Shown: positions 1 through 64,000 of the stretch, piece after piece
Position numbering within the stretch: the stretch's first letter is position 1
Layout: each line of letters opens with the position of its first letter
Assembly: GCF_023498005.1 (NCBI RefSeq)
Contig: NZ_CP097289.1
Location: forward strand, 3,968,001 to 4,032,000
DNA length: 64,000 nucleotides
Direction of reading: 5' to 3'
Source of the DNA: Streptomyces durmitorensis
Lineage (GTDB): Bacteria; Actinomycetota; Actinomycetes; Streptomycetales; Streptomycetaceae
Position numbers and translations under genes: made by a program
The notes under the pieces: model-generated
What the model was told of the DNA's origin: nothing
The model's database searches: none
What the model saw: only the letters and a program-made list of their open reading frames with translations

Positions 1-1443
1 CCCTGCACTCAGGGCCTCCCCGGTACCGAGGGTCTGCCCTGCGCCGAACGCCGAGTTCGTGGCTTCGGGCGTGGTTGTACTCGGCCGCCGCTCGGCCGAT
101 GCCGTGGCGGCGTTGCCATCCGGCTCACGCGTTTCCTCGCGCGTCCCCTCACGCACCTCCTCGCGCGTTCCCTCGTGCGCCACCTCACTCGTCCCCTCAC
201 GCACCACCTCACGCGCCCTCTCACGCGTCCCCTCGTGCGCCACCTCACGCGTCCCCTCCCGCGCCCCCTCGCGGATGAGTGACGGGTCGTCCCGGATGCC
301 CAGTGTCGCTGCCACCGTTTCGGCGACGTCGCCCTTCGTGCCGGACAGTTCCACCAGCCAGACGCCCTCCTTGAAGTCGTCCGCGAGTCCCGCCGCCGCC
401 TCCACCGCCAGGCGGGTCTTGCCGACGCCGCCCGGTCCCGTCAGCGTGACGAGGCGTGACGCTCCTACCAGCTCCCGCACCCGGGACACCGCGCCCTCCC
501 GGCCCACGAGGGCGGTGACGGGGGCGGGCAGGTTCGTCCGGGGGTGAAGTGCCTCCGGCTCCGGCTCAGCCTGCGCCGCCTCGGAGAGGTCGGAGGAGGG
601 CTCCGAGCGCGGTCGCGGTCCTCGTCCTTCCGCCCTCGGTGCCGCCAGTTCCGGTGACTGGCGGAGCATTGCCTCCTGGAGTGCGGCGAGTTCCGCGCCG
701 GGGTCCATGCCCAGGTCGTCCGCCAGGCGCTCGCGCAGGTCCCGATAGGCGTCCAGCGCCTCCGTCGGGCGCCCCGCCAGGTACAGCGCCCTCATGTACG
801 CGCCCCGCAGCCTCTCCCGCAGCGGCTGCTCGGCCACGAGGTCCGCCAACTCATCCGCCAGCGAGGCGTGTTCACCGGGGGCGGCCAGGTCAAGGCGCAG
901 CTCCGCCCGCACCTCCTGAGCCGTGAGCCGCTGTTCCTCCAGGCGAGCCACCGCCACCCGCACGAACTCCGCGTCGCGGAAATCCGCGTACGCCGGTCCG
1001 CGCCACAGCGTCAGCGCCTCGGAGAGGAGCGAGACCCTCGTCCGCGCATCAAGGGTGTCGTGCGTGTTGGGTGTGTTGGGTGTGTCGTACGCGCGTGATG
1101 TCAGGGCCACGAACCCTGCCGCGTCCGTCAGTTGCTCCGGCGCCACTCCCTCCGGGGCCCGCAGCAGATACCCGGCCGGGCCGTACGCCACGAGTTCCCG
1201 CGCGCCCGGCTCCGCCTTCTCCAGGGCCCTGCGCAGCTGGGAGATCTTGGTCTGGAGGCTGTTGGCGGGGTTGCCCGGCAGCCGTTCGCCCCACAGGCCG
1301 TCGATCAGGACGTCAGCGGGGACCGGCCGCCCCTGGTGGATCAGGAGATTCGCGAGCAGGGCACGGACCTTCGGCTCGGGAACCGGGACGACCGTCCCGT
1401 CCGCCGTGCGCACCGTCAACGGGCCCAGCACCTCGAATCGCAT
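1..1443 (-). CDS. AfsR/SARP-family transcriptional regulator (3' end outside window)
   Basis: The visible 481 codons are the N-terminal part of a SARP activator. The protein begins MRFEVLGPLTV, the usual start of an OmpR-like winged-helix DNA-binding domain (residues 1 to about 95). A BTAD tetratricopeptide-like domain follows (about 97-250). After an Arg/Glu/Pro-rich linker, an NB-ARC-type NTPase begins with P-loop GPGGVGKT at residues 336-343. SARPs bind direct repeats in promoters, often of secondary-metabolite genes, and the NTPase is thought to gate activity. An oddity is residues 391-442: thirteen tandem tetrapeptides resembling REGT/REVA/HEGT, placed between the P-loop region and the expected Walker B. 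Its Walker B and any C-terminal TPRs lie beyond the window. The target genes cannot be told from here. The family call is firm; the role is unknown. Confidence 0.9.
   Translation of the reverse strand, partial: MRFEVLGPLTVRTADGTVVPVPEPKVRALLANLLIHQGRPVPADVLIDGLWGERLPGNPANSLQTKISQLRRALEKAEPGARELVAYGPAGYLLRAPEGVAPEQLTDAAGFVALTSRAYDTPNTPNTHDTLDARTRVSLLSEALTLWRGPAYADFRDAEFVRVAVARLEEQRLTAQEVRAELRLDLAAPGEHASLADELADLVAEQPLRERLRGAYMRALYLAGRPTEALDAYRDLRERLADDLGMDPGAELAALQEAMLRQSPELAAPRAEGRGPRPRSEPSSDLSEAAQAEPEPEALHPRTNLPAPVTALVGREGAVSRVRELVGASRLVTLTGPGGVGKTRLAVEAAAGLADDFKEGVWLVELSGTKGDVAETVAATLGIRDDPSLIREGAREGTREVAHEGTRERAREVVREGTSEVAHEGTREEVREGTREETREPDGNAATASAERRPSTTTPEATNSAFGAGQTLGTGEALSAG
118..273 (-). 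repeat. 12-bp tandem repeat coding a tetrapeptide array inside the SARP gene
   Basis: Thirteen imperfect 12-bp units read in frame as REGA, REGT, REVA, HEGT, RERA, REVV, REGT, SEVA, HEGT, REEV, REGT, REET, REPD. Because the unit is a multiple of three, gain or loss of units keeps the frame. The encoded stretch is highly charged and probably forms an extended helix or a disordered linker. Confidence 0.8.
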
Positions 1444-1619
1444 GCCGCCACGTTAATGCGGGCCGCGGCGGGGCCCCCGCGGCCGTGCGCGAGCCGTCAG
1501 TGGTCCGTGCGCGGCCCCGGGCACGGTAGTCCACGTGACCAGGAAGGGCCGGACGGCAGCCCGGTCACACGGACCGAAGCCGAACGAAGCGCAAGCCACG
1601 ACCCGGAAGGACCACCACC

Positions 1620-2717
1620 ATGTCCAGCTCCCAGTCCAGTTCCAAGTCCAGTTCCAAGTCCAGCTCCCCTACCCTCACCGCCACCCCCACCACCTCCCGC
1701 GAGGTCCGCCTCGCCGCCCGCCCCACCGGTGAACCCACCCCCGCCGACTTCGAGTTGGTCACCACCGACATCCCGGAGCCCGCCGAGGGGCAGATCCTGG
1801 TCCGCAACACCTGGATGTCCGTGGACCCGTACATGAGGGGCCGCATGAACGACGCCCCCTCCTACATCCCGCCCTTCGCACTCGGCGCCGCCCTCGAAGG
1901 CAGCGCGGTCGGCGAGGTCGTCGCCTCCCGTGCCGAGCATGTGCCGGTGGGCGCGACCGTCTCGCACTTCCTCGGGTGGCGCGAGTACGCCGTCGTGGAC
2001 GCCGCCACCGCCACGGTCATCGACACCACGCTCGCCCCGGCCCCCGCCTACCTCGGCCCCCTGGGCACCACGGGCCTGACCGCGTACGCCGCGCTCACCC
2101 GCACCGCCCCCGTCCGCGAGGGCGACGTCGTCTTCATCTCGGCGGCGGCGGGCGCGGTCGGCAGCGTCGCCGGGCAGTTGGCCCGCGAGCTCGGTGCCTC
2201 CCTCGTGATCGGCTCGGCGGGCGGACCGGCGAAGACCAAGAAGCTGCTCGACACGTTCGGCTACGACGCGGCCATCGACTACCGCCAGGGCGGCATCCCC
2301 GAACAGCTCGCCCAGGCCGCCCCCGACGGCATCGACGTCTACCTGGACTCGGTCGGCGGCGATCACCTCGAAGCCGCCATCGGAGCCATCCGCACCGGCG
2401 GACGTATCGCCCTCGTGGGTGCCATCAGTGGCTACAACACCACCACACCCACGCCCGGACCGAGCAACCTCTTCCGCGCCGCGACCCACGAGGCGACCCT
2501 GCGCGGCATGCTCGTCAGCAGCCACTTCGACCTGTTCCCCGAGTGGATCGGCAAGGCCACGGGCCTGCTCGACGACGGCACCCTGCGCACCGAGCAGACC
2601 GTCGTCGAGGGCATCGAGCAGGCGTCCGACGCCTTCCTCGGTGTGCTTCGCGGCGCCAACACCGGCAAGATGCTCGTCCGCCTGGCGCCGGCCACAGCCC
2701 CCGCACCGACTCCCTGA
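1620..2717 (+). CDS. Zinc-independent medium-chain NADP-dependent oxidoreductase
   Basis: A 365-residue MDR-superfamily reductase of the CurA/leukotriene-B4-dehydrogenase type, which reduces activated double bonds of enones with NADPH. It has the nucleotide-binding run ISAAAGAVGSVAGQLA, the family stretch GTTGLTAYAAL, and the C-terminal EQTVVEGIEQASDAFLGVLRG segment typical of this family. No catalytic zinc ligands are seen. The start ATG has a GGAAGGA ribosome site 10 bases upstream. The first 16 residues are a Ser/Gln/Lys tract that is not part of the fold. The last ten residues (Ala/Pro/Thr) run into sequence that, in the +2 frame, looks like the start of a quinone reductase. The stop therefore probably lies at an old deletion junction. 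The substrate is unknown. Confidence 0.88.
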   Translation: MSSSQSSSKSSSKSSSPTLTATPTTSREVRLAARPTGEPTPADFELVTTDIPEPAEGQILVRNTWMSVDPYMRGRMNDAPSYIPPFALGAALEGSAVGEVVASRAEHVPVGATVSHFLGWREYAVVDAATATVIDTTLAPAPAYLGPLGTTGLTAYAALTRTAPVREGDVVFISAAAGAVGSVAGQLARELGASLVIGSAGGPAKTKKLLDTFGYDAAIDYRQGGIPEQLAQAAPDGIDVYLDSVGGDHLEAAIGAIRTGGRIALVGAISGYNTTTPTPGPSNLFRAATHEATLRGMLVSSHFDLFPEWIGKATGLLDDGTLRTEQTVVEGIEQASDAFLGVLRGANTGKMLVRLAPATAPAPTP

Positions 2718-3157
2718 CCGGTCTGCTCACCCCTCACGCCCGGGTCAGACTCATGCGCGAAGGCCACACCGTCGACCTCCTCGACCTCCTCGACCTGCAC
2801 GCCGAGGGCTTCGACCCCCGGATGGCCGAGGCGGACGAGCCGGACTGGGCGGACCGCGACAAGACGTACTCGGACGAAGTGCACGCCCACATGCGGCGCG
2901 TGGCGGCTGCCGACACCGTCATCGTCGTCTTCCCCCTGTGGTGGTTCGGGCTCCCGGCCCTGGCCAAGGGGTGGATCGACCGGGTGTGGAACTACGGGTT
3001 CGCCTACGGCCGCTCCCGCCCCCGCCTCGGTGCACTTCGTGTACGACTCGTTGAACGCGGGCGAGGCCGCGTTCAAGGAGACGGACGGACGGACGCGGCC
3101 CTCGACGGACTGGACCTCGGCCGACCGGGTCCAAGCAGCCCCGGCCTCAGCGCTTGA
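2693..3157 (+). pseudogene. Decayed NAD(P)H quinone oxidoreductase (flavodoxin-like fold)
   Basis: In the frame starting at 2693 the translation gives HSPRTDSLTG, then GHTVDLLDL, then VVFPLWWFGLPALAKGWIDR and VWNYGFAYG. These are the signature segments of MdaB/KefF/YwrO-type NAD(P)H:quinone reductases, which carry FAD or FMN. No start codon or complete N-terminal strand precedes them; the match begins inside the 3' end of the upstream reductase gene. A 9-bp duplication gives LLDLLDL near 2780. After RSRPR (about 3030) the family match stops and an unrelated frame begins (VHFVYDSLNAGEAAF). About 112 of roughly 190-200 residues remain, so the gene is truncated at both ends. The family call is good; which event broke it is inference. 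Confidence 0.75.
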
Positions 3158-3187
3158 GCCCCACCTCAGCGCTTGAGGCCCACGCCC
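3147..3187. repeat. ~20-bp tandem duplication at the end of the methyltransferase gene
   Basis: The sequence CTCAGCGCTTGAGCCCCAC occurs again, with one change, immediately downstream. The second copy contains the stop codon and last codons (GLKR) of the minus-strand methyltransferase. The duplication adjoins the broken quinone reductase gene and fits a small rearrangement here. Confidence 0.6.
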
Positions 3188-3951
3188 CCGAACATGGCCA
3201 CGTCCTCGACCCCGGCCGCCTCCTCCGCGCGCCAGCGGTTGCACGACACCACACCGGGTTCCAGGAGCTCCAAGCCGTCGAAGAACTGGGCGACTTGCTC
3301 GGGCGGGCGCTGCGTGAGCCTGGGCGTGCCGTTCTCGTTCCAGAACGCCACCGCTTCGTCCACGTCAGGCATCGCCGGGCAGGTGATCGTGTGCGAGAGG
3401 ACCAGGTGGCTGCCGGCCGGCAGCGCGTCGAGCAGACGGCGCACGATGCCGTACGCCTCGGAGTCGTCCTCGATGAAGATGACGACCCCGAGCAGGATCA
3501 GCCCGACGGGCTGGTCGAAGTCGAGTGTCTTGGCGGCGTGTTCGAGGATCGCGTCGACGTTGCGCAGATCCTCGTCGAGGTAGTCGGTCCTGCCCTCGGG
3601 GGCGCTGGTGAGCAGGGCGCGGGCGTGGGTGAGGACCAGCGGGTCGTTGTCCACGTAGACGACACGGGACTCGGGGGCGATCCGCTGCGCGACCTCGTGG
3701 GTGTTGTCCGCGGTCGGCAGTCCGGTGCCGATGTCGAGGAACTGCCGGATGCCGCACTCGGTCACGAGGTGGCTCACGGCGCGCCCGAGGAACTGCCGGT
3801 CGGCGAGCGCGTACGCGCCGATTCCGGGGTGCAGCGTGCGGATCTGGTCCCCGGCGGCCTGGTCGACGGGGTAGTTGTCCTTTCCGCCGAGCCAGTAGTT
3901 CCAGATCCGGGCCGTGTGAGGCTGCGTGGTGTTGATCCTGCTGTCGGCCAT
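3166..3951 (-). CDS. SAM-dependent methyltransferase, SAV2177/DUF574 family
   Basis: A 261-residue class I methyltransferase-fold protein of the family very common in Streptomyces (PF04672). Diagnostic segments are the N-terminal ARIWNYWLGGKDNYPVD, the SAM-binding motif FLDIGTGLPTADNTHEVAQ, and the acidic VVYVDNDPLVL. No substrate is established for most members. The ATG at 3951 is chosen because GGAGG lies 10 bases before it; an in-frame TTG at 4002 gives a longer but less typical start. It appears monocistronic and converges on the pseudogene. Confidence 0.88.
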   Translation of the reverse strand: MADSRINTTQPHTARIWNYWLGGKDNYPVDQAAGDQIRTLHPGIGAYALADRQFLGRAVSHLVTECGIRQFLDIGTGLPTADNTHEVAQRIAPESRVVYVDNDPLVLTHARALLTSAPEGRTDYLDEDLRNVDAILEHAAKTLDFDQPVGLILLGVVIFIEDDSEAYGIVRRLLDALPAGSHLVLSHTITCPAMPDVDEAVAFWNENGTPRLTQRPPEQVAQFFDGLELLEPGVVSCNRWRAEEAAGVEDVAMFGGVGLKR

Positions 3952-4041
3952 GTCCGGTTCGCCTCCGAGTACGTCTTCGCGATCAACCGGCAGCGTACCC
4001 AAGGGACTTAGCGAGCGGGCCGCCCCTCGGGAACGTCGACC

Positions 4042-5235
4042 TCAGAGAATCACGTGCGGCAGGAACCTCGCGTACTCGTCCGTGATCAGACCGGCCGACT
4101 CCCGGATACCGAGCCCCGCCGCCTCGTCCTCGACGACCCACGCACCGAGCACCACACGGTTGCCGTCGAAGTCGGGCAGTGGCGCCAACTCCTGGTAGCA
4201 GTAACCCTCTTCACCGCGTACGTCGGTTCCGGCCTCGCCCGGTGGATGGACCGTGACTCCGGCGCCCTCGCGGCCGAGGAGCGGCTTGGTGACGTAGCCG
4301 CGCCCGGAAGCGAGCTCCCGAGGCCCGTCCAGATAGGCGGGGAGGAGGTTGGGGTGGCCGGGGTACCGCTCCCAGAGGACCGCGAGCAGCGCCTTGTTGG
4401 ACAGGAGCATCTTCCAGGCGGGCTCGATCCACAGGGTGGATCCGGTGCCGCCGCCGTTGTCGAGGGTCTCCAGGACGTGCGGGGCGAAGCGGTCGGTGGT
4501 CAGCCACTCCCAGGGGTAGAGCTTGAAGCAGCTGCGGATGAAGCCGAGCTTCTTGTCGACGAAGCGCCGCGAGAGCCGGTCCCAGCCGATGTCCTCCATG
4601 GAGATGGCCTCGGTGTCGAGCCCGGCCTGCTGCGCGGTCTCGCGCAGATACGCGACCGTCATCAGATCCTCGCCGAGTTCGTCCCCCGCCGAGTGCGCGA
4701 AGTACAGCGGGCCGCCGGGCGGAAGCAGCGCGGCCTGCTTCTTCCAGGCGTCGACGAGGCGTTCGTGGAGGGAGTTCCACTGGTCGGCGCCGGGGAAGCA
4801 CTCCTCCATCCAGAACCACTGGGGGCTCGCGGCCTCGACGAGCGAGGTGGGGGTGTCGGCGTTGTACTCCAGCATCTTGGCCGGGCTGCCCGTGCCGTCG
4901 TAATGCAGGTCGAACCGCCCGTAGAGGGAGGGCAGTTCGGCGCGGCGGCGCCAGGCCTCGGTGACGGCCTCGGCCACTCGGGGGTCCGTGATGCCGAGGT
5001 CGGCGAGGCGGTCGTGCGTGACGATGTGCTCGGCTGCCGCGAGGCACATCGCGTGCAGCTCCTCGACGACCTCTTCGAGGGCCTCCACCTCGGGCAGGGA
5101 GAAGACGTAGCAGGCGGACTCGTCCCAGTAGGGGCGCAGCGAGTCGTCGGGGTAGCGGGTGAGGGGGTAGATGAGCCCCTGGTCCTCGACGGTCTGCTGC
5201 CAGCCGGGGCGGGGGGTGAGGGTGCGGCGTTCCAT
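4042..5235 (-). CDS. Glutathionylspermidine synthase-family ATP-grasp protein (YgiC-like)
   Basis: A 397-residue protein matching the C-terminal synthetase domain of glutathionylspermidine synthase (PF03738) and the stand-alone E. coli YgiC/YjfC proteins. Landmarks are YGRFDLHYDG and MLEYNADTPTSLVEAASPQW, conserved substrate-side segments, and the C-terminal ATP-grasp run VTKPLLGREGAGV. Members ligate an amine or amino group to a carboxylate with ATP; stand-alone members are uncharacterised and Streptomyces makes no glutathione, so the substrate is unknown. ATG 5235 follows a GAGGAC ribosome site. It lies 40 bp after the small lipoprotein gene and is probably co-transcribed with it, mirroring ygiB-ygiC of enterobacteria. 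Confidence 0.88.
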   Translation of the reverse strand: MERRTLTPRPGWQQTVEDQGLIYPLTRYPDDSLRPYWDESACYVFSLPEVEALEEVVEELHAMCLAAAEHIVTHDRLADLGITDPRVAEAVTEAWRRRAELPSLYGRFDLHYDGTGSPAKMLEYNADTPTSLVEAASPQWFWMEECFPGADQWNSLHERLVDAWKKQAALLPPGGPLYFAHSAGDELGEDLMTVAYLRETAQQAGLDTEAISMEDIGWDRLSRRFVDKKLGFIRSCFKLYPWEWLTTDRFAPHVLETLDNGGGTGSTLWIEPAWKMLLSNKALLAVLWERYPGHPNLLPAYLDGPRELASGRGYVTKPLLGREGAGVTVHPPGEAGTDVRGEEGYCYQELAPLPDFDGNRVVLGAWVVEDEAAGLGIRESAGLITDEYARFLPHVIL

Positions 5236-5275
5236 GTCCTCGGTCCTGATTCTCGGTCCTGGTCCTCGGTGCCGC

Positions 5276-5728
5276 TCAGCCGCCGCCGCTTCCGCTGCCC
5301 GAGCAGCCGAAGCCGTCGCGGTCGACGGCCTCGCTGCGGCTGAAGGTGCCGTAGTCGGCGCGGCGGCCGTCGACGTCGGCGTCGTAGTACCAGTCGGCGT
5401 CCATGCGGCCGGACTTGCCGGTGCCCGTACCCGTGCCGGTGCCCGTTCCGTAGGAACTGCCACTGGCCTGGCGGCCCTTGCCGTACGAGGAGGAGGACGT
5501 ACCGCTCTTGCAGTTCTTGTCGGCGACGATTCTGTAGCCGGTGAGGTAGTCGTAGCTGTCGCGGTCCACGCACCGCTTGTCCGGCTCCGAGCCGCACGAG
5601 GACAGGGCCGCCGCGAGGACGCCCATGCCGCCGAGCACGACCGTGCTGGACCGCAGCCTCCGACGCCGCGTCCCCTGTTCCGTCTTCTGCGCCTGCGCCT
5701 GCGCCTGCGCCTGCTCTGATGGTGCCAT
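5276..5728 (-). CDS. YgiB-like small lipoprotein
   Basis: A 150-residue exported protein. A Gln/Ala-rich start and basic RRRRLR precede a hydrophobic stretch ending in lipobox LSSC, so it should be a membrane-anchored lipoprotein. The mature part has CGSEPDKRC, a Tyr/Asp segment (DSYDYLTGYRIVADKNC), a Gly/Thr/Ser repeat, and a tail RDGFGCSGSGSGGG. The R-GFG-S tail followed by glycines recalls the end of E. coli YgiB (DUF1190), whose gene also sits directly upstream of a YgiC-type synthetase. That partnership is the main support for the name; overall similarity is low. ATG 5728 is preferred; an upstream start at 5845 would bury the signal peptide. Confidence 0.65.
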   Translation of the reverse strand: MAPSEQAQAQAQAQKTEQGTRRRRLRSSTVVLGGMGVLAAALSSCGSEPDKRCVDRDSYDYLTGYRIVADKNCKSGTSSSSYGKGRQASGSSYGTGTGTGTGTGKSGRMDADWYYDADVDGRRADYGTFSRSEAVDRDGFGCSGSGSGGG

Positions 5729-5836
5729 CAGGTCTACCGCTCCCCGTTGTCGTACATGTGTCAAAGCTTGATCGGCGATCAGCGTAGGTAAAGGGCCGTG
5801 CGCCATGCCAACCGGCTCAGCCGAATCCCTCTCCTC

Positions 5837-5842
5837 TACAGT
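5837..5842 (+). promoter_or_regulatory. Putative -10 element for a leaderless transporter mRNA
   Basis: TACAGT fits the Streptomyces TANNNT -10 consensus. It ends six bases before the GTG start at 5849, which has no Shine-Dalgarno sequence. This spacing suggests transcription starts at or next to the start codon. Confidence 0.45.
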
Positions 5843-5848
5843 CACTTC

Positions 5849-6718
5849 GTGTCTCTTGGGATGATTTGCGCACTCGGTTCAGCGGTCTGCTTCGGCACGG
5901 CCTCCGTCTTCCAGGCCGTCGCCGCGCGCGCCACGGCGCCGGGGACGGGGTCCGGGGTCGACCCCGCGCTGCTGCTGCGCGCGGTGAAGCAGTGGCGGTA
6001 CGTCGTGGGGCTCGGGCTCGACGGGCTCGGGTTCCTGCTGCAGATCGTGGCGTTGCGCTCCATCCCGATCTATGCCGTCGGCGCGGCGCTCGCCGCGAGC
6101 CTCGCCGTCACGGCGGTGGTGGCCTCGCGGATGCTGCGGGTGCGGCTGAGCGGGGTGGAGTGGGCCGCCGTGGCGGTGGTGTGCGCGGGGCTCGCGATGC
6201 TGGGGCTCGCTTCGGGGGACGAAGGGGAGCGCGTCGGGTCTACGACTCTGCGGTACGTGATGCTTGGCGTGGCGGTGGGGGTGCTGGCCCTGGGGGCCGT
6301 GGCGGGGCGGTTGCCCGGCCGGGGGCGGGCGCTGGCCCTGGGGCTCGGGGCCGGGTTCGGGTTCGGGGTGGTGGAGGTGGCGGTGCGGCTGATCGACGAT
6401 GTCTCGCCGGGGGCCTTGGTGACCAATCCGGCTTCCTACGCCCTGCTGGTGGGCGGAGGCGCGGCGTTTCTGCTGCTCACGTCCGCGTTGCAGCGGGGGT
6501 CGGTGACGACCGCCACCGCGGGGATGGTGATCGGGGAGACGATCGGGCCCGCGGTGGTGGGGGTGGTGTGGCTGGGGGATCGGACCCGGGGCGGAATGGA
6601 GTGGGTCGCGGTGCTCGGGTTCGCGATTGCCGTGGTGGGGGCGCTGGCATTGGCGCGCTTCGGCGAGGCGCCGGCTCCTGCGGAGGAGGCGGCGGATTCC
6701 AGCCCGTCCGGCGTTTGA
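5849..6718 (+). CDS. DMT-superfamily (EamA-like) membrane transporter
   Basis: A 289-residue polytopic membrane protein with about nine or ten hydrophobic segments arranged as two EamA-like halves. The first half contains ALGSAVCFGTASVFQ and the pair AVGAALAASLAVTAVVASR. The second half ends with MVIGETIGPAVVGVVWLGDR, the usual final-helix motif of drug/metabolite exporters. The cargo cannot be predicted. GTG 5849 is chosen because the sequence upstream is not membrane-like and a -10 box sits just before it. The last residues (SSPSGV and stop) are encoded by the first unit of the 34-bp repeat array, so the repeat supplies the stop codon. Confidence 0.8.
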   Translation: MSLGMICALGSAVCFGTASVFQAVAARATAPGTGSGVDPALLLRAVKQWRYVVGLGLDGLGFLLQIVALRSIPIYAVGAALAASLAVTAVVASRMLRVRLSGVEWAAVAVVCAGLAMLGLASGDEGERVGSTTLRYVMLGVAVGVLALGAVAGRLPGRGRALALGLGAGFGFGVVEVAVRLIDDVSPGALVTNPASYALLVGGGAAFLLLTSALQRGSVTTATAGMVIGETIGPAVVGVVWLGDRTRGGMEWVAVLGFAIAVVGALALARFGEAPAPAEEAADSSPSGV

Positions 6719-7266
6719 GGAGACGGCGGATTCCAACCCACCCGGCATCCCCGTCCGGCGTTTGAGAAGGCGGCGGATTCCGGCCCGCCCGGCGCTTGAG
6801 GAGACGGCAGATTCCAACCCGCCCGGCATTTGAGGAGACGGCGGACTCCAACCCACCCGGCATCCCCGTCCGGCGTTTGAGGAGACGGCGGATTCCGGCC
6901 CGCCCGGCGCTTGAGGAGACGGCAGAATCCAGCCCACCCCGCACTTGTGAAGACAGCGGACTCCAACCCACCCCGCACTTGAGAAAACGGCAGAATCCAA
7001 CCCACCCGGCATCCCCGTCCGGCGTTTGAGGAGACGGCGGATTCCGGCCCGCCCGGCGCTTGAGGAGACGGCAGACTCCAACCCGCCCGGCATTTGAGGA
7101 GACGGCGGACTCCAACCCACCCGGCGCTTGAGGAGACGGCAGACTCCACCCCGCACTTGAAAAGACGGCAGACTCCAACCCACCCGGCGAATGAGAAGAC
7201 GGCGGACTCCAGCTCGCCCGGCATTTGAGGAGACGGCGGACTCCAGCCCGTCCGGCGTTTGAGGAC
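6691..7266. repeat. Array of sixteen ~34-bp intergenic repeats
   Basis: Sixteen tandem units begin GGCGGAYTCCARCCC and end GGCGYTTGAGGAGAC. Most are 34 bp; three (the 2nd, 5th and 9th) carry about 13 extra bases (CATCCCCGTCCGG). Blocks of units recur in order (5-6 resembles 9-10; 3-4 resembles 10-11), which points to growth by block duplication. The period is not a multiple of three, so all frames are cycled and the long minus-strand reading frames here are artefacts. The first unit overlaps the stop codon of the transporter gene; the last lies 48 bp from the end of the MocR gene. It fills the gap between two convergent genes. A role in termination or mRNA 3' structure is inference. Confidence 0.9.
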
Positions 7267-7313
7267 GAACTCGGCGGAGCCGGTGATCGGCGGTGCGCAC
7301 AGACCGCCGAGCC

Positions 7314-8723
7314 TCACGGCAGGACCCTGCACAGCGCGTCCAACGCCCCCGCCCACGCGTGATCCGGCGGCGTCCCGTACCCCACCACCAGCGCGTCCCG
7401 GCCAGGGACCCGCGCCGCCGGGTGGCGGAAGGTGGACAGGCCCTGGACCGCGAGCCGCTGCCAGCTCGCCGCCTGGACCACCGATCGCTCGGTGCCCGGC
7501 GGCAGTTCGAGCACCGCGTGCAGCCCCGCGGCGATCCCCGTGGCCCGTACCTCCGGCGCGCGTGCGGCCAGTGCGGCGACCAGTTGGTCGCGGCGGCGCC
7601 GGTAGCGCAGGCGCGCGCCCCGCACATGGCGGTCGTACGCGCCCGACGTGATGAACTCCGCGAGCGTCAGCTGGTCGAGCGCTCCGCAGGCCCATTCCGC
7701 GCCGCTCTTCGCCTCGACGACCTCGGCGGCGATCGGTGCGGGAAGGACCATCCAGCCGAGCCGCAGGCCGGGGGCGAGGGACTTGCTCGCTGTGCCGAGG
7801 TAGACCACGCGGTCGGGGTCGAGGCCCTGGAGCGCGCCCACCGGCTGGCGGTCGTAGCGGAACTCCCCGTCGTAGTCGTCCTCCAGGATCAGCCCGCCCG
7901 CGCTCCGTGCCCAGTCGACGGCGGCCGCGCGCCGGTCGGGGTGCAGCGGATCCCCCATCGGGAACTGGTGCGCGGGCGTCAGGAGCGCCGCCCTGGCCCG
8001 CCCTGATCCCAACTCCTCTGTGGATGTCCCCAGTTCGTCGAAGGGCAGCGGCCTGGTCCGCAGCCCCGCCCGCTTCAGCAGATTCCAGTGCACGTCGAGG
8101 CCGTACGACTCGACCGTCATCTCCCGCAGTCCACGCGCCCGCAGCACACCGCCCAGCACGCTGAGACCTTGCGCGAACCCGGCGCAGATGACGATGCGGT
8201 CCGGGTCAGCGTGCACGCCGCGCGCACGGGAGAGGTAGTCGGCGAGGGCGGTGCGCAGCTCGATCCGGCCGCGCGGGTCGCCGTAGCCGAGCGCGTCGTT
8301 CGGGGCGGCTGCCATGGCCCGGCGCGCGGCCTTGAGCCAGGCGGCGCGCGGGAAGGAGCCGAGGTCGGGGGTGCCCGGCATCAGGTCGTACGTCGGACCG
8401 CCGGCGGCCCTGCGGCGCGGTGCGGGCGCCGCGGGGCGCGGCACGGCGCGTTCGGCCACGCGGGTGCCCGAGCCCTGGCGGGCGGTGAGCCAGCCCTCGG
8501 CGACGAGATCCGCGTACGCGTCGGCGACGGTGTTGCGGGCGATGCCCAGGTCGACGGCGAGGGAGCGGGAGGAGGGCAGGCGGGTGCCGGGGGCGAGTCT
8601 GCCGCCGCGCACCGCCTCGCGCAGGGCGTCCGTGAGGCCCTTGCGTACGCCGGAGTGCGTCGCCGCCTCACCGGCCATCTCCAGGTGGAGGTCGACGCCC
8701 AAAGTGGCCCAGGAATCTTCCAT
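7314..8723 (-). CDS. MocR/PdxR-type GntR regulator with aminotransferase domain
   Basis: A 469-residue fusion of an N-terminal GntR winged helix (LREAVRGGRLAPGTRLPSSR, then NTVADAYADL) with a fold-type I aminotransferase-like domain. The PLP lysine is in YLGTASKSLAPGLRLGW, with the cofactor-phosphate and ring contacts ILEDDYDGEFRY upstream. MocR proteins sense PLP or amino compounds and usually control a neighbouring or divergent gene. Here the divergent operon encodes two AhpD-like proteins and a PEP mutase-family enzyme, so these are the likely targets. The 47-bp intergenic region contains the palindrome CCGTACGG. ATG 8723 starts exactly at MEDSWATLGVDLHL. The regulator type is certain; the effector is unknown. 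Confidence 0.9.
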   Translation of the reverse strand: MEDSWATLGVDLHLEMAGEAATHSGVRKGLTDALREAVRGGRLAPGTRLPSSRSLAVDLGIARNTVADAYADLVAEGWLTARQGSGTRVAERAVPRPAAPAPRRRAAGGPTYDLMPGTPDLGSFPRAAWLKAARRAMAAAPNDALGYGDPRGRIELRTALADYLSRARGVHADPDRIVICAGFAQGLSVLGGVLRARGLREMTVESYGLDVHWNLLKRAGLRTRPLPFDELGTSTEELGSGRARAALLTPAHQFPMGDPLHPDRRAAAVDWARSAGGLILEDDYDGEFRYDRQPVGALQGLDPDRVVYLGTASKSLAPGLRLGWMVLPAPIAAEVVEAKSGAEWACGALDQLTLAEFITSGAYDRHVRGARLRYRRRRDQLVAALAARAPEVRATGIAAGLHAVLELPPGTERSVVQAASWQRLAVQGLSTFRHPAARVPGRDALVVGYGTPPDHAWAGALDALCRVLP

Positions 8724-8770
8724 GGGAATGGACCATACCTGTGGGCTACTCCGGCCGTACGGTCGATGGC

Positions 8771-9337
8771 ATGACGACGAATGACAGCACCCCCGCCCCG
8801 GCACAGACGCAGACGCAGTCGCAGGCGCAGGCGCAGAGGCAGACGCAGACGCAGACCAAGGAGTACGTCCCCGAACACACGCCCCGCCTCGACTGGCACC
8901 AGCACGCCCCCGAGGTCTTCAAGGCGATGGTCAGGCTCGACGCGGCGGCCCGTAAGGGCGTCGACCCGGTGATCCTTGAGCTCGTCAAGATCCGCGCCTC
9001 GCAGCTCAACCACTGCGCGCTCTGCGTCGACATGCACAGCAAGGACGCCCTCGCCGCGGGCGAGAGCGTCGAGCGGATCATCCAGCTCAGCGCATGGGAG
9101 GAGTCGCAGCACTTCTACACGGCGAAGGAGGTCGCCGCGATCGAGCTCGCCGAGGCGATCACCGTCCTGACGGACGGCTTCGTGCCGGACGCGGTGTACG
9201 AGCGGGCGGCGGCCCTCTTCGAGGAGCAGGAGCTGACGCAGCTGATCGCCGCGATCACGGTGATCAACGCGTGGAACCGCTTCGGCGTCTCGACGCGTCA
9301 GGTGCCGGGCCACTACAAGGCCGGTGACCACAAGTGA
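8771..9337 (+). CDS. AhpD-like carboxymuconolactone decarboxylase-family protein (copy 1)
   Basis: A 188-residue protein of the AhpD/CMD family. The active motif HCALCVDMHSKDA contains the CXXC pair and downstream His of alkylhydroperoxidase AhpD, with ELVKIRASQLN before it and ITVINAWNRFGVS near the C-terminus. Such proteins reduce peroxides using the Cys pair as a redox centre. The first 30 residues are a Gln/Thr/Ala low-complexity tract that is not part of the fold. It is the first gene of a coupled trio and is read divergently from the MocR regulator. Its stop overlaps the GTG of the second copy (GTGA). Confidence 0.88.
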   Translation: MTTNDSTPAPAQTQTQSQAQAQRQTQTQTKEYVPEHTPRLDWHQHAPEVFKAMVRLDAAARKGVDPVILELVKIRASQLNHCALCVDMHSKDALAAGESVERIIQLSAWEESQHFYTAKEVAAIELAEAITVLTDGFVPDAVYERAAALFEEQELTQLIAAITVINAWNRFGVSTRQVPGHYKAGDHK

Positions 9338-9780
9338 GCGCTCGGACCACTCATCTCGACAAGGGGGTCGGGGCCGCGCTCGCCGCGCTGAGCGCGGCGG
9401 CGAAGAAGGGGCTCGGCGACCCCGTGCTCGCCGAGCTCGTGATGATGCGGGCCTCGCAGATCAACGCGTGCGCGTTCTGCCTGGACATGCATGTGGACAT
9501 CGCCGTGCGGAACGGCGAGACGGCGAAGCGGATCGCACTGCTCAACGCGTGGGCGGAAGCGGGCGAGGTCTTCAGCGAGCGGGAGCGGGCCGCGCTCGCG
9601 CTGACGGAGGCGGTCACGGTCCTGACGGACGGGTTCGTGCCGGACGAGGCGTACGAGGCTGCGGCCAAGCACTTCGGCGATTCCGAACTCGCCCATCTCA
9701 TCGGGGTGATCACCGTCATCAACAGCTGGAACCGGGTGATGGTCAGCCGCCGTACGGAGCCGGGCGGGTACGCGCCATGA
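9334..9780 (+). CDS. AhpD-like carboxymuconolactone decarboxylase-family protein (copy 2)
   Basis: A 148-residue paralogue of the preceding protein without the low-complexity head. It keeps the redox motif ACAFCLDMH and the shared segments LVMMRASQINACAF and AVTVLTDGFVPDEAYEAA. Two related but distinct AhpD chains from overlapping genes suggest a hetero-oligomer (AhpD-family proteins commonly form trimers or hexamers), which is inference. The GTG start overlaps the previous stop, and its own stop overlaps the ATG of the next gene, so the three are translationally coupled. Confidence 0.87.
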   Translation: MSARTTHLDKGVGAALAALSAAAKKGLGDPVLAELVMMRASQINACAFCLDMHVDIAVRNGETAKRIALLNAWAEAGEVFSERERAALALTEAVTVLTDGFVPDEAYEAAAKHFGDSELAHLIGVITVINSWNRVMVSRRTEPGGYAP

Positions 9781-10505
9781 GCCTCGTGGACGACTTCCGC
9801 GCGCTGCACCGTGGGCGCGCGCCGGGTGACCCGCTGGTCCTGCCGGGGCCCTGGGACGCGGCCAGCGCGCGCGTCTTCGTGGATGCCGGGTTCCCGGCCC
9901 TCGCGACGCCGAGCGCGGGGGTCGCGGCGTCGCTGGGGTACGCGGACGGCGAGGTGCCGCCGGACGAGATGTTCGCGGCGGTGGCCCGGATCGTGCGGTC
10001 GGTGTCCGGAGCCGTGCCGGTGAGTGCGGACATCGAGGACGGGTACGGCCTGCCGCCGAAGGAACTGGTGGAGCGGCTCCTGGAGACGGGCGCGGTGGGC
10101 TGCAACCTGGAGGACTCCTCGAACGCGAACGGGGCTCTCAAGGATCCGCGCGAGCAGGCGGAGTGGCTGGCGGAGGTGCGTTCCGTCGCGGGCGGTGCGG
10201 TGTTCCTGAACGCGCGCGTGGACACCTTCATCAAGGGTGTCTCCGACCCCGGCCGGGCGATCGAGCGGGCGCGGCTGTACGTGGCGGCGGGCGCGGACTG
10301 TGTCTACCCGATCGGCGCGCCGCAGGAGGTGCTTCCGGAGCTTCGGGCGGGTATCAAGGGCCCCATCAACGTGGGCGCCGGACCGGCTTCCGGTTCCGCC
10401 CTGCGGGAGCTGGGCGCGCTGGGCGCCACGCGGATCACTTTCGGCCCGGGGTTGCAGATCCGTGCGACGGAGGCGCTGCGGGAGATCGCTGCCGGGCTGG
10501 GGTAG
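9777..10505 (+). CDS. Isocitrate lyase/PEP mutase-family enzyme
   Basis: A 242-residue TIM-barrel enzyme of the PEP mutase/isocitrate lyase superfamily. The N-terminus LPGPWDAASARVFVDAGFPAL, the Mg-binding acidic segment PVSADIEDGYG, the GCNLEDSS segment, and FLNARVDTFI are typical of the small methylisocitrate lyase-like subgroup. Superfamily members form or cleave C-C or P-C bonds next to a carboxylate. This short subgroup lacks the KKCGH-type motif of true isocitrate lyase, so the reaction is open (oxaloacetate decarboxylation, lyase or hydrolase). It overlaps copy 2 of AhpD by ATGA and is likely controlled by the divergent MocR protein. Confidence 0.85.
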   Translation: MSLVDDFRALHRGRAPGDPLVLPGPWDAASARVFVDAGFPALATPSAGVAASLGYADGEVPPDEMFAAVARIVRSVSGAVPVSADIEDGYGLPPKELVERLLETGAVGCNLEDSSNANGALKDPREQAEWLAEVRSVAGGAVFLNARVDTFIKGVSDPGRAIERARLYVAAGADCVYPIGAPQEVLPELRAGIKGPINVGAGPASGSALRELGALGATRITFGPGLQIRATEALREIAAGLG

Positions 10506-10545
10506 TCGGCTGCGTCTCGCTGCCGGGTGCCCGGCGCCGCCTCGC

Positions 10546-10644
10546 ACCGGGCACGCGGCTGTCGTGGCAACGCCCCGTGCCGGGCGCGCCGTCGTCGTAG
10601 CAACGCCCCATGCCGGGCGCGCCGTCGTCGTGGCAACGCCCTGG
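10546..10644. repeat. Three ~33-bp tandem repeats
   Basis: Three units share CCGGGCRCGC, then GTCGTNGTGGCAACGCCC, spaced about 33 bp. The last two are nearly identical. They precede the long palindrome at 10646-10738 in the gap between two convergent genes and do not encode a credible protein. Confidence 0.75.
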
Positions 10645-10645
10645 A

Positions 10646-10738
10646 CCGCCGCTTCGCGGCGGATCTTTCCCGCCCACCCACCCGATTACCCCGCGGAGTA
10701 ACGGGTGGGTGGGCGGGAGAATCCCGCCGCGAAGCGGT
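10646..10738. terminator. Long palindrome, probable bidirectional terminator
   Basis: Two ~40-bp arms (left beginning CCGCCGCTTCGCGGCGG, with CCCGCCCACCCACCCGATTA; right TAACGGGTGGGTGGGCGGG followed by CCGCGAAGCGG) pair across a short CCCCGCGG centre. The outer arm also contains its own small hairpin. It lies between the convergent PEP mutase-family and binding-protein genes. A close copy occurs at 37851-37944. Confidence 0.75.
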
Positions 10739-10760
10739 CAAGCCCCCCCCCGCCACGGGG

Positions 10761-11723
10761 CTACTTAGGCAGCCAGCCCCGCCACTTCGCCTCGTTCCCG
10801 GCGACCCACTTCGCCGCCGCGTCCTCCGGCGACATCTTCTTGTCGGCGATCATCAGCGAGACCTCGTTCTGGTCCTCCTCCGACCACTTGAAGTTCTTCA
10901 GGAACTCCGCCGCGTCGCCGCCCTTCTTGGCGAAGTCGGCGTTGAAGTACTTCTGCAGAGGCGTGTGCGGGTAAGCGCACTTGATCTTGACGGGGTCGGC
11001 GTCGCAGCCCTCCTTGTACTCGGGCAGCTTCACCTCCGTCATCGGCACCTTCTCGAACAGCCACTGCGGCTTGTACCAGTACGTCAGGAACGGCTTCTTG
11101 TGCTTGGCGAACTGCTCGATCTGCGTGATCTGCGCCGCCTCGGAGCCCGCGAAGACGACCTCGTAGTCCAGACCGAGGTTCTTCACCAGCGCCTTGTCGT
11201 TCGTGACGTACGACGGGGAGCCGTCCATGAGCTGGCCCTTGCTGCCGCTCTCGGAGGTGCGGAAGTCCTTCGCGTACTTGTTCAGGTTCTTCCAGTTGGT
11301 GACGTCCGGGTGCTTCTTCGCGAAGTACGTCGGGACGTACCACCCGATGTGACCCGTCACGCCGACATCCCCGCCGGGGACGATCGTCTTCTTGTCCTTG
11401 ATGTAGCGCTGTTCCTGGTCCGGGTGGCCCCAGTCCTCCAGGATCGCGTCGACACGGCCCTGGCTGAGCGCGTCCCAGGCGGGGACCTCGTCGATCTGGA
11501 CCCTGTCGACCCGGTAGCCGAGCTCCTTCTTGAGCAGGTACTCGGCGACGGCCACGTCCGCCTGCGCGCCGACCCAGGACTGGACGGACAACGTCACCGT
11601 CTTGGCGCCCGCGGCATTGGCGTACGGAGACGCCTGCTTGGTCATGTCCGAGGCACAGCCGGAGAGCGCGAGCAACGCACAGCTCGCCGTGACAGCGCTC
11701 ATCACACGCGTACGTACTCGCAT
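10761..11723 (-). CDS. Glycine betaine/proline ABC transporter substrate-binding lipoprotein
   Basis: A 320-residue OpuAC/ProX-type binding protein. The lipobox LLALSGCAS anchors it outside the membrane. The mature domain has VTLSVQSWVGAQADVAVAEY, WGHPDQ, GHIGWYVPTY and FLTYWYKPQWLF; the Trp/Tyr-rich segments form the aromatic cage that holds the trimethylammonium group in this family. It is the last gene of the betaine operon, one base after the permease stop, with AAGGG 8 bases before ATG 11723. It should deliver glycine betaine or choline to the double permease. The ligand preference between betaine, choline and carnitine cannot be read from sequence. Confidence 0.9.
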   Translation of the reverse strand: MRVRTRVMSAVTASCALLALSGCASDMTKQASPYANAAGAKTVTLSVQSWVGAQADVAVAEYLLKKELGYRVDRVQIDEVPAWDALSQGRVDAILEDWGHPDQEQRYIKDKKTIVPGGDVGVTGHIGWYVPTYFAKKHPDVTNWKNLNKYAKDFRTSESGSKGQLMDGSPSYVTNDKALVKNLGLDYEVVFAGSEAAQITQIEQFAKHKKPFLTYWYKPQWLFEKVPMTEVKLPEYKEGCDADPVKIKCAYPHTPLQKYFNADFAKKGGDAAEFLKNFKWSEEDQNEVSLMIADKKMSPEDAAAKWVAGNEAKWRGWLPK

Positions 11724-11724
11724 G

Positions 11725-13691
11725 TCAGGCACCCTTCTTCGCGCGGCGTTCCGTCGGCTGCGTGACCCGGTCGAGCATCAGGCCGAGGCAGACGATCGCC
11801 ACACCCGCCACCAGACCCGTCGCGAGGTCGCCCTGCGCGAGGCCGAACACCGCTTCGTAGCCGAGCGCGCCTCCGCCCACCAGGCCGCCGATGACGACGA
11901 CGGCGAGGATGAGGACGACCGCCTGGTTGACGGCGAGCAGCAGGGCCGGGCGGGCCAGCGGGAGCTGGACCTGGCGCAGTTGCTGCCAGCTGGTGGCGCC
12001 CAGCGAGCGGGAGGACTCCATCGCGGCGCCGTTGACCTGGCGCAGGCCCTGCGTGGTGATGCGGATGACGGCGGGCAGCGCGTACACGACGGCTGCGGCG
12101 ACCGCGGGGGCTCGGCCGATGCCGAAGAGGGCCACGACCGGGATCAGGTACACGAACTGCGGCATCGTCTGGAACACGTCGAGGACGGGCCGCAGCACTT
12201 GCTCCAGCCTCGTGCTGCGCGCCGCCGCGACGCCGATGGCGAAGCCGAGGACCACCGTGACGACGACGGCCGCGAGGACCTGCGCGAGCGTGTCCAACGA
12301 CGGCTTCCACACGCCGAGCACGCCGGTCGCCGCCATCGCGAGGACGGCGGTGAGCGCGGTCTGCCAGGTGCCGATCAGCCAGGCGAGGGCGGCGATGACG
12401 AGCAGGATCGACCACCAGGGCATCCCCTGGAGTCCGTCGCGGATCGGGTCGAGGACCCAGGTGGTGAAGTGCGCCGCCCAGTCGGCGGTGCCGCCGACGA
12501 CGGGCACGTCGGTGTAGATGTGGTCGACCATCCAGTCCTTGGCGGTGTTGACCGGCCCGACGATGTTGACGATCCAGCTCTCCGGCCACTCCAGGCGGTC
12601 GGCGAAGCGCGCGGCGAGCGCCGCCACGACGGTGACCGCTCCGGCCACGGCCCAGCCGCGCCGGCCGCGCAGCGGTGAGCTGTCCTCGGTGTTGTCGCCG
12701 AGCCGCTCCCCCGCCGCGCCCGTCACGCGGTCGAGGACCACGGCGAGCAGCACGATCGGGATTCCGGCCGCGAGCGCCGCGCCGACGTCCACCGAGCCGA
12801 GGGCCTGGTAGACGCGGTCACCGAGACCGGCGCCGCCGATCATCGACGCGATGACGGCCATGCCGAGCGCCATCATGATCGTCTGGTTGAGGCCGAGCAG
12901 CAGTTCCTTGCGGGCCAGCGGGAGGCGCGCCGAGAGCAGGCGCTGGCGGGCGGTGGTGCCGAGCGACGTCACCGCCTCCATCACGCCGCCGTCGGCGCCG
13001 CGCAGGCCGAGCGCGGTGAGCCGGGCCATCGGCGGGGCCGCGTACACGACGGTCGCGATGACCGCGGCGGGCACGCCGATGCCGAAGACCAGGGCGACGG
13101 GCAGCAGGTACGAGAAGGCGGGGAGCACCTGCATGGTGTCGAGGACCGGCCGCAGGATGCGGTAGACGCGGTCGCTCAGACCGCCGGCGAGCCCGAGCAG
13201 CATGCCGAGCACGACGGAGACGAGCACGGCCACGATCATCAGGGCCAGCGTCTGCATCGTCGGCACCCACATGCCGAGCATCCCGCACAGGCCGAACGAG
13301 GCGGCGGCCAGGACCGCGAGCCGTACGCCCGCCACGCGCCACGCGATGAGCGCGGCGCCGACGGTCACTCCGGCCCAGCCGGCCGCGAGCAGCACGAGGT
13401 AGACACCGCGGATGGAGAGCACGATGCCGTTGGAGATGTTGCCGAGGACATAGACGAACAGCGGGTGGCTGTCGCGGTTGTCGATGATCCAGTCGGTGGT
13501 CTTGCCGAGCGGCTCGGTCAGGTCGACGGTGAGCGCGTCGGGCCAGGCGCCCGACGCCCACTTGGCGTTGACGATCGGCACGAGGATCGCCGCGGCGACG
13601 GCGAGCAGCAGGAGCTTGCCGACGGCGCGGTGGCGCAGGAGCGCGCCGATGCCCGTATCTCGTACGGGACTCGATGCGGTGGCGGTGGCCA

Positions 13692-13692
<1 letters not shown>
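11725..13692 (-). CDS. Glycine betaine ABC transporter permease with two fused membrane domains
   Basis: A 655-residue protein made of two complete BPD_transp_1 domains. Each half has its own coupling helix region: LTALGLRGADGGVMEAVTSL in the first, and TTQGLRQVNGAAMESSRSLG in the second. Each is followed by the family run RLPLARKELLLGLNQ or QLPLARPALLLAVNQ. Most ProW/OpuAB permeases have one such domain and dimerise, so this fused form supplies the whole pore in one chain. Its start overlaps the ATPase stop (TGATG), which couples their translation. Both halves keep the EAA-type loop, so both should contact the ATPase. Confidence 0.92.
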
Positions 13693-14845
<1,153 letters not shown>

Positions 14846-14849
<4 letters not shown>

Positions 14850-16381
14850 CGGCCGTCACCACCCAGCATCTCGGCACATTTCTCCCCGACCATGAGCACT
14901 CCGATCATCGGGTTCACGGCGGGCATCGTCGGGAAGACGGATGCGTCCGCGATACGGATTCCTTCGAGTCCCCGGATCTTCAACTCCGGGTCGACCACGG
15001 CGAGTTCATCGGTGGCGGCACCCATGCGGCAGGTTCCCGCCGGGTGGTACACCGTGTGCGCGGCCTTGCGCACGAGCTCGCTGATCTCGGCGTCCTCGGT
15101 CACCTCGGGACCGGGGAACACCTCGCGCTTGAGCCACTTGGCGAACGGCTCGGACTGCGCGACCTTGCGGGCCAGCTTGATGCCGTCGACCAGGGTCTGC
15201 CCGTCGTAGTCCTCTTCGTCCTCGAAGTACTTGAAGTCGAGGGCGGGCTTGACCTCGGGGTCGGCCGACGTGAGGTAAATACGGCCGCGCGCACGGGACT
15301 TGGTGATGTTCGGCGTCATCGACACGCCGTGCTCCGGGCGTTCGTAGCCCAGGCGCTCCGGGTTGTCCGTGAACGGGATCTGGTAGAAGTGGAACATCAG
15401 GTCCGGGCCCTTGTGGTCCGGGTCCCGCTTCACGAACAGGCCCGCGTCGGAGTCCATCGCGGAGTTGCCGGGGATCGGTCCGTTGGTCTCCCAGACGATG
15501 ACCGACTCGGGGTGGTCGATGAGGTTCTCGCCGACGCCAGGCAGGTCGTGCACGACCGGGATGCCGAGGGCTTCGAGGTCCTTGGCGCGGCCGATGCCGG
15601 AGTGCATCAGCAGACGCGGGGTGTCGACCGCTCCCGCGCACACGAGCACCTCGCGGCGGGCGGTGAGCAGCTTCTCCACACCCTCCTTGGTGCGGATGTG
15701 GACGCCGCGCGCGGTCTTGCCGTCCAGCTCCAGCTTGGTGGCCCAGGTCTCCAGGAAGAGGTGGAGGTTCGGGCGGTCACCGGCCTCCATGTGGGGGTGG
15801 AGGTAGGCGACGGACGCGGAGGAACGCTTGTTGTTCTCCGGGTGGTACGAGAGGTCGAAGAAGCCGACGCCCTCGTCGAAGGGCTTGTCGTTGAAGCCGA
15901 TGACCTCGGGGATGCCGAGCGCGTCCTGCGCCGCGGCGACCCAGTCGGTGGCGATCTGGTTCTGGTCCTTCTTGGCGACGCGCACGATGTTGTTGCGCAG
16001 CTTGCCGAAGAAGGGGTCCATCGCCGCGGCGCCCCAGCCGGTGGCGCCCGCCTCTTCCCACTCGTCCCAGTCGGACGGCAGCGGCTTGAACGAGATCAGC
16101 GTGTTGTGCGACGAGCAGCCGCCGAGGACCTTGGCGCGGCTGTGCAGGATGTGCGAGTTGCCGCGCGGCTGCTCGGTGGTCGTGTAGCCGTAGTCGAGGT
16201 CGCCGCCCAGGAGGCCGAGCCAGCGGCGCAGCGTGAGGACGTCGTCGCGGTCGATGTCGCTGGGGCCGCCCTCGATGACGGCGACGGTGACGTCCGGGTC
16301 CTCGGTGAGGCGGGATGCGATCACCGAACCTGCGGTGCCGCCGCCGACGATGACGTAGTCGTACTCGGTGGTCTCAGCCAT
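14846..16381 (-). CDS. betA: GMC-family choline dehydrogenase
   Basis: A 511-residue FAD-dependent GMC oxidoreductase. The ADP-binding motif [17 protein letters not shown] opens the protein. Signature 1 ([11 protein letters not shown]) and signature 2 ([17 protein letters not shown]) follow. The catalytic His lies in [11 protein letters not shown] and the second active-site region is [13 protein letters not shown]. Choline dehydrogenase oxidises choline to betaine aldehyde, which the adjacent aldehyde dehydrogenase converts to glycine betaine. The start at 16381 has AGGAG ten bases upstream. Operon position between that dehydrogenase and the betaine transporter supports choline as substrate. 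Another alcohol substrate is possible because GMC specificity is hard to read from sequence. Confidence 0.85.
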
Positions 16382-16515
16382 GCGTGCTGCTCCTCTTCCT
16401 GCGAGGTGTGGTGCCAAGGTGCTCGCGCGTAATGAGCGGGGGGTGCTCGGAACTTCGGACATACGTGCGCGGGGGCGGGACTGCCGCCCCCGCGCACGCC
16501 TCTACGTGTCGGGCC

Positions 16516-18018
16516 TCAGCCCGCGAACCAGCGGACCGGCTGCGGTGCGAGGTTCTGGTAGATGTGCTTGGACTCGCGGTACTCGGCGAGTCCGGCGGGT
16601 CCGAGCTCGCGCCCGACGCCGCTCTTGCCGAAGCCGCCCCACTCCGCCTGCGGCAGGTAGGGGTGGAAGTCGTTGATCCAGACCGTGCCGTGGCGCAGGC
16701 GCCGGGCCATGCGGCGGCCGAGGCCCGCGTCGTTGGTCCAGACGGCGCCCGCGAGGCCGTACTCGGTGTCGTTGGCGAGCGCGACGGCCTCGTCCTCGGT
16801 GCGGAAGGTCTCGACGGTCAGGACCGGGCCGAAGACCTCTTCGCGCACGACGCGCATCTCGCGGTGGCACTGGTCGAGCACGGTCGGCTCGTAGAAGTAG
16901 CCGGTGGCGGGGCGCGTCTCGCTCGGCTCGGGGCGCTTGCCGCCGGTGCGCAGGACCGCGCCCTCCTCCAGGGCGGACGCGACGTACGCCTCGGTCTTCT
17001 CGCGCTGCTGCTGCGAGACGAGCGGGCCGCACTCGACGCCGTCCTCGGTGCCGCGGCCGAGCCTGATGCGGCTTGCGCGGCGGGCGAGTTCGGCGACGAA
17101 GCGCTCGCGCACCGACTCCTCGATGATGAGGCGGCCACCGGCGGAGCAGACCTGACCGCTGTGGATGAAGGCGGCGTTGAGTGCCTGGTCGACGGCGGTG
17201 TCGAAGCCCTCTTCGGTGGCGCAGGCGTCGGCGAAGACGACGTTCGGGTTCTTGCCGCCGAGTTCGAGGGCGACCTTCTTGACGCCGAGCGCCGCGGCCT
17301 GGGCGACCTTGGTGCCGGAGACGAGGCCGCCGGTGAAGGAGACCAGGTCGACGTCGGGGTGGTCGGACAGGCGCGCGCCGACGGTGTGGCCGGGCCCCGT
17401 CACGATGTTGGCGACACCGGCCGGGAGGCCCGCCTCGACGAGCAGCTCGATCAGCGCGACCGTCGTCAGCGGAGTGACCTCACTCGGCTTGATGACGAAG
17501 GTGTTGCCCGCGGCGAGCGCGGGGGCGACCTTCCAGCTGGCCTGAAGGAGCGGGTAGTTCCACGGCGTGATCATCGTGCAGACGCCGACCGGCTCGTGCA
17601 CGACGACGCTGTGGATGTCGTCGGACCCCGCGTCGACCACGCGGCCCGCGCCCTCGCCGATCACCAGGTCGGCGAAGTACCGGAAGGCGTCGGCGACGCA
17701 GTCGACGTCGACACGGCCCTCCTCGACGGTCTTGCCCGCGTCGCGGCTCTCCAGGAGCCCGATCTTCTCCCGGTCGCGTACGAGGAGGTCCGCGACGCGG
17801 CGCAGCAGCGCGGCCCGTTCGGCGACGGGCGTGGCCGGCCACGGTCCGTGATCGAAGGCCTCGCGTGCGGCGGCGATGGCCGCGTCGGTGTCCTCGGTGC
17901 CGCCCTCGGCGATCAGTGCGAACGGCTTGGCATCCGCCGGGTCGAGGATCTCGCGCGTGGCGCCGGAGAGGGCGTTACGCCACTCTCCGCCCACATGGAT
18001 GGTCTGTTGTGCGGACAC
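16516..18018 (-). CDS. betB: Betaine aldehyde dehydrogenase-like aldehyde dehydrogenase
   Basis: A roughly 500-residue NAD(P)-dependent aldehyde dehydrogenase. It has the nucleotide-binding region ITPWNYPLLQASWKVAPAL, the general base in VALELGGKNPNVVF, and the nucleophile in HSGQVCSAGGRL. The end segment GTVWINDFHPYLPQAEWGG is typical of betaine aldehyde dehydrogenases. The GTG at 18018 has GGAAGG ten bases before it and is preferred; ATG at 18045 adds nine residues with a weaker site. It is the first gene of the betaine operon. No betI-like repressor is seen nearby, so regulation is through another factor. Confidence 0.87.
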   Translation of the reverse strand: MSAQQTIHVGGEWRNALSGATREILDPADAKPFALIAEGGTEDTDAAIAAAREAFDHGPWPATPVAERAALLRRVADLLVRDREKIGLLESRDAGKTVEEGRVDVDCVADAFRYFADLVIGEGAGRVVDAGSDDIHSVVVHEPVGVCTMITPWNYPLLQASWKVAPALAAGNTFVIKPSEVTPLTTVALIELLVEAGLPAGVANIVTGPGHTVGARLSDHPDVDLVSFTGGLVSGTKVAQAAALGVKKVALELGGKNPNVVFADACATEEGFDTAVDQALNAAFIHSGQVCSAGGRLIIEESVRERFVAELARRASRIRLGRGTEDGVECGPLVSQQQREKTEAYVASALEEGAVLRTGGKRPEPSETRPATGYFYEPTVLDQCHREMRVVREEVFGPVLTVETFRTEDEAVALANDTEYGLAGAVWTNDAGLGRRMARRLRHGTVWINDFHPYLPQAEWGGFGKSGVGRELGPAGLAEYRESKHIYQNLAPQPVRWFAG

Positions 18019-18122
18019 GTCCCGTTTGCCTTCCGTTCCTGTCATACGCCCCGCCTGTCACTCGCGGTAGCCGGGTCCACCTGCCCTGACGTGAAGAAAC
18101 CATGCGCATTACATAACTGAAA

Positions 18123-18136
18123 GTGCGCTGTGTCAC
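18123..18136. promoter_or_regulatory. Crp-like site between betB and the secreted-protein gene
   Basis: GTGCGCTGTGTCAC fits the Streptomyces Crp consensus GTG-N6-GNCAC in the divergent promoter region. The motif has only seven fixed bases, so several chance matches are expected in 64 kb. This is a weak candidate. Confidence 0.2.
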
Positions 18137-18201
18137 TGCGCGTGCAGGCACCTGGGGCGAAACGTACGCTCGAAGAGGGGTTTATCCCTGGAGGTGGCGC
18201 T

Positions 18202-18984
18202 ATGCGCGGAATATCCAAGAGGCACGCCTGGGGCACCGCGGCCTGTACGGCGGCCTGCACGGCGGCCGCGCTCCTGGTCGCACCGTCTGTCGCGCTCGCC
18301 GACACGGAGGATCTGAGCGCACAGGAGATCTCCGACAAGGCGGAGAAGGAGCTGCTGGACGCCAAGTCGGTGCACCTGAAGCTGGAGCAGAAGGGCCCGG
18401 ACACCGACAGCGCCGAGCCGGTCTCCATGGACCTCACCCTGGACCAGGACGACAACTGCGTCGGCTCGCTGCGCATGGCCGACGACGGCGGCAGCCTGGA
18501 GCTGATCAAACAGGGCGAGAAGGTGTGGATGAAGCCCGACCTCGCCTTCTGGAAGGCCCAGCTCCCCGGCGGCCAGGGCGAGGCAGCCGCCGAAGTCGTC
18601 GGGGACCGCTATCTCTACGGCACGACCGACGACGCCCTGCTCAAGGACATGGCCGGGGTCTGCGACCTGAACGCGATCCAGGACGAGGTCAAGGACAAGT
18701 CGGACGACAACACGGCCCTGAAGAAGGGCGAGACGACCAAGGTCGACGGCACCCCCGCGATCCCCGTCTCCGGCAGGGAGGACGGCAAGACCACCACGCT
18801 GTACGTCGCGACCGAAGGCACTCCGTACCTGGTCAGGGCCACGGAGAAGGGCGAAGGGACCGACTCGACGCTGACGCTCGGCGACTACGACAAGCCGGTC
18901 CCGTCGAAGACTCCGTCGGAGGAGGACTCCGTGGACGTGTCCCAGCTGCAGGGCCAGGTGACGGACAAGCCGAACACCTACTGA
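18202..18984 (+). CDS. Secreted LprG/LppX-like protein of unknown function
   Basis: A 260-residue exported protein. A Sec signal peptide ends at ALA-DTEDL; there is no lipobox cysteine, so it is secreted rather than lipidated. The mature domain (ISDKAEKELLDAKSVHLKLEQ, DQDDNCVGSLRM, GEKVWMKPDLAFWKAQL) resembles the antiparallel half-barrel of LprG/LppX/LolA-like lipid-binding proteins. These carry lipids or act in cell-envelope transport. GGAGGTGG lies seven bases before the ATG. It is divergent from the betaine operon and convergent with the downstream gene, with 11 bp between stops. The fold assignment is moderate; the ligand is unknown. Confidence 0.72.
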   Translation: MRGISKRHAWGTAACTAACTAAALLVAPSVALADTEDLSAQEISDKAEKELLDAKSVHLKLEQKGPDTDSAEPVSMDLTLDQDDNCVGSLRMADDGGSLELIKQGEKVWMKPDLAFWKAQLPGGQGEAAAEVVGDRYLYGTTDDALLKDMAGVCDLNAIQDEVKDKSDDNTALKKGETTKVDGTPAIPVSGREDGKTTTLYVATEGTPYLVRATEKGEGTDSTLTLGDYDKPVPSKTPSEEDSVDVSQLQGQVTDKPNTY

Positions 18985-18995
18985 AGGCCGGACAC

Positions 18996-19553
18996 CTACG
19001 GAATCTCGTCCAGACCCTCGGGGTCGAGGTCCGCGGGCTCGTCCTGCACGGCGAGCCCGGCCACCCACAGCGGCATCAGCCAGTGCACGACGAACGCGGT
19101 GAAGAGCACGGGGAAGAGCAGCCCCTCGGCGCCCCACCCCTGGTAGGCAGCGATCCCCGCGCCGACGGCGGCCGCGAGGAGCAGCCACTGCATCACCTGG
19201 CGGGCACGCGCCGCGACCCGGACCCGCTCCGCGCGCTGCCGCTCGTCGAGGGCGCGTTCGCGCAGTTCGAGCAGGCCGCGCGTGGCGCCGTTGATGACGC
19301 CGGTGGCGACACACCACGGCAGCAGGAGGCCGAGCATCGTCCACATCGCCCAGCGCTGATCGCCGACGACCGTGAGCAGCCAGGCCGCGACGCTCGCCAC
19401 GGTCAGGGTGATGTGGGCGCCGACCGCGAGCCGCCTGCGCACGGCGGTGGCGTACATCGGCGCCGCCTCGCGCCGGTTCATGAGCGCGAGCATCCGGCGG
19501 TCGTACCCCGTCATCCGCTGCGTCGACTTCTCCCGCACCTGCTGGCCCGTCAT
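18996..19553 (-). CDS. Four-helix membrane protein paired with an XRE regulator
   Basis: A 185-residue membrane protein with four hydrophobic segments (AVGAHITLTVASVAAWLLTV; WTMLGLLLPWCVATGVING; VMQWLLLAAAVGAGIAAYQG; LFPVLFTAFVVHWLMPLWVA) and an acidic tail. It belongs to the small integral membrane proteins that sit directly behind a compact XRE regulator in many Gram-positives and actinobacteria. Its ATG overlaps the regulator stop and has GGAGGAG upstream within the regulator's last codons. Function is unknown; the pairing suggests that the regulator responds to membrane state. Confidence 0.8.
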   Translation of the reverse strand: MTGQQVREKSTQRMTGYDRRMLALMNRREAAPMYATAVRRRLAVGAHITLTVASVAAWLLTVVGDQRWAMWTMLGLLLPWCVATGVINGATRGLLELRERALDERQRAERVRVAARARQVMQWLLLAAAVGAGIAAYQGWGAEGLLFPVLFTAFVVHWLMPLWVAGLAVQDEPADLDPEGLDEIP

Positions 19554-19798
19554 CCCTGACTCCTCCCGTAGACCTCGTCCGTGAGCGGGCGGAACGGCTC
19601 CAGGGAGAACAGCGCCTCCACCGGAAGGCCGAAGAACGCCGCGATCTTCAGCGCCAGGTCGAGGCTCGGGTTGTACTGCCCGCGCTCGATGTAGCCGATG
19701 GTCTGGTAGTGGACCCCCACCGCCTCGGCCAGGCTCTGGCGCGACACCTTCCGCTCCGCGCGCACCATCGCCAACCTGTTGTGCACCTGCTCACTCAT
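19550..19798 (-). CDS. XRE-family transcriptional regulator (short, single HTH)
   Basis: An 82-residue protein that is essentially one helix-turn-helix domain: NRLAMVRAERKVSRQSLAEA, then VGVHYQTIGYIERGQYNPSL, and the closing FFGLPVEALFSLEPF. It is of the YozG-like compact type that usually represses its own operon. It overlaps the membrane protein gene by four bases (ATGA) and is divergent from the 19880 gene across 81 bp that must hold both promoters. Confidence 0.88.
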   Translation of the reverse strand: MSEQVHNRLAMVRAERKVSRQSLAEAVGVHYQTIGYIERGQYNPSLDLALKIAAFFGLPVEALFSLEPFRPLTDEVYGRSQG

Positions 19799-19879
19799 GT
19801 ATAAGAAGTACTACATTCAAGAGCAAGCATGCAATGGCGATACGCAGGGCGATACGCATATGGACAGGAAGTGGGCACC

Positions 19880-20191
19880 ATGTTCGGCAAGCGGGGAGTC
19901 TCGGTGGTAGTGCTGCGGGACGCGGACGTGATCGCGGAGGCGCTGCGGGACGCACTGTCGAGTGCGGGCGAGGCGGAACGGCCCGGCCTCGAACGCGCCG
20001 CCGCACTCGTAGCGGAGGCCTCGCGGACCACGGAGGCGGAGCTGCGCGGCCGGTGGACACGCCAACGTCTCACGGATGCCGGTCACGAGGGCCCAGTGGA
20101 CTCGGTGGCGGCGATCAAGGCACTGCGCCAGGCGGAACCGGGCCTGAGCCTGCTGGCGGCGGTACAGCTGACGAAGGAGGCAGCGGCGTAA
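19880..20191 (+). CDS. Small protein with a ribosomal L7/L12-like tail
   Basis: A 103-residue cytoplasmic protein. The first 50 residues form predicted amphipathic helices (VVLRDADVIAEALRDALSSA; ERPGLERAAALVAEASRTTE). The end (VAAIKALRQAEPGLSLLAAV, then QLTKEAA) has the pattern of the L7/L12 C-terminal domain, where I-K-xxR-xxx-GLxLxEA precedes a short helix. Small proteins with such tails are common in actinobacteria and have no assigned role. AGGAAG lies about 11 bases before the ATG. The similarity is in pattern only and is a hypothesis. Confidence 0.6.
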   Translation: MFGKRGVSVVVLRDADVIAEALRDALSSAGEAERPGLERAAALVAEASRTTEAELRGRWTRQRLTDAGHEGPVDSVAAIKALRQAEPGLSLLAAVQLTKEAAA

Positions 20192-20255
20192 ACGTCCCTC
20201 TGCACCCTCGGCCGACCGTCCCGACCGGACCCGCGGACAGCAGGTCGCGCGCTGG

Positions 20256-21104
20256 TCACCGGCCGGGCCTTGGCAGGAAGCAGTCCAGGGCGATCTTCGA
20301 CCTGCTTTGCTGTAGCGGCCACTCGTCGGCGGGTCCGTCGACGAGGACGGCGTACTGAGGGCCGGCGTTCTCGGTCATGAACGCCCAGTCCATGACTCTC
20401 CGACGCTCGCGGTCATCCGGACTGTCGTACGTGAAGGACAGCATGGACGTGATGTCGTTGAATTCGACCAGCTTGTCCTGCCGGTAGCCGGGGAGGGGGT
20501 CGTCGCCCCCCTTGAGGGCCTCGGACGTGCGGCGCAGCGCCTCGTACGGAGTCATCTCCAGGCCCGAGGGAGTGGAGACCTGCAGCCACGAGCTCCCGTC
20601 CGGCGAGTGGTAGTAGACCTGCACTCCCTCGGTACTGCGCACCCAGCCGCGCGGCACGGCGGTCGCGAAGCCCTTGGGGTCCTTCCGCATCTCGTAGCCC
20701 TCCGGCACCGGGCTCGCCCGGTTTCCGGGGAGAGGCGTCGGGGCGGAGGCGCTCGCCCGGTCTCCGGGGCCGGACGTCGGGGCGGAGGCGCTCACCGCGG
20801 GACGGCCGTCCGCCCGGCCGTTCCCGCCGTCGTCCCGGCCCCACACCAGCCAGCTGCCGCCCAGACCGCAGGCAACCAGGGCGCCCACCACGACGACGAC
20901 GGCCAGATGCCTGCGGCGCGGACGGCCGCTCGGCGGGCCGTACCCGGGGAAGCGCTCCCCCGGAGCCCTCGGAGCCCCCGGAACCCCCGAGGCCCCCCGC
21001 CCGTCAGGATTCCGCGGCGGCACCGGCTCCACGGAGGGGTCCACGCCCGGCTCCCAGCGCTGGGTCTCGGTGTTCCAGTGCACGGGATCACCGTGCCCGC
21101 TCAT
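20256..21104 (-). CDS. Single-pass membrane protein of unknown function
   Basis: A 282-residue protein with a Pro/Gly-rich cytoplasmic head (about 65 residues), one transmembrane helix (HLAVVVVVGALVACGLGGSW), a Ser/Ala/Pro linker holding two near-repeats of PGDRASASAPT, and an extracellular domain. That domain has Trp/Tyr-rich segments GWVRSTEGVQVYYHSPDGSS, WLQVSTPSGLEM and VMDWAFM, a pattern common in secreted actinobacterial domains that often follow kinases or sit in signalling clusters. It is the last gene of a three-gene cluster, two bases after the previous stop. Confidence 0.75.
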   Translation of the reverse strand: MSGHGDPVHWNTETQRWEPGVDPSVEPVPPRNPDGRGASGVPGAPRAPGERFPGYGPPSGRPRRRHLAVVVVVGALVACGLGGSWLVWGRDDGGNGRADGRPAVSASAPTSGPGDRASASAPTPLPGNRASPVPEGYEMRKDPKGFATAVPRGWVRSTEGVQVYYHSPDGSSWLQVSTPSGLEMTPYEALRRTSEALKGGDDPLPGYRQDKLVEFNDITSMLSFTYDSPDDRERRRVMDWAFMTENAGPQYAVLVDGPADEWPLQQSRSKIALDCFLPRPGR

Positions 21105-21106
21105 GG

Positions 21107-21478
21107 TCAGCCGCCCAACAGCGCGCGCACCGACTCGGCGACCGCCGCGCCCGACGCCAGGGCCCCGATTCCGGTGCCCGCGTCCGCCAGAGCCGTCCGC
21201 AGCCGGGCGAGCCTGCCAGGACCGGCGCCGCCCGGCGACGCGATCTCGGCCTCGGCGGCAGCCAGTTCGGCGTCAAGGGCGGTGGTCCGGCCGTCGACGG
21301 CCGCACGCCTCAGGTCCTCGCGCAGCCTCCGTACGGCGGACAGCAGTTCCTCCTGGGCCCGGTCGCGCACCGGACCTCCGGCCTCGTAGTACGTCACCTC
21401 GTTGCCGTCACCGATCGCGAAAGCGCCTTCCACACTGCCGATATGGATGCCCGCGCCGCGTTCCTCAGGTGCTCCCAT
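21107..21478 (-). CDS. Small protein with an IG-rich head and helical body
   Basis: A 123-residue protein. The head GIHIGSVEGAFAIGDGNEV has the hexad-like pattern also present at the C-terminus of the upstream protein (TLSIGTVGALAIGNQNTV). The rest is helical (EELLSAVRRLREDLRRAA; LDAELAAAEAEIASPGG) and ends in hydrophobic SGAAVAESVRALLGG. Similar small proteins occur beside effector-associated and NTPase genes in actinobacteria, where the Asn-Thr-Val turn is thought to be an adaptor. It overlaps the upstream gene by 14 bp. Function is unknown. Confidence 0.7.
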   Translation of the reverse strand: MGAPEERGAGIHIGSVEGAFAIGDGNEVTYYEAGGPVRDRAQEELLSAVRRLREDLRRAAVDGRTTALDAELAAAEAEIASPGGAGPGRLARLRTALADAGTGIGALASGAAVAESVRALLGG

Positions 21479-23144
21479 GGTCTCCCCCACTCCGGTGCGC
21501 CGCCGTCGTGGCGGTCGCTCCACCGGTGTTACTGACGACGGTGTTCTGATTGCCGATGGCCAGGGCACCCACCGTGCCGATGCTCAGCGTGCCGATGGCG
21601 AGGTCGATCTTCTGCTCGAACTCCTCGGTCTGCCAGCCCGCTTCGGACAGCGCCCGCCGCACCCCGACCGCCACCCGGTCCTGGATGGACTTGAGGTAGC
21701 GGCTGACGTCCATCTCCTGGAAGAGCGAGGCCTCGTCGTCCGAGCCGAGCTCCCGCACGGACGCCCACGGACCGTCGGCGAGTGCCTTCCCATGGCCGCC
21801 GGAGGCGATCCGCCACAGCACCCCCGACGCCCGCCACATCGTCACCAGGGCGCTCACGGCCGAGGCCGGCACCCGGCCAAGCGCCCAGACCGCCTTGCCG
21901 AAGTGGCTGTTGTGCCGGTACCGGTAGGCGGCCCGATCGGCGTACTGGTACAACTGCCGCACCGGGCGCAGCACATGGGGGGCGACCTCCAGCATCAGCA
22001 TCCCGCCCTGGGTGTGGGCCCGGACGAACACCGTCGTGACCACCTCCTCGTCCCAGCCGCCGACCCTGACCCGCAGAAAGTGCCGCCGGGTCTCCCCGCC
22101 CTCCTCGACCGACCGGAAGCGGTGCTCCTCGAACGCCTCGGGTGCGTACGGCGCTTGGGACCTGCGCGGCAGCCCATCCGCCGGCAGGAACACCACCTCG
22201 TCGATCTCCAGCTCACGCAGCCGGTCGCGCACGGCCAGGGCGCGATAGGGCGCACCGTGCGGGGACGGCACACGCAACGCCTCGAGGAGCGGGACGATGT
22301 GGCCCAGGATCACCGTGTTGTCCACGGGCTCGGGCTGGGCTCCCTCACGCGGCCGCAGCTCCACCGACAGGGACCACGGCGCGTACGGCGTGCCCGCCCC
22401 GCAGAAGGGGGCCGCCGCGCGGTACATCACCAGGCGCGCCCGCTGCTCGACGTGGATACGGCGGCGCAGCCGGTGGAAGCGCTCCCCCTCCGCCTGCTCG
22501 GCCGGGTCGGCGGTGAGATCGGGGAACCGGGCCCTGGACAGCTCACCGGTCAGCGCCTTGGCGAACTGGCCGCCCTGTGCCGCCACCACCCAGGCCATCA
22601 GGAGGGGCAGGGCGAGGGCGAACCACGCCAGGGCCGGTTCCGCTCCCTCGATGCCGAGAAGACCGCCGCTGCCCCCGGCGGCGATGCCGAGGAGCAACAA
22701 GATCACGAAGACGAGCAACGCCCGTCCGCCCCAGCGCAACTGCCACGCCACGACACGCCGGAACAGGGAGGGGCGCCTGGCGGCCCCCCGAACCCACCCT
22801 GCGAGGACGAGCATCGCGAAGGACGGCAGATAGAAGAGGGCCAGCCCTCGGGTGAGGGGCAGGGCCGCGATCCACATCAACAGGATCACGAGCGCCCAGC
22901 CGAACTCGACGCGCCGGGCGCGCAGCGCGTGGGCGAGCACGCGGGTGGCGTCGATGCCGAGCGAGGGGGCGGCGATGCGCTCCTCATGGACGTACAGCTC
23001 GTCGATCACCGCTTCCCGGAAGCCGACGTCGACGTAGGCGCCCGCGCACAGGAGCCGGGTCGCATCGCTCGCGCTCGGGGCTGTCGGCTGAGGTACGTAG
23101 GTAGGTGTCAACGGGCCCCCGATGTGCTGACTGCCTTCGCCCAT
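21465..23144 (-). CDS. Large membrane protein of unknown function with IG-repeat tail
   Basis: A 559-residue protein. The N-terminal third is a cytoplasmic domain (DATRVLAHALRARRVEFGWA) and four hydrophobic segments (WALVILLMWIAALPLT; LALFYLPSFAMLVLAGW; ALLVFVILLLLGIAAG; FALALPLLMAWVVAA). The C-terminal half is soluble, with PYAPWSLSVELRPREG, VILGHIVPLLEALRVPSP and a Tyr-rich YQYADRAAYRYRHNSHFG segment. It ends with IGTLSIGTVGALAIGNQN, matching the next gene's N-terminus. ATG 23144 is chosen because a TACGCT -10 box lies at 23172-23177, inside the longer TTG reading. First gene of the cluster. Confidence 0.72.
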   Translation of the reverse strand: MGEGSQHIGGPLTPTYVPQPTAPSASDATRLLCAGAYVDVGFREAVIDELYVHEERIAAPSLGIDATRVLAHALRARRVEFGWALVILLMWIAALPLTRGLALFYLPSFAMLVLAGWVRGAARRPSLFRRVVAWQLRWGGRALLVFVILLLLGIAAGGSGGLLGIEGAEPALAWFALALPLLMAWVVAAQGGQFAKALTGELSRARFPDLTADPAEQAEGERFHRLRRRIHVEQRARLVMYRAAAPFCGAGTPYAPWSLSVELRPREGAQPEPVDNTVILGHIVPLLEALRVPSPHGAPYRALAVRDRLRELEIDEVVFLPADGLPRRSQAPYAPEAFEEHRFRSVEEGGETRRHFLRVRVGGWDEEVVTTVFVRAHTQGGMLMLEVAPHVLRPVRQLYQYADRAAYRYRHNSHFGKAVWALGRVPASAVSALVTMWRASGVLWRIASGGHGKALADGPWASVRELGSDDEASLFQEMDVSRYLKSIQDRVAVGVRRALSEAGWQTEEFEQKIDLAIGTLSIGTVGALAIGNQNTVVSNTGGATATTAAHRSGGDHGST

Positions 23145-23171
23145 GGGCGAGTTGGAACAGGCAGTGGTCTC

Positions 23172-23177
23172 AGCGTA
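23172..23177 (-). promoter_or_regulatory. Putative -10 box for the three-gene membrane cluster
   Basis: TACGCT on the minus strand fits TANNNT and would give a leader of about 20 bases before ATG 23144. It lies inside the longer alternative reading frame and so argues for the shorter start. Confidence 0.4.
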
Positions 23178-23214
23178 GGGGCCGTCAGCCCCCGTGTCGT
23201 ACGCCAATAAGACC

Positions 23215-23246
23215 GACCCCCGGCCGCCAGAAGGCTGCCGGGGGTC
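23215..23246 (-). terminator. mdh terminator hairpin
   Basis: A 14-bp stem with one mismatch (GACCCCCGGCCGCC at 23215-23228 with GGCTGCCGGGGGTC at 23233-23246) closes an AGAA loop about 30 bp after the mdh stop. No U-tract follows, which is usual for Streptomyces. Confidence 0.75.
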
Positions 23247-23275
23247 GCGTCACGTACTGACGGGGAACGCTCGCT

Positions 23276-24670
<1,395 letters not shown>

Positions 24671-25846
24671 CTACTTCGTGCAGCCGGTCTGGCCGGCCTT
24701 GAGCGTCGCGCACGCCTTGGCGGAAGCATCGTCCTTGACGGCCACCATCGGTGTGTAGGCGTCGAAGTCCGCGTTCACGGTTCCCTTCTGCTCGGCGCCC
24801 CCGGCGCCCGAGATGGTCACCTTGTCGCCCTGCGCCGCCTGCGTGATCCGCGCCCACGCCGCCCCGCACGTCTTGCTGTAGCGGACCTCGATCAGCGCCT
24901 TGCCCACCGTCTGGCGCGCCGTCGTGCCGGCCAGCTCGCCGCCGCAGCCCATGGTCTCCGGGTCCTTGCCGGTGCAGCTCTTGCCGCTGCACTCGACGCC
25001 CGCGGGCAGGTCCTTGTCGCTCGTGCTCGGCGACGCCGGCGGCTTGGCGCTCTCGTCGCCCTTGTCGTCCTTGCCGAAGTCCGTCAGGAAGACGGCGGCG
25101 GCTATGACGACGAGCGCGCCGACGACGCCCGCGAGGAACATCGTCAGCTTCCTGCGCCGCCGCTGCCGGTCGGGCGAGTCCCCGCCCTGGCCCGGCTCGT
25201 GCGCACCGGGCGGGCCGAAGACCATTCCCTGGTCGCCGCCGCCCCCGGCCGCGTACGACGGCGACTGCGGCGGCACCGTGGGCGAGACGCCCGCGGGGCC
25301 CGCGACCCCGGTGACGCTCCCGCCGGGACGGCCGGAACGGTGGGAGCCGCTGGGCTGGTCGGAACGGCCGGGACGGTCGGGACGGTCGGCGGAATCGACA
25401 CCGGTGCCCGCACCGGCACCAGGGCCCGTGCCGGCGCCCGCGCCCGCGCCCGCCGCGCCGTTGCGCGCCGTACCGCCACCGCCCTTGCTCTTGGGCGGAT
25501 TGGGCCCCAGCTCTCCGAGCGCGGCCCGCGCCTGGGAGATCCGGATCGCCTGCATGGTCATGTCGTGCCGCATCTCGGAGCGGCTCCAGGCGCGCTCGGC
25601 GAGTTCCCACATGGTGATGAGGTGAACGGGGTTGGTGCCCGTCACCTCGGCAAGCGCGACGATCGCACCCTTCGGAGCGAGCAGTCGCCCGTTCAGATAG
25701 CGCTCCCACGACGTCTTGCTGTACCCGGTGCGGTCCGACACCGCGGCGATGCTCAGACCGCTCCGGTCGACCAGCCTGCGCAGCTGACTGGCGAACTCCC
25801 TGACCTGCGGATCGAGCTCATCCGGTAGTGCCTTCCAACGAGGCAT
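24671..25846 (-). CDS. XRE-HTH membrane protein with extracellular DUF2690 domain
   Basis: A 391-residue protein with three parts. Residues 1 to about 90 are a divergent XRE helix-turn-helix (LSIAAVSDRTGYSKTSWERY, LNGRLLAPKGAIVALAEVTG). A Gly/Ala/Pro-rich linker of about 150 residues follows. Then basic RQRRRRK and one transmembrane helix (LTMFLAGVVGALVVIAAAVF) lead to an outside DUF2690 domain: C-GKSCTGKDPETMGCGGE, EVRYSKTCGAAWARI and a last C. The conserved cysteines should form disulfides. The layout puts a DNA-binding domain inside and a sensor-like domain outside. Such proteins are numerous in Streptomyces; ligands are unknown. Confidence 0.87.
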   Translation of the reverse strand: MPRWKALPDELDPQVREFASQLRRLVDRSGLSIAAVSDRTGYSKTSWERYLNGRLLAPKGAIVALAEVTGTNPVHLITMWELAERAWSRSEMRHDMTMQAIRISQARAALGELGPNPPKSKGGGGTARNGAAGAGAGAGTGPGAGAGTGVDSADRPDRPGRSDQPSGSHRSGRPGGSVTGVAGPAGVSPTVPPQSPSYAAGGGGDQGMVFGPPGAHEPGQGGDSPDRQRRRRKLTMFLAGVVGALVVIAAAVFLTDFGKDDKGDESAKPPASPSTSDKDLPAGVECSGKSCTGKDPETMGCGGELAGTTARQTVGKALIEVRYSKTCGAAWARITQAAQGDKVTISGAGGAEQKGTVNADFDAYTPMVAVKDDASAKACATLKAGQTGCTK

Positions 25847-26176
25847 TACTCCCCCTATTCCCCCCGTACGTGCCAACGTGCCCCCGCGCGTGGTGCCCCC
25901 CGCTCTGCCCATGGGGCAGCTCCCGCTGCTCCTGTCATGGGCTACCCAGAGGGATGCCAAAAGTCAGGATGTCAGTTCCCGGACGGGGGGCGCACGGGAG
26001 CAGTTCGGGCCACTGGCGTGCACCGTCGCACTCCATGCGGTCCAACGTCCAGTGTCCCACCGCAGTCGGGGTCCACGATGCGGAACCCCTGGGAGCGACC
26101 TGGGACGCCCCAAAGCATCCTGATTGCACGGCTTGACCCTTTTGCGCGATGCCCCCGCCGCCACGTCGTGACGGCC

Positions 26177-26518
26177 CTACAGAATGAAGTACCGCAGCAG
26201 CCCCTCCAGCAGTGCCATGAGGACGAGGAACGTCGTGACCCCGGCGGTGGAGCGCCACGTCCACGACGAGCGGGCACGTGACGGCGGCCGTGGCCTTCTC
26301 GGTCGGGTAGAGGGAACGCCCTCGCCCGCCTTGCTCAGTACGACACCCGGAGCGGACCCCGCATCGCCCGCCCCGCCCCGCGGCCACGCGCGGACGGCCA
26401 TCTCCCAGTGCGCGCAGAGCCGTTCGCCGTCCTCCCCCGCCACCCGGCACAGCTCCGCGACCGCCTGCCGGGGCGGTGGCCGCCTGCCGCTGAGGTAACG
26501 CTGCCAGGCAGCACTCAT
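26177..26518 (-). CDS. Truncated XRE-like membrane protein
   Basis: A 113-residue protein starting inside an HTH domain: SAAWQRYLSGRRPPPRQAVA, ELCRVAGEDGERLCAHWEMA aligns with the second half of the DUF2690 neighbour's HTH. The recognition-helix half is missing. A stop codon (TGA) lies two codons before the ATG, so it cannot be extended. A Pro/Arg linker and one C-terminal helix (VTTFLVLMALLEGLLRYF) follow; there is no outside domain. GGGGGTGA just before ATG 26518 is a strong ribosome site, so it may be expressed. It could be a reduced remnant or a deliberate half-HTH partner of its neighbour. The 330-bp gap from 25847 to 26176 shows no other element. Confidence 0.6.
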   Translation of the reverse strand: MSAAWQRYLSGRRPPPRQAVAELCRVAGEDGERLCAHWEMAVRAWPRGGAGDAGSAPGVVLSKAGEGVPSTRPRRPRPPSRARSSWTWRSTAGVTTFLVLMALLEGLLRYFIL

Positions 26519-26825
26519 GCTTCACCCCCAGCATGTGCCCAGTTTGCCCCCATGACGGCTGCGCGACCCGAAGTGGTTCCTTCCGCGCGGGGCGGCCCTC
26601 TGTTGCGGGCCGAGAACACCGTTGCGGAATGGTCACCTCCATGCCACAGGGGCAACCCATCCCTTGTACGGAGTTGGCGGGGGCATGACGCTGGATCCCG
26701 TTGGAACGGCCCCCCACGAACCGGCGGCGCTCGTCCTCCCACGGGGGAGAGGACGGGCGCCGTCTTCTTGTCCGGCGGGGCTTCTTGTCCGCCGGGCTCC
26801 TGTCACCGGGCTCCTGTCCGCCAGG

Positions 26826-27512
26826 TCAGCGGTCGCCGCAGCCCGGCGTGACGAGGCCCGTCTCGTACGCCACCACCACGGCCTGCGCCCTGCTGTCCAG
26901 GTCGAGTTTGGACATCGTCCGGTTGAGGTGGGTCTTGACGGTGGCCTCGCTGATGTACAGGCGGTCGGCGATGTCCGCGTTGGACAGACCCGCGGCGATC
27001 AGCTTCAGGACCTCGACCTCGCGCAGGGTCAACGCCCGCAGGTCCGGCGGCGGTTCGGCGGAGTCACCGGCCGCCGCGGCACCGGCCTGCCGCGCGAAGG
27101 CCTCGACGAGGCGGCAGGTGACACTGGGCGCGAAGAGCGCGTCGCCGCCGCCGACGGCGGCCACCGCGGCGAGCAGGCGCTCGGGCCCGGAGTCCTTGAG
27201 CAGGAATCCCGAAGCCCCGGCCCGCAGCGCCCCGTACACGTACTCGTCGAGGTCGAACGTGGTCAGGATCAGTACGCGCGGCGGCGGTTCGGGCGCCTCG
27301 GCGAGGATCTTCTCGGTGGCCACGATGCCGCTCATGCCGGGCATCCGGATGTCCATCAGGATCACGTCGGGCCGGGTCGTCGCGGCGAGCTCGACCGCCT
27401 CGGCGCCGTCACCCGCCTCACCCACGACCTCGATGCCGGGCGCGGCACGCAGCAGCCCCACGAGACCGGCCCGGATGAGGAACTGGTCGTCGACCACGAG
27501 CACCCTGGTCAT
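26826..27512 (-). CDS. NarL/LuxR-family response regulator
   Basis: A 228-residue two-component regulator. The receiver domain has acidic VVDD, phosphoacceptor Asp54 in VILMDIRMPG, the switch Thr in LILTTFD and the Lys in FLLKDSGPE. The GerE-type HTH is at the C-terminus (LTLREVEVLKLIAAGLSNAD, then ISEATVKTHLNRTMSKL). Its start codon directly follows the kinase stop, so the two are co-translated. The 307 bp between this gene's end and the 26518 gene hold only short CTTGTCCGCCGGG-type repeats near 26770. Target genes are not evident; neighbours are unrelated. Confidence 0.92.
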   Translation of the reverse strand: MTRVLVVDDQFLIRAGLVGLLRAAPGIEVVGEAGDGAEAVELAATTRPDVILMDIRMPGMSGIVATEKILAEAPEPPPRVLILTTFDLDEYVYGALRAGASGFLLKDSGPERLLAAVAAVGGGDALFAPSVTCRLVEAFARQAGAAAAGDSAEPPPDLRALTLREVEVLKLIAAGLSNADIADRLYISEATVKTHLNRTMSKLDLDSRAQAVVVAYETGLVTPGCGDR

Positions 27513-28667
27513 CTAAGTCGCGCCGTCCCCCTGCGATGCGGCCTGCGCGGAGGTCGGCAGGGTCAGGCGCACGGCGAACCCTCCCTCGCTCAGCGGACCG
27601 ATGCTGATCGTCCCGCCGTAGAGCTTGGCCCGCTCCCTCATCCCAATCAACCCGTGACCGCTCCCCGTGACCACTCTGTCCGGAATCACCCCCTCTCCGT
27701 CATTGGTCACCGAGACCGTCACATGGTGTGTCTCGTAACGCAGTTCGACCACCGCGCCGGCCCCTCGCGCGTGCTTCAGTACGTTGGTCAGGGCCTCCTG
27801 CACCACGCGGTACGCGCAGAGTTCGATGCCGGGTGCGAGCTGTCGCCGAGCCCCCTCGACGCGCAGCTCGACAGCGACTCCCCCGGCCCGCACCCGCTCG
27901 ACCATCTCGCCGAGCCGCGCGAGACCGGGCATCGGGGCGTCGGGCGCGCCGTCGCCGTCCTCCCGTGCCCGCAGCACGCGCAGCATGCGCCGCAGCTCCT
28001 CCAGCGCCTCGCCGCTGGTGCCGGAGATGGTGGAGAGCGCGGCGTGGGCGGTGGCCGGATCCGAGGCGAAGACGAACTTCGCGAGGCCCGCCTGCACGGA
28101 TATCACCGACATGTGGTGGGCGACCACGTCGTGCAACTCCCGTGCGATGCGCCCGCGTTCCTCGGCCACCTCGCGCCGCGCCCGCTCGTCCTGCTCGCGC
28201 TTGAGCTGCCGGGCCAGTTCGGCGGAGCGGCGCGCGACGTACCCGAACCGCCAGATCACCAGGGGGAATCCGATGGCCTGCCCGACCACGGACGGCATCG
28301 CCGCACCCTCGCTCACCACGCCCGCGTAGATCCAGACGGCGCTCATCAGGACGGCGCAGGGGACGGAGACGCGGGCGGGCCGCAGGGACGCGACCGTGTA
28401 GACCATGAGCATGGGCGCGAAGGTGTTCACGACGGGCCAGTAGCCGACGGTGACGTACCCGATCCACACCACGTGCACCAGGAGCAGGACCGCGAGCGGC
28501 GCCCTGGAGCGGAACACGACCGGCAGATTGACGAGCGCCACCAACGCGTAGCCCAGAGCGTCGAGTTCGGGCCACCTCTCCCGAGCGGACTCCTGCCCGA
28601 GGAGCACGGCGACCGTGGTCAGGGCGACCGCGATCGACGTGTCGGCGACGAGGGGGCGGATCCGCAT
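27513..28667 (-). CDS. NarX/DesK-type sensor histidine kinase
   Basis: A 384-residue kinase with a membrane sensor of about five hydrophobic segments in the first 140 residues. The HisKA_3 dimerisation domain has phospho-His179 in RGRIARELHDVVAHHMSVI, the ATPase N-box is EALTNVLKHARG and the G-box is GSGHGLIGMRERA. There is no large outside loop, so the signal is probably sensed in or at the membrane. ATG 28667 begins MRIRPLVADTS; the ribosome site is weak (GGGGC). It pairs with the response regulator directly downstream (TAG immediately followed by ATG). Confidence 0.9.
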   Translation of the reverse strand: MRIRPLVADTSIAVALTTVAVLLGQESARERWPELDALGYALVALVNLPVVFRSRAPLAVLLLVHVVWIGYVTVGYWPVVNTFAPMLMVYTVASLRPARVSVPCAVLMSAVWIYAGVVSEGAAMPSVVGQAIGFPLVIWRFGYVARRSAELARQLKREQDERARREVAEERGRIARELHDVVAHHMSVISVQAGLAKFVFASDPATAHAALSTISGTSGEALEELRRMLRVLRAREDGDGAPDAPMPGLARLGEMVERVRAGGVAVELRVEGARRQLAPGIELCAYRVVQEALTNVLKHARGAGAVVELRYETHHVTVSVTNDGEGVIPDRVVTGSGHGLIGMRERAKLYGGTISIGPLSEGGFAVRLTLPTSAQAASQGDGAT

Positions 28668-28851
28668 CGCCGCAGCGTAGCCCCGGTGCGGGCACAGGTA
28701 CGTCAAACCACCGCGGTACAGCGGAAGTTGCAGGAACCACGGGCGCACTCCGCAGGGCGCGCCCGAACCTCAACCCGGCACGGGACGACTCCCCCGCCCC
28801 ACCGCCGTAACTTCTTGCCCGGGGCCGCCGGCCACGTCGTACGACCGCCTG

Positions 28852-29412
28852 TTACGTGGTGATCGTCCGGTGCAAGGTGTCGCCCAGGAACGGGATCTCC
28901 AGCCACGGATTGGGCTGCGCCATCATCGCGAGGAGCACGATGGCCACGCCGAGCACGCCGTACGTGACCATGTCCGTGAAGCGCGAACGCACCGCCAGCA
29001 TGCCGACGCCGGGCAGCGCCCACCGCATGAAGGCACCCGCGATCAGCGCGAGGCCGATCAGTATCGTGCCGACGCGGAACACGTCGAAGGCCGTGAGCAG
29101 CAGCCCGAGCCCCACCGTCGAGAGCACGCTGAGCAGCGGCCACTGCCGGGCGGGCGCGGGGGCGTCGCCGGGCGCGGCCCTGCCGCCGCCCTCGGGCCGC
29201 GCGGTGTCCCGGGTCAGGAGCGGGAAGCGCCGCGTGGTCTTCTTCGGCCCGTCGGGACCGGGGGCGCTGACGGCGCCCTTGGCCTCGGCGTCCTCCACGG
29301 CCTTCGGGGCCTCCACGGTCTCCGGGGCCTCCGGGGCCTCCGGGGCCTCCGGGGCCTCCGGGGCCTCCGGAGCGTCGGCCGGCGATGCCCCTTGCTCAGG
29401 TTCTGCGCTCAT
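28852..29412 (-). CDS. DUF3017 membrane protein
   Basis: A 186-residue protein. The N-terminus is acidic and contains a tandem Glu-Ala-Pro repeat coded by 9-bp units (GGGGCCTCC on the plus strand, 29322-29375). The C-terminus has three hydrophobic helices (LSVLSTVGLGLLLTAFDVFR, VGTILIGLALIAGAFMRW, VTYGVLGVAIVLLAMMA), the DUF3017 core. This small family occurs in actinobacteria next to folD, as here, 19 bp downstream. Function is unknown; a link to folate metabolism is only by position. Confidence 0.85.
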   Translation of the reverse strand: MSAEPEQGASPADAPEAPEAPEAPEAPEAPETVEAPKAVEDAEAKGAVSAPGPDGPKKTTRRFPLLTRDTARPEGGGRAAPGDAPAPARQWPLLSVLSTVGLGLLLTAFDVFRVGTILIGLALIAGAFMRWALPGVGMLAVRSRFTDMVTYGVLGVAIVLLAMMAQPNPWLEIPFLGDTLHRTITT

Positions 29413-29431
29413 GGGCTTCACCCTTCCCGGT

Positions 29432-30298
29432 TCAGCTCGCGGCGGCGGACGCGGCGCGCTCGGCGGCCTCGACGACGTTGACGAGCAGCTGGGCGCGCGT
29501 CATCGGGCCGACGCCGCCGGGGTTCGGCGAGATCCAGCCGGCGACCTCGCCGACGCCCGGGTGCACATCGCCGACGATCTTGCCGGACTCGTCGCGCGAG
29601 ACGCCGACGTCCAGGATCGCGGCGCCCGGCTTCACGTCCTCGGGCTTGATCAGGTGCGGGACGCCCGCGGCGGCCACGATGATGTCGGCCTTCCTCAGGT
29701 GGTAGGCCAGGTCACGGGTGCCGGTGTGGCACTGGGTCACCGTGGCGTTCTCCGAGCGGCGGGTGAGCAGGAGCGGCATCGAGCGGCCGATGGTCACACC
29801 GCGGCCGACGACCACGACCTCGGCGCCGTTGATCTCCACGCCGTGCTTGCGGAGCAGCGTGATCACGCCGTTCGGCGTGCAGGGCAGCGGCGCGGGCTCG
29901 TTCAGGACGAGGCGGCCGAGGTTCATCGGGTGCAGGCCGTCGGCATCCTTGTCCGGGTCCATCAGTTCGAGGACGCGGTTCTCGTCGATGCCCTTGGGCA
30001 GCGGGAGCTGCACGATGTAGCCGGTGCAGGCCGGGTCGTCGTTGAGCTCGCGGACGACGGCCTCGATCTCGTCCTGCGTCGCCGTGGCGGGCAGCTCGCG
30101 CTGGATGGAGGCGATGCCGACCTGCGCGCAGTCGCGGTGCTTCCCGGCGACGTACTTCTGGCTGCCCGGGTCGTCACCGACCAGAACAGTCCCGAGGCCG
30201 GGCGTGAAGCCCCTCTCCTTCAGGGCCGCCACGCGGACGGTCAGTTCGGACTTGATCGCGGCTGCGGTGGCCTTGCCATCGAGAATCTGGGCGGTCAT
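29432..30298 (-). CDS. folD: Bifunctional methylenetetrahydrofolate dehydrogenase/cyclohydrolase
   Basis: A 288-residue FolD. It oxidises 5,10-methylene-THF to methenyl-THF with NADP, then hydrolyses it to 10-formyl-THF, which feeds purine synthesis (PurH lies 4 kb away). Motifs: [19 protein letters not shown] with the catalytic Lys, [38 protein letters not shown] and the C-terminal [18 protein letters not shown]. Length is standard. It is first of a two-gene unit with DUF3017. Confidence 0.96.
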
Positions 30299-30564
30299 GA
30301 CTCCATCTTCCCGGATGAGACCCGCCCGGTACCAATCAGGGCGCCGTCGCGGCCCGGCTGTGTCCCAGCTGTGTCCCGAGACCTGACCAGCTCTGTTGCA
30401 CTTGCACAACACATAGGGAATGCGGCTGGACAAATAAGCCTGGCCTAAAGAACGATATGCGGCACAGTGCCGCGGGCAGTGTCGGGGGGACGGACCGCAT
30501 CTGTAGAACTTTCCTCCGTGATGTGCCGCGTCGTCCCCGCATTACCCGACGGAGGAAGACCGCC

Positions 30565-31194
30565 ATGAGTTACGGCGACCCGAACAACCCTTACGGGCAG
30601 CCGCCCCAGCAGCCCCCGGCCGCTCCCGGGTACGGCTATCCCCAGGCCCCGCCCGGTGTCCCGCCGCAGCAGGGCTACGGCTACCCGCAGCAGCCGGCCT
30701 ACCCCGGCTACCCGGGCGGCGGCGGCAACATGATGCAGCAGTCGATGCCGGGGCTTCTGGTCACCGCGCGCGTCTTCCTGTTCCTGATCTCGGCCGTGCA
30801 GATCATCCTGGCGATCGTCTACCTCTACCTGGGTGCGATCGCGAGCGACGCCGGTGACAGCGGTGAAGACCTTGGCCTGAGCGGCATGAGCGACGCCGGT
30901 GACGCGGTCGCCGGTATCGCGATCATCGCCGCTCTCATAGCGGCCGCTCTCGGGACCCTGTCCATCACGCTCGGCGTGAAGTTCAGCCGCGGTGGTCAGG
31001 GCGTCCGGATCACCACGGTCGTCTACGGCGCGCTCGGTGGCATCGTCGGTCTGATCGGCCTCTTCGTCGGCCTCGACTCCGGTCTCGCGACCGCCATCAT
31101 CGGCCCGCTGATCTGGGTCACCTTCGCCGTCATCATCACGATCGCCCCGGTCGTGCCGAGCGGCACCGCGTGGTTCAACCGCCCCCGCTACTGA
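30565..31194 (+). CDS. Pro/Gly/Tyr-rich-headed four-helix membrane protein
   Basis: A 209-residue protein. The first 60 residues are a disordered PQQPP/GYGYP tract typical of actinobacterial membrane proteins. Four helices follow (VFLFLISAVQIILAIVYLYL; GIAIIAALIAAALGTLSITL; VVYGALGGIVGLIGLFVG; LIWVTFAVIITIAPVV). GGAGGAAG lies seven bases before the ATG. It is monocistronic with a strong terminator. No catalytic motif is seen; function is unknown. Confidence 0.8.
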   Translation: MSYGDPNNPYGQPPQQPPAAPGYGYPQAPPGVPPQQGYGYPQQPAYPGYPGGGGNMMQQSMPGLLVTARVFLFLISAVQIILAIVYLYLGAIASDAGDSGEDLGLSGMSDAGDAVAGIAIIAALIAAALGTLSITLGVKFSRGGQGVRITTVVYGALGGIVGLIGLFVGLDSGLATAIIGPLIWVTFAVIITIAPVVPSGTAWFNRPRY

Positions 31195-31228
31195 GGCGGG
31201 CGGCAACCGCGCCGCACAAGCCATTCAC

Positions 31229-31275
31229 ACCCACGGGCCGTGCTCACCCTGTCGAGGGGGGCACGGCCCGTGGGT
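31229..31275 (+). terminator. Perfect 15-bp stem terminator
   Basis: ACCCACGGGCCGTGC at 31229-31243 pairs exactly with GCACGGCCCGTGGGT at 31261-31275, 34 bp after the membrane protein stop. The promoter of the next gene (TACTCT at 31284-31289) lies directly behind it. Confidence 0.85.
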
Positions 31276-31283
31276 TCTCGCTC

Positions 31284-31289
31284 TACTCT
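31284..31289 (+). promoter_or_regulatory. Putative -10 box for the FHA-kinase operon
   Basis: TACTCT fits TANNNT and lies 30 bases upstream of the TTG start at 31319. It is the only clear element between the terminator and the gene. Confidence 0.4.
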
Positions 31290-31318
31290 GACCACGTCGG
31301 GCGTGAGGGGGACAGGCC

Positions 31319-32074
31319 TTGTACAGCATCATCGTCGTGCCGCCACGGACAGGGGAGCAGCAGCGGGCGAGCGCGGGTCAACTCCGCCTCGCCCCGGGCG
31401 AAAGGCTCACCTTCGGCAGATCGGCCGAGGCCAACGACCTGCCCATCGACCACGAGGGCGTCTCACGCGCGGCAGGCGAGATCGCCGCGCACGGCGCGTT
31501 CTGGATACTGAGCAACCTCAGCGCCCACCAGACGTACGTGGTGGAGAACCCCGAGGGCGCGGGCGAGCACATCAAGGTGGGGCCCGGCCGTCTGGACGCG
31601 CCCGTGCCCTTCGAGTTCTCCCGGATCGTGCTGCCCGCCGCGGGCGAGCTGCTGCATCTGGAGGTGTGGGCGCCGCGCCACGACTACCTGCGCGGCCGGG
31701 ACCGCGCGGGGATCGTCGGCGCGACGACCCGCCCCGCCTTCTCCGTCGACCGCACCAAGCGGTACTTCGCCGTGCTCGCCGCCCTGTGCGAACCGCGCCT
31801 GCGCGGCGCCCCGCACGCCCCGCTGCCTACCGTCGAGCAGGTCGTGGACCGCCTCAGGCCCGGCTGGCCCTCGGCGAACCGCGCCGCCGTGCAGTGGAAC
31901 ATCGACTACCTCGCGGTCAAGCTCCGCCTCAAGCCCGGCCCGGACACGGCCGATTCGGGCCCACGCCTCAACGGCAAGAAGGAGTCGCTGGTCTCGCTCG
32001 CGCTGCGATTCGATCTCGTACGCGAAGACGATCTCGTCGTCCTGATCCCGCCCCCCAGCGGAGTCGGCCGATGA
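31319..32074 (+). CDS. FHA-like domain protein coupled to a Ser/Thr kinase
   Basis: A 251-residue protein starting at TTG 31319 with GAGGGGG upstream. Residues 1 to about 100 look like a forkhead-associated fold: LRLAPGERLTFGRSAEANDL, then IDHEGVSRAAGEI and FWILSNLSAHQTYV. These correspond to the GR, SR and N/T loops that read phosphothreonine. The C-terminal half (RYFAVLAALCEPRLRG, VEQVVDRLRPGWPSANRAAV, VQWNIDYLAVKLRLKP) resembles a helical winged domain seen in related actinobacterial proteins. ATGA overlap with the kinase gene implies the two proteins work together, the FHA part probably binding the phosphorylated kinase or its substrate. Confidence 0.8.
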   Translation: MYSIIVVPPRTGEQQRASAGQLRLAPGERLTFGRSAEANDLPIDHEGVSRAAGEIAAHGAFWILSNLSAHQTYVVENPEGAGEHIKVGPGRLDAPVPFEFSRIVLPAAGELLHLEVWAPRHDYLRGRDRAGIVGATTRPAFSVDRTKRYFAVLAALCEPRLRGAPHAPLPTVEQVVDRLRPGWPSANRAAVQWNIDYLAVKLRLKPGPDTADSGPRLNGKKESLVSLALRFDLVREDDLVVLIPPPSGVGR

Positions 32075-33477
32075 GTGCGGGCAACGACCCGGCGGGCGGT
32101 CTCGTCTACGCCGTCTCGGTGCCCAAGGGCTATCGGATCGGCCCGTGGCAGGTGCGCGAGCCGCTGGCGACCGGCAGTTTCGGCAGCGTGTACGCGGCGC
32201 GGCGGACCGCGTCCGGCGACCCTGAGCTGCCCAGACGGGCCGCGCTGAAGTTCCTGCCGACCGGCACGCACACCCCGCGCCAGCTGAACCATCTGCGCGA
32301 ACTGGCCGAGCGCGAGGTCGATTTGCTGCGCAAGCTGCGCTCCCCGCGCCTGATCCGGATGTACGACGTCCTGACCGTGGACGACGCGGAGCACCCCGCG
32401 CTCGACGGCGCCACCGTCCTCGTCCTGGAGGAGGCCGCGGAGTCCCTGGACGTACTGCTCGCCCGGTCGCACCGGCCGCAGTCAGGCCCCGCCCTGCTCG
32501 CCCAGATCGGCGACGGCCTGCGCCAGCTCCACCACGCGGGCTGGGTGCACGGCGACCTCAAACCGGCCAACGTCCTGCTGATGAAGGACGGTTCGTCCTG
32601 CCTCGCGGACTTCAACATGGCGGCGGAACTGGAGGGCACCCACGCGTACACGCCCGCCTTCTCCACACCCGACTACACCCCGCCCGAACTCCTCTGGTCC
32701 GAGATCGGCGAACGCGGGCAGCAGATCCGCCCGACCGCCGACATCTGGGCGTTCGGCGTCCTGGCCCACCTCGTGCTCACCGGCACCTACCCACTGCCCG
32801 GCGGCACCCCATCGGCCCGCAGGGACGCCGCCATCCGCTACGCACGCGGCACCGACGAGCTGCGCCTCTCCCCCGAACTGCCGCCGCCCTGGCACGCCTT
32901 GATCACGGACTGCCTCTCCCGCACCCACGCGGAACGCGCCGCCCACGACGCCCCGTCGGTCCTCCGCCGCGCCGAGGAGGCGGCGGGCGCCGACCGCGCA
33001 CCCCGGCTCCCCCGGCGGCCAGTACCCGGCACCCGCCGCGTCCGCCGCGCGCTCCTGACCACCGTCACGGCGGCGGCCACGTTCACCGCGCTCGGCTTCG
33101 GCCTGAACGCCCTCCTCGACGAGGAAGACCCGGGCACTCCGACAGGCGGACCCAAGTCCGGCTACGCCCGCTGTGTCGTGGGCTCCGTCTGCGCGTTCTC
33201 CGGGAAGGACGGCCAGGGGCAGATGTGCACCTGGGTCGGCGACGACATGAACTGGCTCACGGGCGACGGCAAGTGCGCGTGGACGGCGCAGGAGAACCCG
33301 CGGTCGATCTACAACAACGGCCATGACACCGACATGGGAACGAAGTTCGTCGACGTCGTCTACTTCGCGGAGCCGGAGCTGGCAGGGAAAAGCCTCGGCT
33401 GCGTCGAGGTGCAGACGAAGAAGAACCTCACCCCACCGGTCAAGCCGCTCTCCCATCGCTGGATCGAGGGGTGCTGA
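32071..33477 (+). CDS. Membrane Ser/Thr protein kinase with I36 peptidase-inhibitor-like ectodomain
   Basis: A 468-residue receptor-type kinase. Kinase domain: P-loop ATGSFGSVYAA, ATP-binding K60 (AALKFL), catalytic loop HGDLKPANVLL (D162, K164, N167) and PPE at 204-206. Two usual motifs differ: HRD is HGD, and DFG is D180-F-N182. The metal-binding Asp is kept, so activity is plausible. A helix at 327-349 crosses the membrane. Outside, from C368, is a beta/gamma-crystallin-like domain (CVVGSVCAFSGKDGQGQM, CTWVGDDMNW) of the peptidase inhibitor I36 type. It is coupled to the FHA-like gene. Ligand and substrates are unknown. Confidence 0.9.
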   Translation: MSAGNDPAGGLVYAVSVPKGYRIGPWQVREPLATGSFGSVYAARRTASGDPELPRRAALKFLPTGTHTPRQLNHLRELAEREVDLLRKLRSPRLIRMYDVLTVDDAEHPALDGATVLVLEEAAESLDVLLARSHRPQSGPALLAQIGDGLRQLHHAGWVHGDLKPANVLLMKDGSSCLADFNMAAELEGTHAYTPAFSTPDYTPPELLWSEIGERGQQIRPTADIWAFGVLAHLVLTGTYPLPGGTPSARRDAAIRYARGTDELRLSPELPPPWHALITDCLSRTHAERAAHDAPSVLRRAEEAAGADRAPRLPRRPVPGTRRVRRALLTTVTAAATFTALGFGLNALLDEEDPGTPTGGPKSGYARCVVGSVCAFSGKDGQGQMCTWVGDDMNWLTGDGKCAWTAQENPRSIYNNGHDTDMGTKFVDVVYFAEPELAGKSLGCVEVQTKKNLTPPVKPLSHRWIEGC

Positions 33478-33571
33478 CCCTCTGACGTACGAGGTACCCC
33501 GCCCCCTCGCACCCTCCTAACGTCAGTCCCACCACCACGGGGGTGGCACGGAATTCCAGGGGGAAGATTCC

Positions 33572-34183
33572 ATGCGCACAACGAAGCGCACAACGACGCG
33601 TTCAGCGATGGCGGCCATCGGCACGGCGGGGGTCTGTGCCGCGCTGCTCACCGCACCGGGGCTCGCCCAGGCGGCACCGCACGACCAGCGGGACGACCGG
33701 GTGTCGGCCGCCGCGAAGCCTGCCTTTCAGATGCCCTTTCCGTGCGGGACCAAGTGGCAGCTGAACACCTGGGGGCACAGCCCGGCCCTCGACATGGTCG
33801 TGAAGGGGAACACGGGCTCGGACGGCAAGCCCGTCCTGGCATCGGCGAAGGGAACGGTGTCCGCCACGTACAAGGACACGGGCTCCGGGAACACGATTCA
33901 GGTGAGCCACGGGGGAGGCTGGTTCACGGCGTACTACCACCTCAAGGACGCGCCCACGAAGTACGTCCAGAAGGGCGACAAGGTCAAGGCGTCCACGAAG
34001 ATCGGGCGGATCGGCACCTCCGGGAACTCCGGATGGGCCCATCTGCACTATGAGCAGCGGTACTTGGCGTCCGGGAACTTCACCGACGAGCGTCACCGCA
34101 AGGCCGTGCACTTCAACGGCGTCCGCTACACCGGCTCCAACAAGGAATGGCCGAGCGTGACCAGCCGCAACTGCGTCGCCTGA
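33572..34183 (+). CDS. Secreted M23-family peptidase-like protein
   Basis: A 203-residue exported protein. A signal peptide (AAIGTAGVCAALLTAPGLAQ, cut near AQA-APH) precedes an M23/LytM core. Zinc ligands are in WGHSPALDMV (His, Asp) and AHLHYEQ (HxH), with GTVSATYKDTGSGNTIQVSH and GWFTAYYHL between. LytM enzymes cut peptidoglycan cross-links. At about 160 mature residues it is short and has no wall-binding module. AGGGGGAAG lies just before the ATG. It sits 94 bp after the kinase gene but has a possible promoter (TAACGT at 33518-33523) of its own. Confidence 0.87.
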   Translation: MRTTKRTTTRSAMAAIGTAGVCAALLTAPGLAQAAPHDQRDDRVSAAAKPAFQMPFPCGTKWQLNTWGHSPALDMVVKGNTGSDGKPVLASAKGTVSATYKDTGSGNTIQVSHGGGWFTAYYHLKDAPTKYVQKGDKVKASTKIGRIGTSGNSGWAHLHYEQRYLASGNFTDERHRKAVHFNGVRYTGSNKEWPSVTSRNCVA

Positions 34184-34195
34184 CCCGGGACACTC

Positions 34196-34234
34196 TCGGT
34201 GGCCGCGCCCTCGGGGGAAGGGCGCGGCCACCGA
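34196..34234. terminator. Perfect 16-bp bidirectional terminator
   Basis: TCGGTGGCCGCGCCCT (34196-34211) pairs exactly with AGGGCGCGGCCACCGA (34219-34234) around a 7-base loop. It lies between the convergent M23 gene and purH, 22 bp from the purH stop, so it can serve both. Confidence 0.85.
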
Positions 34235-34256
34235 TGGCCACAGGGCTCGCTCGGGA

Positions 34257-35825
34257 TCAGTGGAAGAAGTGCCGCGTACCCGTGAAGTACATCGTCACGC
34301 CCGCCTTCTTCGCGGCCTCGACGACCAGCTCGTCACGGACCGAACCGCCCGGCTGGACCACGGCCTTGACGCCCGCGGCGGTCAGGATCTCCAGGCCGTC
34401 GGGGAACGGGAAGAACGCGTCCGACGCGGCGTACGCGCCGTGCGCGCGCTCCTCGCCGGCCCGCTCGACGGCGAGCTTCGCGGAGTCGACGCGGTTGACC
34501 TGACCCATGCCGACGCCGACCGAGGCGCCGTCCTTGGCGAGCAGGATCGCGTTGGACTTCACCGCGCGCGACGCCTTCCAGGCGAAGGCCAGCTCGGCGA
34601 GCTCGCCCGCGTTGAGGGCGTCGCCCGTGGCGAGCGTCCAGTTGGCGGGGTTGTCGCCGTCGGCCTGGAGGCGGTCGGTGACCTGGAGGAGCGCGCCGCC
34701 GTCGATCTGCTTGACCTCGACCGTGTTGGACGGGGCCTGGTGGGCGCGCAGGACGCGGATGTTCTTCTTCTTGGTGAGGACTTCGAGAGCGCCGTCCTCG
34801 TACTCCGGCGCGACGATGACCTCGGTGAAGATGTCGGCGACCTGCTCCGCCATCTCCTTGGAGACCGGGCGGTTGACGGCGATGACGCCGCCGAACGCGG
34901 AGAGCGGGTCACAGGCGTGCGCCTTGCGGTGCGCCTCGGCGACGTTCGAACCGATCGCGATGCCGCAGGGGTTGGCGTGCTTGATGATCGCGACGCAGGG
35001 GTCGTCGTGGTCGTACGCGGCACGGCGCGCGGCGTCCGTGTCCGTGTAGTTGTTGTACGACATCTCCTTGCCGTGCAGCTGCTCGGCCTCGGCGAGGCCG
35101 CCGTTGCCGTCGACGTAGAGGGCGGCGCCCTGGTGCGGGTTCTCGCCGTACCGCAGGACGTTCTTGCGGGCGTACGCGCTGCCGATGAACTCGGGGAAGG
35201 GCGAACTGTCGGCGGCGTAGTCCTCCGCGAACCACGAGGCGACCGCGAGGTCGTACTCGGCGGTGTGGCGGAACGCTTCGGCGGCGAGGCGCTTGCGGGC
35301 GGTCAGGTCGAACCCGCCGTCGCGCACGGCGGCGAGCACGTCGGCGTACCGGTCGGGGCTCGTGATGACCGACACCGAGGGGTGGTTCTTGGCGGCGGCG
35401 CGGACCATCGAGGGGCCGCCGATGTCGATCTGCTCGACGCACTCGTCGGGCGTCGCGCCCGAGGCCACGGTCGCCTTGAAGGGGTAGAGGTTCACGACGA
35501 CGAGCTGGAACGGCTCGATGCCGAGGTCGGCGAGCTGGCGCTTGTGGTCGTCGAGGCGCAGGTCGGCGAGGATCCCGGCGTGCACGCGCGGGTGCAGCGT
35601 CTTGACCCGGCCGTCCAGGCACTCGGGGAAACCGGTGAGCTCCTCGACCTTGGTGACGGGCACCCCGGTGGCGGCGATCTTCGCGGCGGTCGAACCGGTC
35701 GAGACGAGCTCGACGCCGGCCTCGTGAAGACCGCGCGCGAGCTCCTCGAGCCCGGTCTTGTCATAGACGCTGATGAGCGCGCGCTTGATCGGGCGCTGCG
35801 AACCGTGCGTACCTTCGGCGGTCAC
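34257..35825 (-). CDS. purH: Bifunctional AICAR transformylase/IMP cyclohydrolase
   Basis: A 522-residue PurH that performs the last two steps of purine synthesis: formylation of AICAR with 10-formyl-THF and ring closure to IMP. The N-terminal MGS-like cyclohydrolase has [29 protein letters not shown] and [16 protein letters not shown]. The transformylase has [14 protein letters not shown], the catalytic [17 protein letters not shown] and the end [13 protein letters not shown]. Complete. GTG 35825 overlaps the purN stop (GTGA). Confidence 0.97.
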
Positions 35826-36451
35826 GGGATAAATACCTTTCGTCCCTCAATGCGGTAGCCGTTGCGGGCCAGACGCCCCACGACATCGACGAGCAGCCTT
35901 CGCTCGACTTCCTTGATGCGCTCGTGCAGAGCGCTCTCGTCGTCCTCATCCCCGACCGGGACCACGCCCTGGGCGATGATCGGGCCGGTGTCGACGCCGT
36001 CGTCGACGAAGTGGACGGTGCATCCCGTGACCTTCGCGCCGTACGCGAGCGCGTCGCGCACGCCGTGGGCCCCGGGGAAGCTGGGCAGCAGGGCGGGGTG
36101 CGTGTTGACGAACCGGCCGCCGAACCGTGCGAGGAATCGCTTCCCCACGATCTTCATGAACCCGGCCGACACGACCAGATCGGGCTCGTACGAGGCGGTC
36201 GCCTCGGCCAGAGCCGCGTCCCACTCGTCGCGCGTCGCGTGGTCCTTCACCCGGCAGACGAAGGTGGGAATCCCGGCGCTCTCGGCACGTTCGAGCCCCA
36301 CGATGCCGTCGCGGTCCGCGCCGACGGCGACGATCTCGGCGCCGTAGCCCGATGTCCCGTCCGTCGCGATCTTGTCGAGCAGAGCCTGCAGATTCGTGCC
36401 TGATCCGGAGACCAGCACGACGAGGCGCTTGGCCACAGGGCTCTTGGCCAC
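35822..36451 (-). CDS. purN: Phosphoribosylglycinamide formyltransferase
   Basis: A 209-residue GAR transformylase that uses 10-formyl-THF to formylate GAR in purine synthesis. It has [19 protein letters not shown] (phosphate loop), the catalytic motif [20 protein letters not shown] with its His, and [17 protein letters not shown] with the catalytic Asp. GTG 36451 is chosen ([15 protein letters not shown] upstream). It is first of the purN-purH unit, linked in use to folD, which makes the formyl donor. Confidence 0.95.
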
Positions 36452-36700
36452 AGCGGGGCCCTTTCTCGGGAGGTGCGTCTTTGTAGGGTCGTACAAAGGC
36501 TTCGCACCCCGCGATACGGGGAACTCTACGAAGCGGCCGACCGTCAGCAACGATACCGGCACACGGTGCGGCCCCTCACGGGACGGGGGCGCGGCCGGAA
36601 GGTAGCGTCTGCACCAGGACGTCACATGACGTCACACCGTCCAGAGCACCGTCCCGAACACTTCAGAAGCTCGCTCGACCAAGGGGAAGACGCACACCTG

Positions 36701-37549
36701 ATGCCGGACCGTAGCCTCCGCCTCCCGCTGTCCTTCGCGTTCGGGTTGACGCACGGAGGGGAGCGCGGCTCGACGCTGCTGCGCGACGGCCGCCCGTCGT
36801 CCCCGCCGCAGGACTCCCAGGACTCCGGGGGCTCCGACTCTTCGGGCTCCGGCTCTTCGGGCTCCGACTCTTCGGGCTCGGGCAGCTCCGGGAAGAAGGA
36901 CGACAACCCCTTCGCGCCGCCGCCGGAGGGGACCCCGGACCAGCCGTGGCGGCCCCGCCCGGGCAATGGCGGCGACGGCCCTGACGGCGGCCAGGGCCAG
37001 TCCCCCTGGGGCAGCCAGTGGAGCGACCGGCAGCCCGGCCGCTCCCAGGGCGGCGGCTTCGGCGAGCGGCCGGGCCAGCAGGGCCCCGACGGCCCGTCCG
37101 GCTCCGGGTCCGGACCCGGCAGCGGCATGCGCTGGGACCCGACCGACCCGGCCCAGCGCCGCGCTCGGTACGCCCTGCTCTCCGGCATGTGGGCCTTCTT
37201 CTTCGCACTCTTCGGCTGGCGGTACGTGGCCCTGCTCCTGGGCGCGCTCGCGCTGTACTGGGGCATCAGCTCGCTGCGGGCGAAGCCGAAGCAGCCGGAT
37301 CCGACGGCGCCCGCCGTGCAGCGGCCCGCGGCGGACCCCGCCAGCACGAAGCCGCAGACCACGGCGGCGATCAGCGGCTTGGTGACGGCTTCGCTCGCGC
37401 TGGCGATGGTGGCGGCGACGTTCGCTGCGCAGCTGGTGTACCGCGACTACTACACGTGCGTGAGCGATGCCCTCACGAGCCAGTCGAAGCAGGAGTGCAA
37501 CGATCTCCTGCCGAAGCAGTTGCGCCCACTCCTGGGCGAGCGGGACTGA
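36701..37549 (+). CDS. Ser/Gly/Pro-rich membrane protein of unknown function
   Basis: A 282-residue protein. A low-complexity head of about 140 residues contains tandem DSSGSGSSGS units followed by Gly/Pro/Gln tracts. The conserved part has three hydrophobic segments (YALLSGMWAFFFALFGW, YVALLLGALALYWGISSLR, GLVTASLALAMVAATFAAQL) and a short outside tail with two cysteines (YYTCVSD; CNDLLPKQLRPLL). ATG 36701 follows AAGGGGAAG at a loose 11-base spacing. It is divergent from purN. No function is known. Confidence 0.75.
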   Translation: MPDRSLRLPLSFAFGLTHGGERGSTLLRDGRPSSPPQDSQDSGGSDSSGSGSSGSDSSGSGSSGKKDDNPFAPPPEGTPDQPWRPRPGNGGDGPDGGQGQSPWGSQWSDRQPGRSQGGGFGERPGQQGPDGPSGSGSGPGSGMRWDPTDPAQRRARYALLSGMWAFFFALFGWRYVALLLGALALYWGISSLRAKPKQPDPTAPAVQRPAADPASTKPQTTAAISGLVTASLALAMVAATFAAQLVYRDYYTCVSDALTSQSKQECNDLLPKQLRPLLGERD

Positions 37550-37550
37550 T

Positions 37551-37830
37551 CCCTGGCGGGGCCTGGCCGGGGGCCTGACCTCGCCTTGCCCCTCCGCCCG
37601 ACGAGCGGGCCTTGCCCCCCCCTGGCGGGGCCTGACCTCGCCTTGACTCTCCGCCCGGCGAGCGGGTCTGCCCCTGGCGGAGAGGGCTGGCCTCGGCCTT
37701 GACTTTCCCCACCGCTCGGTGAGCGGGAGGGAACCCTGGCAGGGGCTGATCTCGCGTTCTCTCCCCGCCCCCGCTCGGCGAGCGGGTTCGTCTGCCCCTT
37801 GCAGGGGCTGGTCTCTCGTTTCCTCTCCGC
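37551..37830. repeat. Degenerate ~60-bp GC-rich tandem repeats
   Basis: About five diverged units combine CCCCTGGCGGGGCCTG, CCTCGCCTTGAC and CCGCCCGGCGAGCGGG. The CGGCGAGCGGG part pairs with nearby CCGCCCG to form small hairpins. They directly follow the stop of the 36701 gene and code for nothing credible. Confidence 0.7.
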
Positions 37831-37850
37831 TCTCTGGTCGGCTTCGCCAG

Positions 37851-37944
37851 TCCGCCGCTTCGCGGCGATTTTCCCGCCCACCCACCCGATTGCCCCGGGG
37901 TAATCGGGTGGGTGGGCGGGAGACATCCGGCGCGAAGCGGCGGA
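37851..37944. terminator. Long palindrome (second copy), probable bidirectional terminator
   Basis: Left arm TCCGCCGCTTCGCGGCG followed by CCCGCCCACCCACCCGATT; right arm AATCGGGTGGGTGGGCGGG followed by GCGCGAAGCGGCGGA. The centre is GCCCCGGGGT. It is a close copy of the palindrome at 10646-10738. A lone right arm recurs at about 37971-38022. It lies between convergent genes. Confidence 0.78.
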
Positions 37945-38011
37945 CTTGCTTGCCCTAGGTGGCGAAGCCGCGGGGTGCTCGGGTGGGTGGGCGGGAGACA
38001 TCCGCCGTGAA

Positions 38012-38144
38012 GCGGCGGGCTTGGCGAGGGCAGCGCACGCGGCGGGCTTGGCGAGGGCAGCGCACGCGGCGGGCTTGGTGAGAGCAGGGACGCGGCGGGC
38101 TTGGTGAGGGCAGGGACGCCGCCAGCTTGGCCAGGGCAGCGCAA
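38012..38144. repeat. Five 26-27-bp tandem repeats
   Basis: Units starting GCGGCGGGCTTGGCGAGGG are repeated five times at 26-27 bp (the last is diverged). They grow directly out of the half-palindrome at 37971-38022. With the ~60-bp repeats and the palindrome they fill a 657-bp gap between convergent genes. Confidence 0.8.
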
Positions 38145-38206
38145 GCGAGGCGGGGACCCGCCTCAGCACAGCGGTAGCGGTAGCTCAGCCGAAGCGCGAC
38201 GCCCCC

Positions 38207-39832
38207 TCAAGCCCCCGGCGGCCGCTCCTCCCCGTTCGCTTCGCGCAAAGCGGCCCAGCGGGCCTCCCGGGACGCGTCGTCGTGCCAGTCCAGTCCGCCG
38301 CCCCAGTCCTCCGCCCCGCCCACCGCAGGTGCCCGCGGCAAGAAGTCGTACGGCTCGAACGGCTCCGCGACCGGCGGGCCCGCCTCCGGAGAAGGAGGAG
38401 GAGAAGGGCTGCGGCGGCGGCGAGGGATCCGCGGAAGCCGCAGGCGAGGAGCGCGCAGCTGAAGCTGCGGGACACGGGGCCTCGGCAACCGCAACCGCAG
38501 CCGCAGCCGCAGCCACGCCCAGCGCCCCGCAGCCGCCCGGCGGGTCCGCAGCCGCCAGGCCCGCACCAGCAACGCCCCCGGCACCCCCACCACCCCCGTC
38601 CACCCCAGCGCCGCGGCCCCCACCTGCCACCACACGGGCCCGAAGTCGGCCAGGACGGCCACCCCCATCGGACCGCCCGCCAGCTCGGCGAGCCCCGCGA
38701 GCGCAGCCCCGCACAACACCGCCCCCGCCCCCGCGACCAGCGCCGTCCGCCCCCGTGACCACGCCTCGTCCCGCTCCCCGAAGGCAGGCGCCGCCGCCCC
38801 CGCCGTGAACCACGCCACCGCGATCCCCGCCCCCAGCGGCACCGCACCCGCCGCCCACGTCAACGGAGACCCGGGCCCCTCCGCCGGCACCGCCGCGAGC
38901 AGCGGGAACGCCGGCAGCATCGGCCCAGCAGTCACGGCGAGCGGCCCCGCCACGCTCCCCGTGCCCAGCGCGAAGCCGGGACCGAGGCCGTACGCCGCGC
39001 CCCACACCGCCGCGTTCGGCACCAGCGCCACGGCGAGCAGCAGCACCGCGAAGCGGCCCGACCACACGTCCGTGACCTGCCCGAACGACGCCCTGGCAAG
39101 GCCGCCGTGCAGCGCGAGGGAGATCCCGACAAGCAGCGCTCCGCCGCCGACGAGCACCAGCGTCCCGGCCGCCCCGGCCCGCGTGACGGCGCGGACGTAT
39201 CGACGTACGAAGAAGGGACGTAGCCCTGCGGGCAGCGCGCGAAGGCCCGCCCGCACCACGCCGGGCAGCGGGCTCTGGGGCCGCCCCAGCGCCGTCCAGA
39301 CCCCCACCGCCGCCGCGCCCGCCACGAACACCGGCAGGTGCAGCGCCACGCTCGGCCACGACGGCCGCGGCTCGCCCCCGGCCGCGTACAGCGTCGCGGC
39401 GGCGCCGACCAGCAGATAGCCGCCGACCACCCCGCACCACGCGGTCCGCGGCGCCATCCCCCGCTCCTCGGGATCCGCCGCGTCCCGCGCCGCCCGGTGT
39501 GCGAGCCAGCCCGGAAGCACCATCAGGAGCATGGGCGTGACGCCGAGCGGGGCCGGCGTGCCGGAGAGCGTGTCCGTCCTGATCAGCTCCGCGCCGTGGG
39601 CGATCAGCCACACCGAGGCCGCGACATGCAGCGCCCCGCCGGGCCCGCTGTCCGGATAGGGCGAGCTGATCCAGAGGACCATCACCAGGACGGCACACGA
39701 GCCGAGCCCGAGCCCCGCCGCGACGGCCCCTCCGAACAGGCACGTCGCCAGTCCGGGTGAGCGGTCACGGGCCCGCTCGATCAGCGGTTTGAGGGGCGGC
39801 AACGGTGAGCTGCGGTCGGTGATTTGAGTCAC
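38207..39832 (-). CDS. DUF6350-type polytopic membrane protein
   Basis: A 541-residue integral membrane protein with about ten to twelve hydrophobic segments, including [38 protein letters not shown] and [20 protein letters not shown]. The [16 protein letters not shown] segment is a family hallmark. A basic tail with repeated RLRL motifs and an acidic end (FEPYDFLPR) is cytoplasmic. The family is found in actinobacteria between sucCD and purN, as here. It may be a transporter or assembly factor; no motif decides. GTG 39832 begins VTQITDRSS; a longer start at 39898 is less likely. Confidence 0.82.
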
Positions 39833-39990
39833 GTCGCCATGCTCCCAACGACACGCGCTTTCTCCCCGTAACAGGCGAATACCGGATGTGTCGCACAAGA
39901 TACGTTTATGTACTTTTTCGTACGACGGATCAGCCGCGCCCGGCTCCCCGCCGCACGAAGGCCCACGGCCCCCGGCGCGGAGAGTCCGAC

Positions 39991-41244
39991 ATGACCCAGA
40001 GCCCTGCCACCCCGTTGCCGTCCCCCAAGGAACGCCGACGTCTGCGCGAGGCGAAGTCCCTCAGCCAGGCCGATGTCGCCACGAGGGTGGGCGTCACCCG
40101 GGAGACGGTCCGCTCCTGGGAGTCGGGCCGCTCGACGCCACGCGGCCGCCGGCGCGCGGCCTACGCGAAGCTGCTCGCCGAGATCGCGAACGAGCGGACC
40201 GTGCACGACAAGCGCCCCGTACGGCGCCCCAGCTGGGCCAAGGACCTGGAGTCGACCGTCGACGCCAAGGACGGCAAGTCCCCCGCGCGCATCCCGGTGG
40301 GCGCGGCGATGAACGGCCACGTGACACCAGCCCAGCCGTTGGTGCGAACCACGGGCGCGGATACGGCGACCGCGACCGCTGCCGCTGCCGCTGCCGCTGC
40401 CGTCCAGGACGCGACCGAGCCCGCACCGGCCCGCTCCACCGCCGGGCCGACCCCCGCCGAAGCCTTCGACGCGCTCTGCACGACCTGCGCCCCCGGCCTC
40501 GTACGCCAGACGTACCTCCTCACCGGCCGCCGCATCCTCGCCCAGGAATCCGTGGAGCGCGCCTTCCAGCTCGCCTGGCAGCGCTGGCCCGAGGTCGCCG
40601 TCGACCGCGACCCGGCGGGCTGGGTCCGCGCGGCGGCGTACGAGTACGCGATGTCCCCCTGGCACCGCCTGCGCCCCACCCACCGGCAGCCGGACGCGCC
40701 GCCCGCCACGGCGGCCGACCGCGCCTTCCTCACCGTCCTGATGAGCCTGCCGCCCGCGCAGCGCCGCACCCTCCTGCTCTACGACGGCGTCGGGCTCGAC
40801 CTGCCCGAGACCGCCGCCGAGACGGAGGCGAGCACGCCCGCGGCGGCCAACCGTCTGCTCCGCGCACGCGAGGCGATCGCCGAGAGGCTGCCCGAGCAGG
40901 CGGCGACCCCCGAAGCCCTGCACCAGCGCCTCGGCGAACTCTGCTCCGCGGAGAAGCTCCAGCCCCCGAACGCGGGCCGGGTCCGCACCGGGAGCGAACA
41001 CCGCGCCCGTTTCTGGACCCGCGCGGCGATCGCCTTCACGGCACTGATCGTCGGCGCCACGGCCCTGACGCTGCGCTCGGCCCCCACGCACTACGAGCCG
41101 CCGCAGTCCCCGGGCAAGGCCATCAGCGGCGTACCGCCGAGGATGGGTCCTGGCCACCTGACGTACGAGGACCAGATCCTCCACAAGAAGCTCCGCGAGG
41201 ACCTGTCGAGCGGCCCGGAGAAGCTGACGCCGCAGCTCCGTTAG
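39991..41244 (+). CDS. XRE-HTH / ECF-sigma-like / transmembrane fusion protein
   Basis: A 417-residue protein. Residues 12-70 are a clear XRE HTH ([40 protein letters not shown]). An Ala-rich linker is followed by a domain like ECF sigma factor region 2 ([20 protein letters not shown], then [31 protein letters not shown]) and region 4 ([40 protein letters not shown]). One transmembrane helix ([20 protein letters not shown]) near residue 350 leads to a short outside tail. The sigma part is divergent, so it may no longer bind core polymerase. GGAGAG lies before the ATG. Role unknown. Confidence 0.78.
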
Positions 41245-41288
41245 GGCGCGGGGAACTGCGCGACCAGCCACAGGCGGCCCGCAGACAA

Positions 41289-41332
41289 AAGGTGGGCCCG
41301 CACCTCACGTGAGTGAGATGCGGGCCCACCTT
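41289..41332. terminator. Perfect 14-bp hairpin between convergent genes
   Basis: AAGGTGGGCCCGCA (41289-41302) pairs exactly with TGCGGGCCCACCTT (41319-41332). An inner CTCAC/GTGAG pairing extends it. It lies between the XRE-sigma gene and sucD and can stop transcription both ways. Confidence 0.85.
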
Positions 41333-41357
41333 CAACAGCTCAGGCCAGGCTGAAGTT

Positions 41358-42242
41358 TCAGCCTGCCAGGATCGCCCGCGCGAGCTTGGCCGTCTCGGTC
41401 GGCGTCTTGCCGACCTTGACGCCCGCGGCCTCAAGGGCCTCCTTCTTGGCCTGCGCGGTGCCGGAGGAGCCGGAGACGATGGCGCCGGCGTGGCCCATGG
41501 TCTTGCCCTCGGGCGCCGTGAAGCCTGCGACGTAGCCGACGACCGGCTTCGTCACGTTGGCCTTGATGTAGTCGGCCGCACGCTCCTCGGCGTCGCCGCC
41601 GATCTCGCCGATCATGACGATCAGGTCGGTGTCGGGGTCGGCCTCGAACGCCTCGAGGGCGTCGATGTGCGTCGTGCCGATGACCGGGTCGCCACCGATG
41701 CCGACGGCCGAGGAGAAGCCGATGTCACGGAGCTCGTACATCATCTGGTACGTCAGCGTGCCGGACTTCGAGACCAGGCCGATGCGGCCCGGCTTCGTGA
41801 TGTCGCCCGGGATGATGCCGGCGTTCGACTGGCCCGGGGTGATGAGACCGGGGCAGTTCGGGCCGATGATGCGGGTCTTGTTGCCCTTCGACTTCGCGTA
41901 CGCCCAGAAGGCGGCGGAGTCGTGGACGGCGATGCCCTCGGTGATGACGACGGCGAGGGGGATCTCGGCGTCGATCGCCTCGACGACGGCGGCCTTGGAG
42001 AAGGCCGGCGGCACGAAGAGGACGGAGACGTTGGCGCCCGTCTTCTCCATCGCCTCGGCGACGGTGCCGAAGACCGGTACCTCGGTGCCGTCGAAGTCGA
42101 CGGACGTGCCGGCCTTGCGCGGGTTCACGCCACCGACGATGTTCGTGCCGTCGCCCAGCATGAGCTTGGTGTGCTTCATGCCCGTGGCACCGGTCATGCC
42201 CTGGACGATGACCTTGCTGTCCTTGGTCAGGAAGATAGCCAT
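41358..42242 (-). CDS. sucD: Succinyl-CoA synthetase alpha subunit
   Basis: A 294-residue alpha subunit. It binds CoA ([18 protein letters not shown]) and carries the phospho-histidine in [23 protein letters not shown] and [20 protein letters not shown] are the other family signatures. With SucC it converts succinyl-CoA to succinate and forms ATP or GTP in the citric acid cycle. Complete. It starts 19 bp after the sucC stop in the same operon. Confidence 0.97.
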
Positions 42243-42261
42243 GGTGTTCTGACCTGGTCCC

Positions 42262-43440
42262 TTACTTCGCAGCCGCGAGCTCGGCGGCCTTGTCGGCCGC
42301 GCCGTCCATGGTGTCCACGCGCTGCACGAGCGGGTGGTTGGCGTCCGAGAGGATCTTGCGACCCAGTTCGGCGTTGTTGCCGTCGAGACGCACGACCAGC
42401 GGCTTGGTGACTTCCTCGCCCTTGGACTTGAGGAGCTCGAGCGCCTGCACGATGCCGTTGGCGACCTCGTCGCACGCGGTGATGCCACCGAAGACGTTGA
42501 CGAAGACGGACTTGACGTCCGGGTCGCCCAGGATGATCTCCAGGCCGTTCGCCATGACCTCGGCGGAAGCGCCGCCGCCGATGTCGAGGAAGTTGGCCGG
42601 CTTCACGTTGCTGTGGTTCTCACCGGCGTACGCGACGACGTCGAGGGTGCTCATGACGAGACCCGCGCCGTTGCCGATGATGCCGACCTCGCCGTCCAGC
42701 TTGACGTAGTTGAGGTTCTTGGCCTTGGCAGCAGCCTCGAGCGGGTTGGCTGCGTCCTTGTCCTCAAGAGCCTCGTGGTCGGCCTGGCGGAAGTCGGCGT
42801 TCTCGTCGAGCGAGACCTTGCCGTCGAGGGCCAGGATGCGGCCGTCCTTGGTCTTCACCAGCGGGTTGACCTCGACGAGGAGCGCGTCCTCGGCGACGAA
42901 GGTGTCCCACAGGGTCACCATCGCCTCGGCGACGCCCTCGGCCACCTCGGCCGGGAACTTCGCCTGGGCCACGATCTCGCGGGCCTTCTCGATGTTCACG
43001 CCGTCGACGGCGTTGACCGGGACCTTCGCGAGGGCCTCGGGAGTCTTCTCCGCGACCTCCTCGATGTCCATGCCGCCCTGCACCGAGGCCATGGCCAGGA
43101 AGGTGCGGTTGGTGCGGTCGAGGAGGTACGAGACGTAGTACTCCGCCTCGATCTCCGGGGACAGCTCGGCGATCATCACCTTGTGGACCGTGTGGCCCTT
43201 GATGTCCATTCCGAGGATGTCCGTCGCGCGAGCGACTGCCTCGTCGGGGTTGTCGGCCAGCTTCACGCCGCCGGCCTTGCCGCGGCCACCGACCTTCACC
43301 TGTGCCTTGACGACCGACTTGCCGCCCAGCTTCTCGGTGGCCTCGCGCGCCGCCTCAGGCGTGTCGATGACTTCACCGGCCAGCACCGGTACACCGTGCT
43401 TGGCGAAGAGGTCCCTCGCCTGGTACTCGAACAGGTCCAC
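42262..43440 (-). CDS. sucC: Succinyl-CoA synthetase beta subunit
   Basis: A 392-residue beta subunit with an ATP-grasp domain. Landmarks: [20 protein letters not shown] at the start, [18 protein letters not shown] (nucleotide contacts), VEVNPLV with the metal ligands, and [16 protein letters not shown] in the C-terminal domain. GTG 43440 is the start; an AAGGGACGG stretch lies upstream. First gene of sucCD. The longer reading frame to 43524 lacks family sequence. Confidence 0.97.
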
Positions 43441-43638
43441 GCGCGTCCGTCCCTTTTCCGTGATCTCGCTGCGATCTCGCTGCTTTGTGGTCAGCTGTCT
43501 GCGTGGGCGTGCCGCGGAGGGCAACGTGACTGCGCTGTCACAAGGGAGGCGTAGGACGGAGTCCGGTACGCGGCATGTCCGTCTCGCAGGTTATCGCCGT
43601 GGGCCGTAGGTCCCTAAATCGCAGATCACATTTGGGCG

Positions 43639-43652
43639 GTGATGACTGTCAC
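43639..43652. promoter_or_regulatory. Crp-like site upstream of sucCD
   Basis: GTGATGACTGTCAC fits the Streptomyces Crp consensus GTG-N6-GNCAC, about 200 bp upstream of sucC. It is bracketed by an 8-bp inverted repeat (GCAGATCA at 43621-43628, TGATCTGC at 43671-43678). A match this short is expected by chance several times in the window. Confidence 0.3.
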
Positions 43653-43686
43653 AGATCGCCGATCCGGGGCTGATCTGCGTGAAGGA

Positions 43687-43716
43687 GGGCGGCCCCTGAG
43701 GTGTCAGGGACCGCCC
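43687..43716 (-). terminator. Hairpin between sucC and the secreted repeat-protein gene
   Basis: GGGCGGCCCCTGA (43687-43699) and TCAGGGACCGCCC (43704-43716) form a 13-bp stem with one G-T pair and a 4-base loop. It lies about 100 bp after the minus-strand gene at 43818 and probably ends its transcript before sucC. Confidence 0.7.
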
Positions 43717-43817
43717 ATTTGCTCCTGTTACGGCTGGTACAGCGCGTGCCGCCGCACTGCTGTCACTTCCGTGAAGCTCCCGCGTTGCTTCTGCGTCGTT
43801 CCGCGTCGCTCCCGCTG

Positions 43818-44864
43818 TCAGACGTTGGACGTCGCGTTGTTCGCCGTGTTGTAGGCCGTGTTGTACGTCGCGTTGTACGCCTGCTCGTACGTCGGCAGGT
43901 AGTCCGGGGTGACCGAGCCGGCCACGCCCTGGAGGCCCGAGACGGCGTTGCCCGCGAGGGACTGCGCGTCGGGGGCGACGGTGCCCGTGAGGTCCTGCGC
44001 GAACGGCGAGACCTGGCCGACGACGCCACCGGCGAACGGGTGGACGTCACCCGTAACGCCGTACGCGAGCTCGTCCGCGCTGCCACCGACGCCCTGCACG
44101 ACGGGCCGCACCTGGTCGGTGACGGTCTGCACGAGCGGCGTGACCGAGCCGACGACACCGCCCGCGAAGGGCTGCACGTCGTCGCCGACGACGCCCTGCG
44201 CGAACGGCGGGACCTCGCCGACGACACCGCCGGCGAACGGCGTCACATCTCCGACCACGCCCTGCGCCAGGTACGTGACGTCGTTGACCGCCTGCCCGGC
44301 GACCGGCACGACGCCGTCGACGGCGGTGGCGGCGACGGGCGGCAGCACGGCCGTGGCCGTCTCGTCGACGATCGGGGCGGCGGTCTTCGTGGTGGCCCGC
44401 GTCGCGTCCGTGGCCGTCTGCGTCGCCGTCCCCGGGGCCTTCGCCGCGGCGGCCTCGACCTCCGGGGCGAAGGCGGAGAGCGGGCCGAAGAGGTAGTCGA
44501 CGGAGTCTTCGGGGGTGGAGACGTCGGGGGTGTCGACGGCGGGGGTCTTGACGTCCGGGGCGTCGACGGCGGGGGCGGTGGCCTTGTGAGCGGTGGACTT
44601 CGCGTCCGTGACGGTGGACTTCGCGTCCGTGACGGTGGACTTCGCCTTGCCCTGGACGTCGGCGACGTCGGCGACGTCGGTGGCATCGCCGGCGTCTGCC
44701 ACGTCGCCGGTGACGTCAGCGACCGCGTCGGACGCGGACGCGTTGTCCGGCAGCGCCACGGAGTGCTGCGGCAGCTCGTCCGCGCTGGCCACGGCGGAAC
44801 CGAGCGCCCAGGCGCCCGTGACACCGGCGGCTATGACGATGGAACGACGGATGTTCTTGTTCAT
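43818..44864 (-). CDS. Secreted protein with PFA-x-GVVG repeats
   Basis: A 348-residue exported protein. A signal peptide (IVIAAGVTGAWALGSAVASA) precedes an Asp/Val/Ala-rich region with VADV/DATDVADVADV and STVTDAKSTVTDAKST repeats. The middle holds several ~12-residue repeats of pattern PFA-[GQ]-GVVG-x-V (PFAGGVVGEVP, PFAQGVVGDDVQ, PFAGGVVGSVT, PFAGGVVGQVS). The tail is rich in Tyr/Asn/Ala (YNATYNTAYNTANNATSNV). There is no cysteine, enzyme motif or sortase signal. It may be a spore- or aerial-surface protein like other Val/Gly-repeat exports; function is unknown. Confidence 0.75.
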   Translation of the reverse strand: MNKNIRRSIVIAAGVTGAWALGSAVASADELPQHSVALPDNASASDAVADVTGDVADAGDATDVADVADVQGKAKSTVTDAKSTVTDAKSTAHKATAPAVDAPDVKTPAVDTPDVSTPEDSVDYLFGPLSAFAPEVEAAAAKAPGTATQTATDATRATTKTAAPIVDETATAVLPPVAATAVDGVVPVAGQAVNDVTYLAQGVVGDVTPFAGGVVGEVPPFAQGVVGDDVQPFAGGVVGSVTPLVQTVTDQVRPVVQGVGGSADELAYGVTGDVHPFAGGVVGQVSPFAQDLTGTVAPDAQSLAGNAVSGLQGVAGSVTPDYLPTYEQAYNATYNTAYNTANNATSNV

Positions 44865-44976
44865 GCGTGCTTCAGATCCTTCGAACTCTGGCTGTGAATC
44901 CGACTCGGATACGTCCGGTCGGCGGGCAGACCTTTGCCACCCCCGCGCGGCAGGTCTTCGCGGGGAAAGGGCTGCC

Positions 44977-45966
44977 CTAGCCAGGGAATTCGGGAATGTC
45001 CCGGTGTCGTTCGCGGATCGGCGCGGCGGCCTGACCGGCCCCGGCACCCTGAAGAAGCCGCACCGGCGCACGGCTGTCGCACGACGCGGCACACGGATCG
45101 CCGTGCCGCGTCTGACTCCCGTCACCGGCCGACTGACCGCCCAGGGTCCGCGCCGGATCACCGGGAGCGGGCGCGGACGGGAACGGCTCGTGCCCGCTGC
45201 CGTGCGCGTGGTCCGAGGCGTCACCGCCGAACTCGGCGGCGCCGCGCGCCTGCTGACCAGCGGGATACGTGGCGCCGGTACCGACACCGGCACCGACACC
45301 GGCACCGGCACCGGTGCCGTACGACGACTCGCCCCGCGCCCCGGACGACTTCCGCGCCTCGTGCGCCCGAGCTCCCGCCCCGCCCCGACCGTCGCCAGGC
45401 TTGGCGGCGCTCTCGGGAGACTGGGGCTCGGCACCGACGCCGGCGTCCGCGTCATCGCCATGGCCCGCACCGGGACCAGGCAGCGGCAGCTCGGGCCTGT
45501 CGGGCGCCGCGGGCAGCACCCGCTGCGGCGAACCGCCGAGAACTCCGGTGACCCCGTCGGCAACCGGCCCCACCACGCCCCGCACGGCCCGCTCGGTCCG
45601 CTCGGTCCGCACCACGGGCTCGGCGGCGTCGGCCATCGGCTCGACCGCAGCGTCGCGCACCGCCTGCCGCCCGTGACGGACATCCTCGCGCGCGGTCTCC
45701 CGCACGGGCTCGGCCACCTGCTCACGCACGGGCTCGCCTACCTGCTCACGCACGGGCTCGGCCACCCGCTCACGCACGGGCGCGGTCACCTGTGCACGTT
45801 CCGGAGCCGACGGCGCTCCGTCCACCGCCTCCGCCCGCTCGCCACAGAGGAACCCCAGCGCGAGCAAACCGGCCAGCAGCACCACCACTTGCAGCGCACG
45901 CCGCCCGGCCACCGCACGCACCAGGCGCACAGCGGCATCAGGCAGAACGACTACTGCGGGAGTCAA
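44977..45966 (-). CDS. Exported protein with VRE-x-VAEP repeats, unknown function
   Basis: A 329-residue protein. TTG 45966 is the most likely start (LTPAVVVLPDAAVRLV, AGAGGA upstream is weak). A signal-like helix (ALQVVVLLAGLLALGFLCG) has a Cys that could be lipidated. Then come four ~8-residue repeats (PVRERVAEPVREQVGE, PVREQVAEPVRETARE; coded by 24-bp repeats), a Pro/Gly/Ala-rich body with a GAGAGVGAGVGTGA tract, and a tail with three cysteines. It lies 112 bp upstream of the 44864 start and may be co-transcribed with it. Not recognised in any family. Confidence 0.6.
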   Translation of the reverse strand: MTPAVVVLPDAAVRLVRAVAGRRALQVVVLLAGLLALGFLCGERAEAVDGAPSAPERAQVTAPVRERVAEPVREQVGEPVREQVAEPVRETAREDVRHGRQAVRDAAVEPMADAAEPVVRTERTERAVRGVVGPVADGVTGVLGGSPQRVLPAAPDRPELPLPGPGAGHGDDADAGVGAEPQSPESAAKPGDGRGGAGARAHEARKSSGARGESSYGTGAGAGVGAGVGTGATYPAGQQARGAAEFGGDASDHAHGSGHEPFPSAPAPGDPARTLGGQSAGDGSQTRHGDPCAASCDSRAPVRLLQGAGAGQAAAPIRERHRDIPEFPG

Positions 45967-46094
45967 GACGAGGGGATTCCTCTGCTGAGCGGGGAGGGGA
46001 GGACCAGGATCGGGGTGAGACACGGAGCGTAGTGCTCCGGGAGTGAAGCCCGCCGATCCTCGCACGGGCCGCCCGCCCTCGCGCAAGCCCCCTG

Positions 46095-47273
46095 TTACTG
46101 ATGCGTATTCATGTCCGGTATGGGCAGGGGCCGCTTCTCGATCGCCGCCGCCATCACCTCCGGGAAGAGGTCCGGGGTGCACGCGAAGGCCGGTGCGCCC
46201 AGCGCCGAGAGCGCCGCCGCGTGCTCTCGGTCGTACGCGGGCGTCCCCTCGTCGGAGAGCGCGAGCAGCGTCACGAACTGCACTCCGGACGCCTTCATCG
46301 CCGCGACCCGCTTCAGCATCTCGTTGCGTATGCCCCCTTCGTAGAGGTCACTGATGAGGACGACGATGGTGTCGGCGGGCCGGGTGATCTGCGACTGGCA
46401 GTACGCGAGCGCCCGGTTGATGTCGGTCCCGCCACCCAGCTGCGTACCGAACAGCACATCCACCGGGTCGTCGAGCTGATCGGTGAGGTCGACGACGTTC
46501 GTGTCGAAGACGACGAGCCGCGTGTTGAGCGACCGCATCGAGCCGAGCACGGCACCGAACACCGAGGCGTAGACGACGGACGCGGCCATCGAGCCCGACT
46601 GGTCGATGCAGAGGATGACCTCCTTCTTCACGGACTGCGACGCCCGCCCGTACCCGATGAGCCGCTCGGGCACGATCGTCTTGTACTCCGGCAGGTAGTT
46701 CTTGAGGTTGACCGCGATCGTGCGGTTCCAGTCGATGTCGTGGTGGCGCGGCCTGCTGACACGGGCGCTGCGGTCGAGCGCGCCCGTGAGGGTGGCACGG
46801 GTACGCGTGGCGAGCCGCTTCTCCAGGTCCTCCACGACCTTGCGCACGACGGCCCGCGCGGTCTCCTTGGTGGTCTCCGGCATGGCCTTGTTGAGGGAGA
46901 GCAGGGTCCCCACCAGATGCACGTCGGCCTCGACGGCCTCCAGCATCTCGGGCTCAAGGAGCAGCGTGGAGAGGCCGAGCCGCTCGATGGCGTCGCGCTG
47001 CATGACCTGGACGACGGACGAGGGGAAGTACGTCCGAATGTCCCCGAGCCAGCGCGACACGGACGGCGCGGACGCCCCGAGCCCCGCCGAACGCTCCCGC
47101 CCCCGGTCCTTCTTCCCCGCGTCCCCTCCCCCGTACAACGCACCGAGCGCCCCGTCCATCGCCGCGTCCCGCCCGACGAGCTCACACCCGGTCCCCTCGG
47201 CCGCACCCCCACCCAGCACAAGCCGCCACCTGCGCAGCCGCTCCCCCGCGGGATCCAACACTTCCTGCGTCAT
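46095..47273 (-). CDS. VWA-domain protein of the MoxR/DUF5682 cassette
   Basis: A 392-residue protein. The C-terminal half is a von Willebrand A domain with a complete metal site: D224-x-S-x-S in VILCIDQSGSM, the Thr in QLGGGTDINRAL, and the Asp in IVVLISDLYEGG. Such domains bind partners through Mg and often work with MoxR ATPases. The N-terminal half is helical, with WLGDIRTYFPSSVVQVMQRD, a segment found in cassette VWA proteins, and WNRTIAVNLKNYLPEYKTIV. Start overlaps the DUF5682 stop (TGATG). It is the last gene of the minus-strand arm. Confidence 0.88.
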   Translation of the reverse strand: MTQEVLDPAGERLRRWRLVLGGGAAEGTGCELVGRDAAMDGALGALYGGGDAGKKDRGRERSAGLGASAPSVSRWLGDIRTYFPSSVVQVMQRDAIERLGLSTLLLEPEMLEAVEADVHLVGTLLSLNKAMPETTKETARAVVRKVVEDLEKRLATRTRATLTGALDRSARVSRPRHHDIDWNRTIAVNLKNYLPEYKTIVPERLIGYGRASQSVKKEVILCIDQSGSMAASVVYASVFGAVLGSMRSLNTRLVVFDTNVVDLTDQLDDPVDVLFGTQLGGGTDINRALAYCQSQITRPADTIVVLISDLYEGGIRNEMLKRVAAMKASGVQFVTLLALSDEGTPAYDREHAAALSALGAPAFACTPDLFPEVMAAAIEKRPLPIPDMNTHQ

Positions 47274-49708
47274 CAGCCCACCTCCACAAGCTCGATACCG
47301 CCACCGACACCGAATCCATCGCCGCCACTGACTCCTGCCCCGGGCCCGGACGCGACCCCCAGCAACAGACTCAGCACCGGCAGAACCGCATCCGCCCGCT
47401 CACCGTCAAGTTCCGCCCCGAAGCCGGGTATCCCGCCGGTGACGGCCAGGCCACCACCGCCCGCCCCCGGACCGCGCCGCACCAGCTCACCCAGCGTCCG
47501 CCGCACCCCCGGTTCGTACGCCGAGAAGGTGCGCCGCAGGAGGGGCAGTACGTCGGTGAAGGCTCGGTCAGGGACCCCGCTCAGCCAGTCGTCGACGAGG
47601 CCGAGGAGCCGCTCGTCGTGCACGAGCAGCATGCCGCCCCCTGACCCACCGCCCACGAACCCCTCGATCCAGGCGGCTGCTTCGGCGGGCTCGGTCCCCC
47701 GGGACAGTGCGAGCCCCATGAACCGAGCGGCCTCGTCCTCGGCCAACTCCCCGCCGTCCATCAGGATCCGCACGCACCGCCCGCGCACCACCCCGGCCAC
47801 GCTGTCCCGCTCCCCCAGCACCCTCAACACGGAGTGCCACCGCCCCCGTACACCGGCAGCGCCGACCTTGGGCTCACTCGGGCGCGGGCTCCCCTCGCCC
47901 GCAGGATCAGCGTCCAACTCGCCCAGCAGGCCCACCGCCTGGTGCACCGCGTCCATGTGCCCCCGCATCTCGACCGCCGCGTCCTGGTCGAGCCCCGCGC
48001 ACGCCGGGGGCAGCCCGACGAACACCCGCTCCGCGAGCCCCAGAGCCACTTCGCCGAGCGCAGCCGTGTCCGTACCCCGCACATCCCCGTACCGAAGCGA
48101 CCGCACCAGCGCGGGCAGCGCCTGCGCCAGATGCCCGACGTCCGCATCCAGTGCCGCCCGGTCCGCCAGGACCCGCATCACCACCGGCAACGCGTCCGGC
48201 AGGTCGGCCAGCAGACACCGCTCGGCCAGCGCGGTGACGTCAGCCAGGGCGCCGGCCCCGATGGCATCGGACTCCGCGCGAGCTGTGGCCGCCGCGAGCA
48301 CGGTCGTCCCCCATACCCCCGCCTCCGCCACCCGCACCGACAGCTCCGGCTCCCACCGCAGCCGCCAGGTCTCCCGGAACGTACCCGTGCTCCCCCGCGA
48401 CGCGGCGGGCTCGCCCCAGCCGATACCCAGCAGCCGGAGGCGGTGCAGCAGCCTGCTGCGCGCCGCGTCCGCCTCCTTGCGCAGGTCGAGCTCCAACTCC
48501 CGCTCAAGCGCCTCGGGTTTGATCCGGAGCTTCCGCTGGAGCCGCGTGAGATCGCGCTGCAACGGCACGGCCGGGGCCGAGTCGGGAACCTCCCCGAGGA
48601 CGTCCCCGACGACGAGCTTGTCGTGCACGAGGGAGAGCGGCACGTCCGAGCCCTCGCACATCACCGCACGGACCGCGTCCGTCGTCTCGGTGAGCCCCGG
48701 CAGCGGACGCCCCCGCATCGCGGCGAGGGTGTCCGCGAGCCGTACCGCCTCGATGACATGCGCGGACGACACGATCCTGTCCTCGTCCCTGAACAGTCGC
48801 GCGACCTTCGTCAGCCAGCGCTCCACGGGCCGGTCGGGCGCGCTGAACAGATGCCCGTACCAACCGGGCGACGCGATTCCCGCGCCGTATCCACTGGCCC
48901 GCGAGAGGCGGCGGTGCGTCCAGGGCACCCAGGTCATGTCGACCTTCACCTTGGGCAGCCCCTTGAGCAGCGCCCGGTCGGCCGACAGGGTCACCTTCTG
49001 CCGCAGCGCGGGCACATGCCAGGCCCCGCACACGACCGCGACGTCGTCCGGACCGAACTCGCGCTGTGCCGCGCGGACTTGGATCCGCATATACGCCTCG
49101 CGCACCAGGTCACGGTCATGCCCACCGGTCCCGTACTCCTCGCGCAGCGCCCCCATGGCCTCACCCAGCGCGTCGAACGGCGCGAAGGCGTCCGCCCCGG
49201 CCCCCCGGTGCTCGACGACGTCCTCCCACCACCGCTCGGGATCGTCGTACCCTGCGGTCTCCGCGAGCACCGCGAGGGGATCGATCCGCACCGCGTCAGC
49301 GTCCACGCCCCCAGGAGTTGCGGCGTCCTCAGCCTCCTCCGTACCCTCCGCGCGCGCCAGCGAATGCGCCGCCGGAAGATCCATGAACCGCACCGGAACC
49401 CCGGCGCCCGCCGCCCACTTGATCGCGACCCACTCCGGCGAGAACTCGGCCAGCGGCCAGAACGCCGACCGGCCGGGCTCGTCCACCACGTGCGCGAGCA
49501 GCGCGACCGGCGGCCGCATCCCCTCGTCCGCCGCGAGCGCCACCAGCGCGTCGGCCTCCGGCGGCCCTTCGATCAGGACCACGCGCGGCGCGCCCTCCTC
49601 GAGTGCGGCCCGCACCGCACGCGCCGACCCCGGCCCGTGATGCCGCACCCCGAGCAGCAACGGCCCCTCGCCCGCTCGCGCCTCGCCCCCGCGCACCTCG
49701 TCGCTCAT
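47273..49708 (-). CDS. DUF5682 protein with a possible TraB/ChaN-like fold
   Basis: An 811-residue cytoplasmic protein. The N-terminus LLLGVRHHGPGSARAVRAAL, then VVLIEGPPEADALV, and later DDVAVVCGAWHVPAL (G228-H231) resemble the paired G-x-x-H and E-G segments of TraB/TIKI/ChaN/EreA-like proteins. Those include metal-dependent hydrolases, so an enzymatic role is possible but unproven. The long C-terminal part is helical, with repeats rich in Leu/Arg/Glu. It is coupled to the VWA gene and lies 131 bp downstream of the MoxR gene on the same strand. No substrate is known. Confidence 0.82.
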   Translation of the reverse strand: MSDEVRGGEARAGEGPLLLGVRHHGPGSARAVRAALEEGAPRVVLIEGPPEADALVALAADEGMRPPVALLAHVVDEPGRSAFWPLAEFSPEWVAIKWAAGAGVPVRFMDLPAAHSLARAEGTEEAEDAATPGGVDADAVRIDPLAVLAETAGYDDPERWWEDVVEHRGAGADAFAPFDALGEAMGALREEYGTGGHDRDLVREAYMRIQVRAAQREFGPDDVAVVCGAWHVPALRQKVTLSADRALLKGLPKVKVDMTWVPWTHRRLSRASGYGAGIASPGWYGHLFSAPDRPVERWLTKVARLFRDEDRIVSSAHVIEAVRLADTLAAMRGRPLPGLTETTDAVRAVMCEGSDVPLSLVHDKLVVGDVLGEVPDSAPAVPLQRDLTRLQRKLRIKPEALERELELDLRKEADAARSRLLHRLRLLGIGWGEPAASRGSTGTFRETWRLRWEPELSVRVAEAGVWGTTVLAAATARAESDAIGAGALADVTALAERCLLADLPDALPVVMRVLADRAALDADVGHLAQALPALVRSLRYGDVRGTDTAALGEVALGLAERVFVGLPPACAGLDQDAAVEMRGHMDAVHQAVGLLGELDADPAGEGSPRPSEPKVGAAGVRGRWHSVLRVLGERDSVAGVVRGRCVRILMDGGELAEDEAARFMGLALSRGTEPAEAAAWIEGFVGGGSGGGMLLVHDERLLGLVDDWLSGVPDRAFTDVLPLLRRTFSAYEPGVRRTLGELVRRGPGAGGGGLAVTGGIPGFGAELDGERADAVLPVLSLLLGVASGPGAGVSGGDGFGVGGGIELVEVG

Positions 49709-49839
49709 GTCCGCCCCCTCTCCGTCTCACGCCGTCTCGCGCCGTCTCACGCGAACCAGTCACCGTCACGCCCACAGCCACCGTCACGCCCACAACCCCG
49801 CTCAGACCCGGGCGGCCCACGCCACCCGCATCCGTCCCG

Positions 49840-51024
49840 TCACGCACTCACCTCACGGCACGCGCGGTAGAAGTCCTTCCAGCCGTCACGCTCGCGGACC
49901 ACCGCTTCCAAGTACTCCTGCCAGATCACCCGGTCCGCCGCCGGGTCACGGACCACCGCGCCGAGGATGCCCGCGGCGACATCGCCCGGCCGCAGCACGC
50001 CGTCCCCGAAGTGCGTGGCCAGCGCCAGGCCGTTGGTCACGACGGAGATCGCCTCGGCCGTCGAGAGCGTGCCGCTCGGCGACTTCACCTTCGTACGCCC
50101 GTCGGCCGTGACCCCGTCCCGCAGCTCGCGGAAGACCGTGACGACGCGGCGTATCTCGTCGATCCCCTCGGGCCCGGTCGGCAGGTCGAGCGAGCGCCCG
50201 ATCTGGTCGACGCGGCGCGAGACGATGTCGACCTCCGCGTCGGCGCTCTCCGGCAGCGGCAGGATCACCGTGTTGAAGCGGCGGCGCAGCGCGCTCGACA
50301 GGTCATTGACCCCGCGGTCGCGGTTGTTGGCCGTCGCGATCAGGTTGAAGCCGCGGACGGCCTGCACCTCCTGGCCCAACTCCGGTATCGGAAGGGTCTT
50401 TTCCGACAGGATCGTGATCAGCGTGTCCTGCACGTCGGCGGGGATGCGGGTCAGCTCCTCGACCCGCGCCGTCATGCCGTCGGACATGGCCCGCATGACA
50501 GGGCTGGGCACGAGCGCGTCGCGGCTGGGGCCGTGCGCGAGCAGCTGCGCGTAGTTCCAGCCGTACCGGATCGCCTCCTCCGGCGTCCCTGCCGTGCCCT
50601 GCACGAGCAGCGTCGAGTCTCCGCTGACGGCGGCCGCCAGATGCTCGGACACCCAGGTCTTCGCGGTGCCGGGCACGCCGAGCAGAAGCAGGGCGCGGTC
50701 CGTGGCGAGGGTGGTGACGGCGACCTCGACGATGCGGCGCGGCCCCACGTACTTCGGCGAGATCACCGTCCCGTCCGGCAGCGTGCCGCCGAGCAGATAC
50801 GTCGCGACCGCCCACGGCGAGAGCCGCCAGCGCTCGGGCCGCGGCCGGTCGTCCTGCGCGGCGAGCGCGGCCAGTTCGGCGGCGAAGGCGTGCTCGGCAT
50901 GCGGCCGCAGCACCTCCGCCTCCCCCGCGGGCGCGGCTGCGGACGCGGATACAGCGGATGCAGACGCGGGCTGGCCCTCGATCGTCGAGGTCATCGAGGT
51001 CGTCGAGCCGACGGACACAGTCAT
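49840..51024 (-). CDS. MoxR-type AAA+ ATPase
   Basis: A 394-residue AAA+ ATPase. Walker A GVPGTAKT is at 116-123, the Walker B-like segment is ARVEELTRIPADVQDTLI (acidic EE), sensor 1 is FNLIATANNRDRGVNDLSSA, and the Arg finger is in ALRRRFNTVILP. This matches the MoxR clade, whose members act as chaperones that load cofactors or remodel VWA partners. A Ser/Ala-rich head of about 35 residues is not conserved. ATG 51024 has GGAGGGGG upstream. First gene of the minus-strand arm; the VWA protein downstream is its likely partner. Confidence 0.92.
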   Translation of the reverse strand: MTVSVGSTTSMTSTIEGQPASASAVSASAAAPAGEAEVLRPHAEHAFAAELAALAAQDDRPRPERWRLSPWAVATYLLGGTLPDGTVISPKYVGPRRIVEVAVTTLATDRALLLLGVPGTAKTWVSEHLAAAVSGDSTLLVQGTAGTPEEAIRYGWNYAQLLAHGPSRDALVPSPVMRAMSDGMTARVEELTRIPADVQDTLITILSEKTLPIPELGQEVQAVRGFNLIATANNRDRGVNDLSSALRRRFNTVILPLPESADAEVDIVSRRVDQIGRSLDLPTGPEGIDEIRRVVTVFRELRDGVTADGRTKVKSPSGTLSTAEAISVVTNGLALATHFGDGVLRPGDVAAGILGAVVRDPAADRVIWQEYLEAVVRERDGWKDFYRACREVSA

Positions 51025-51089
51025 GGAGCGATCCCCCTCCAACTCGTCCGGACACCTCTGGCCCGGATGTGGTTCCAACCGTGCACCAC

Positions 51090-51160
51090 GCCACTGACAA
51101 TCGACCCGAGCACGCCTCTGACCTGCACAGACACCGAGTGCGGGATCGATTGTCAGTGGC
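51090..51160. promoter_or_regulatory. Perfect 15-bp inverted repeat in the divergent promoter of the cassette
   Basis: GCCACTGACAATCGA (51090-51104) and TCGATTGTCAGTGGC (51146-51160) are exact reverse complements separated by 41 bases. They lie in the 155-bp gap between the MoxR and SWIM genes and include TTGTCA, which resembles a -35 box, in each outward direction. A paired operator or two identical promoter halves are both plausible. A chance exact 15-bp match at this spacing is very unlikely. Confidence 0.75.
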
Positions 51161-51166
51161 GGGATC

Positions 51167-51172
51167 TACCTT
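51167..51172 (+). promoter_or_regulatory. Putative -10 for a leaderless SWIM mRNA
   Basis: TACCTT fits TANNNT and ends seven bases before ATG 51180, which has no ribosome site. The transcript would start at or near the ATG. Confidence 0.4.
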
Positions 51173-51179
51173 CGATGAC

Positions 51180-52565
51180 ATGACTCAGCAGGGGGTGCGC
51201 TGGACGGCGGATCAGGTCCTTGCCTTGGCACCTGACGCCCCGTCACGCAAGGCGGGAAGCAAACTCGGCGTCGCCGGCCCATGGTCGGCGGCAGGCAGTT
51301 CGAGCGAGGGGACGGTGTGGGGACTGTGCAAGGGAAGTGGCAGCAAGCCGTATCAGACAGTTGTCGACATCGCGGACATCACCGGCGCGGCAGGCCCGGC
51401 GTACAAATGCAGTTGTCCGAGCCGCAAGTTCCCGTGCAAGCACGCGCTCGGGCTGCTGCTGCTCTGGGCGGCGGATGGCGGGGCGCCATCCGGCTCGGCG
51501 CCGGAAGCGGAGCCGCCGGACTGGGCGGCGGAGTGGCTTGCGGGGCGCCGCAAGAGAGCGGAGACGAAGCGGGCCTCGGACGCCGCGCCGGACTCGTCAC
51601 CCGCTGACCCCGAGGCCGCGCGCCGCAGGGCGGAGCGGCGGGCCGAGCGGGTCACGGCAGGAGTGACGGAGCTGGAGCGGCGCCTCTCCGATCTGCTGCG
51701 CGGCGGCATAGCCTCCGCCGAGCAGATGGGGTACGGGCTGTGGGAGGAGACGGCGGCCCGCATGGTCGACGCCCAGGCACCCGGACTTGCCGCGCGCGTA
51801 AGGGAGTTGGGTGCCATTCCCTCCTCCGGTCCCGGCTGGCCCGTGCGGATGCTGGAGGAGTGCGCGCTCCTCCACCTCCTCGACCAGGGCTGGCTGCACC
51901 GCGGGCAGTTGCCGGAGGCCCTGGCTGCCACGGTCCGCTCCCGCACGGGCCTGCCCACGCCGGCGGAGGGTCCGCCGGTGCGGGACCACTGGCTGGTGCT
52001 CGCGCAGTACGACACGGCAGACAGCAAGCTCACCACCCGCCGGATATGGCTGCACGGCGCGGAGTCCGGCCGGACGGCCCTGCTCCTGTCGTACGGAGCC
52101 GCGGGCCGCGCACCCGCGCTCGCGCTGCCGGTCGGCCTCGCGCTGGACGCCGAGCTGACCGCGTACCCGGGCGCCGGGCAGCTGAGGGCCGACCTGGGCG
52201 AACAGTTCAGCGCCCCCGCGCCGACGGCGGCCCGTCCACCGGGCGTACGGACGGAACAGGCCGCGCACAGCTACGGCGAAGTGCTGCGGGACGACCCCTG
52301 GCTGGATTCCTGGCCGGTGACACTGAGCGAAGTGATACCGACCCCGTGCCCCGGCCCCTCCTCCGAAGGCTGGCAACTGGCGGACGCGAAAGGCGACATG
52401 GCGCTGCCCATCACGCCTTCCGCGGCGTCCCGTGCGGGGCTGTGGCGGCTGGTGGCACTCTCCGGAGGCGCTCCGGTGACGGTCTTCGGCGAGTGTGGCC
52501 ACGAGGGCTTCATCCCTCTGACGGCCTGGCCGTGCGGAGCGGGAGAGGCGGTCGCCCTGTGCTGA
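51180..52565 (+). CDS. SWIM zinc-finger protein
   Basis: A 461-residue protein with a SWIM zinc-binding motif C77-x-C79-x6-C86-x-H88 (KCSCPSRKFPCKHALG). SWIM domains bind nucleic acid or proteins. The N-terminus GVRWTADQVLALAPDAPSRK is a conserved start of cassette SWIM proteins. A charged helical linker (residues 115-165) and a C-terminal region rich in Trp/Leu (GLWRLVALSGGAPVTVFGEC) follow. It is divergent from MoxR and lies 284 bp upstream of the DUF5691 gene. In related cassettes the SWIM gene precedes DUF5691. Confidence 0.88.
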   Translation: MTQQGVRWTADQVLALAPDAPSRKAGSKLGVAGPWSAAGSSSEGTVWGLCKGSGSKPYQTVVDIADITGAAGPAYKCSCPSRKFPCKHALGLLLLWAADGGAPSGSAPEAEPPDWAAEWLAGRRKRAETKRASDAAPDSSPADPEAARRRAERRAERVTAGVTELERRLSDLLRGGIASAEQMGYGLWEETAARMVDAQAPGLAARVRELGAIPSSGPGWPVRMLEECALLHLLDQGWLHRGQLPEALAATVRSRTGLPTPAEGPPVRDHWLVLAQYDTADSKLTTRRIWLHGAESGRTALLLSYGAAGRAPALALPVGLALDAELTAYPGAGQLRADLGEQFSAPAPTAARPPGVRTEQAAHSYGEVLRDDPWLDSWPVTLSEVIPTPCPGPSSEGWQLADAKGDMALPITPSAASRAGLWRLVALSGGAPVTVFGECGHEGFIPLTAWPCGAGEAVALC

Positions 52566-52667
52566 CCGCCACGCCTCACCACCGTCACACCGATGCGTAC
52601 TCCTAGAGCGCTGCGGCGTTCGAGGAGGAGCGCTGGGTTCGCGCAACGCACCGCAGGGCCATCCGTC

Positions 52668-52762
52668 GCTCCACCGCAGCACCGCTCCACCGCTCCACCG
52701 CTCCACCGCAGCACCGCAGCACCGCAGCACCGCGGCACCGCGGCACCGCGGCACCGCGGCGG
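52668..52762. repeat. 8-bp tandem repeat array
   Basis: Eleven and a part units of GC[T/A/G][C/G]CACC: GCTCCACC, GCAGCACC, three GCTCCACC, three GCAGCACC, three GCGGCACC, then a partial unit. The stepwise variants show local copying. It lies between the SWIM and DUF5691 genes and could vary in copy number. It codes for nothing credible. Confidence 0.85.
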
Positions 52763-52849
52763 CAGATCCAAACAGATCCGGTAGATCCGGCGTCCAAGAC
52801 GGCAACTCCAAACGAAAGACCGAGTGATCCGTCCGAGAGAGGAGTCCAC

Positions 52850-54514
52850 ATGACCGGCATCACCGCACTCACCGAAGCGACCGTCATCCCCTGGGAAGAC
52901 CTGGTCACCGCCGCGCTCCTCGGCACCGACCGCCGCACGCCCCCCGTACGAACCCAGGACAAGGACGCACCGACCGCTCTTCTGGACGCGGCAGCCGTGC
53001 AGACCGTCCGGCGCAGAGCCGGGCTTCGTCCCGCACCCGCCGCGACAGCTCCCGAGCCCGCGGCGGACGACCCCAGGCCCCTGGTGCCGCCAGCTGCACG
53101 GCGCAGGCTCGCCACGCTGCTCACCGACCACCCCGGCGCGGCAAGCGGTGGACGCCGGGGCGCGGTGCCCGACCTGATGGAACTGCTGCCCCAGTGGCTG
53201 GCGTTGGCCAACGACCGCGGCTTCGCTGCGCCGCCCGAGCTGATTCCGGCCCTCCTGAACGCGGCGCGCGGGCGCACGGACCTCCGGCCGCAGGCGCTCA
53301 CCTTCGCGGGCCCGCGGGCCCTGTGGCTCGCGCGGCTCAACCCGGACTGGAAGTTCGCGCTCCGCTCCACTCCGGGCGGTGGGGTGTCGCTGCCCGCCCC
53401 CGAGGAGACGGCACTGGTCCAACAGCTCTGGGAGGAAGGCCTGTTCGCCGAGCGCGTCGCCCTGCTCGGCGCGGTGCGGGCGCATGAACCCGCCGCCGCG
53501 CGGGAGCTGCTCGCCTCCACCTGGAGCACGGAGCGAGCGGAGGACCGCCTGATGTTCCTCGACTCCTTGCGCACCCAACTGTGCGACGCGGACGAGCCGT
53601 TCCTGGAGCAGGCCCTCACCGACCGCAGCCGCAACGTCCGCGCGACGGCGGCCGAGCTCCTCTCCGCACTGCCCTCATCCGCCCTCGCCGCGCGGATGGC
53701 GGCCCGCGCCGCCTCGTGCGTGGCCATCGACCACGCCCAGGGCACGAAGAGCACGCCGACGCTCACGGTCGAGGCGCCGCACGAGTGCGACGCGGGCATG
53801 GAGCGCGACGGCGTCGTTCCGAAGCCTCCCGCAGGTCGGGGCGAACGCAGCTGGTGGCTAGCCCAGTTGGTGGAGGCGGCACCGCTCGGAACCTGGCCGG
53901 AGCGGCTCGGCGGCCGGACCCCCGCGGAGATCGTGGCGCTGCCCGTGGCCGACGACTGGCAGAGCGAGCTGCACGCCGCGTGGTGCCGCGCGGCGGTGCG
54001 GCAGCGCGACGCCGTCTGGTCCCGGGCGCTGCTCGGAGCTCCCTCGTCCCCCGATGCGGCGGGCCCCGGAGCGGCGTCGCTCGCCGAGCGCGCGAAGCTC
54101 CTCGCCGCGTTGCCGGCCGTTGAGCGGGCCGACTGGGTCGCGGGATTCATCGGGACGCACGGCCTCTCGGAGGCGTTCCAGCTGCTCGGCGTGTGCGCGC
54201 TGCCCTGGTCGGAACCGCTGGGCCGTGCGGTGGTGGACGCGCTGAACATCGCGCGTGACGCCGGGAGTTACCCCTGGAGCTTCAGCGGGGTGATGGGTCT
54301 GGCGGAGCGCTGCCTCGACCCTGCGGAGGCGGTCCGTCTCGACGTACTGACCGCGATACCGGACGAGCCGGAGGACGCTTCCCCCGGCGCGGGCGGCTAC
54401 TGGTCGGAGGCCTTCCAGCGCCTGGTCAGTACGTTGCGTCTACGCGCGGCGATGCGGGCGGAGCTGGGCGCGGCGCCGGAAGATCCGGGGGTGCCGTCAT
54501 GTCAGGCAACTTAG
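52850..54514 (+). CDS. DUF5691 protein
   Basis: A 554-residue cytoplasmic protein. The start ATVIPWEDLVTAALLGTDRR and the segments VPDLMELLPQWLALANDRGF, WLARLNPDWKFALRS and WEEGLFAERVALLGAVRAHE are family hallmarks. The middle has helical repeats like HEAT (EDRLMFLDSLRTQLCDADEP, ALTDRSRNVRATAAELLSAL). A Trp-rich segment QLVEAAPLGTWPERLGG follows. This suggests a scaffold or adaptor. GGAG lies before the ATG. It is the second gene of the plus-strand arm of the cassette. Confidence 0.85.
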   Translation: MTGITALTEATVIPWEDLVTAALLGTDRRTPPVRTQDKDAPTALLDAAAVQTVRRRAGLRPAPAATAPEPAADDPRPLVPPAARRRLATLLTDHPGAASGGRRGAVPDLMELLPQWLALANDRGFAAPPELIPALLNAARGRTDLRPQALTFAGPRALWLARLNPDWKFALRSTPGGGVSLPAPEETALVQQLWEEGLFAERVALLGAVRAHEPAAARELLASTWSTERAEDRLMFLDSLRTQLCDADEPFLEQALTDRSRNVRATAAELLSALPSSALAARMAARAASCVAIDHAQGTKSTPTLTVEAPHECDAGMERDGVVPKPPAGRGERSWWLAQLVEAAPLGTWPERLGGRTPAEIVALPVADDWQSELHAAWCRAAVRQRDAVWSRALLGAPSSPDAAGPGAASLAERAKLLAALPAVERADWVAGFIGTHGLSEAFQLLGVCALPWSEPLGRAVVDALNIARDAGSYPWSFSGVMGLAERCLDPAEAVRLDVLTAIPDEPEDASPGAGGYWSEAFQRLVSTLRLRAAMRAELGAAPEDPGVPSCQAT

Positions 54515-54543
54515 GCGACCCCGCTGCTGGGACGGGGCGCCCG

Positions 54544-54710
54544 ACGCCTCTCACCAAAGCCTCTGAGCGGAGGCAGCCCACGCCCTTCACCGAAGCCCCT
54601 GAGCCGAGGCAGCCGGCGCCTCTCACCACAGCCCCTGATGCCAGGCAGCGGACACCCCTCACCGAAGCCCCTGAGCCAAGGCAGCCCACGCCCCTCACCG
54701 CAGCCCCAGC
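54544..54710. repeat. 36-bp tandem repeats after DUF5691
   Basis: Four full 36-bp units and a partial one (each with CCTCTCACCRAAGCC, CTGAGC, GGCAGCC). In one plus frame they read TPLTKASERRQP, TPFTEAPEPRQP, APLTTAPDARQR, TPLTEAPEPRQP. A frame with ATG 54499 overlaps the DUF5691 end, but runs antisense into the B12-binding gene, so coding is doubtful. The rest of this 395-bp gap shows nothing else. Confidence 0.75.
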
Positions 54711-54909
54711 CCCAGGCCCAGGCCCAGCTTCGCAGCAGCCGAACAGCTCTCCCCCGATCCCGAGGCAGCCAGACGCCTTCGTCCCGGGGCGAAGGCGGTC
54801 GGCCGCTCCCGGCGCAGCCCAAAGCCGCCGCGCAGCCCAAGGCCGCCGAGCCGCCCTCACCCCGGAGCGAGAGAGGCCGGACGACGCCCCCGCCGAGGAG
54901 CGGTTGCCG

Positions 54910-55326
54910 TCAGGTGCCCGCCGGCTGGCGGACGTTCGCACGGACCCAGTCCACGATCGAAGCCGTCGTCGCCCCGGGAGTGAAGATCTCCGCGACACCC
55001 TTCTCCTTGAGCGGCGCGATGTCCGCCTCGGGGATGATGCCGCCGCCGAAGACCTTGATGTCCTCCGCGTCGCGCTCCTTGAGGAGCTCGATCACGCGCG
55101 CGAAGAGCGTGTTGTGGGCGCCGGAGAGGATGGACAGGCCGATCGCGTCGGCGTCCTCCTGGATCGCGGTGTCCACCACCTGCTCGGGCGTCTGATGCAG
55201 GCCGGTGTAGATGACCTCCATACCCGCGTCACGCAGTGCCCTCGCGATCACCTTGGCTCCGCGATCATGACCGTCGAGACCCGGCTTCGCCACCACCACG
55301 CGGATCGGACCGGCTGCCACACCCAT
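54910..55326 (-). CDS. B12-binding domain protein (methylmalonyl-CoA mutase-like small chain)
   Basis: A 138-residue protein that is only a cobalamin-binding domain. D-x-H-x-x-G is in [15 protein letters not shown], followed by [33 protein letters not shown], and [12 protein letters not shown]. This is the lower-axial-His type seen in acyl-CoA mutase small subunits (isobutyryl- or methylmalonyl-CoA mutase). No large subunit is nearby, so it must pair with one elsewhere. ATG 55326 is chosen, since GGAGG lies five bases before it. The 404-bp gap to 55731 shows no clear element. Confidence 0.9.
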
Positions 55327-55730
55327 CACTGCCTCCATGTACCGATATCCATCTGTCCAAGCACTGGCACCCCGTGCCGCACCGGCCGGGGAAGTGAACG
55401 AACGTTATCTCCAGCATCTCGCACCCGGCAGTTTCACGGTGGAGAGCGAGGGGGAAATCACACGATGGGACACGTTCGCTGCGCGCCACTCCCGTATCCA
55501 GCGGCATACGGACCGTTTTCGGGACGGCGCAAGGGGAGCCGCAACGAGGTCGCCGTGCCACCGCGCCGCCAGCTGCGCGCCGTGGTGATGCGGCGCATCG
55601 GCGATCGCGCCGGTATTCGGTGCGCCACATGCGCCGACCACGTACCGCCGTACGACCTCTGTCACGCCTCCCCACTACGGGCACACGGGGGACAGAGCCG
55701 TCCTCCCGCGTGCCGACCGGGAGGTCGACC

Positions 55731-56585
55731 ATGACCGTCACCAGGGTCTTGCCCTTTCGCCCGCCCTGCCTCCAGTTGCCCGCCAGACTCGCGGGACTCT
55801 CCTTGGCCCTGCTGAAGGCGACCGCACTCGAGGTGGCGATCCTCGCCGGCCACCTCCTCCTGTACCCGTCGGGCATCGCCCAGGAACGCAGGGTCGCCGC
55901 CGAACTGCCGCCGCCGGACGCCCCCAGGCTCCCCGCGGAGCGCCGCCCCCCGGTCGTCCTCCTGCACGGCTTCATCGACAACCGCTCGGTCTTCGTCCTG
56001 CTGCGCCGCTCCCTGGCCCAGCACGCCGGCCAGCACGTGGAGTCCCTGAACTACTCCCCCCTCACCTGCGACATCCGCACCGCCGCCGAGCTGCTCGGCC
56101 GCCATATAGAGGAGATCTGTGAGCGCACGGGCCACCACCAGGTGGACATCGTCGGACACAGCCTCGGCGGCCTGATAGCCCGCTATTACGCGCAGCGCCT
56201 CGGCGGCGACGAACGCGTCCGCACGCTGGTCACCCTCGGTACCCCACACGAGGGAACACGGGTCGTGCCGCTGGCCGACGCGCACCCGATCGTGCGCCAG
56301 ATGCGCCCCGGCTCGGACGTGATCGAGGAGCTGCGCGAGCCCGCGCCGGGCTGCCGGACCCGTTTCGTGAGCTTCTGGAGCGACCTGGACCAGCTGATGG
56401 CCCCCCTGGAAACGGCCTGCGTCAACCATCCCGACCTGATCGCACAGAACGTACGTGTCTCCGGTATCGGCCATCTCGCCCTGCCCGTGCACCCCGCGGT
56501 CGCCGCCGGAATCCGCCAGGCCCTCGACATGCCTGCTTCGGGGACCCCCGCCACGGGTGCCGAAACGGGACTGACCGTGGCCTGA
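55731..56585 (+). CDS. Exported or membrane-anchored lipase-like alpha/beta hydrolase
   Basis: A 284-residue hydrolase. A hydrophobic N-terminal segment (LAGLSLALLKATALEVAILA) anchors or exports it. The lipase fold follows: oxyanion VVLLHGFIDNRSVFVLL, nucleophile GHSLG in VDIVGHSLGGLIARYYAQ, TLGTPHEGTRVVPLADAHPI, an Asp in SDLDQLMAPLETA, and a His in GIGHLALPVHPAV. It resembles triacylglycerol lipase/PGAP1-like esterases of Streptomyces. GGGAGGT is just before the ATG. The substrate is a guess. Confidence 0.87.
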   Translation: MTVTRVLPFRPPCLQLPARLAGLSLALLKATALEVAILAGHLLLYPSGIAQERRVAAELPPPDAPRLPAERRPPVVLLHGFIDNRSVFVLLRRSLAQHAGQHVESLNYSPLTCDIRTAAELLGRHIEEICERTGHHQVDIVGHSLGGLIARYYAQRLGGDERVRTLVTLGTPHEGTRVVPLADAHPIVRQMRPGSDVIEELREPAPGCRTRFVSFWSDLDQLMAPLETACVNHPDLIAQNVRVSGIGHLALPVHPAVAAGIRQALDMPASGTPATGAETGLTVA

Positions 56586-56717
56586 GGAGCAGCTCCCGCA
56601 CCCCTCGATGCGGGAAATTTGTCGAACGGAGCTCGAACGCAGGGCCAAAGCTGTGCCCACAGTCCGCCGAAAGGCGGCCGAATGCCCGTTTCCTGAGAGC
56701 GTGAAACCTGCCGAAGA

Positions 56718-56747
56718 TTGTCGCGCCCGCATACCGCCGGGTACAGT
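56718..56747 (+). promoter_or_regulatory. Putative promoter of the M23 peptidase gene
   Basis: TTGTCG (56718-56723) and TACAGT (56742-56747) are 18 bases apart. The start codon follows 45 bases downstream, which leaves a short leader. Confidence 0.45.
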
Positions 56748-56791
56748 CGCCGCACTGCTCTGCCCCTGCTGCCGAGGCGAAAGAGAAGTTG

Positions 56792-58435
56792 GTGAACGAC
56801 CGTCACCCGTCGGGGAGCTCAACACCCCCGGCCTCGGCACCCGCCGACTATGCGCCCTACGCGGCGTATGAACCGCAGAGCACCCAGCATGGCGCCTACG
56901 CCGGGTACGACGGCTACTCCACGGGTAGCTTCGACACCTCAGGCGGCTATGCGACGGCCGGTCCCGACACCGGAAGCTTCGCGTCCGACCCGCTCTTCGG
57001 CGACATGCCCGGCAGTCAGTACGACACCGGCCAGTGGTCCGCCACGGGGACGCAGCAGACGCTGAACTACGACCCGTACGCCGCGCAGCACCAGGCCGCG
57101 TACGACACCAGTGGTTACGAGACCGGCAGCTACGACACCAGCATGTGGTCGACCGGCGGCTATCAGCACCTCTCCGCCGACATCCCCGCGCAGCCGGGCC
57201 CCGACGCCACCGGCCAGTGGGACACCGCCTCCTGGAACCAGCCGCAGAACCAGCCGCAGCACGAGCAGCAGCACCAGGCGCAGCAGACCGGCCAGTGGGA
57301 GACCCAGGCCTTCGACACCGGCGCGTACGACGCGACCGCGTGGAACTCCGGCGGCCAGGACATGACGTACGGGGCCACGGAGACGCTCGACGCGTACAGC
57401 GCCCCCGAGGCGCAAGAGGCACACGGCGCACACGGGACGTACGAGGCCCAGGACACGCCCGGAGCGCCCGACACGTACGAGGCACCCGAACCGTACGAGC
57501 ATTCGCCTTACGACACCGGGTCCTACGCCTCCGGATCCCACGCCCCCGAGGCCTACGCACAACCGGCCCCCGCCGAGCACGAGTTCACGCCCGACGAGGC
57601 TCCCGCCGATTCACTCGGTCCGGTCGAGCCGAGCCGTCACGGCTCCGTCGGCGACGACGAACCGCCGGTCATGGACCGCTCGCACGGCTCCCGCTCGCGG
57701 GCCCGCCGCCGCTCCCCCGCCAAGCGCTCCGCGCTCTTCACCGTCGCCGTGCCCTCCGCCTGCGTGATGGGCGTCGCGGGTATCGCCGCCGCGTCCGTGG
57801 GCGACTTCGGCGGCGGGGACGAGAAGGAGGCGCAGGCGGCATCGGCCCCGGACCCCACGTCGGTCCAGCCTTCCGCCGCCAACAACAAGCTCGACACGCA
57901 GCTGGCGAACCTCTCCGCGGACGCCGGTGACTTCGCCGACCGCGCGAGCCGCACCCAGGAGCGCATCGACCTCAAGGCGGAGAAGGTCGCCGCCGAGAAG
58001 AAGGCCGCCGAGGAAGCCGCGCGCAAGGAGCGTCTGCGCCCCAAGTTCTCGCTGCCGGTCAAGCAGCACGGCCTGAGCGCGTACTACGGCCAGGCCGGCA
58101 TCAACTGGATGTCCGCGCACTCCGGAATCGACTTCCCGGTGTCGTACGGCACCGAGGTGCTCGCCGCCACCGACGGCACCGTCTCCACGAAGTGGAACAG
58201 CGCCTACGGCAACATGGCGATCGTGACCGCCAAGGACGGCACGGAGACGTGGTACTGCCACCTCTCCACGCACAAGGTCTCCAGCGGTCCCGTCAAGGCG
58301 GGCGACCCCATCGCCTTCTCCGGGAACTCCGGCAACTCCACGGGACCGCACCTGCACTTCGAGGTGCGTCCCGGCGGCGGCTCGGCGATCGACCCGCTGC
58401 CGTGGCTGCGCAGCCACGGCCTCGACCCGACGTAA
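56792..58435 (+). CDS. Membrane-anchored M23 (LytM-type) peptidoglycan hydrolase
   Basis: A 547-residue protein. The first 290 residues are cytoplasmic and very rich in Tyr/Asp/Gln/Ser with repeats like YDTGSYxT and TGQW. One membrane segment (LFTVAVPSACVMGVAGIAAA) precedes a coiled coil (ADRASRTQERIDLKAEKVAA, EKKAAEEAARKERLR). The catalytic domain has all zinc ligands: HSGIDFPV (H, D) and HLHFEVRPGG (HxH), with AATDGTVST and NSGNSTGP. It should cut peptide cross-links. GTG 56792 is the likely start. It converges on pcrA with 21 bp between stops. Confidence 0.9.
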   Translation: MNDRHPSGSSTPPASAPADYAPYAAYEPQSTQHGAYAGYDGYSTGSFDTSGGYATAGPDTGSFASDPLFGDMPGSQYDTGQWSATGTQQTLNYDPYAAQHQAAYDTSGYETGSYDTSMWSTGGYQHLSADIPAQPGPDATGQWDTASWNQPQNQPQHEQQHQAQQTGQWETQAFDTGAYDATAWNSGGQDMTYGATETLDAYSAPEAQEAHGAHGTYEAQDTPGAPDTYEAPEPYEHSPYDTGSYASGSHAPEAYAQPAPAEHEFTPDEAPADSLGPVEPSRHGSVGDDEPPVMDRSHGSRSRARRRSPAKRSALFTVAVPSACVMGVAGIAAASVGDFGGGDEKEAQAASAPDPTSVQPSAANNKLDTQLANLSADAGDFADRASRTQERIDLKAEKVAAEKKAAEEAARKERLRPKFSLPVKQHGLSAYYGQAGINWMSAHSGIDFPVSYGTEVLAATDGTVSTKWNSAYGNMAIVTAKDGTETWYCHLSTHKVSSGPVKAGDPIAFSGNSGNSTGPHLHFEVRPGGGSAIDPLPWLRSHGLDPT

Positions 58436-58456
58436 CTCCGGCCGCCGCCCCCGGCG

Positions 58457-61000
58457 TTACAGCTTCTCCACCGGCGCGTACCGCAGCAGCAGCCGCTTCG
58501 GCTTCGGCTCTCCGAAGTCCACCGTCGCCTCCGCGTTCGCGCCCGTGCCCTTCACCCCGACCACGGTCCCGAGGCCGAACTGGTCGTGCGTGACCCTGTC
58601 CCCGATCGCCAGCGCGACCACCGGCTTCTCCGTGGCGCGGCGCGTGGCGAAGCCCTGCGCGCCCCCGGTGCGCGAGCGCGACGACGACAAGGAGGAGGCG
58701 ATTCCGGCCGCGGGCCCGGAGGATGCCGGTGCGCCGACCGAACCCTTCCGCTTCCAGTCCAGATGGGCCTCCGGAATCTCCTCCAGGAAGCGCGACGGCG
58801 GGTTGTACGAAGGCTGTCCCCAGGCGCTGCGCATCGAGGACCGCGTCAGATAGAGCCGCTCACGCGCGCGCGTGATGCCCACGTACGCGAGGCGGCGCTC
58901 CTCCTCCAGCTCCTTGACCTGGCCGAGGGAGCGCATGTGCGGGAAGACGCCGTCCTCCATGCCGGTCAGGAAGACGACCGGGAACTCGAGGCCCTTGGCG
59001 GTGTGCAGGGTCATCAGCGTGATGACTCCGGAGCCGTCGTCCTCCTCGTCCGGGATCTGGTCCGAGTCGGCGACGAGCGCGACCCGCTCCAGGAACTCGG
59101 AGAGCGTGCCCGACACGCCTGTGCCCGCGCCCGCGTCCTCTCCGCCTTCCGCCTCCCCTTCGCCTTGTCCTTCGCCTTGTCCTTCGCCGCCTTCACCGGC
59201 TTGTGCGGCTTCTCCGTTGTCGTGCTCGAACTCCAGTGCCACGGCGGCGAGTTCCTGGAGGTTCTCGATGCGCGTCTCGTCCTGCGGGTCGGTGGAGGCC
59301 TGCAACTCGGCGAGATACCCGGTCCGTTCGAGCACGGCCTCCAGGACGACGGCGGGGCCCGCGCCGGACTCGACGACGGTCCGCAGCTCCTCCATCAGCA
59401 CGTTGAACCGCTTGACGGCGTTCGCCGAGCGCGCGGCCATTCCGTACGCCTCGTCGACGCGCTTCAGAGCCTGCGGGAAGGAGATCTTCTCGCGCTGCGA
59501 GAGCGCGTCGATCATCGCCTCCGCGCGGTCGCCAATACCCCTCTTGGGTACGTTGAGAATGCGCCGCAGCGGGACGGAGTCCTCGGGGTTGGCGAGCACG
59601 CGCAGATACGCGAGGACGTCCCGGACCTCCTTGCGCTCGTAGAAGCGGACGCCGCCGACGACCTTGTACGGCAGGCCGACGCGGATGAAGATCTCTTCGA
59701 AGACACGGGACTGCGCGTTCGTCCGGTAGAAGATCGCGACGTCGCCCGCCTTCGCGTCGCCCGCGTCGGTGAGCCGGTCGATCTCGTCGGCGACGAACTG
59801 CGCCTCGTCGTGCTCGGTGTCGGCCACATAGCCGGTGATGCCCGCGCCCGCGCCCGCGTTGGTCCACAGGTTCTTGGGGCGGCGGCTTTCGTTGCGCTCG
59901 ATGACGGCGTTGGCCGCGGTCAGGATCGTCTGCGTGGAGCGGTAGTTCTGCTCCAGGAGGATCGTCGTCGCGTTCGGGTAGTCCTCCTCGAACTGGAGGA
60001 TGTTGCGGATCGTGGCGCCGCGGAAGGCGTAGATCGACTGGTCCGCGTCACCCACGACGCACAGCTCGGCGGGGTCGTCGCCCTCACCCCCGGAGGGGCC
60101 AACCAGCTCGCGCACCAGGGCGTACTGGGCGTGGTTCGTGTCCTGGTACTCGTCGACCATCACGTGCCGGAAGCGGCGGCGGTAGTGCTCGGCGACGTCC
60201 GGGAACGCGCGGAACATGTTGACCGTCGTCATGATCAGGTCGTCGAAGTCGAGGGCGTTCGCCTCGCGCAGGCGCGACTGGTACATCGCGTACGCCTGGG
60301 CGAGCGTCCGCTCGAAGCCGTCGGCGGCCTGTCCCGCGAAGGTCTCCTCGTCGATCAGTTCGTTCTTCAGGTTCGAGATCTTGGCGCTGAAGGACTTCGG
60401 CGGGAACTTCTTCGGGTCGATGTCCAGGTCGCGGCAGACCAGTGCCATCAGGCGCTTGGAGTCGGCGGCGTCGTAGATCGAGAAGGAGGAGGTGAAGCCG
60501 ATCGTCTTCGACTCGCGGCGCAGTATCCGCACGCACGCGCTGTGGAACGTCGACACCCACATCGCGTTGGCCCGCGGCCCCACGAGCTGCTCGACGCGCT
60601 CCTTCATCTCGCCCGCGGCCTTGTTCGTGAACGTGATCGCCAGGATCTGCCCCGGGTGCACGTGCCGCTCGGCCAGGAGATACGCGATGCGGTGCGTGAG
60701 GACCCGGGTCTTGCCCGAGCCCGCGCCGGCGACGATGAGCAGCGGGGAGTCCGCGTGCACGACGGCCGCGCGCTGGTTCTCGTTCAGCCCGTCGAGCAGG
60801 GCCGCCGGGTCGATCACGGGGCGCGGGGCGCCGCCGCGATAGTGCGCGTCCCGGGGTGCGGGCGCGTCGAACTTCCCGTCGAACAGATCATCCGGAATGG
60901 ACTCCGGGGCACTGTCCTCGGGCGGCGGCGGGTGCTCCTCCTCCGAAGCCCGCGAGGGCTTGAGGTCCGCCAGGAAGCTGTCATCAAAGAGGCTGCTCAT
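58457..61000 (-). CDS. pcrA: ATP-dependent DNA helicase PcrA/UvrD-type
   Basis: An 847-residue superfamily 1A helicase that unwinds DNA 3' to 5' in repair and replication restart. All motifs are present: Q-motif NENQRAAV, I AGAGSGKTR (91-98), Ia ITFTNKAAGEMKERV, II VDEYQDTN, III GDADQSIYAFRGA, IV QNYRS, V TLHTAKGLEFPVVFLTGMED, VI RRLAYVGITRARERLYL. An acidic Gly/Glu-rich insertion (GQGEGQGEGEAEGGEDA) lies in the 2B region and is likely a lineage feature. The C-terminus has the Tudor-like tail GDRVTHDQFGLGTVV. GGGAGGCG is just before the ATG. Confidence 0.96.
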   Translation of the reverse strand: MSSLFDDSFLADLKPSRASEEEHPPPPEDSAPESIPDDLFDGKFDAPAPRDAHYRGGAPRPVIDPAALLDGLNENQRAAVVHADSPLLIVAGAGSGKTRVLTHRIAYLLAERHVHPGQILAITFTNKAAGEMKERVEQLVGPRANAMWVSTFHSACVRILRRESKTIGFTSSFSIYDAADSKRLMALVCRDLDIDPKKFPPKSFSAKISNLKNELIDEETFAGQAADGFERTLAQAYAMYQSRLREANALDFDDLIMTTVNMFRAFPDVAEHYRRRFRHVMVDEYQDTNHAQYALVRELVGPSGGEGDDPAELCVVGDADQSIYAFRGATIRNILQFEEDYPNATTILLEQNYRSTQTILTAANAVIERNESRRPKNLWTNAGAGAGITGYVADTEHDEAQFVADEIDRLTDAGDAKAGDVAIFYRTNAQSRVFEEIFIRVGLPYKVVGGVRFYERKEVRDVLAYLRVLANPEDSVPLRRILNVPKRGIGDRAEAMIDALSQREKISFPQALKRVDEAYGMAARSANAVKRFNVLMEELRTVVESGAGPAVVLEAVLERTGYLAELQASTDPQDETRIENLQELAAVALEFEHDNGEAAQAGEGGEGQGEGQGEGEAEGGEDAGAGTGVSGTLSEFLERVALVADSDQIPDEEDDGSGVITLMTLHTAKGLEFPVVFLTGMEDGVFPHMRSLGQVKELEEERRLAYVGITRARERLYLTRSSMRSAWGQPSYNPPSRFLEEIPEAHLDWKRKGSVGAPASSGPAAGIASSLSSSRSRTGGAQGFATRRATEKPVVALAIGDRVTHDQFGLGTVVGVKGTGANAEATVDFGEPKPKRLLLRYAPVEKL

Positions 61001-61166
61001 CGCCTCCCGAGTCTAGGCGGCCCCACTGACAACCCGCCCCGGGTTCCGGCCACGTCACATGCCTACGCCCCGAGCGCGCATGGTCACGCTCCGCCATGGC
61101 ACGGCGTGCCCGCGTCAAGAGCTTCGTAAAGTAACGAAAATGTATCGGGCATATCGAACATCAACC

Positions 61167-61196
61167 TTCACACGGACCACACGAGTTGGCTAGCGT
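61167..61196 (+). promoter_or_regulatory. Promoter of the riboswitch-controlled NlpC/P60 gene
   Basis: TTCACA (61167-61172) and TAGCGT (61191-61196) are spaced by 18 bases. The transcript should start near 61203, just before the riboswitch. Confidence 0.5.
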
Positions 61197-61214
61197 GCTC
61201 CGCGGGCCGCTCGT

Positions 61215-61396
61215 ACTCCCACCGGCGAACCCCGCCGGGAACGGGTGGCCTCCGCCGAGTTCGATCTCCTCGGAGCCGGGGACCCACCATGAACTTGGGG
61301 TGAATCGGTCCCGTACGAAGTACGGGACTGTAGGGCAACCTTCCGGAACCATCCGCCCGAACCCGACAGCTAACCCGGTAGGCGGTCTACGGAAGG
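61215..61396 (+). ncRNA. ydaO-yuaA (c-di-AMP) riboswitch
   Basis: The leader of the NlpC/P60 gene carries the conserved blocks of the ydaO class: GGGGTGAATCGG (61297-61308), the variable stem CCCGTAC...GTACGGG, GTAGGGCAACCTTCCG, CCGCCCGAACCCGACAGC and TAACCCGGTAGGCGGTC before the ribosome site. These RNAs bind cyclic di-AMP and turn genes off, commonly cell-wall hydrolase genes in actinobacteria. GGAAGGAG at 61391-61398 follows directly, so control of translation or of early termination is likely. Boundaries are approximate. Confidence 0.93.
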
Positions 61397-61407
61397 AGTC
61401 GCCTCCC

Positions 61408-62616
61408 TTGGCGTCGCACCGCAAGCCGCGGACCCGCATGACCGGCCTACGCGCCACTCCCGCCCTCGGCATCACGACGGCGGCCCTCACCTCCGTGGCC
61501 CTCCTGTCACAGAGCGCGCAAGCCGCACCGTCCGCGCCGCAGAAGCCCAGCCTCGAAGAGGTCCAGAAAAAGGTCGACGACCTCTACCACCAGGCGGGCG
61601 TGGCCACGCAGAAGTACAACTCGGCCAAGGAGCGCACCGACAAGCAGCGCAAGAAGGTCGACACCCTTCTCGACGACGTGGCCAAGCGCACCGACAAGCT
61701 GAACGAGGCCCGCCAGGAGCTGGGCTCGTTCGCCGCCGCCCAGTACCGCACCGGCGCCGTCTCCGAGACCGCCACGATGATGCTCGCCGACGACCCGCAG
61801 GGGTACTTCGACCAGAATCACCTGTCGGACCGGCTGACCGCGCGCCAGAAGAAGGCGGTCGACGACTATCAGACCGAGCAGGCCTCGGCGACGAAGCAGC
61901 GCACCAAGGCCGCCAAGAGCCTGGAGACGCTGAGCGACTCGCGTGACGATCTCAGGACGAGCAAGCAGACCGTCCAGAAGAAGCTGGGCCAGGCGCGCAC
62001 GATGCTCTCGGAGCTGACCGCCGAGGAGAAGGCGCGGCTCGCGGCGATCGAGAAGAAGAAGGAAGAAGCGGCCAAGCGCAAGGCCGCCGAGCTGGCCCGC
62101 AAGCAGGAGGCCGAGGCGGAGGCCAAGCGCAAGGCGGCGGAAGAGGCGGCGGCCAAGGAGCGCGAGCAGAACAAGGAGACCCCGGACTCCGGCTCCGGTT
62201 CCGACACCGGCTCCGGATCCGGCACGGGTTCCGGCTCCGGCTCCGGCGACACGGACAGCGGTTACGCGACGAAGGCCGCGAAGGTCATCAACTTCGCGGA
62301 GGCCCAGATCGGCAAGCCGTACGTGTGGGGCGCCACCGGCCCCGACTCCTACGACTGCTCCGGGCTCACCCAGGACGCGTGGAAGGCCGCGGGGATCTCC
62401 CTGCCGCGTACGACGTGGGACCAGGTGAAGGTCGGCACGACCGTGAAGACCGCCGACGCCAAGCCGGGTGACCTGGTCTTCTTCTACGACGACATCAGCC
62501 ACGTGGGCATCTACATCGGCGACGGCAAGATGATCCACGCCCCGAAGCCGGGCGCGAACGTCCGCGTCGAGTCGATCTACTACATGCCGATCCACAGCGT
62601 GGTGCGGCCCGCGTAA
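61408..62616 (+). CDS. Secreted NlpC/P60 endopeptidase under riboswitch control
   Basis: A 402-residue peptidoglycan endopeptidase. A signal peptide (TTAALTSVALLSQSAQAAPS) precedes a long coiled coil (LEEVQKKVDDLYHQAGVATQ to about residue 265), which in RipA-type proteins keeps the enzyme quiet, then a Gly/Ser linker. The NlpC/P60 domain has Cys in PDSYDCSGLTQDAW, His in DDISHVGIYIGDG and the third polar residue in KMIHAPKPG. TTG 61408 (LASHRKPR) is chosen from GGAAGGAG nine bases upstream. It cuts D-Glu-DAP-type bonds in the family. Expression should fall when c-di-AMP is high. Confidence 0.94.
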   Translation: MASHRKPRTRMTGLRATPALGITTAALTSVALLSQSAQAAPSAPQKPSLEEVQKKVDDLYHQAGVATQKYNSAKERTDKQRKKVDTLLDDVAKRTDKLNEARQELGSFAAAQYRTGAVSETATMMLADDPQGYFDQNHLSDRLTARQKKAVDDYQTEQASATKQRTKAAKSLETLSDSRDDLRTSKQTVQKKLGQARTMLSELTAEEKARLAAIEKKKEEAAKRKAAELARKQEAEAEAKRKAAEEAAAKEREQNKETPDSGSGSDTGSGSGTGSGSGSGDTDSGYATKAAKVINFAEAQIGKPYVWGATGPDSYDCSGLTQDAWKAAGISLPRTTWDQVKVGTTVKTADAKPGDLVFFYDDISHVGIYIGDGKMIHAPKPGANVRVESIYYMPIHSVVRPA

Positions 62617-62643
62617 CCGTCACACAAGACACCACACACAAGA

Positions 62644-62677
62644 AAACGGCCCTCCACGCGCGCGTGGAGGGCCGTTT
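62644..62677. terminator. Perfect 34-bp palindrome, bidirectional terminator
   Basis: AAACGGCCCTCCACGCG (62644-62660) and CGCGTGGAGGGCCGTTT (62661-62677) are exact reverse complements without spacer. It lies between the NlpC/P60 gene and a convergent membrane protein gene, with T-rich ends in both directions. Confidence 0.88.
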
Positions 62678-62693
62678 CTGTCTGCGGGGCGAC

Positions 62694-63047
62694 TCAGGTC
62701 CACAGCACCGCGATGAAGATGTTCACGACGGTCAGCAGCCCGACGGCGCCGAACATCGCCTTGTCCACCTTCTCCTCGTCCCGTTTCACATAGACCAGCG
62801 CGAGGATCACGATCAGCACGGCCATCTTGATGCCGATCTTGAGGTTGTTGACCGGGTTGTCGTCCGCCTGATTGAGACCCACCAGGATGACGCCCGTGAC
62901 GAGCATCGTCAGCGCGCCGTGCAGCATCGCCGGGTTGAAGCGGGCCGTGCCCTGGCCCATCTGCTTCATCTGAGTCAGGAAGCCGCCCAGGAGGGAGGCG
63001 ATGCCGATGATGTGCAGGCCGACGAAGAGATGGGTGAGAACGTCCAT
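62694..63047 (-). CDS. Small membrane protein of unknown function
   Basis: A 117-residue protein with four hydrophobic segments (HLFVGLHIIGIASLLGGFLT, MLHGALTMLVTGVILVGLNQ, IGIKMAVLIVILALVYVK, AMFGAVGLLTVVNIFIAVLW). The His residues at the start of helix 1 and in MLHG and the overall layout resemble small integral membrane proteins of actinobacteria. No motif gives a function. It stands alone on the minus strand between the two NlpC/P60-type genes. Confidence 0.78.
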   Translation of the reverse strand: MDVLTHLFVGLHIIGIASLLGGFLTQMKQMGQGTARFNPAMLHGALTMLVTGVILVGLNQADDNPVNNLKIGIKMAVLIVILALVYVKRDEEKVDKAMFGAVGLLTVVNIFIAVLWT

Positions 63048-63231
63048 GGTTCCGGAGCCTAGCCGGGGCCTTATCACCACTCCGTAGCCAGGTGGGCCAC
63101 AAGCGCCGCATCGGTCACGCGCGCACGTGAAGGACGTGCGGCCTGGCGGATGACGCAGTCACATACGGTCACCTTCCAGAACACTTCCGTCAGTTGCGCA
63201 CATTCCGTCACCAACCCGTGACGGCCAGGTT

Positions 63232-63237
63232 TAGCGT
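63232..63237 (+). promoter_or_regulatory. Putative -10 of the second NlpC/P60-type gene
   Basis: TAGCGT matches the -10 of the first paralogue exactly. The 320-bp gap from 63048 holds this element and a GCCG-rich hairpin (about 63297-63322) but none of the ydaO blocks. Confidence 0.4.
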
Positions 63238-63367
63238 CCTTCGTCAGGTGCCCGGCTCCCCACCGCCGCCCGGACCAGGGGCGGCAGTCGGACACCACCG
63301 CCGAGAATCCGGCGGCGGTCCGCTCCCCCTGTGCGGGCCGCCGCCGGAACCTTAAGGAGCCCCCTTC

Positions 63368-64000
63368 GTGGCAGCGCACCGCAAGCCCAAACAGCGCTCG
63401 CTCAGTGGCCATACGGCCCGCACCGCCGCCACCATCGCCCTCGCCGGGGCCGCGACAGCCACCGCCTTCGACGGGACGGGACACGCCGACCCGCGGCTCA
63501 GCCCGGCCGAGGTGAAGTCCAAGGTCGACGCGCTCTACCGCGAGGCGGAGATCGCCACCGAGAAGTACAACGGCGCCAAGGAGAAGGCCCAGAACGCCGA
63601 GAAGTCACTGGGCGAGCTGCGCGACGAGGCGGCCCGCAAGACGGAGAAGCTCAACTCGGCGCGCGAGGGCCTCGGTTCGATCGCCGCCGCGCAGTACCGC
63701 AGCGGCGGCATCGACCCGGCCGTCCAGCTCGCGCTCTCCTCCGACCCCGACCAGTACCTCGAGCGCGCCGCGCTCGCCGACCGGGCGGACAGCCGCCAGG
63801 CCGCGGCCGTCACCGGCGTGCGCAAGCAGCTCCAGGAGATCGACCAGCTGCACACCGAGGCCGACGACACCCTCGCGCACCTCAAGTCCCGCCAGGCGGA
63901 GCTGAAGAAGCACAAGAAGACGGTCAACGGAAAGCTGGACACGGCCAAGCGGCTCCTGTCGCAGCTCACCGGCGACCAGCGCGCGGAGCTCTCGGGCGAG
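63368..64000 (+). CDS. Secreted NlpC/P60-type paralogue (3' end outside window)
   Basis: The first 211 codons of a protein closely related to the 61408 gene product. GTG 63368 begins VAAHRKPKQRS with AAGGAG ten bases upstream, a signal peptide (ATIALAGAATATAFDGTGHA), and the same coiled coil (VKSKVDALYREAEIATEKYN; LGSIAAAQYRSGGIDPAVQL). The window ends before the catalytic domain, so an NlpC/P60 domain is expected from the paralogue but not seen. The upstream region has a shared -10 box but no riboswitch, so its control differs. Confidence 0.85.
   Translation, partial: MAAHRKPKQRSLSGHTARTAATIALAGAATATAFDGTGHADPRLSPAEVKSKVDALYREAEIATEKYNGAKEKAQNAEKSLGELRDEAARKTEKLNSAREGLGSIAAAQYRSGGIDPAVQLALSSDPDQYLERAALADRADSRQAAAVTGVRKQLQEIDQLHTEADDTLAHLKSRQAELKKHKKTVNGKLDTAKRLLSQLTGDQRAELSGE

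Follow-up and report, generated by a model that had tools for sequence, protein, structure and literature searches.

A five-gene MoxR–DUF5682–VWA and SWIM–DUF5691 module with a probable role in the DNA-damage response of Streptomyces

Introduction

What do five clustered genes of Streptomyces durmitorensis, encoding a MoxR ATPase, a DUF5682 protein, a VWA protein, a SWIM zinc-finger protein, and a DUF5691 protein, do? They lie in a stretch of 64,000 nucleotides (contig NZ_CP097289.1, positions 3,968,001 to 4,032,000), which we will call the window. We think it fairly probable that they are the five-gene form (type I) of a module that spans at least four phyla, and that in Streptomyces this form belongs to a DNA-damage regulon and acts as an AAA+ remodelling machine.

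Results and Discussion

Five genes in a tight unit

The genes are arranged as two divergent arms:

46095..47273, minus strand: VWA_CoxE protein with a MIDAS motif, homologue of YehP (Pfam, E = 4e-60)
47273..49708, minus strand: DUF5682 protein, homologue of YehM (Pfam, E = 3e-302)
49840..51024, minus strand: MoxR AAA+ ATPase, homologue of YehL (Pfam AAA_5, E = 2e-36)
51180..52565, plus strand: SWIM zinc-finger protein (PF04434, E = 6.5e-6, scanned from 51147)
52850..54514, plus strand: DUF5691 protein, the partner of the SWIM protein (Pfam, E = 1e-175)

The stop codon of the DUF5682 gene overlaps the start codon of the VWA gene (ATGA). The MoxR protein likely begins at the ATG at 51024, within a listed frame that starts with TTG. 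As an earlier note on this DNA had claimed, the ATPase and VWA motifs are intact: the translations contain GVPGTAKT and VEELTR in MoxR and DQSGS...GGGTD...SDLYEG in the VWA protein. The SWIM protein contains CSCPSRKFPCKH, and all 8 of the type I SWIM proteins that we compared share C[ST]CPSRK[FL]PCKH.

The co-occurrence search that the earlier note suggested linked the two arms. Among 246 genomes of Actinomycetota, 18 encode DUF5691 above the cut-off, and all 18 are among the 21 that encode DUF5682. (Matches to DUF5691 below the cut-off in three genomes, G068, G166, and G197, were left out of this count.) The two genes are 1.2–3.3 kb apart on the same contig in each of the 18 genomes. This co-occurrence is far beyond chance (Fisher's p = 1.5e-24, or 3.9e-14 without nine genomes from the same genus). 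There is one counter-case: a relative, G001, whose genome is 79% complete, has DUF5691 and lacks DUF5682.

We then considered the best 80 of 564 confirmed matches. All five families are present at 65 of these 80 loci, and the layout is divergent in all 65; the remaining 15 lie on short contigs or have broken frames. Also among these best 80 of 564, the module is flanked at 60 of the 61 long loci from the Streptomycetaceae by a gene for a subunit of a B12-dependent mutase at its DUF5691 end and by sucC at its VWA end. These flanking genes recur in three genomes from the same order as Streptomyces (L015, L016, and L030). In Deinococcus and Rhizobium, the genes for SWIM, DUF5691, MoxR, DUF5682, and VWA are collinear on one strand. 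Three genomes from Streptomyces' order have this same collinear order in the slot that the module occupies in Streptomyces, and relative to the Deinococcus and Rhizobium arrangement, the SWIM–DUF5691 block is inverted in Streptomyces. In trees of MoxR, DUF5682, and VWA from 31 loci, type I separates from the other types, and the distances in these trees are correlated (0.87–0.94). So the five genes do form one unit, as first proposed: their coordinates hold up, and the families are inherited together. Type I is the five-gene form of a MoxR–DUF5682–VWA–SWIM module that spans at least four phyla.

Gene fusions point to contacts between the partners. DUF5682 is fused to VWA in L017, which is of a paralogous type, and SWIM and DUF5691 form a single protein in Hymenobacter (L143). 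In L112, DUF5691 is joined to the body of a SWIM protein whose finger is not matched. (For the other types, we compared the neighboring genes to Pfam at L017, L023, L026, L028, L112, L118, L119, L121, L122, and L123.)

A variant of E. coli yehLMPQ

The locus was thought to be undescribed, which is only half right. The yehL-yehM-yehP-yehQ operon of E. coli, with yehI upstream, is a set of the same kind (MoxR–DUF5682–VWA–SWIM), with the first three genes in the same order. The proteins from S. durmitorensis are similar to YehL (39% identity over 339 aligned columns, E = 2e-71), YehM (27%, E = 1e-37), and YehP (37%, E = 2e-69). In both loci, DUF5682 and a CoxE-type VWA protein adjoin MoxR, and both include a SWIM domain (PF04434). 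However, the E. coli SWIM protein has two CxC..CxH motifs and belongs to a different branch; BLASTP found no significant similarity between the two SWIM proteins beyond the finger. Also, where E. coli has DUF4132 (YehI) beside the operon, Streptomyces has DUF5691. Because yehLMPQ is a homologous operon with DUF4132 in place of DUF5691, the kind of system is partly known, and because of that replacement, we consider the Streptomyces locus to be a variant (type I) rather than the same type as yehLMPQ. We also considered that DUF5691 might be a shrunken DUF4132 and rejected this (hhalign probability of 0.2 out of 100).

A study of Streptomyces coelicolor has also described part of this locus. As far as the paper tells, sco4803–sco4805 are the same locus with the same gene order (PMC8120823). 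SCO4804 (815 amino acids) is the orthologue of this DUF5682 protein, by size and position. In the parts of that paper available to us, the products are called hypothetical, and MoxR, VWA, SWIM, and the promoter element are not named.

The RavA–ViaA and CoxD–CoxE pairs also combine a MoxR AAA+ ATPase with a VWA partner, and the VWA domain is of the CoxE type. We know of no DUF5682, SWIM, or DUF5691 partner for either pair. Among MoxR proteins, RavA and CoxD have been assigned to subfamilies that differ from that of YehL (PMC3893208, as available in part).

A DNA-damage promoter element on both arms

The region between the MoxR and SWIM genes contains these features:

51078..51100, minus strand: RecA-NDp/PafBC-like element of the MoxR arm, TTGTCAGTGGC-N6-CACGGT, with CA instead of TA in the -10 half
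51150..51172, plus strand: RecA-NDp/PafBC-like element of the SWIM arm, TTGTCAGTGGC-N6-TACCTT, an exact instance of the strict form
51089-51107 and 51143-51161: 19-nt inverted repeat, 95% complementary

We defined the strict element as TTGTCAGTG-N8-TAnnnT close before a gene. The element of the SWIM arm begins 30 bp upstream of the SWIM start; the MoxR arm fits only in a form with CAnnnT in place of TAnnnT. The earlier note had described one promoter region. The arms do share a divergent region, but it holds two near-identical divergent elements rather than a single one.

These elements are conserved. Of the best 80 of 564 matches, we counted motifs at 78 loci from the Streptomycetaceae (L043 and L050, without MoxR, were left out). 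TTGTCAGTG is retained on the MoxR arm at 77 of these 78 loci, the strict full element is present on the SWIM arm at 72, and no further TTGTCAGTG beyond the two arms was counted. With up to one mismatch, some of the distant paralogous units have one site at a near-constant distance (5 of 11 type C, 4 of 5 type D, and 1 of 5 type II loci). The element is absent from 3 of 5 type II loci and from three type C loci whose sequence is long enough to show it. In actinobacterial type I loci outside the Streptomycetaceae, it is found at just 2 of 10, with one mismatch. In scans of the loci from E. coli, Rhizobium, Methylosinus, Deinococcus, Hymenobacter, Iodobacter, and Allorhizobium, the full element was not found, which is another difference from the yeh operon.

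Regulation by LexA was considered and rejected: exact SOS-type patterns have no match in 24 scanned regions upstream of first genes. (In E. coli, the region is upstream of yehL; several of the starts are frame starts rather than mapped ones.) GAAC-N4-GTTC does not match within the window's MoxR–SWIM interval. A loose version of the Deinococcus palindrome has a single match, at L142.

Across the S. durmitorensis genome, there are 30 strict sites, versus 0 in a reversed control. Eighteen of the 30 precede genes for repair, replication, or dTMP synthesis (including recA, uvrA, uvrB, radA, and pcrA), and 11 precede other or unidentified genes. A variant of TTGTCAGTGGC precedes pcrA. The gene at site L180 encodes 173 amino acids. 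The genome also encodes a tandem pair of WYL proteins, as expected for PafB and PafC.

The promoter element and its genome-wide company resemble the PafBC/RecA-NDp regulon, and the two arms may well be controlled by PafBC. Counting against PafBC, the motif from M. smegmatis is reported not to be conserved in the Streptomyces species of PMC9380542; the same paper, in the portion available, leaves open whether a damage response independent of RecA/LexA (PafBC-type) exists in Streptomyces. The literature on this regulon, as far as it was accessible, does not name the module as a member. Because both promoters carry the actinobacterial DNA-damage motif, the module in Streptomyces seems to serve the response to DNA damage, not to be an anti-phage system.

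Defense and supercoiling

The earlier note had suggested a role in defense, and MoxR–vWA cores are indeed known from proposed conflict systems, the vWA–MoxR–VMAP ternary systems (Kaur 2020, PMC7159879, seen in part). Furthermore, among the matches listed, two plasmid copies are near toxin-antitoxin or restriction genes (we examined 9 of the 30 listed plasmid matches, 32 records). However, none of the five proteins matches PADLOC-DB 2.0.0 at E = 0.01, and none matches VMAP, iSTAND, propeller, or effector domains from Pfam at E = 0.001. The bpMoxR profile scores 22.1 bits, below its cut-off of 27. The module occupies a fixed genomic slot, yehM is present in 5,284 of 5,426 E. coli genomes (at a median of one place each), and a relative of MoxR is found in just 1 of 50,697 phage records (E = 1e-5). 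Given the lack of PADLOC matches and the core synteny, we reject defense as the main reading, and the presence of yehM in most E. coli genomes and the DNA-damage element do not support it either; an anti-phage conflict system like the ternary systems is very improbable.

The authors of the S. coelicolor study proposed that SCO4804 regulates topoisomerases. Depletion of TopA induced sco4804 and adjacent genes by about 8-fold. A transposon insertion in sco4804, which is polar on sco4805, lowered topA (about 70% for the transcript and 50% for the protein) and gyrB, while overproduction of SCO4804 briefly raised both. It might be, then, that DUF5682 mainly sets topA and gyrB expression, with the damage element as no more than a sign of topological stress. 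But the accessible text also reports that SCO4804 bound DNA only non-specifically, that contact with TopA was not found, and that plasmid supercoiling was unchanged (PMC8120823). Having an AAA+ ATPase and a VWA partner also does not suit a regulator of supercoiling, which we consider distinctly unlikely. Counting against a role in the damage response, the accessible text mentions no damage phenotype for the transposon mutant. The DNA-damage element could account for the induction of sco4804 and its neighbors by TopA depletion.

DUF5682 as a candidate enzyme

The idea that DUF5682 is an enzyme fared well: it looks like one, judging by nine residues that are invariant across all 31 loci (H23, H24, E47, E92, D110, R203, E204, G228, and H231). 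Seven of these are His, Glu, or Asp. In the AlphaFold 2 model (pLDDT 81.9), the N-terminal domain is alpha/beta and the C-terminal half is mostly helical. The protein has the TraB/TIKI/Ere-like motif, which we take to be two GxxH-type motifs plus a conserved Glu: these would be GVRHH, E47, and GAWH (with H23, H24, E47, G228, and H231 in 31 of 31 loci). In alignment A2, 55 of the 75 rows have Pro in place of the first Gly. Hhalign gave just 0.1 for DUF5682 versus Ere and 0.9 versus YbaP (on a scale to 100), with only single motifs aligning, and Foldseek's hits were mostly helical-repeat chains. One sequence search of PDB with DUF5682 profiles found three chance matches to elastases (E = 0.85–0.98), and another found nothing up to E = 10; searches with YbaP and L140 gave only chance matches. 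(TraB and ChaN were too rare to serve as in-phylum comparison sets, being present in 1 and 0 of 100 genomes, respectively.) From these residues and a middling fold match, without a profile match, we infer that DUF5682 may be a hydrolase.

Proposed role

Most likely, the module works as an AAA+ remodelling machine that is induced by DNA damage and in which DUF5682 is a hydrolase-like subunit. Single-stranded DNA or damage would activate PafBC, which would open both divergent TTGTCAGTG promoters to RNA polymerase. MoxR, as a hexamer, would then act with its VWA partner to remodel or dismantle a protein complex on DNA under stress. DUF5682 accompanies VWA, and in a paralogous type the two are fused; it would be the substrate-processing and probably hydrolytic subunit, and SWIM–DUF5691 would target the machine.

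A more specific version, which is rather unlikely, is a damage-inducible bacterial counterpart of machines of the p97/SPRTN type in eukaryotes. MoxR–VWA would unfold or extract proteins trapped on DNA (stalled topoisomerases or crosslinks) and pass them to DUF5682, acting as a TraB/TIKI-like metallo-hydrolase, while SWIM would find the site on the DNA. This would hold across at least four phyla, with a putative PafBC-type regulon in Streptomyces.

Alternatively, the module might be a maturation chaperone, as for CoxD/CoxE or NorQ: MoxR–VWA would activate one dedicated enzyme, perhaps an Fe-S repair helicase, or load a metal or cofactor into it, with DUF5682 and SWIM as accessories. The VWA protein is of the CoxE type, and characterized MoxR proteins mature dedicated complexes (PMC3893208, in its available portion). 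However, no client gene recurs beside the module: the neighbors vary among the lineages that we compared, while the core is constant. We consider a chaperone unlikely.

The main new result is the regulatory link, that is, a DNA-damage element on both arms of a remodelling module. The question raised in PMC9380542 (as seen in part), whether Streptomyces has a PafBC-type response, is one to which the 30 strict sites are relevant, since 18 of them precede genes for repair, replication, or dTMP synthesis. In the literature accessible to us, MoxR ATPases of the YehL branch have no reported role, and the tie of their relatives to a DNA-damage promoter element gives this branch a testable role.

A five-gene unit and its setting

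The window is part of a 9.86-Mb genome (G000). Translations and Pfam identify the five genes:

Within 46095–54514, minus strand: VWA_CoxE, DUF5682, and MoxR
Within 46095–54514, plus strand: SWIM and DUF5691

The DUF5682 and VWA genes overlap as ATGA. The set is flanked by sucCD (from translations) and by a gene for a B12-binding mutase subunit (B12 domain by profile match); further out are an M23-peptidase-like frame, read from its translation, and pcrA. Three other features of the region are:

43818–45725, minus strand: frame lying between the module and sucCD; its C-terminal part is rich in GGVVGDVTPFA-like repeats
52672–52757: GC-rich 8-bp tandem repeat between SWIM and DUF5691 (CACCGCAG, 10.8 copies)
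6683–7265: array of ~34-bp repeats (CCCGCCCGGCGTTTGAGGAGACGGCGGACTCCAA)

The earlier note had proposed that the five genes form a tight two-arm cassette, and comparative data agree that they are one unit. Among 246 evenly drawn Actinomycetota genomes, 21 encode DUF5682 and 18 encode DUF5691 (above the cut-off). All 18 are within the 21, with both genes on the same contig and 1.2–3.3 kb apart (Fisher p = 1.5e-24, or 3.9e-14 without nine genomes from the same genus). The three genomes with DUF5682 only are G140 and G212, which have other types of module (loci L119 and L118, respectively; see below), and G244, where the contig is 4.4 kb. Among 21 close relatives (including G000), 17 have DUF5682 and 18 have DUF5691; the odd genome, G001, has DUF5691 without DUF5682 and is 79% complete. 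We also examined the best 80 of 564 DUF5682 matches, which are from Streptomyces (78), Actinacidiphila (1), and Streptantibioticus (1); we will call these the Streptomycetaceae loci. All five families are present in 65 of these 80, always in the divergent layout (65/65). And in 60 of the 61 that span at least 20 kb, the B12 gene is on the DUF5691 side and sucC is on the VWA side. Across 31 loci, distances in the MoxR, DUF5682, and VWA trees correlate at 0.87–0.94; because kinship among sequences inflates these correlations, we use them only to back co-inheritance.

A DNA-damage promoter element in both arms

The interval between MoxR and SWIM contains an inverted repeat (19 nt, 95% complementary, 35 nt between copies). 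TTGTCAGTGGC is present in both arms of the repeat, each copy oriented toward its own gene. The RecA-NDp consensus of Gamulin (2004) is reportedly TTGTCAGTGGC-N6-TAGggT, and by sequence we identify ours as this element, which belongs to the LexA-independent response to DNA damage. The SWIM arm matches TTGTCAGTG-N8-TAnnnT (the strict pattern) exactly, while the MoxR arm has CACGGT instead. Across the 78 of the best 80 loci that include MoxR, TTGTCAGTG is present in the MoxR arm of 77 and the strict form is in the SWIM arm of 72; no TTGTCAGTG was counted beyond the two arms.

The strict pattern occurs at 30 sites in G000 (L152–L181), and its reversed control at none. We assigned a gene to each site as the best frame by third-position GC, with a start within ~380 bp. 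Repair, replication, or dTMP-supply genes follow 18 of the 30 sites: DinG/YoaA-like, RecA, ThyX, UvrD-like helicase, PcrA, RadA, RpsF followed by an SSB-like frame (by reading), DnaX, AlkZ-like, DnaE, O6-methylguanine methyltransferase, UvrB, UvrA-type, RecD2-HHH protein, PDDEXK_1 nuclease, DEAD-box helicase, RarA/MgsA, and UDG. A stricter tally, without ThyX, the DEAD-box helicase, and the PDDEXK nuclease, is 15 sites. Of the remaining sites, one precedes the window's SWIM gene and the other 11 lie before genes that are either of another kind or unidentified. The pcrA site lies in the window:

61010–61032, minus strand: strict RecA-NDp-type site, first base 32 bp before the pcrA start

Sites L152, L153, L169, L178, and L180 precede genes without known function; the gene at L152 is VWA-like (DCSGSM motif).

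PafBC acts via RecA-NDp, and the motif reaches other Actinobacteria, according to parts of PMC6789036 and PMC8223512. The 30 sites are a candidate PafBC regulon of a Streptomyces-type genome. G000 has a tandem pair of WYL genes (at 7570355 and 7571311), whose arrangement fits PafB/PafC. However, part of PMC9380542 describes an initial search which suggested that S. venezuelae does not conserve the PafBC motif of M. smegmatis, so PafBC remains a candidate for the regulator of the TTGTCAGTGGC promoters. A table in PMC5656591 shows two MoxR proteins lowered 1.6–1.7-fold when M. smegmatis lacks pafBC.

Other layouts and types of the module

The window's module belongs to type I (all five families). 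In three loci from the same order as the host (L015, L016, and L030), SWIM-DUF5691-MoxR-DUF5682-VWA are all encoded on a single strand and occupy the same slot, flanked by the B12 gene and sucC. Five actinobacterial loci (L114–L117 and L126) are collinear in a different genomic place, with mostly weak DUF5691 matches. The two-arm layout probably arose from the collinear one: in Streptomyces, just the SWIM-DUF5691 block is reversed, as expected from an in-place inversion. Outside Actinomycetota, the collinear order is also annotated in Rhizobium and in Deinococcus taeanensis (plus one small extra gene), and, as far as DUF5682, in Methylosinus, where the annotation lists no VWA gene and the VWA match is short. 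In Hymenobacter, a single protein combines SWIM and DUF5691. The five-gene type of module spans at least four phyla.

Escherichia coli YehL (MoxR ATPase), YehM (DUF5682), and YehP (VWA_CoxE) have BLASTP matches to the window's MoxR, DUF5682, and VWA; YehQ is a SWIM protein, and yehI (DUF4132) adjoins yehL. (An E. coli record labelled as a plasmid, CP137936.1 or L150, carries the yehI-btsS-mlrA stretch, which is chromosomal in K-12.) PMC3893208 names a YehL subfamily of MoxR. A literature search by the names DUF5682 or DUF5691 found no paper, and one by yeh gene names found two papers, each mentioning them once. In type II, DUF4132 adjoins or is near MoxR-DUF5682-VWA (E. coli, Iodobacter, Allorhizobium, and actinobacterial L023, L119, and L121, the last with WGR). 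Type C comprises second copies in Streptomyces and others, with a DUF5682::VWA fusion (Pfam, L017) and an upstream protein of ~1600 amino acids, without a Pfam match in the two of three members scanned (37–52% identity); five of its 11 loci also encode a C[ST]CLLAPxCLH protein. Type D (L026–L028, L122, and L123) is VWA-MoxR-diverged DUF5682; a SWIM pattern scan of these loci gave no match. A conserved frame without known function lies upstream of VWA, near a RecA-NDp site. (A TerD gene adjoins L123.) In MoxR, DUF5682, and VWA trees of the 31 loci, types II, C, and D cluster together, separate from type I.

Type C, ~1600-amino-acid protein upstream of MoxR: L017 2572–7473; L118 11755–16509; L149 2720–7642
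Type D, conserved frame: L026 13251–15527, minus strand; L122 3569–5602; L123 12863–14344, minus strand

A RecA-NDp-type element precedes some of these units. Measured from the MoxR stop, its position varies little: −7.14 to −7.28 kb for five of the 11 type C loci (two with one mismatch) and −4.54 to −4.68 kb for four of the five type D loci (one mismatched). Among the other type C loci, L019, L029, and L118 cover the region and have no site, L018 and L022 do not extend far enough for a call, and L020 is borderline. One of five type II loci has a site (L119 is too short), as do 2 of 10 type I loci beyond Streptomycetaceae, with one mismatch each. Motif scans of loci from outside Actinomycetota found no full element.

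The proposed role of the module

The gene unit, its co-inheritance, the fusions, and the promoter element with its company are observed; given these, the module is most likely a DNA-damage-inducible AAA+ remodelling machine. MoxR proteins, some with VWA partners, are chaperone-like remodellers (part of PMC3893208). We propose that PafBC would control the module's promoters, that SWIM would target the machine, and that hydrolysis may be part of its action.

We take SCO4804 (815 amino acids, encoded between sco4803 and sco4805) to be the orthologue of the window's DUF5682, by size and position and not by sequence. PMC8120823 reports that a Tn5 insertion in sco4804 reduced the topA transcript to ~70% and TopA protein to ~50%, with lower gyrB transcript as well; that TopA depletion raised expression of sco4804 and adjacent genes about eightfold; and that SCO4804 overproduction led to a brief rise of topA and gyrB transcripts. 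It describes only non-specific DNA binding by SCO4804, and no contact with TopA was found. The Tn5 insertion has a polar effect on sco4805, so VWA may contribute to the phenotype as well. Because of the topA and gyrB data, we favor topoisomerase or other protein-DNA complexes as the clients that this machine would remodel.
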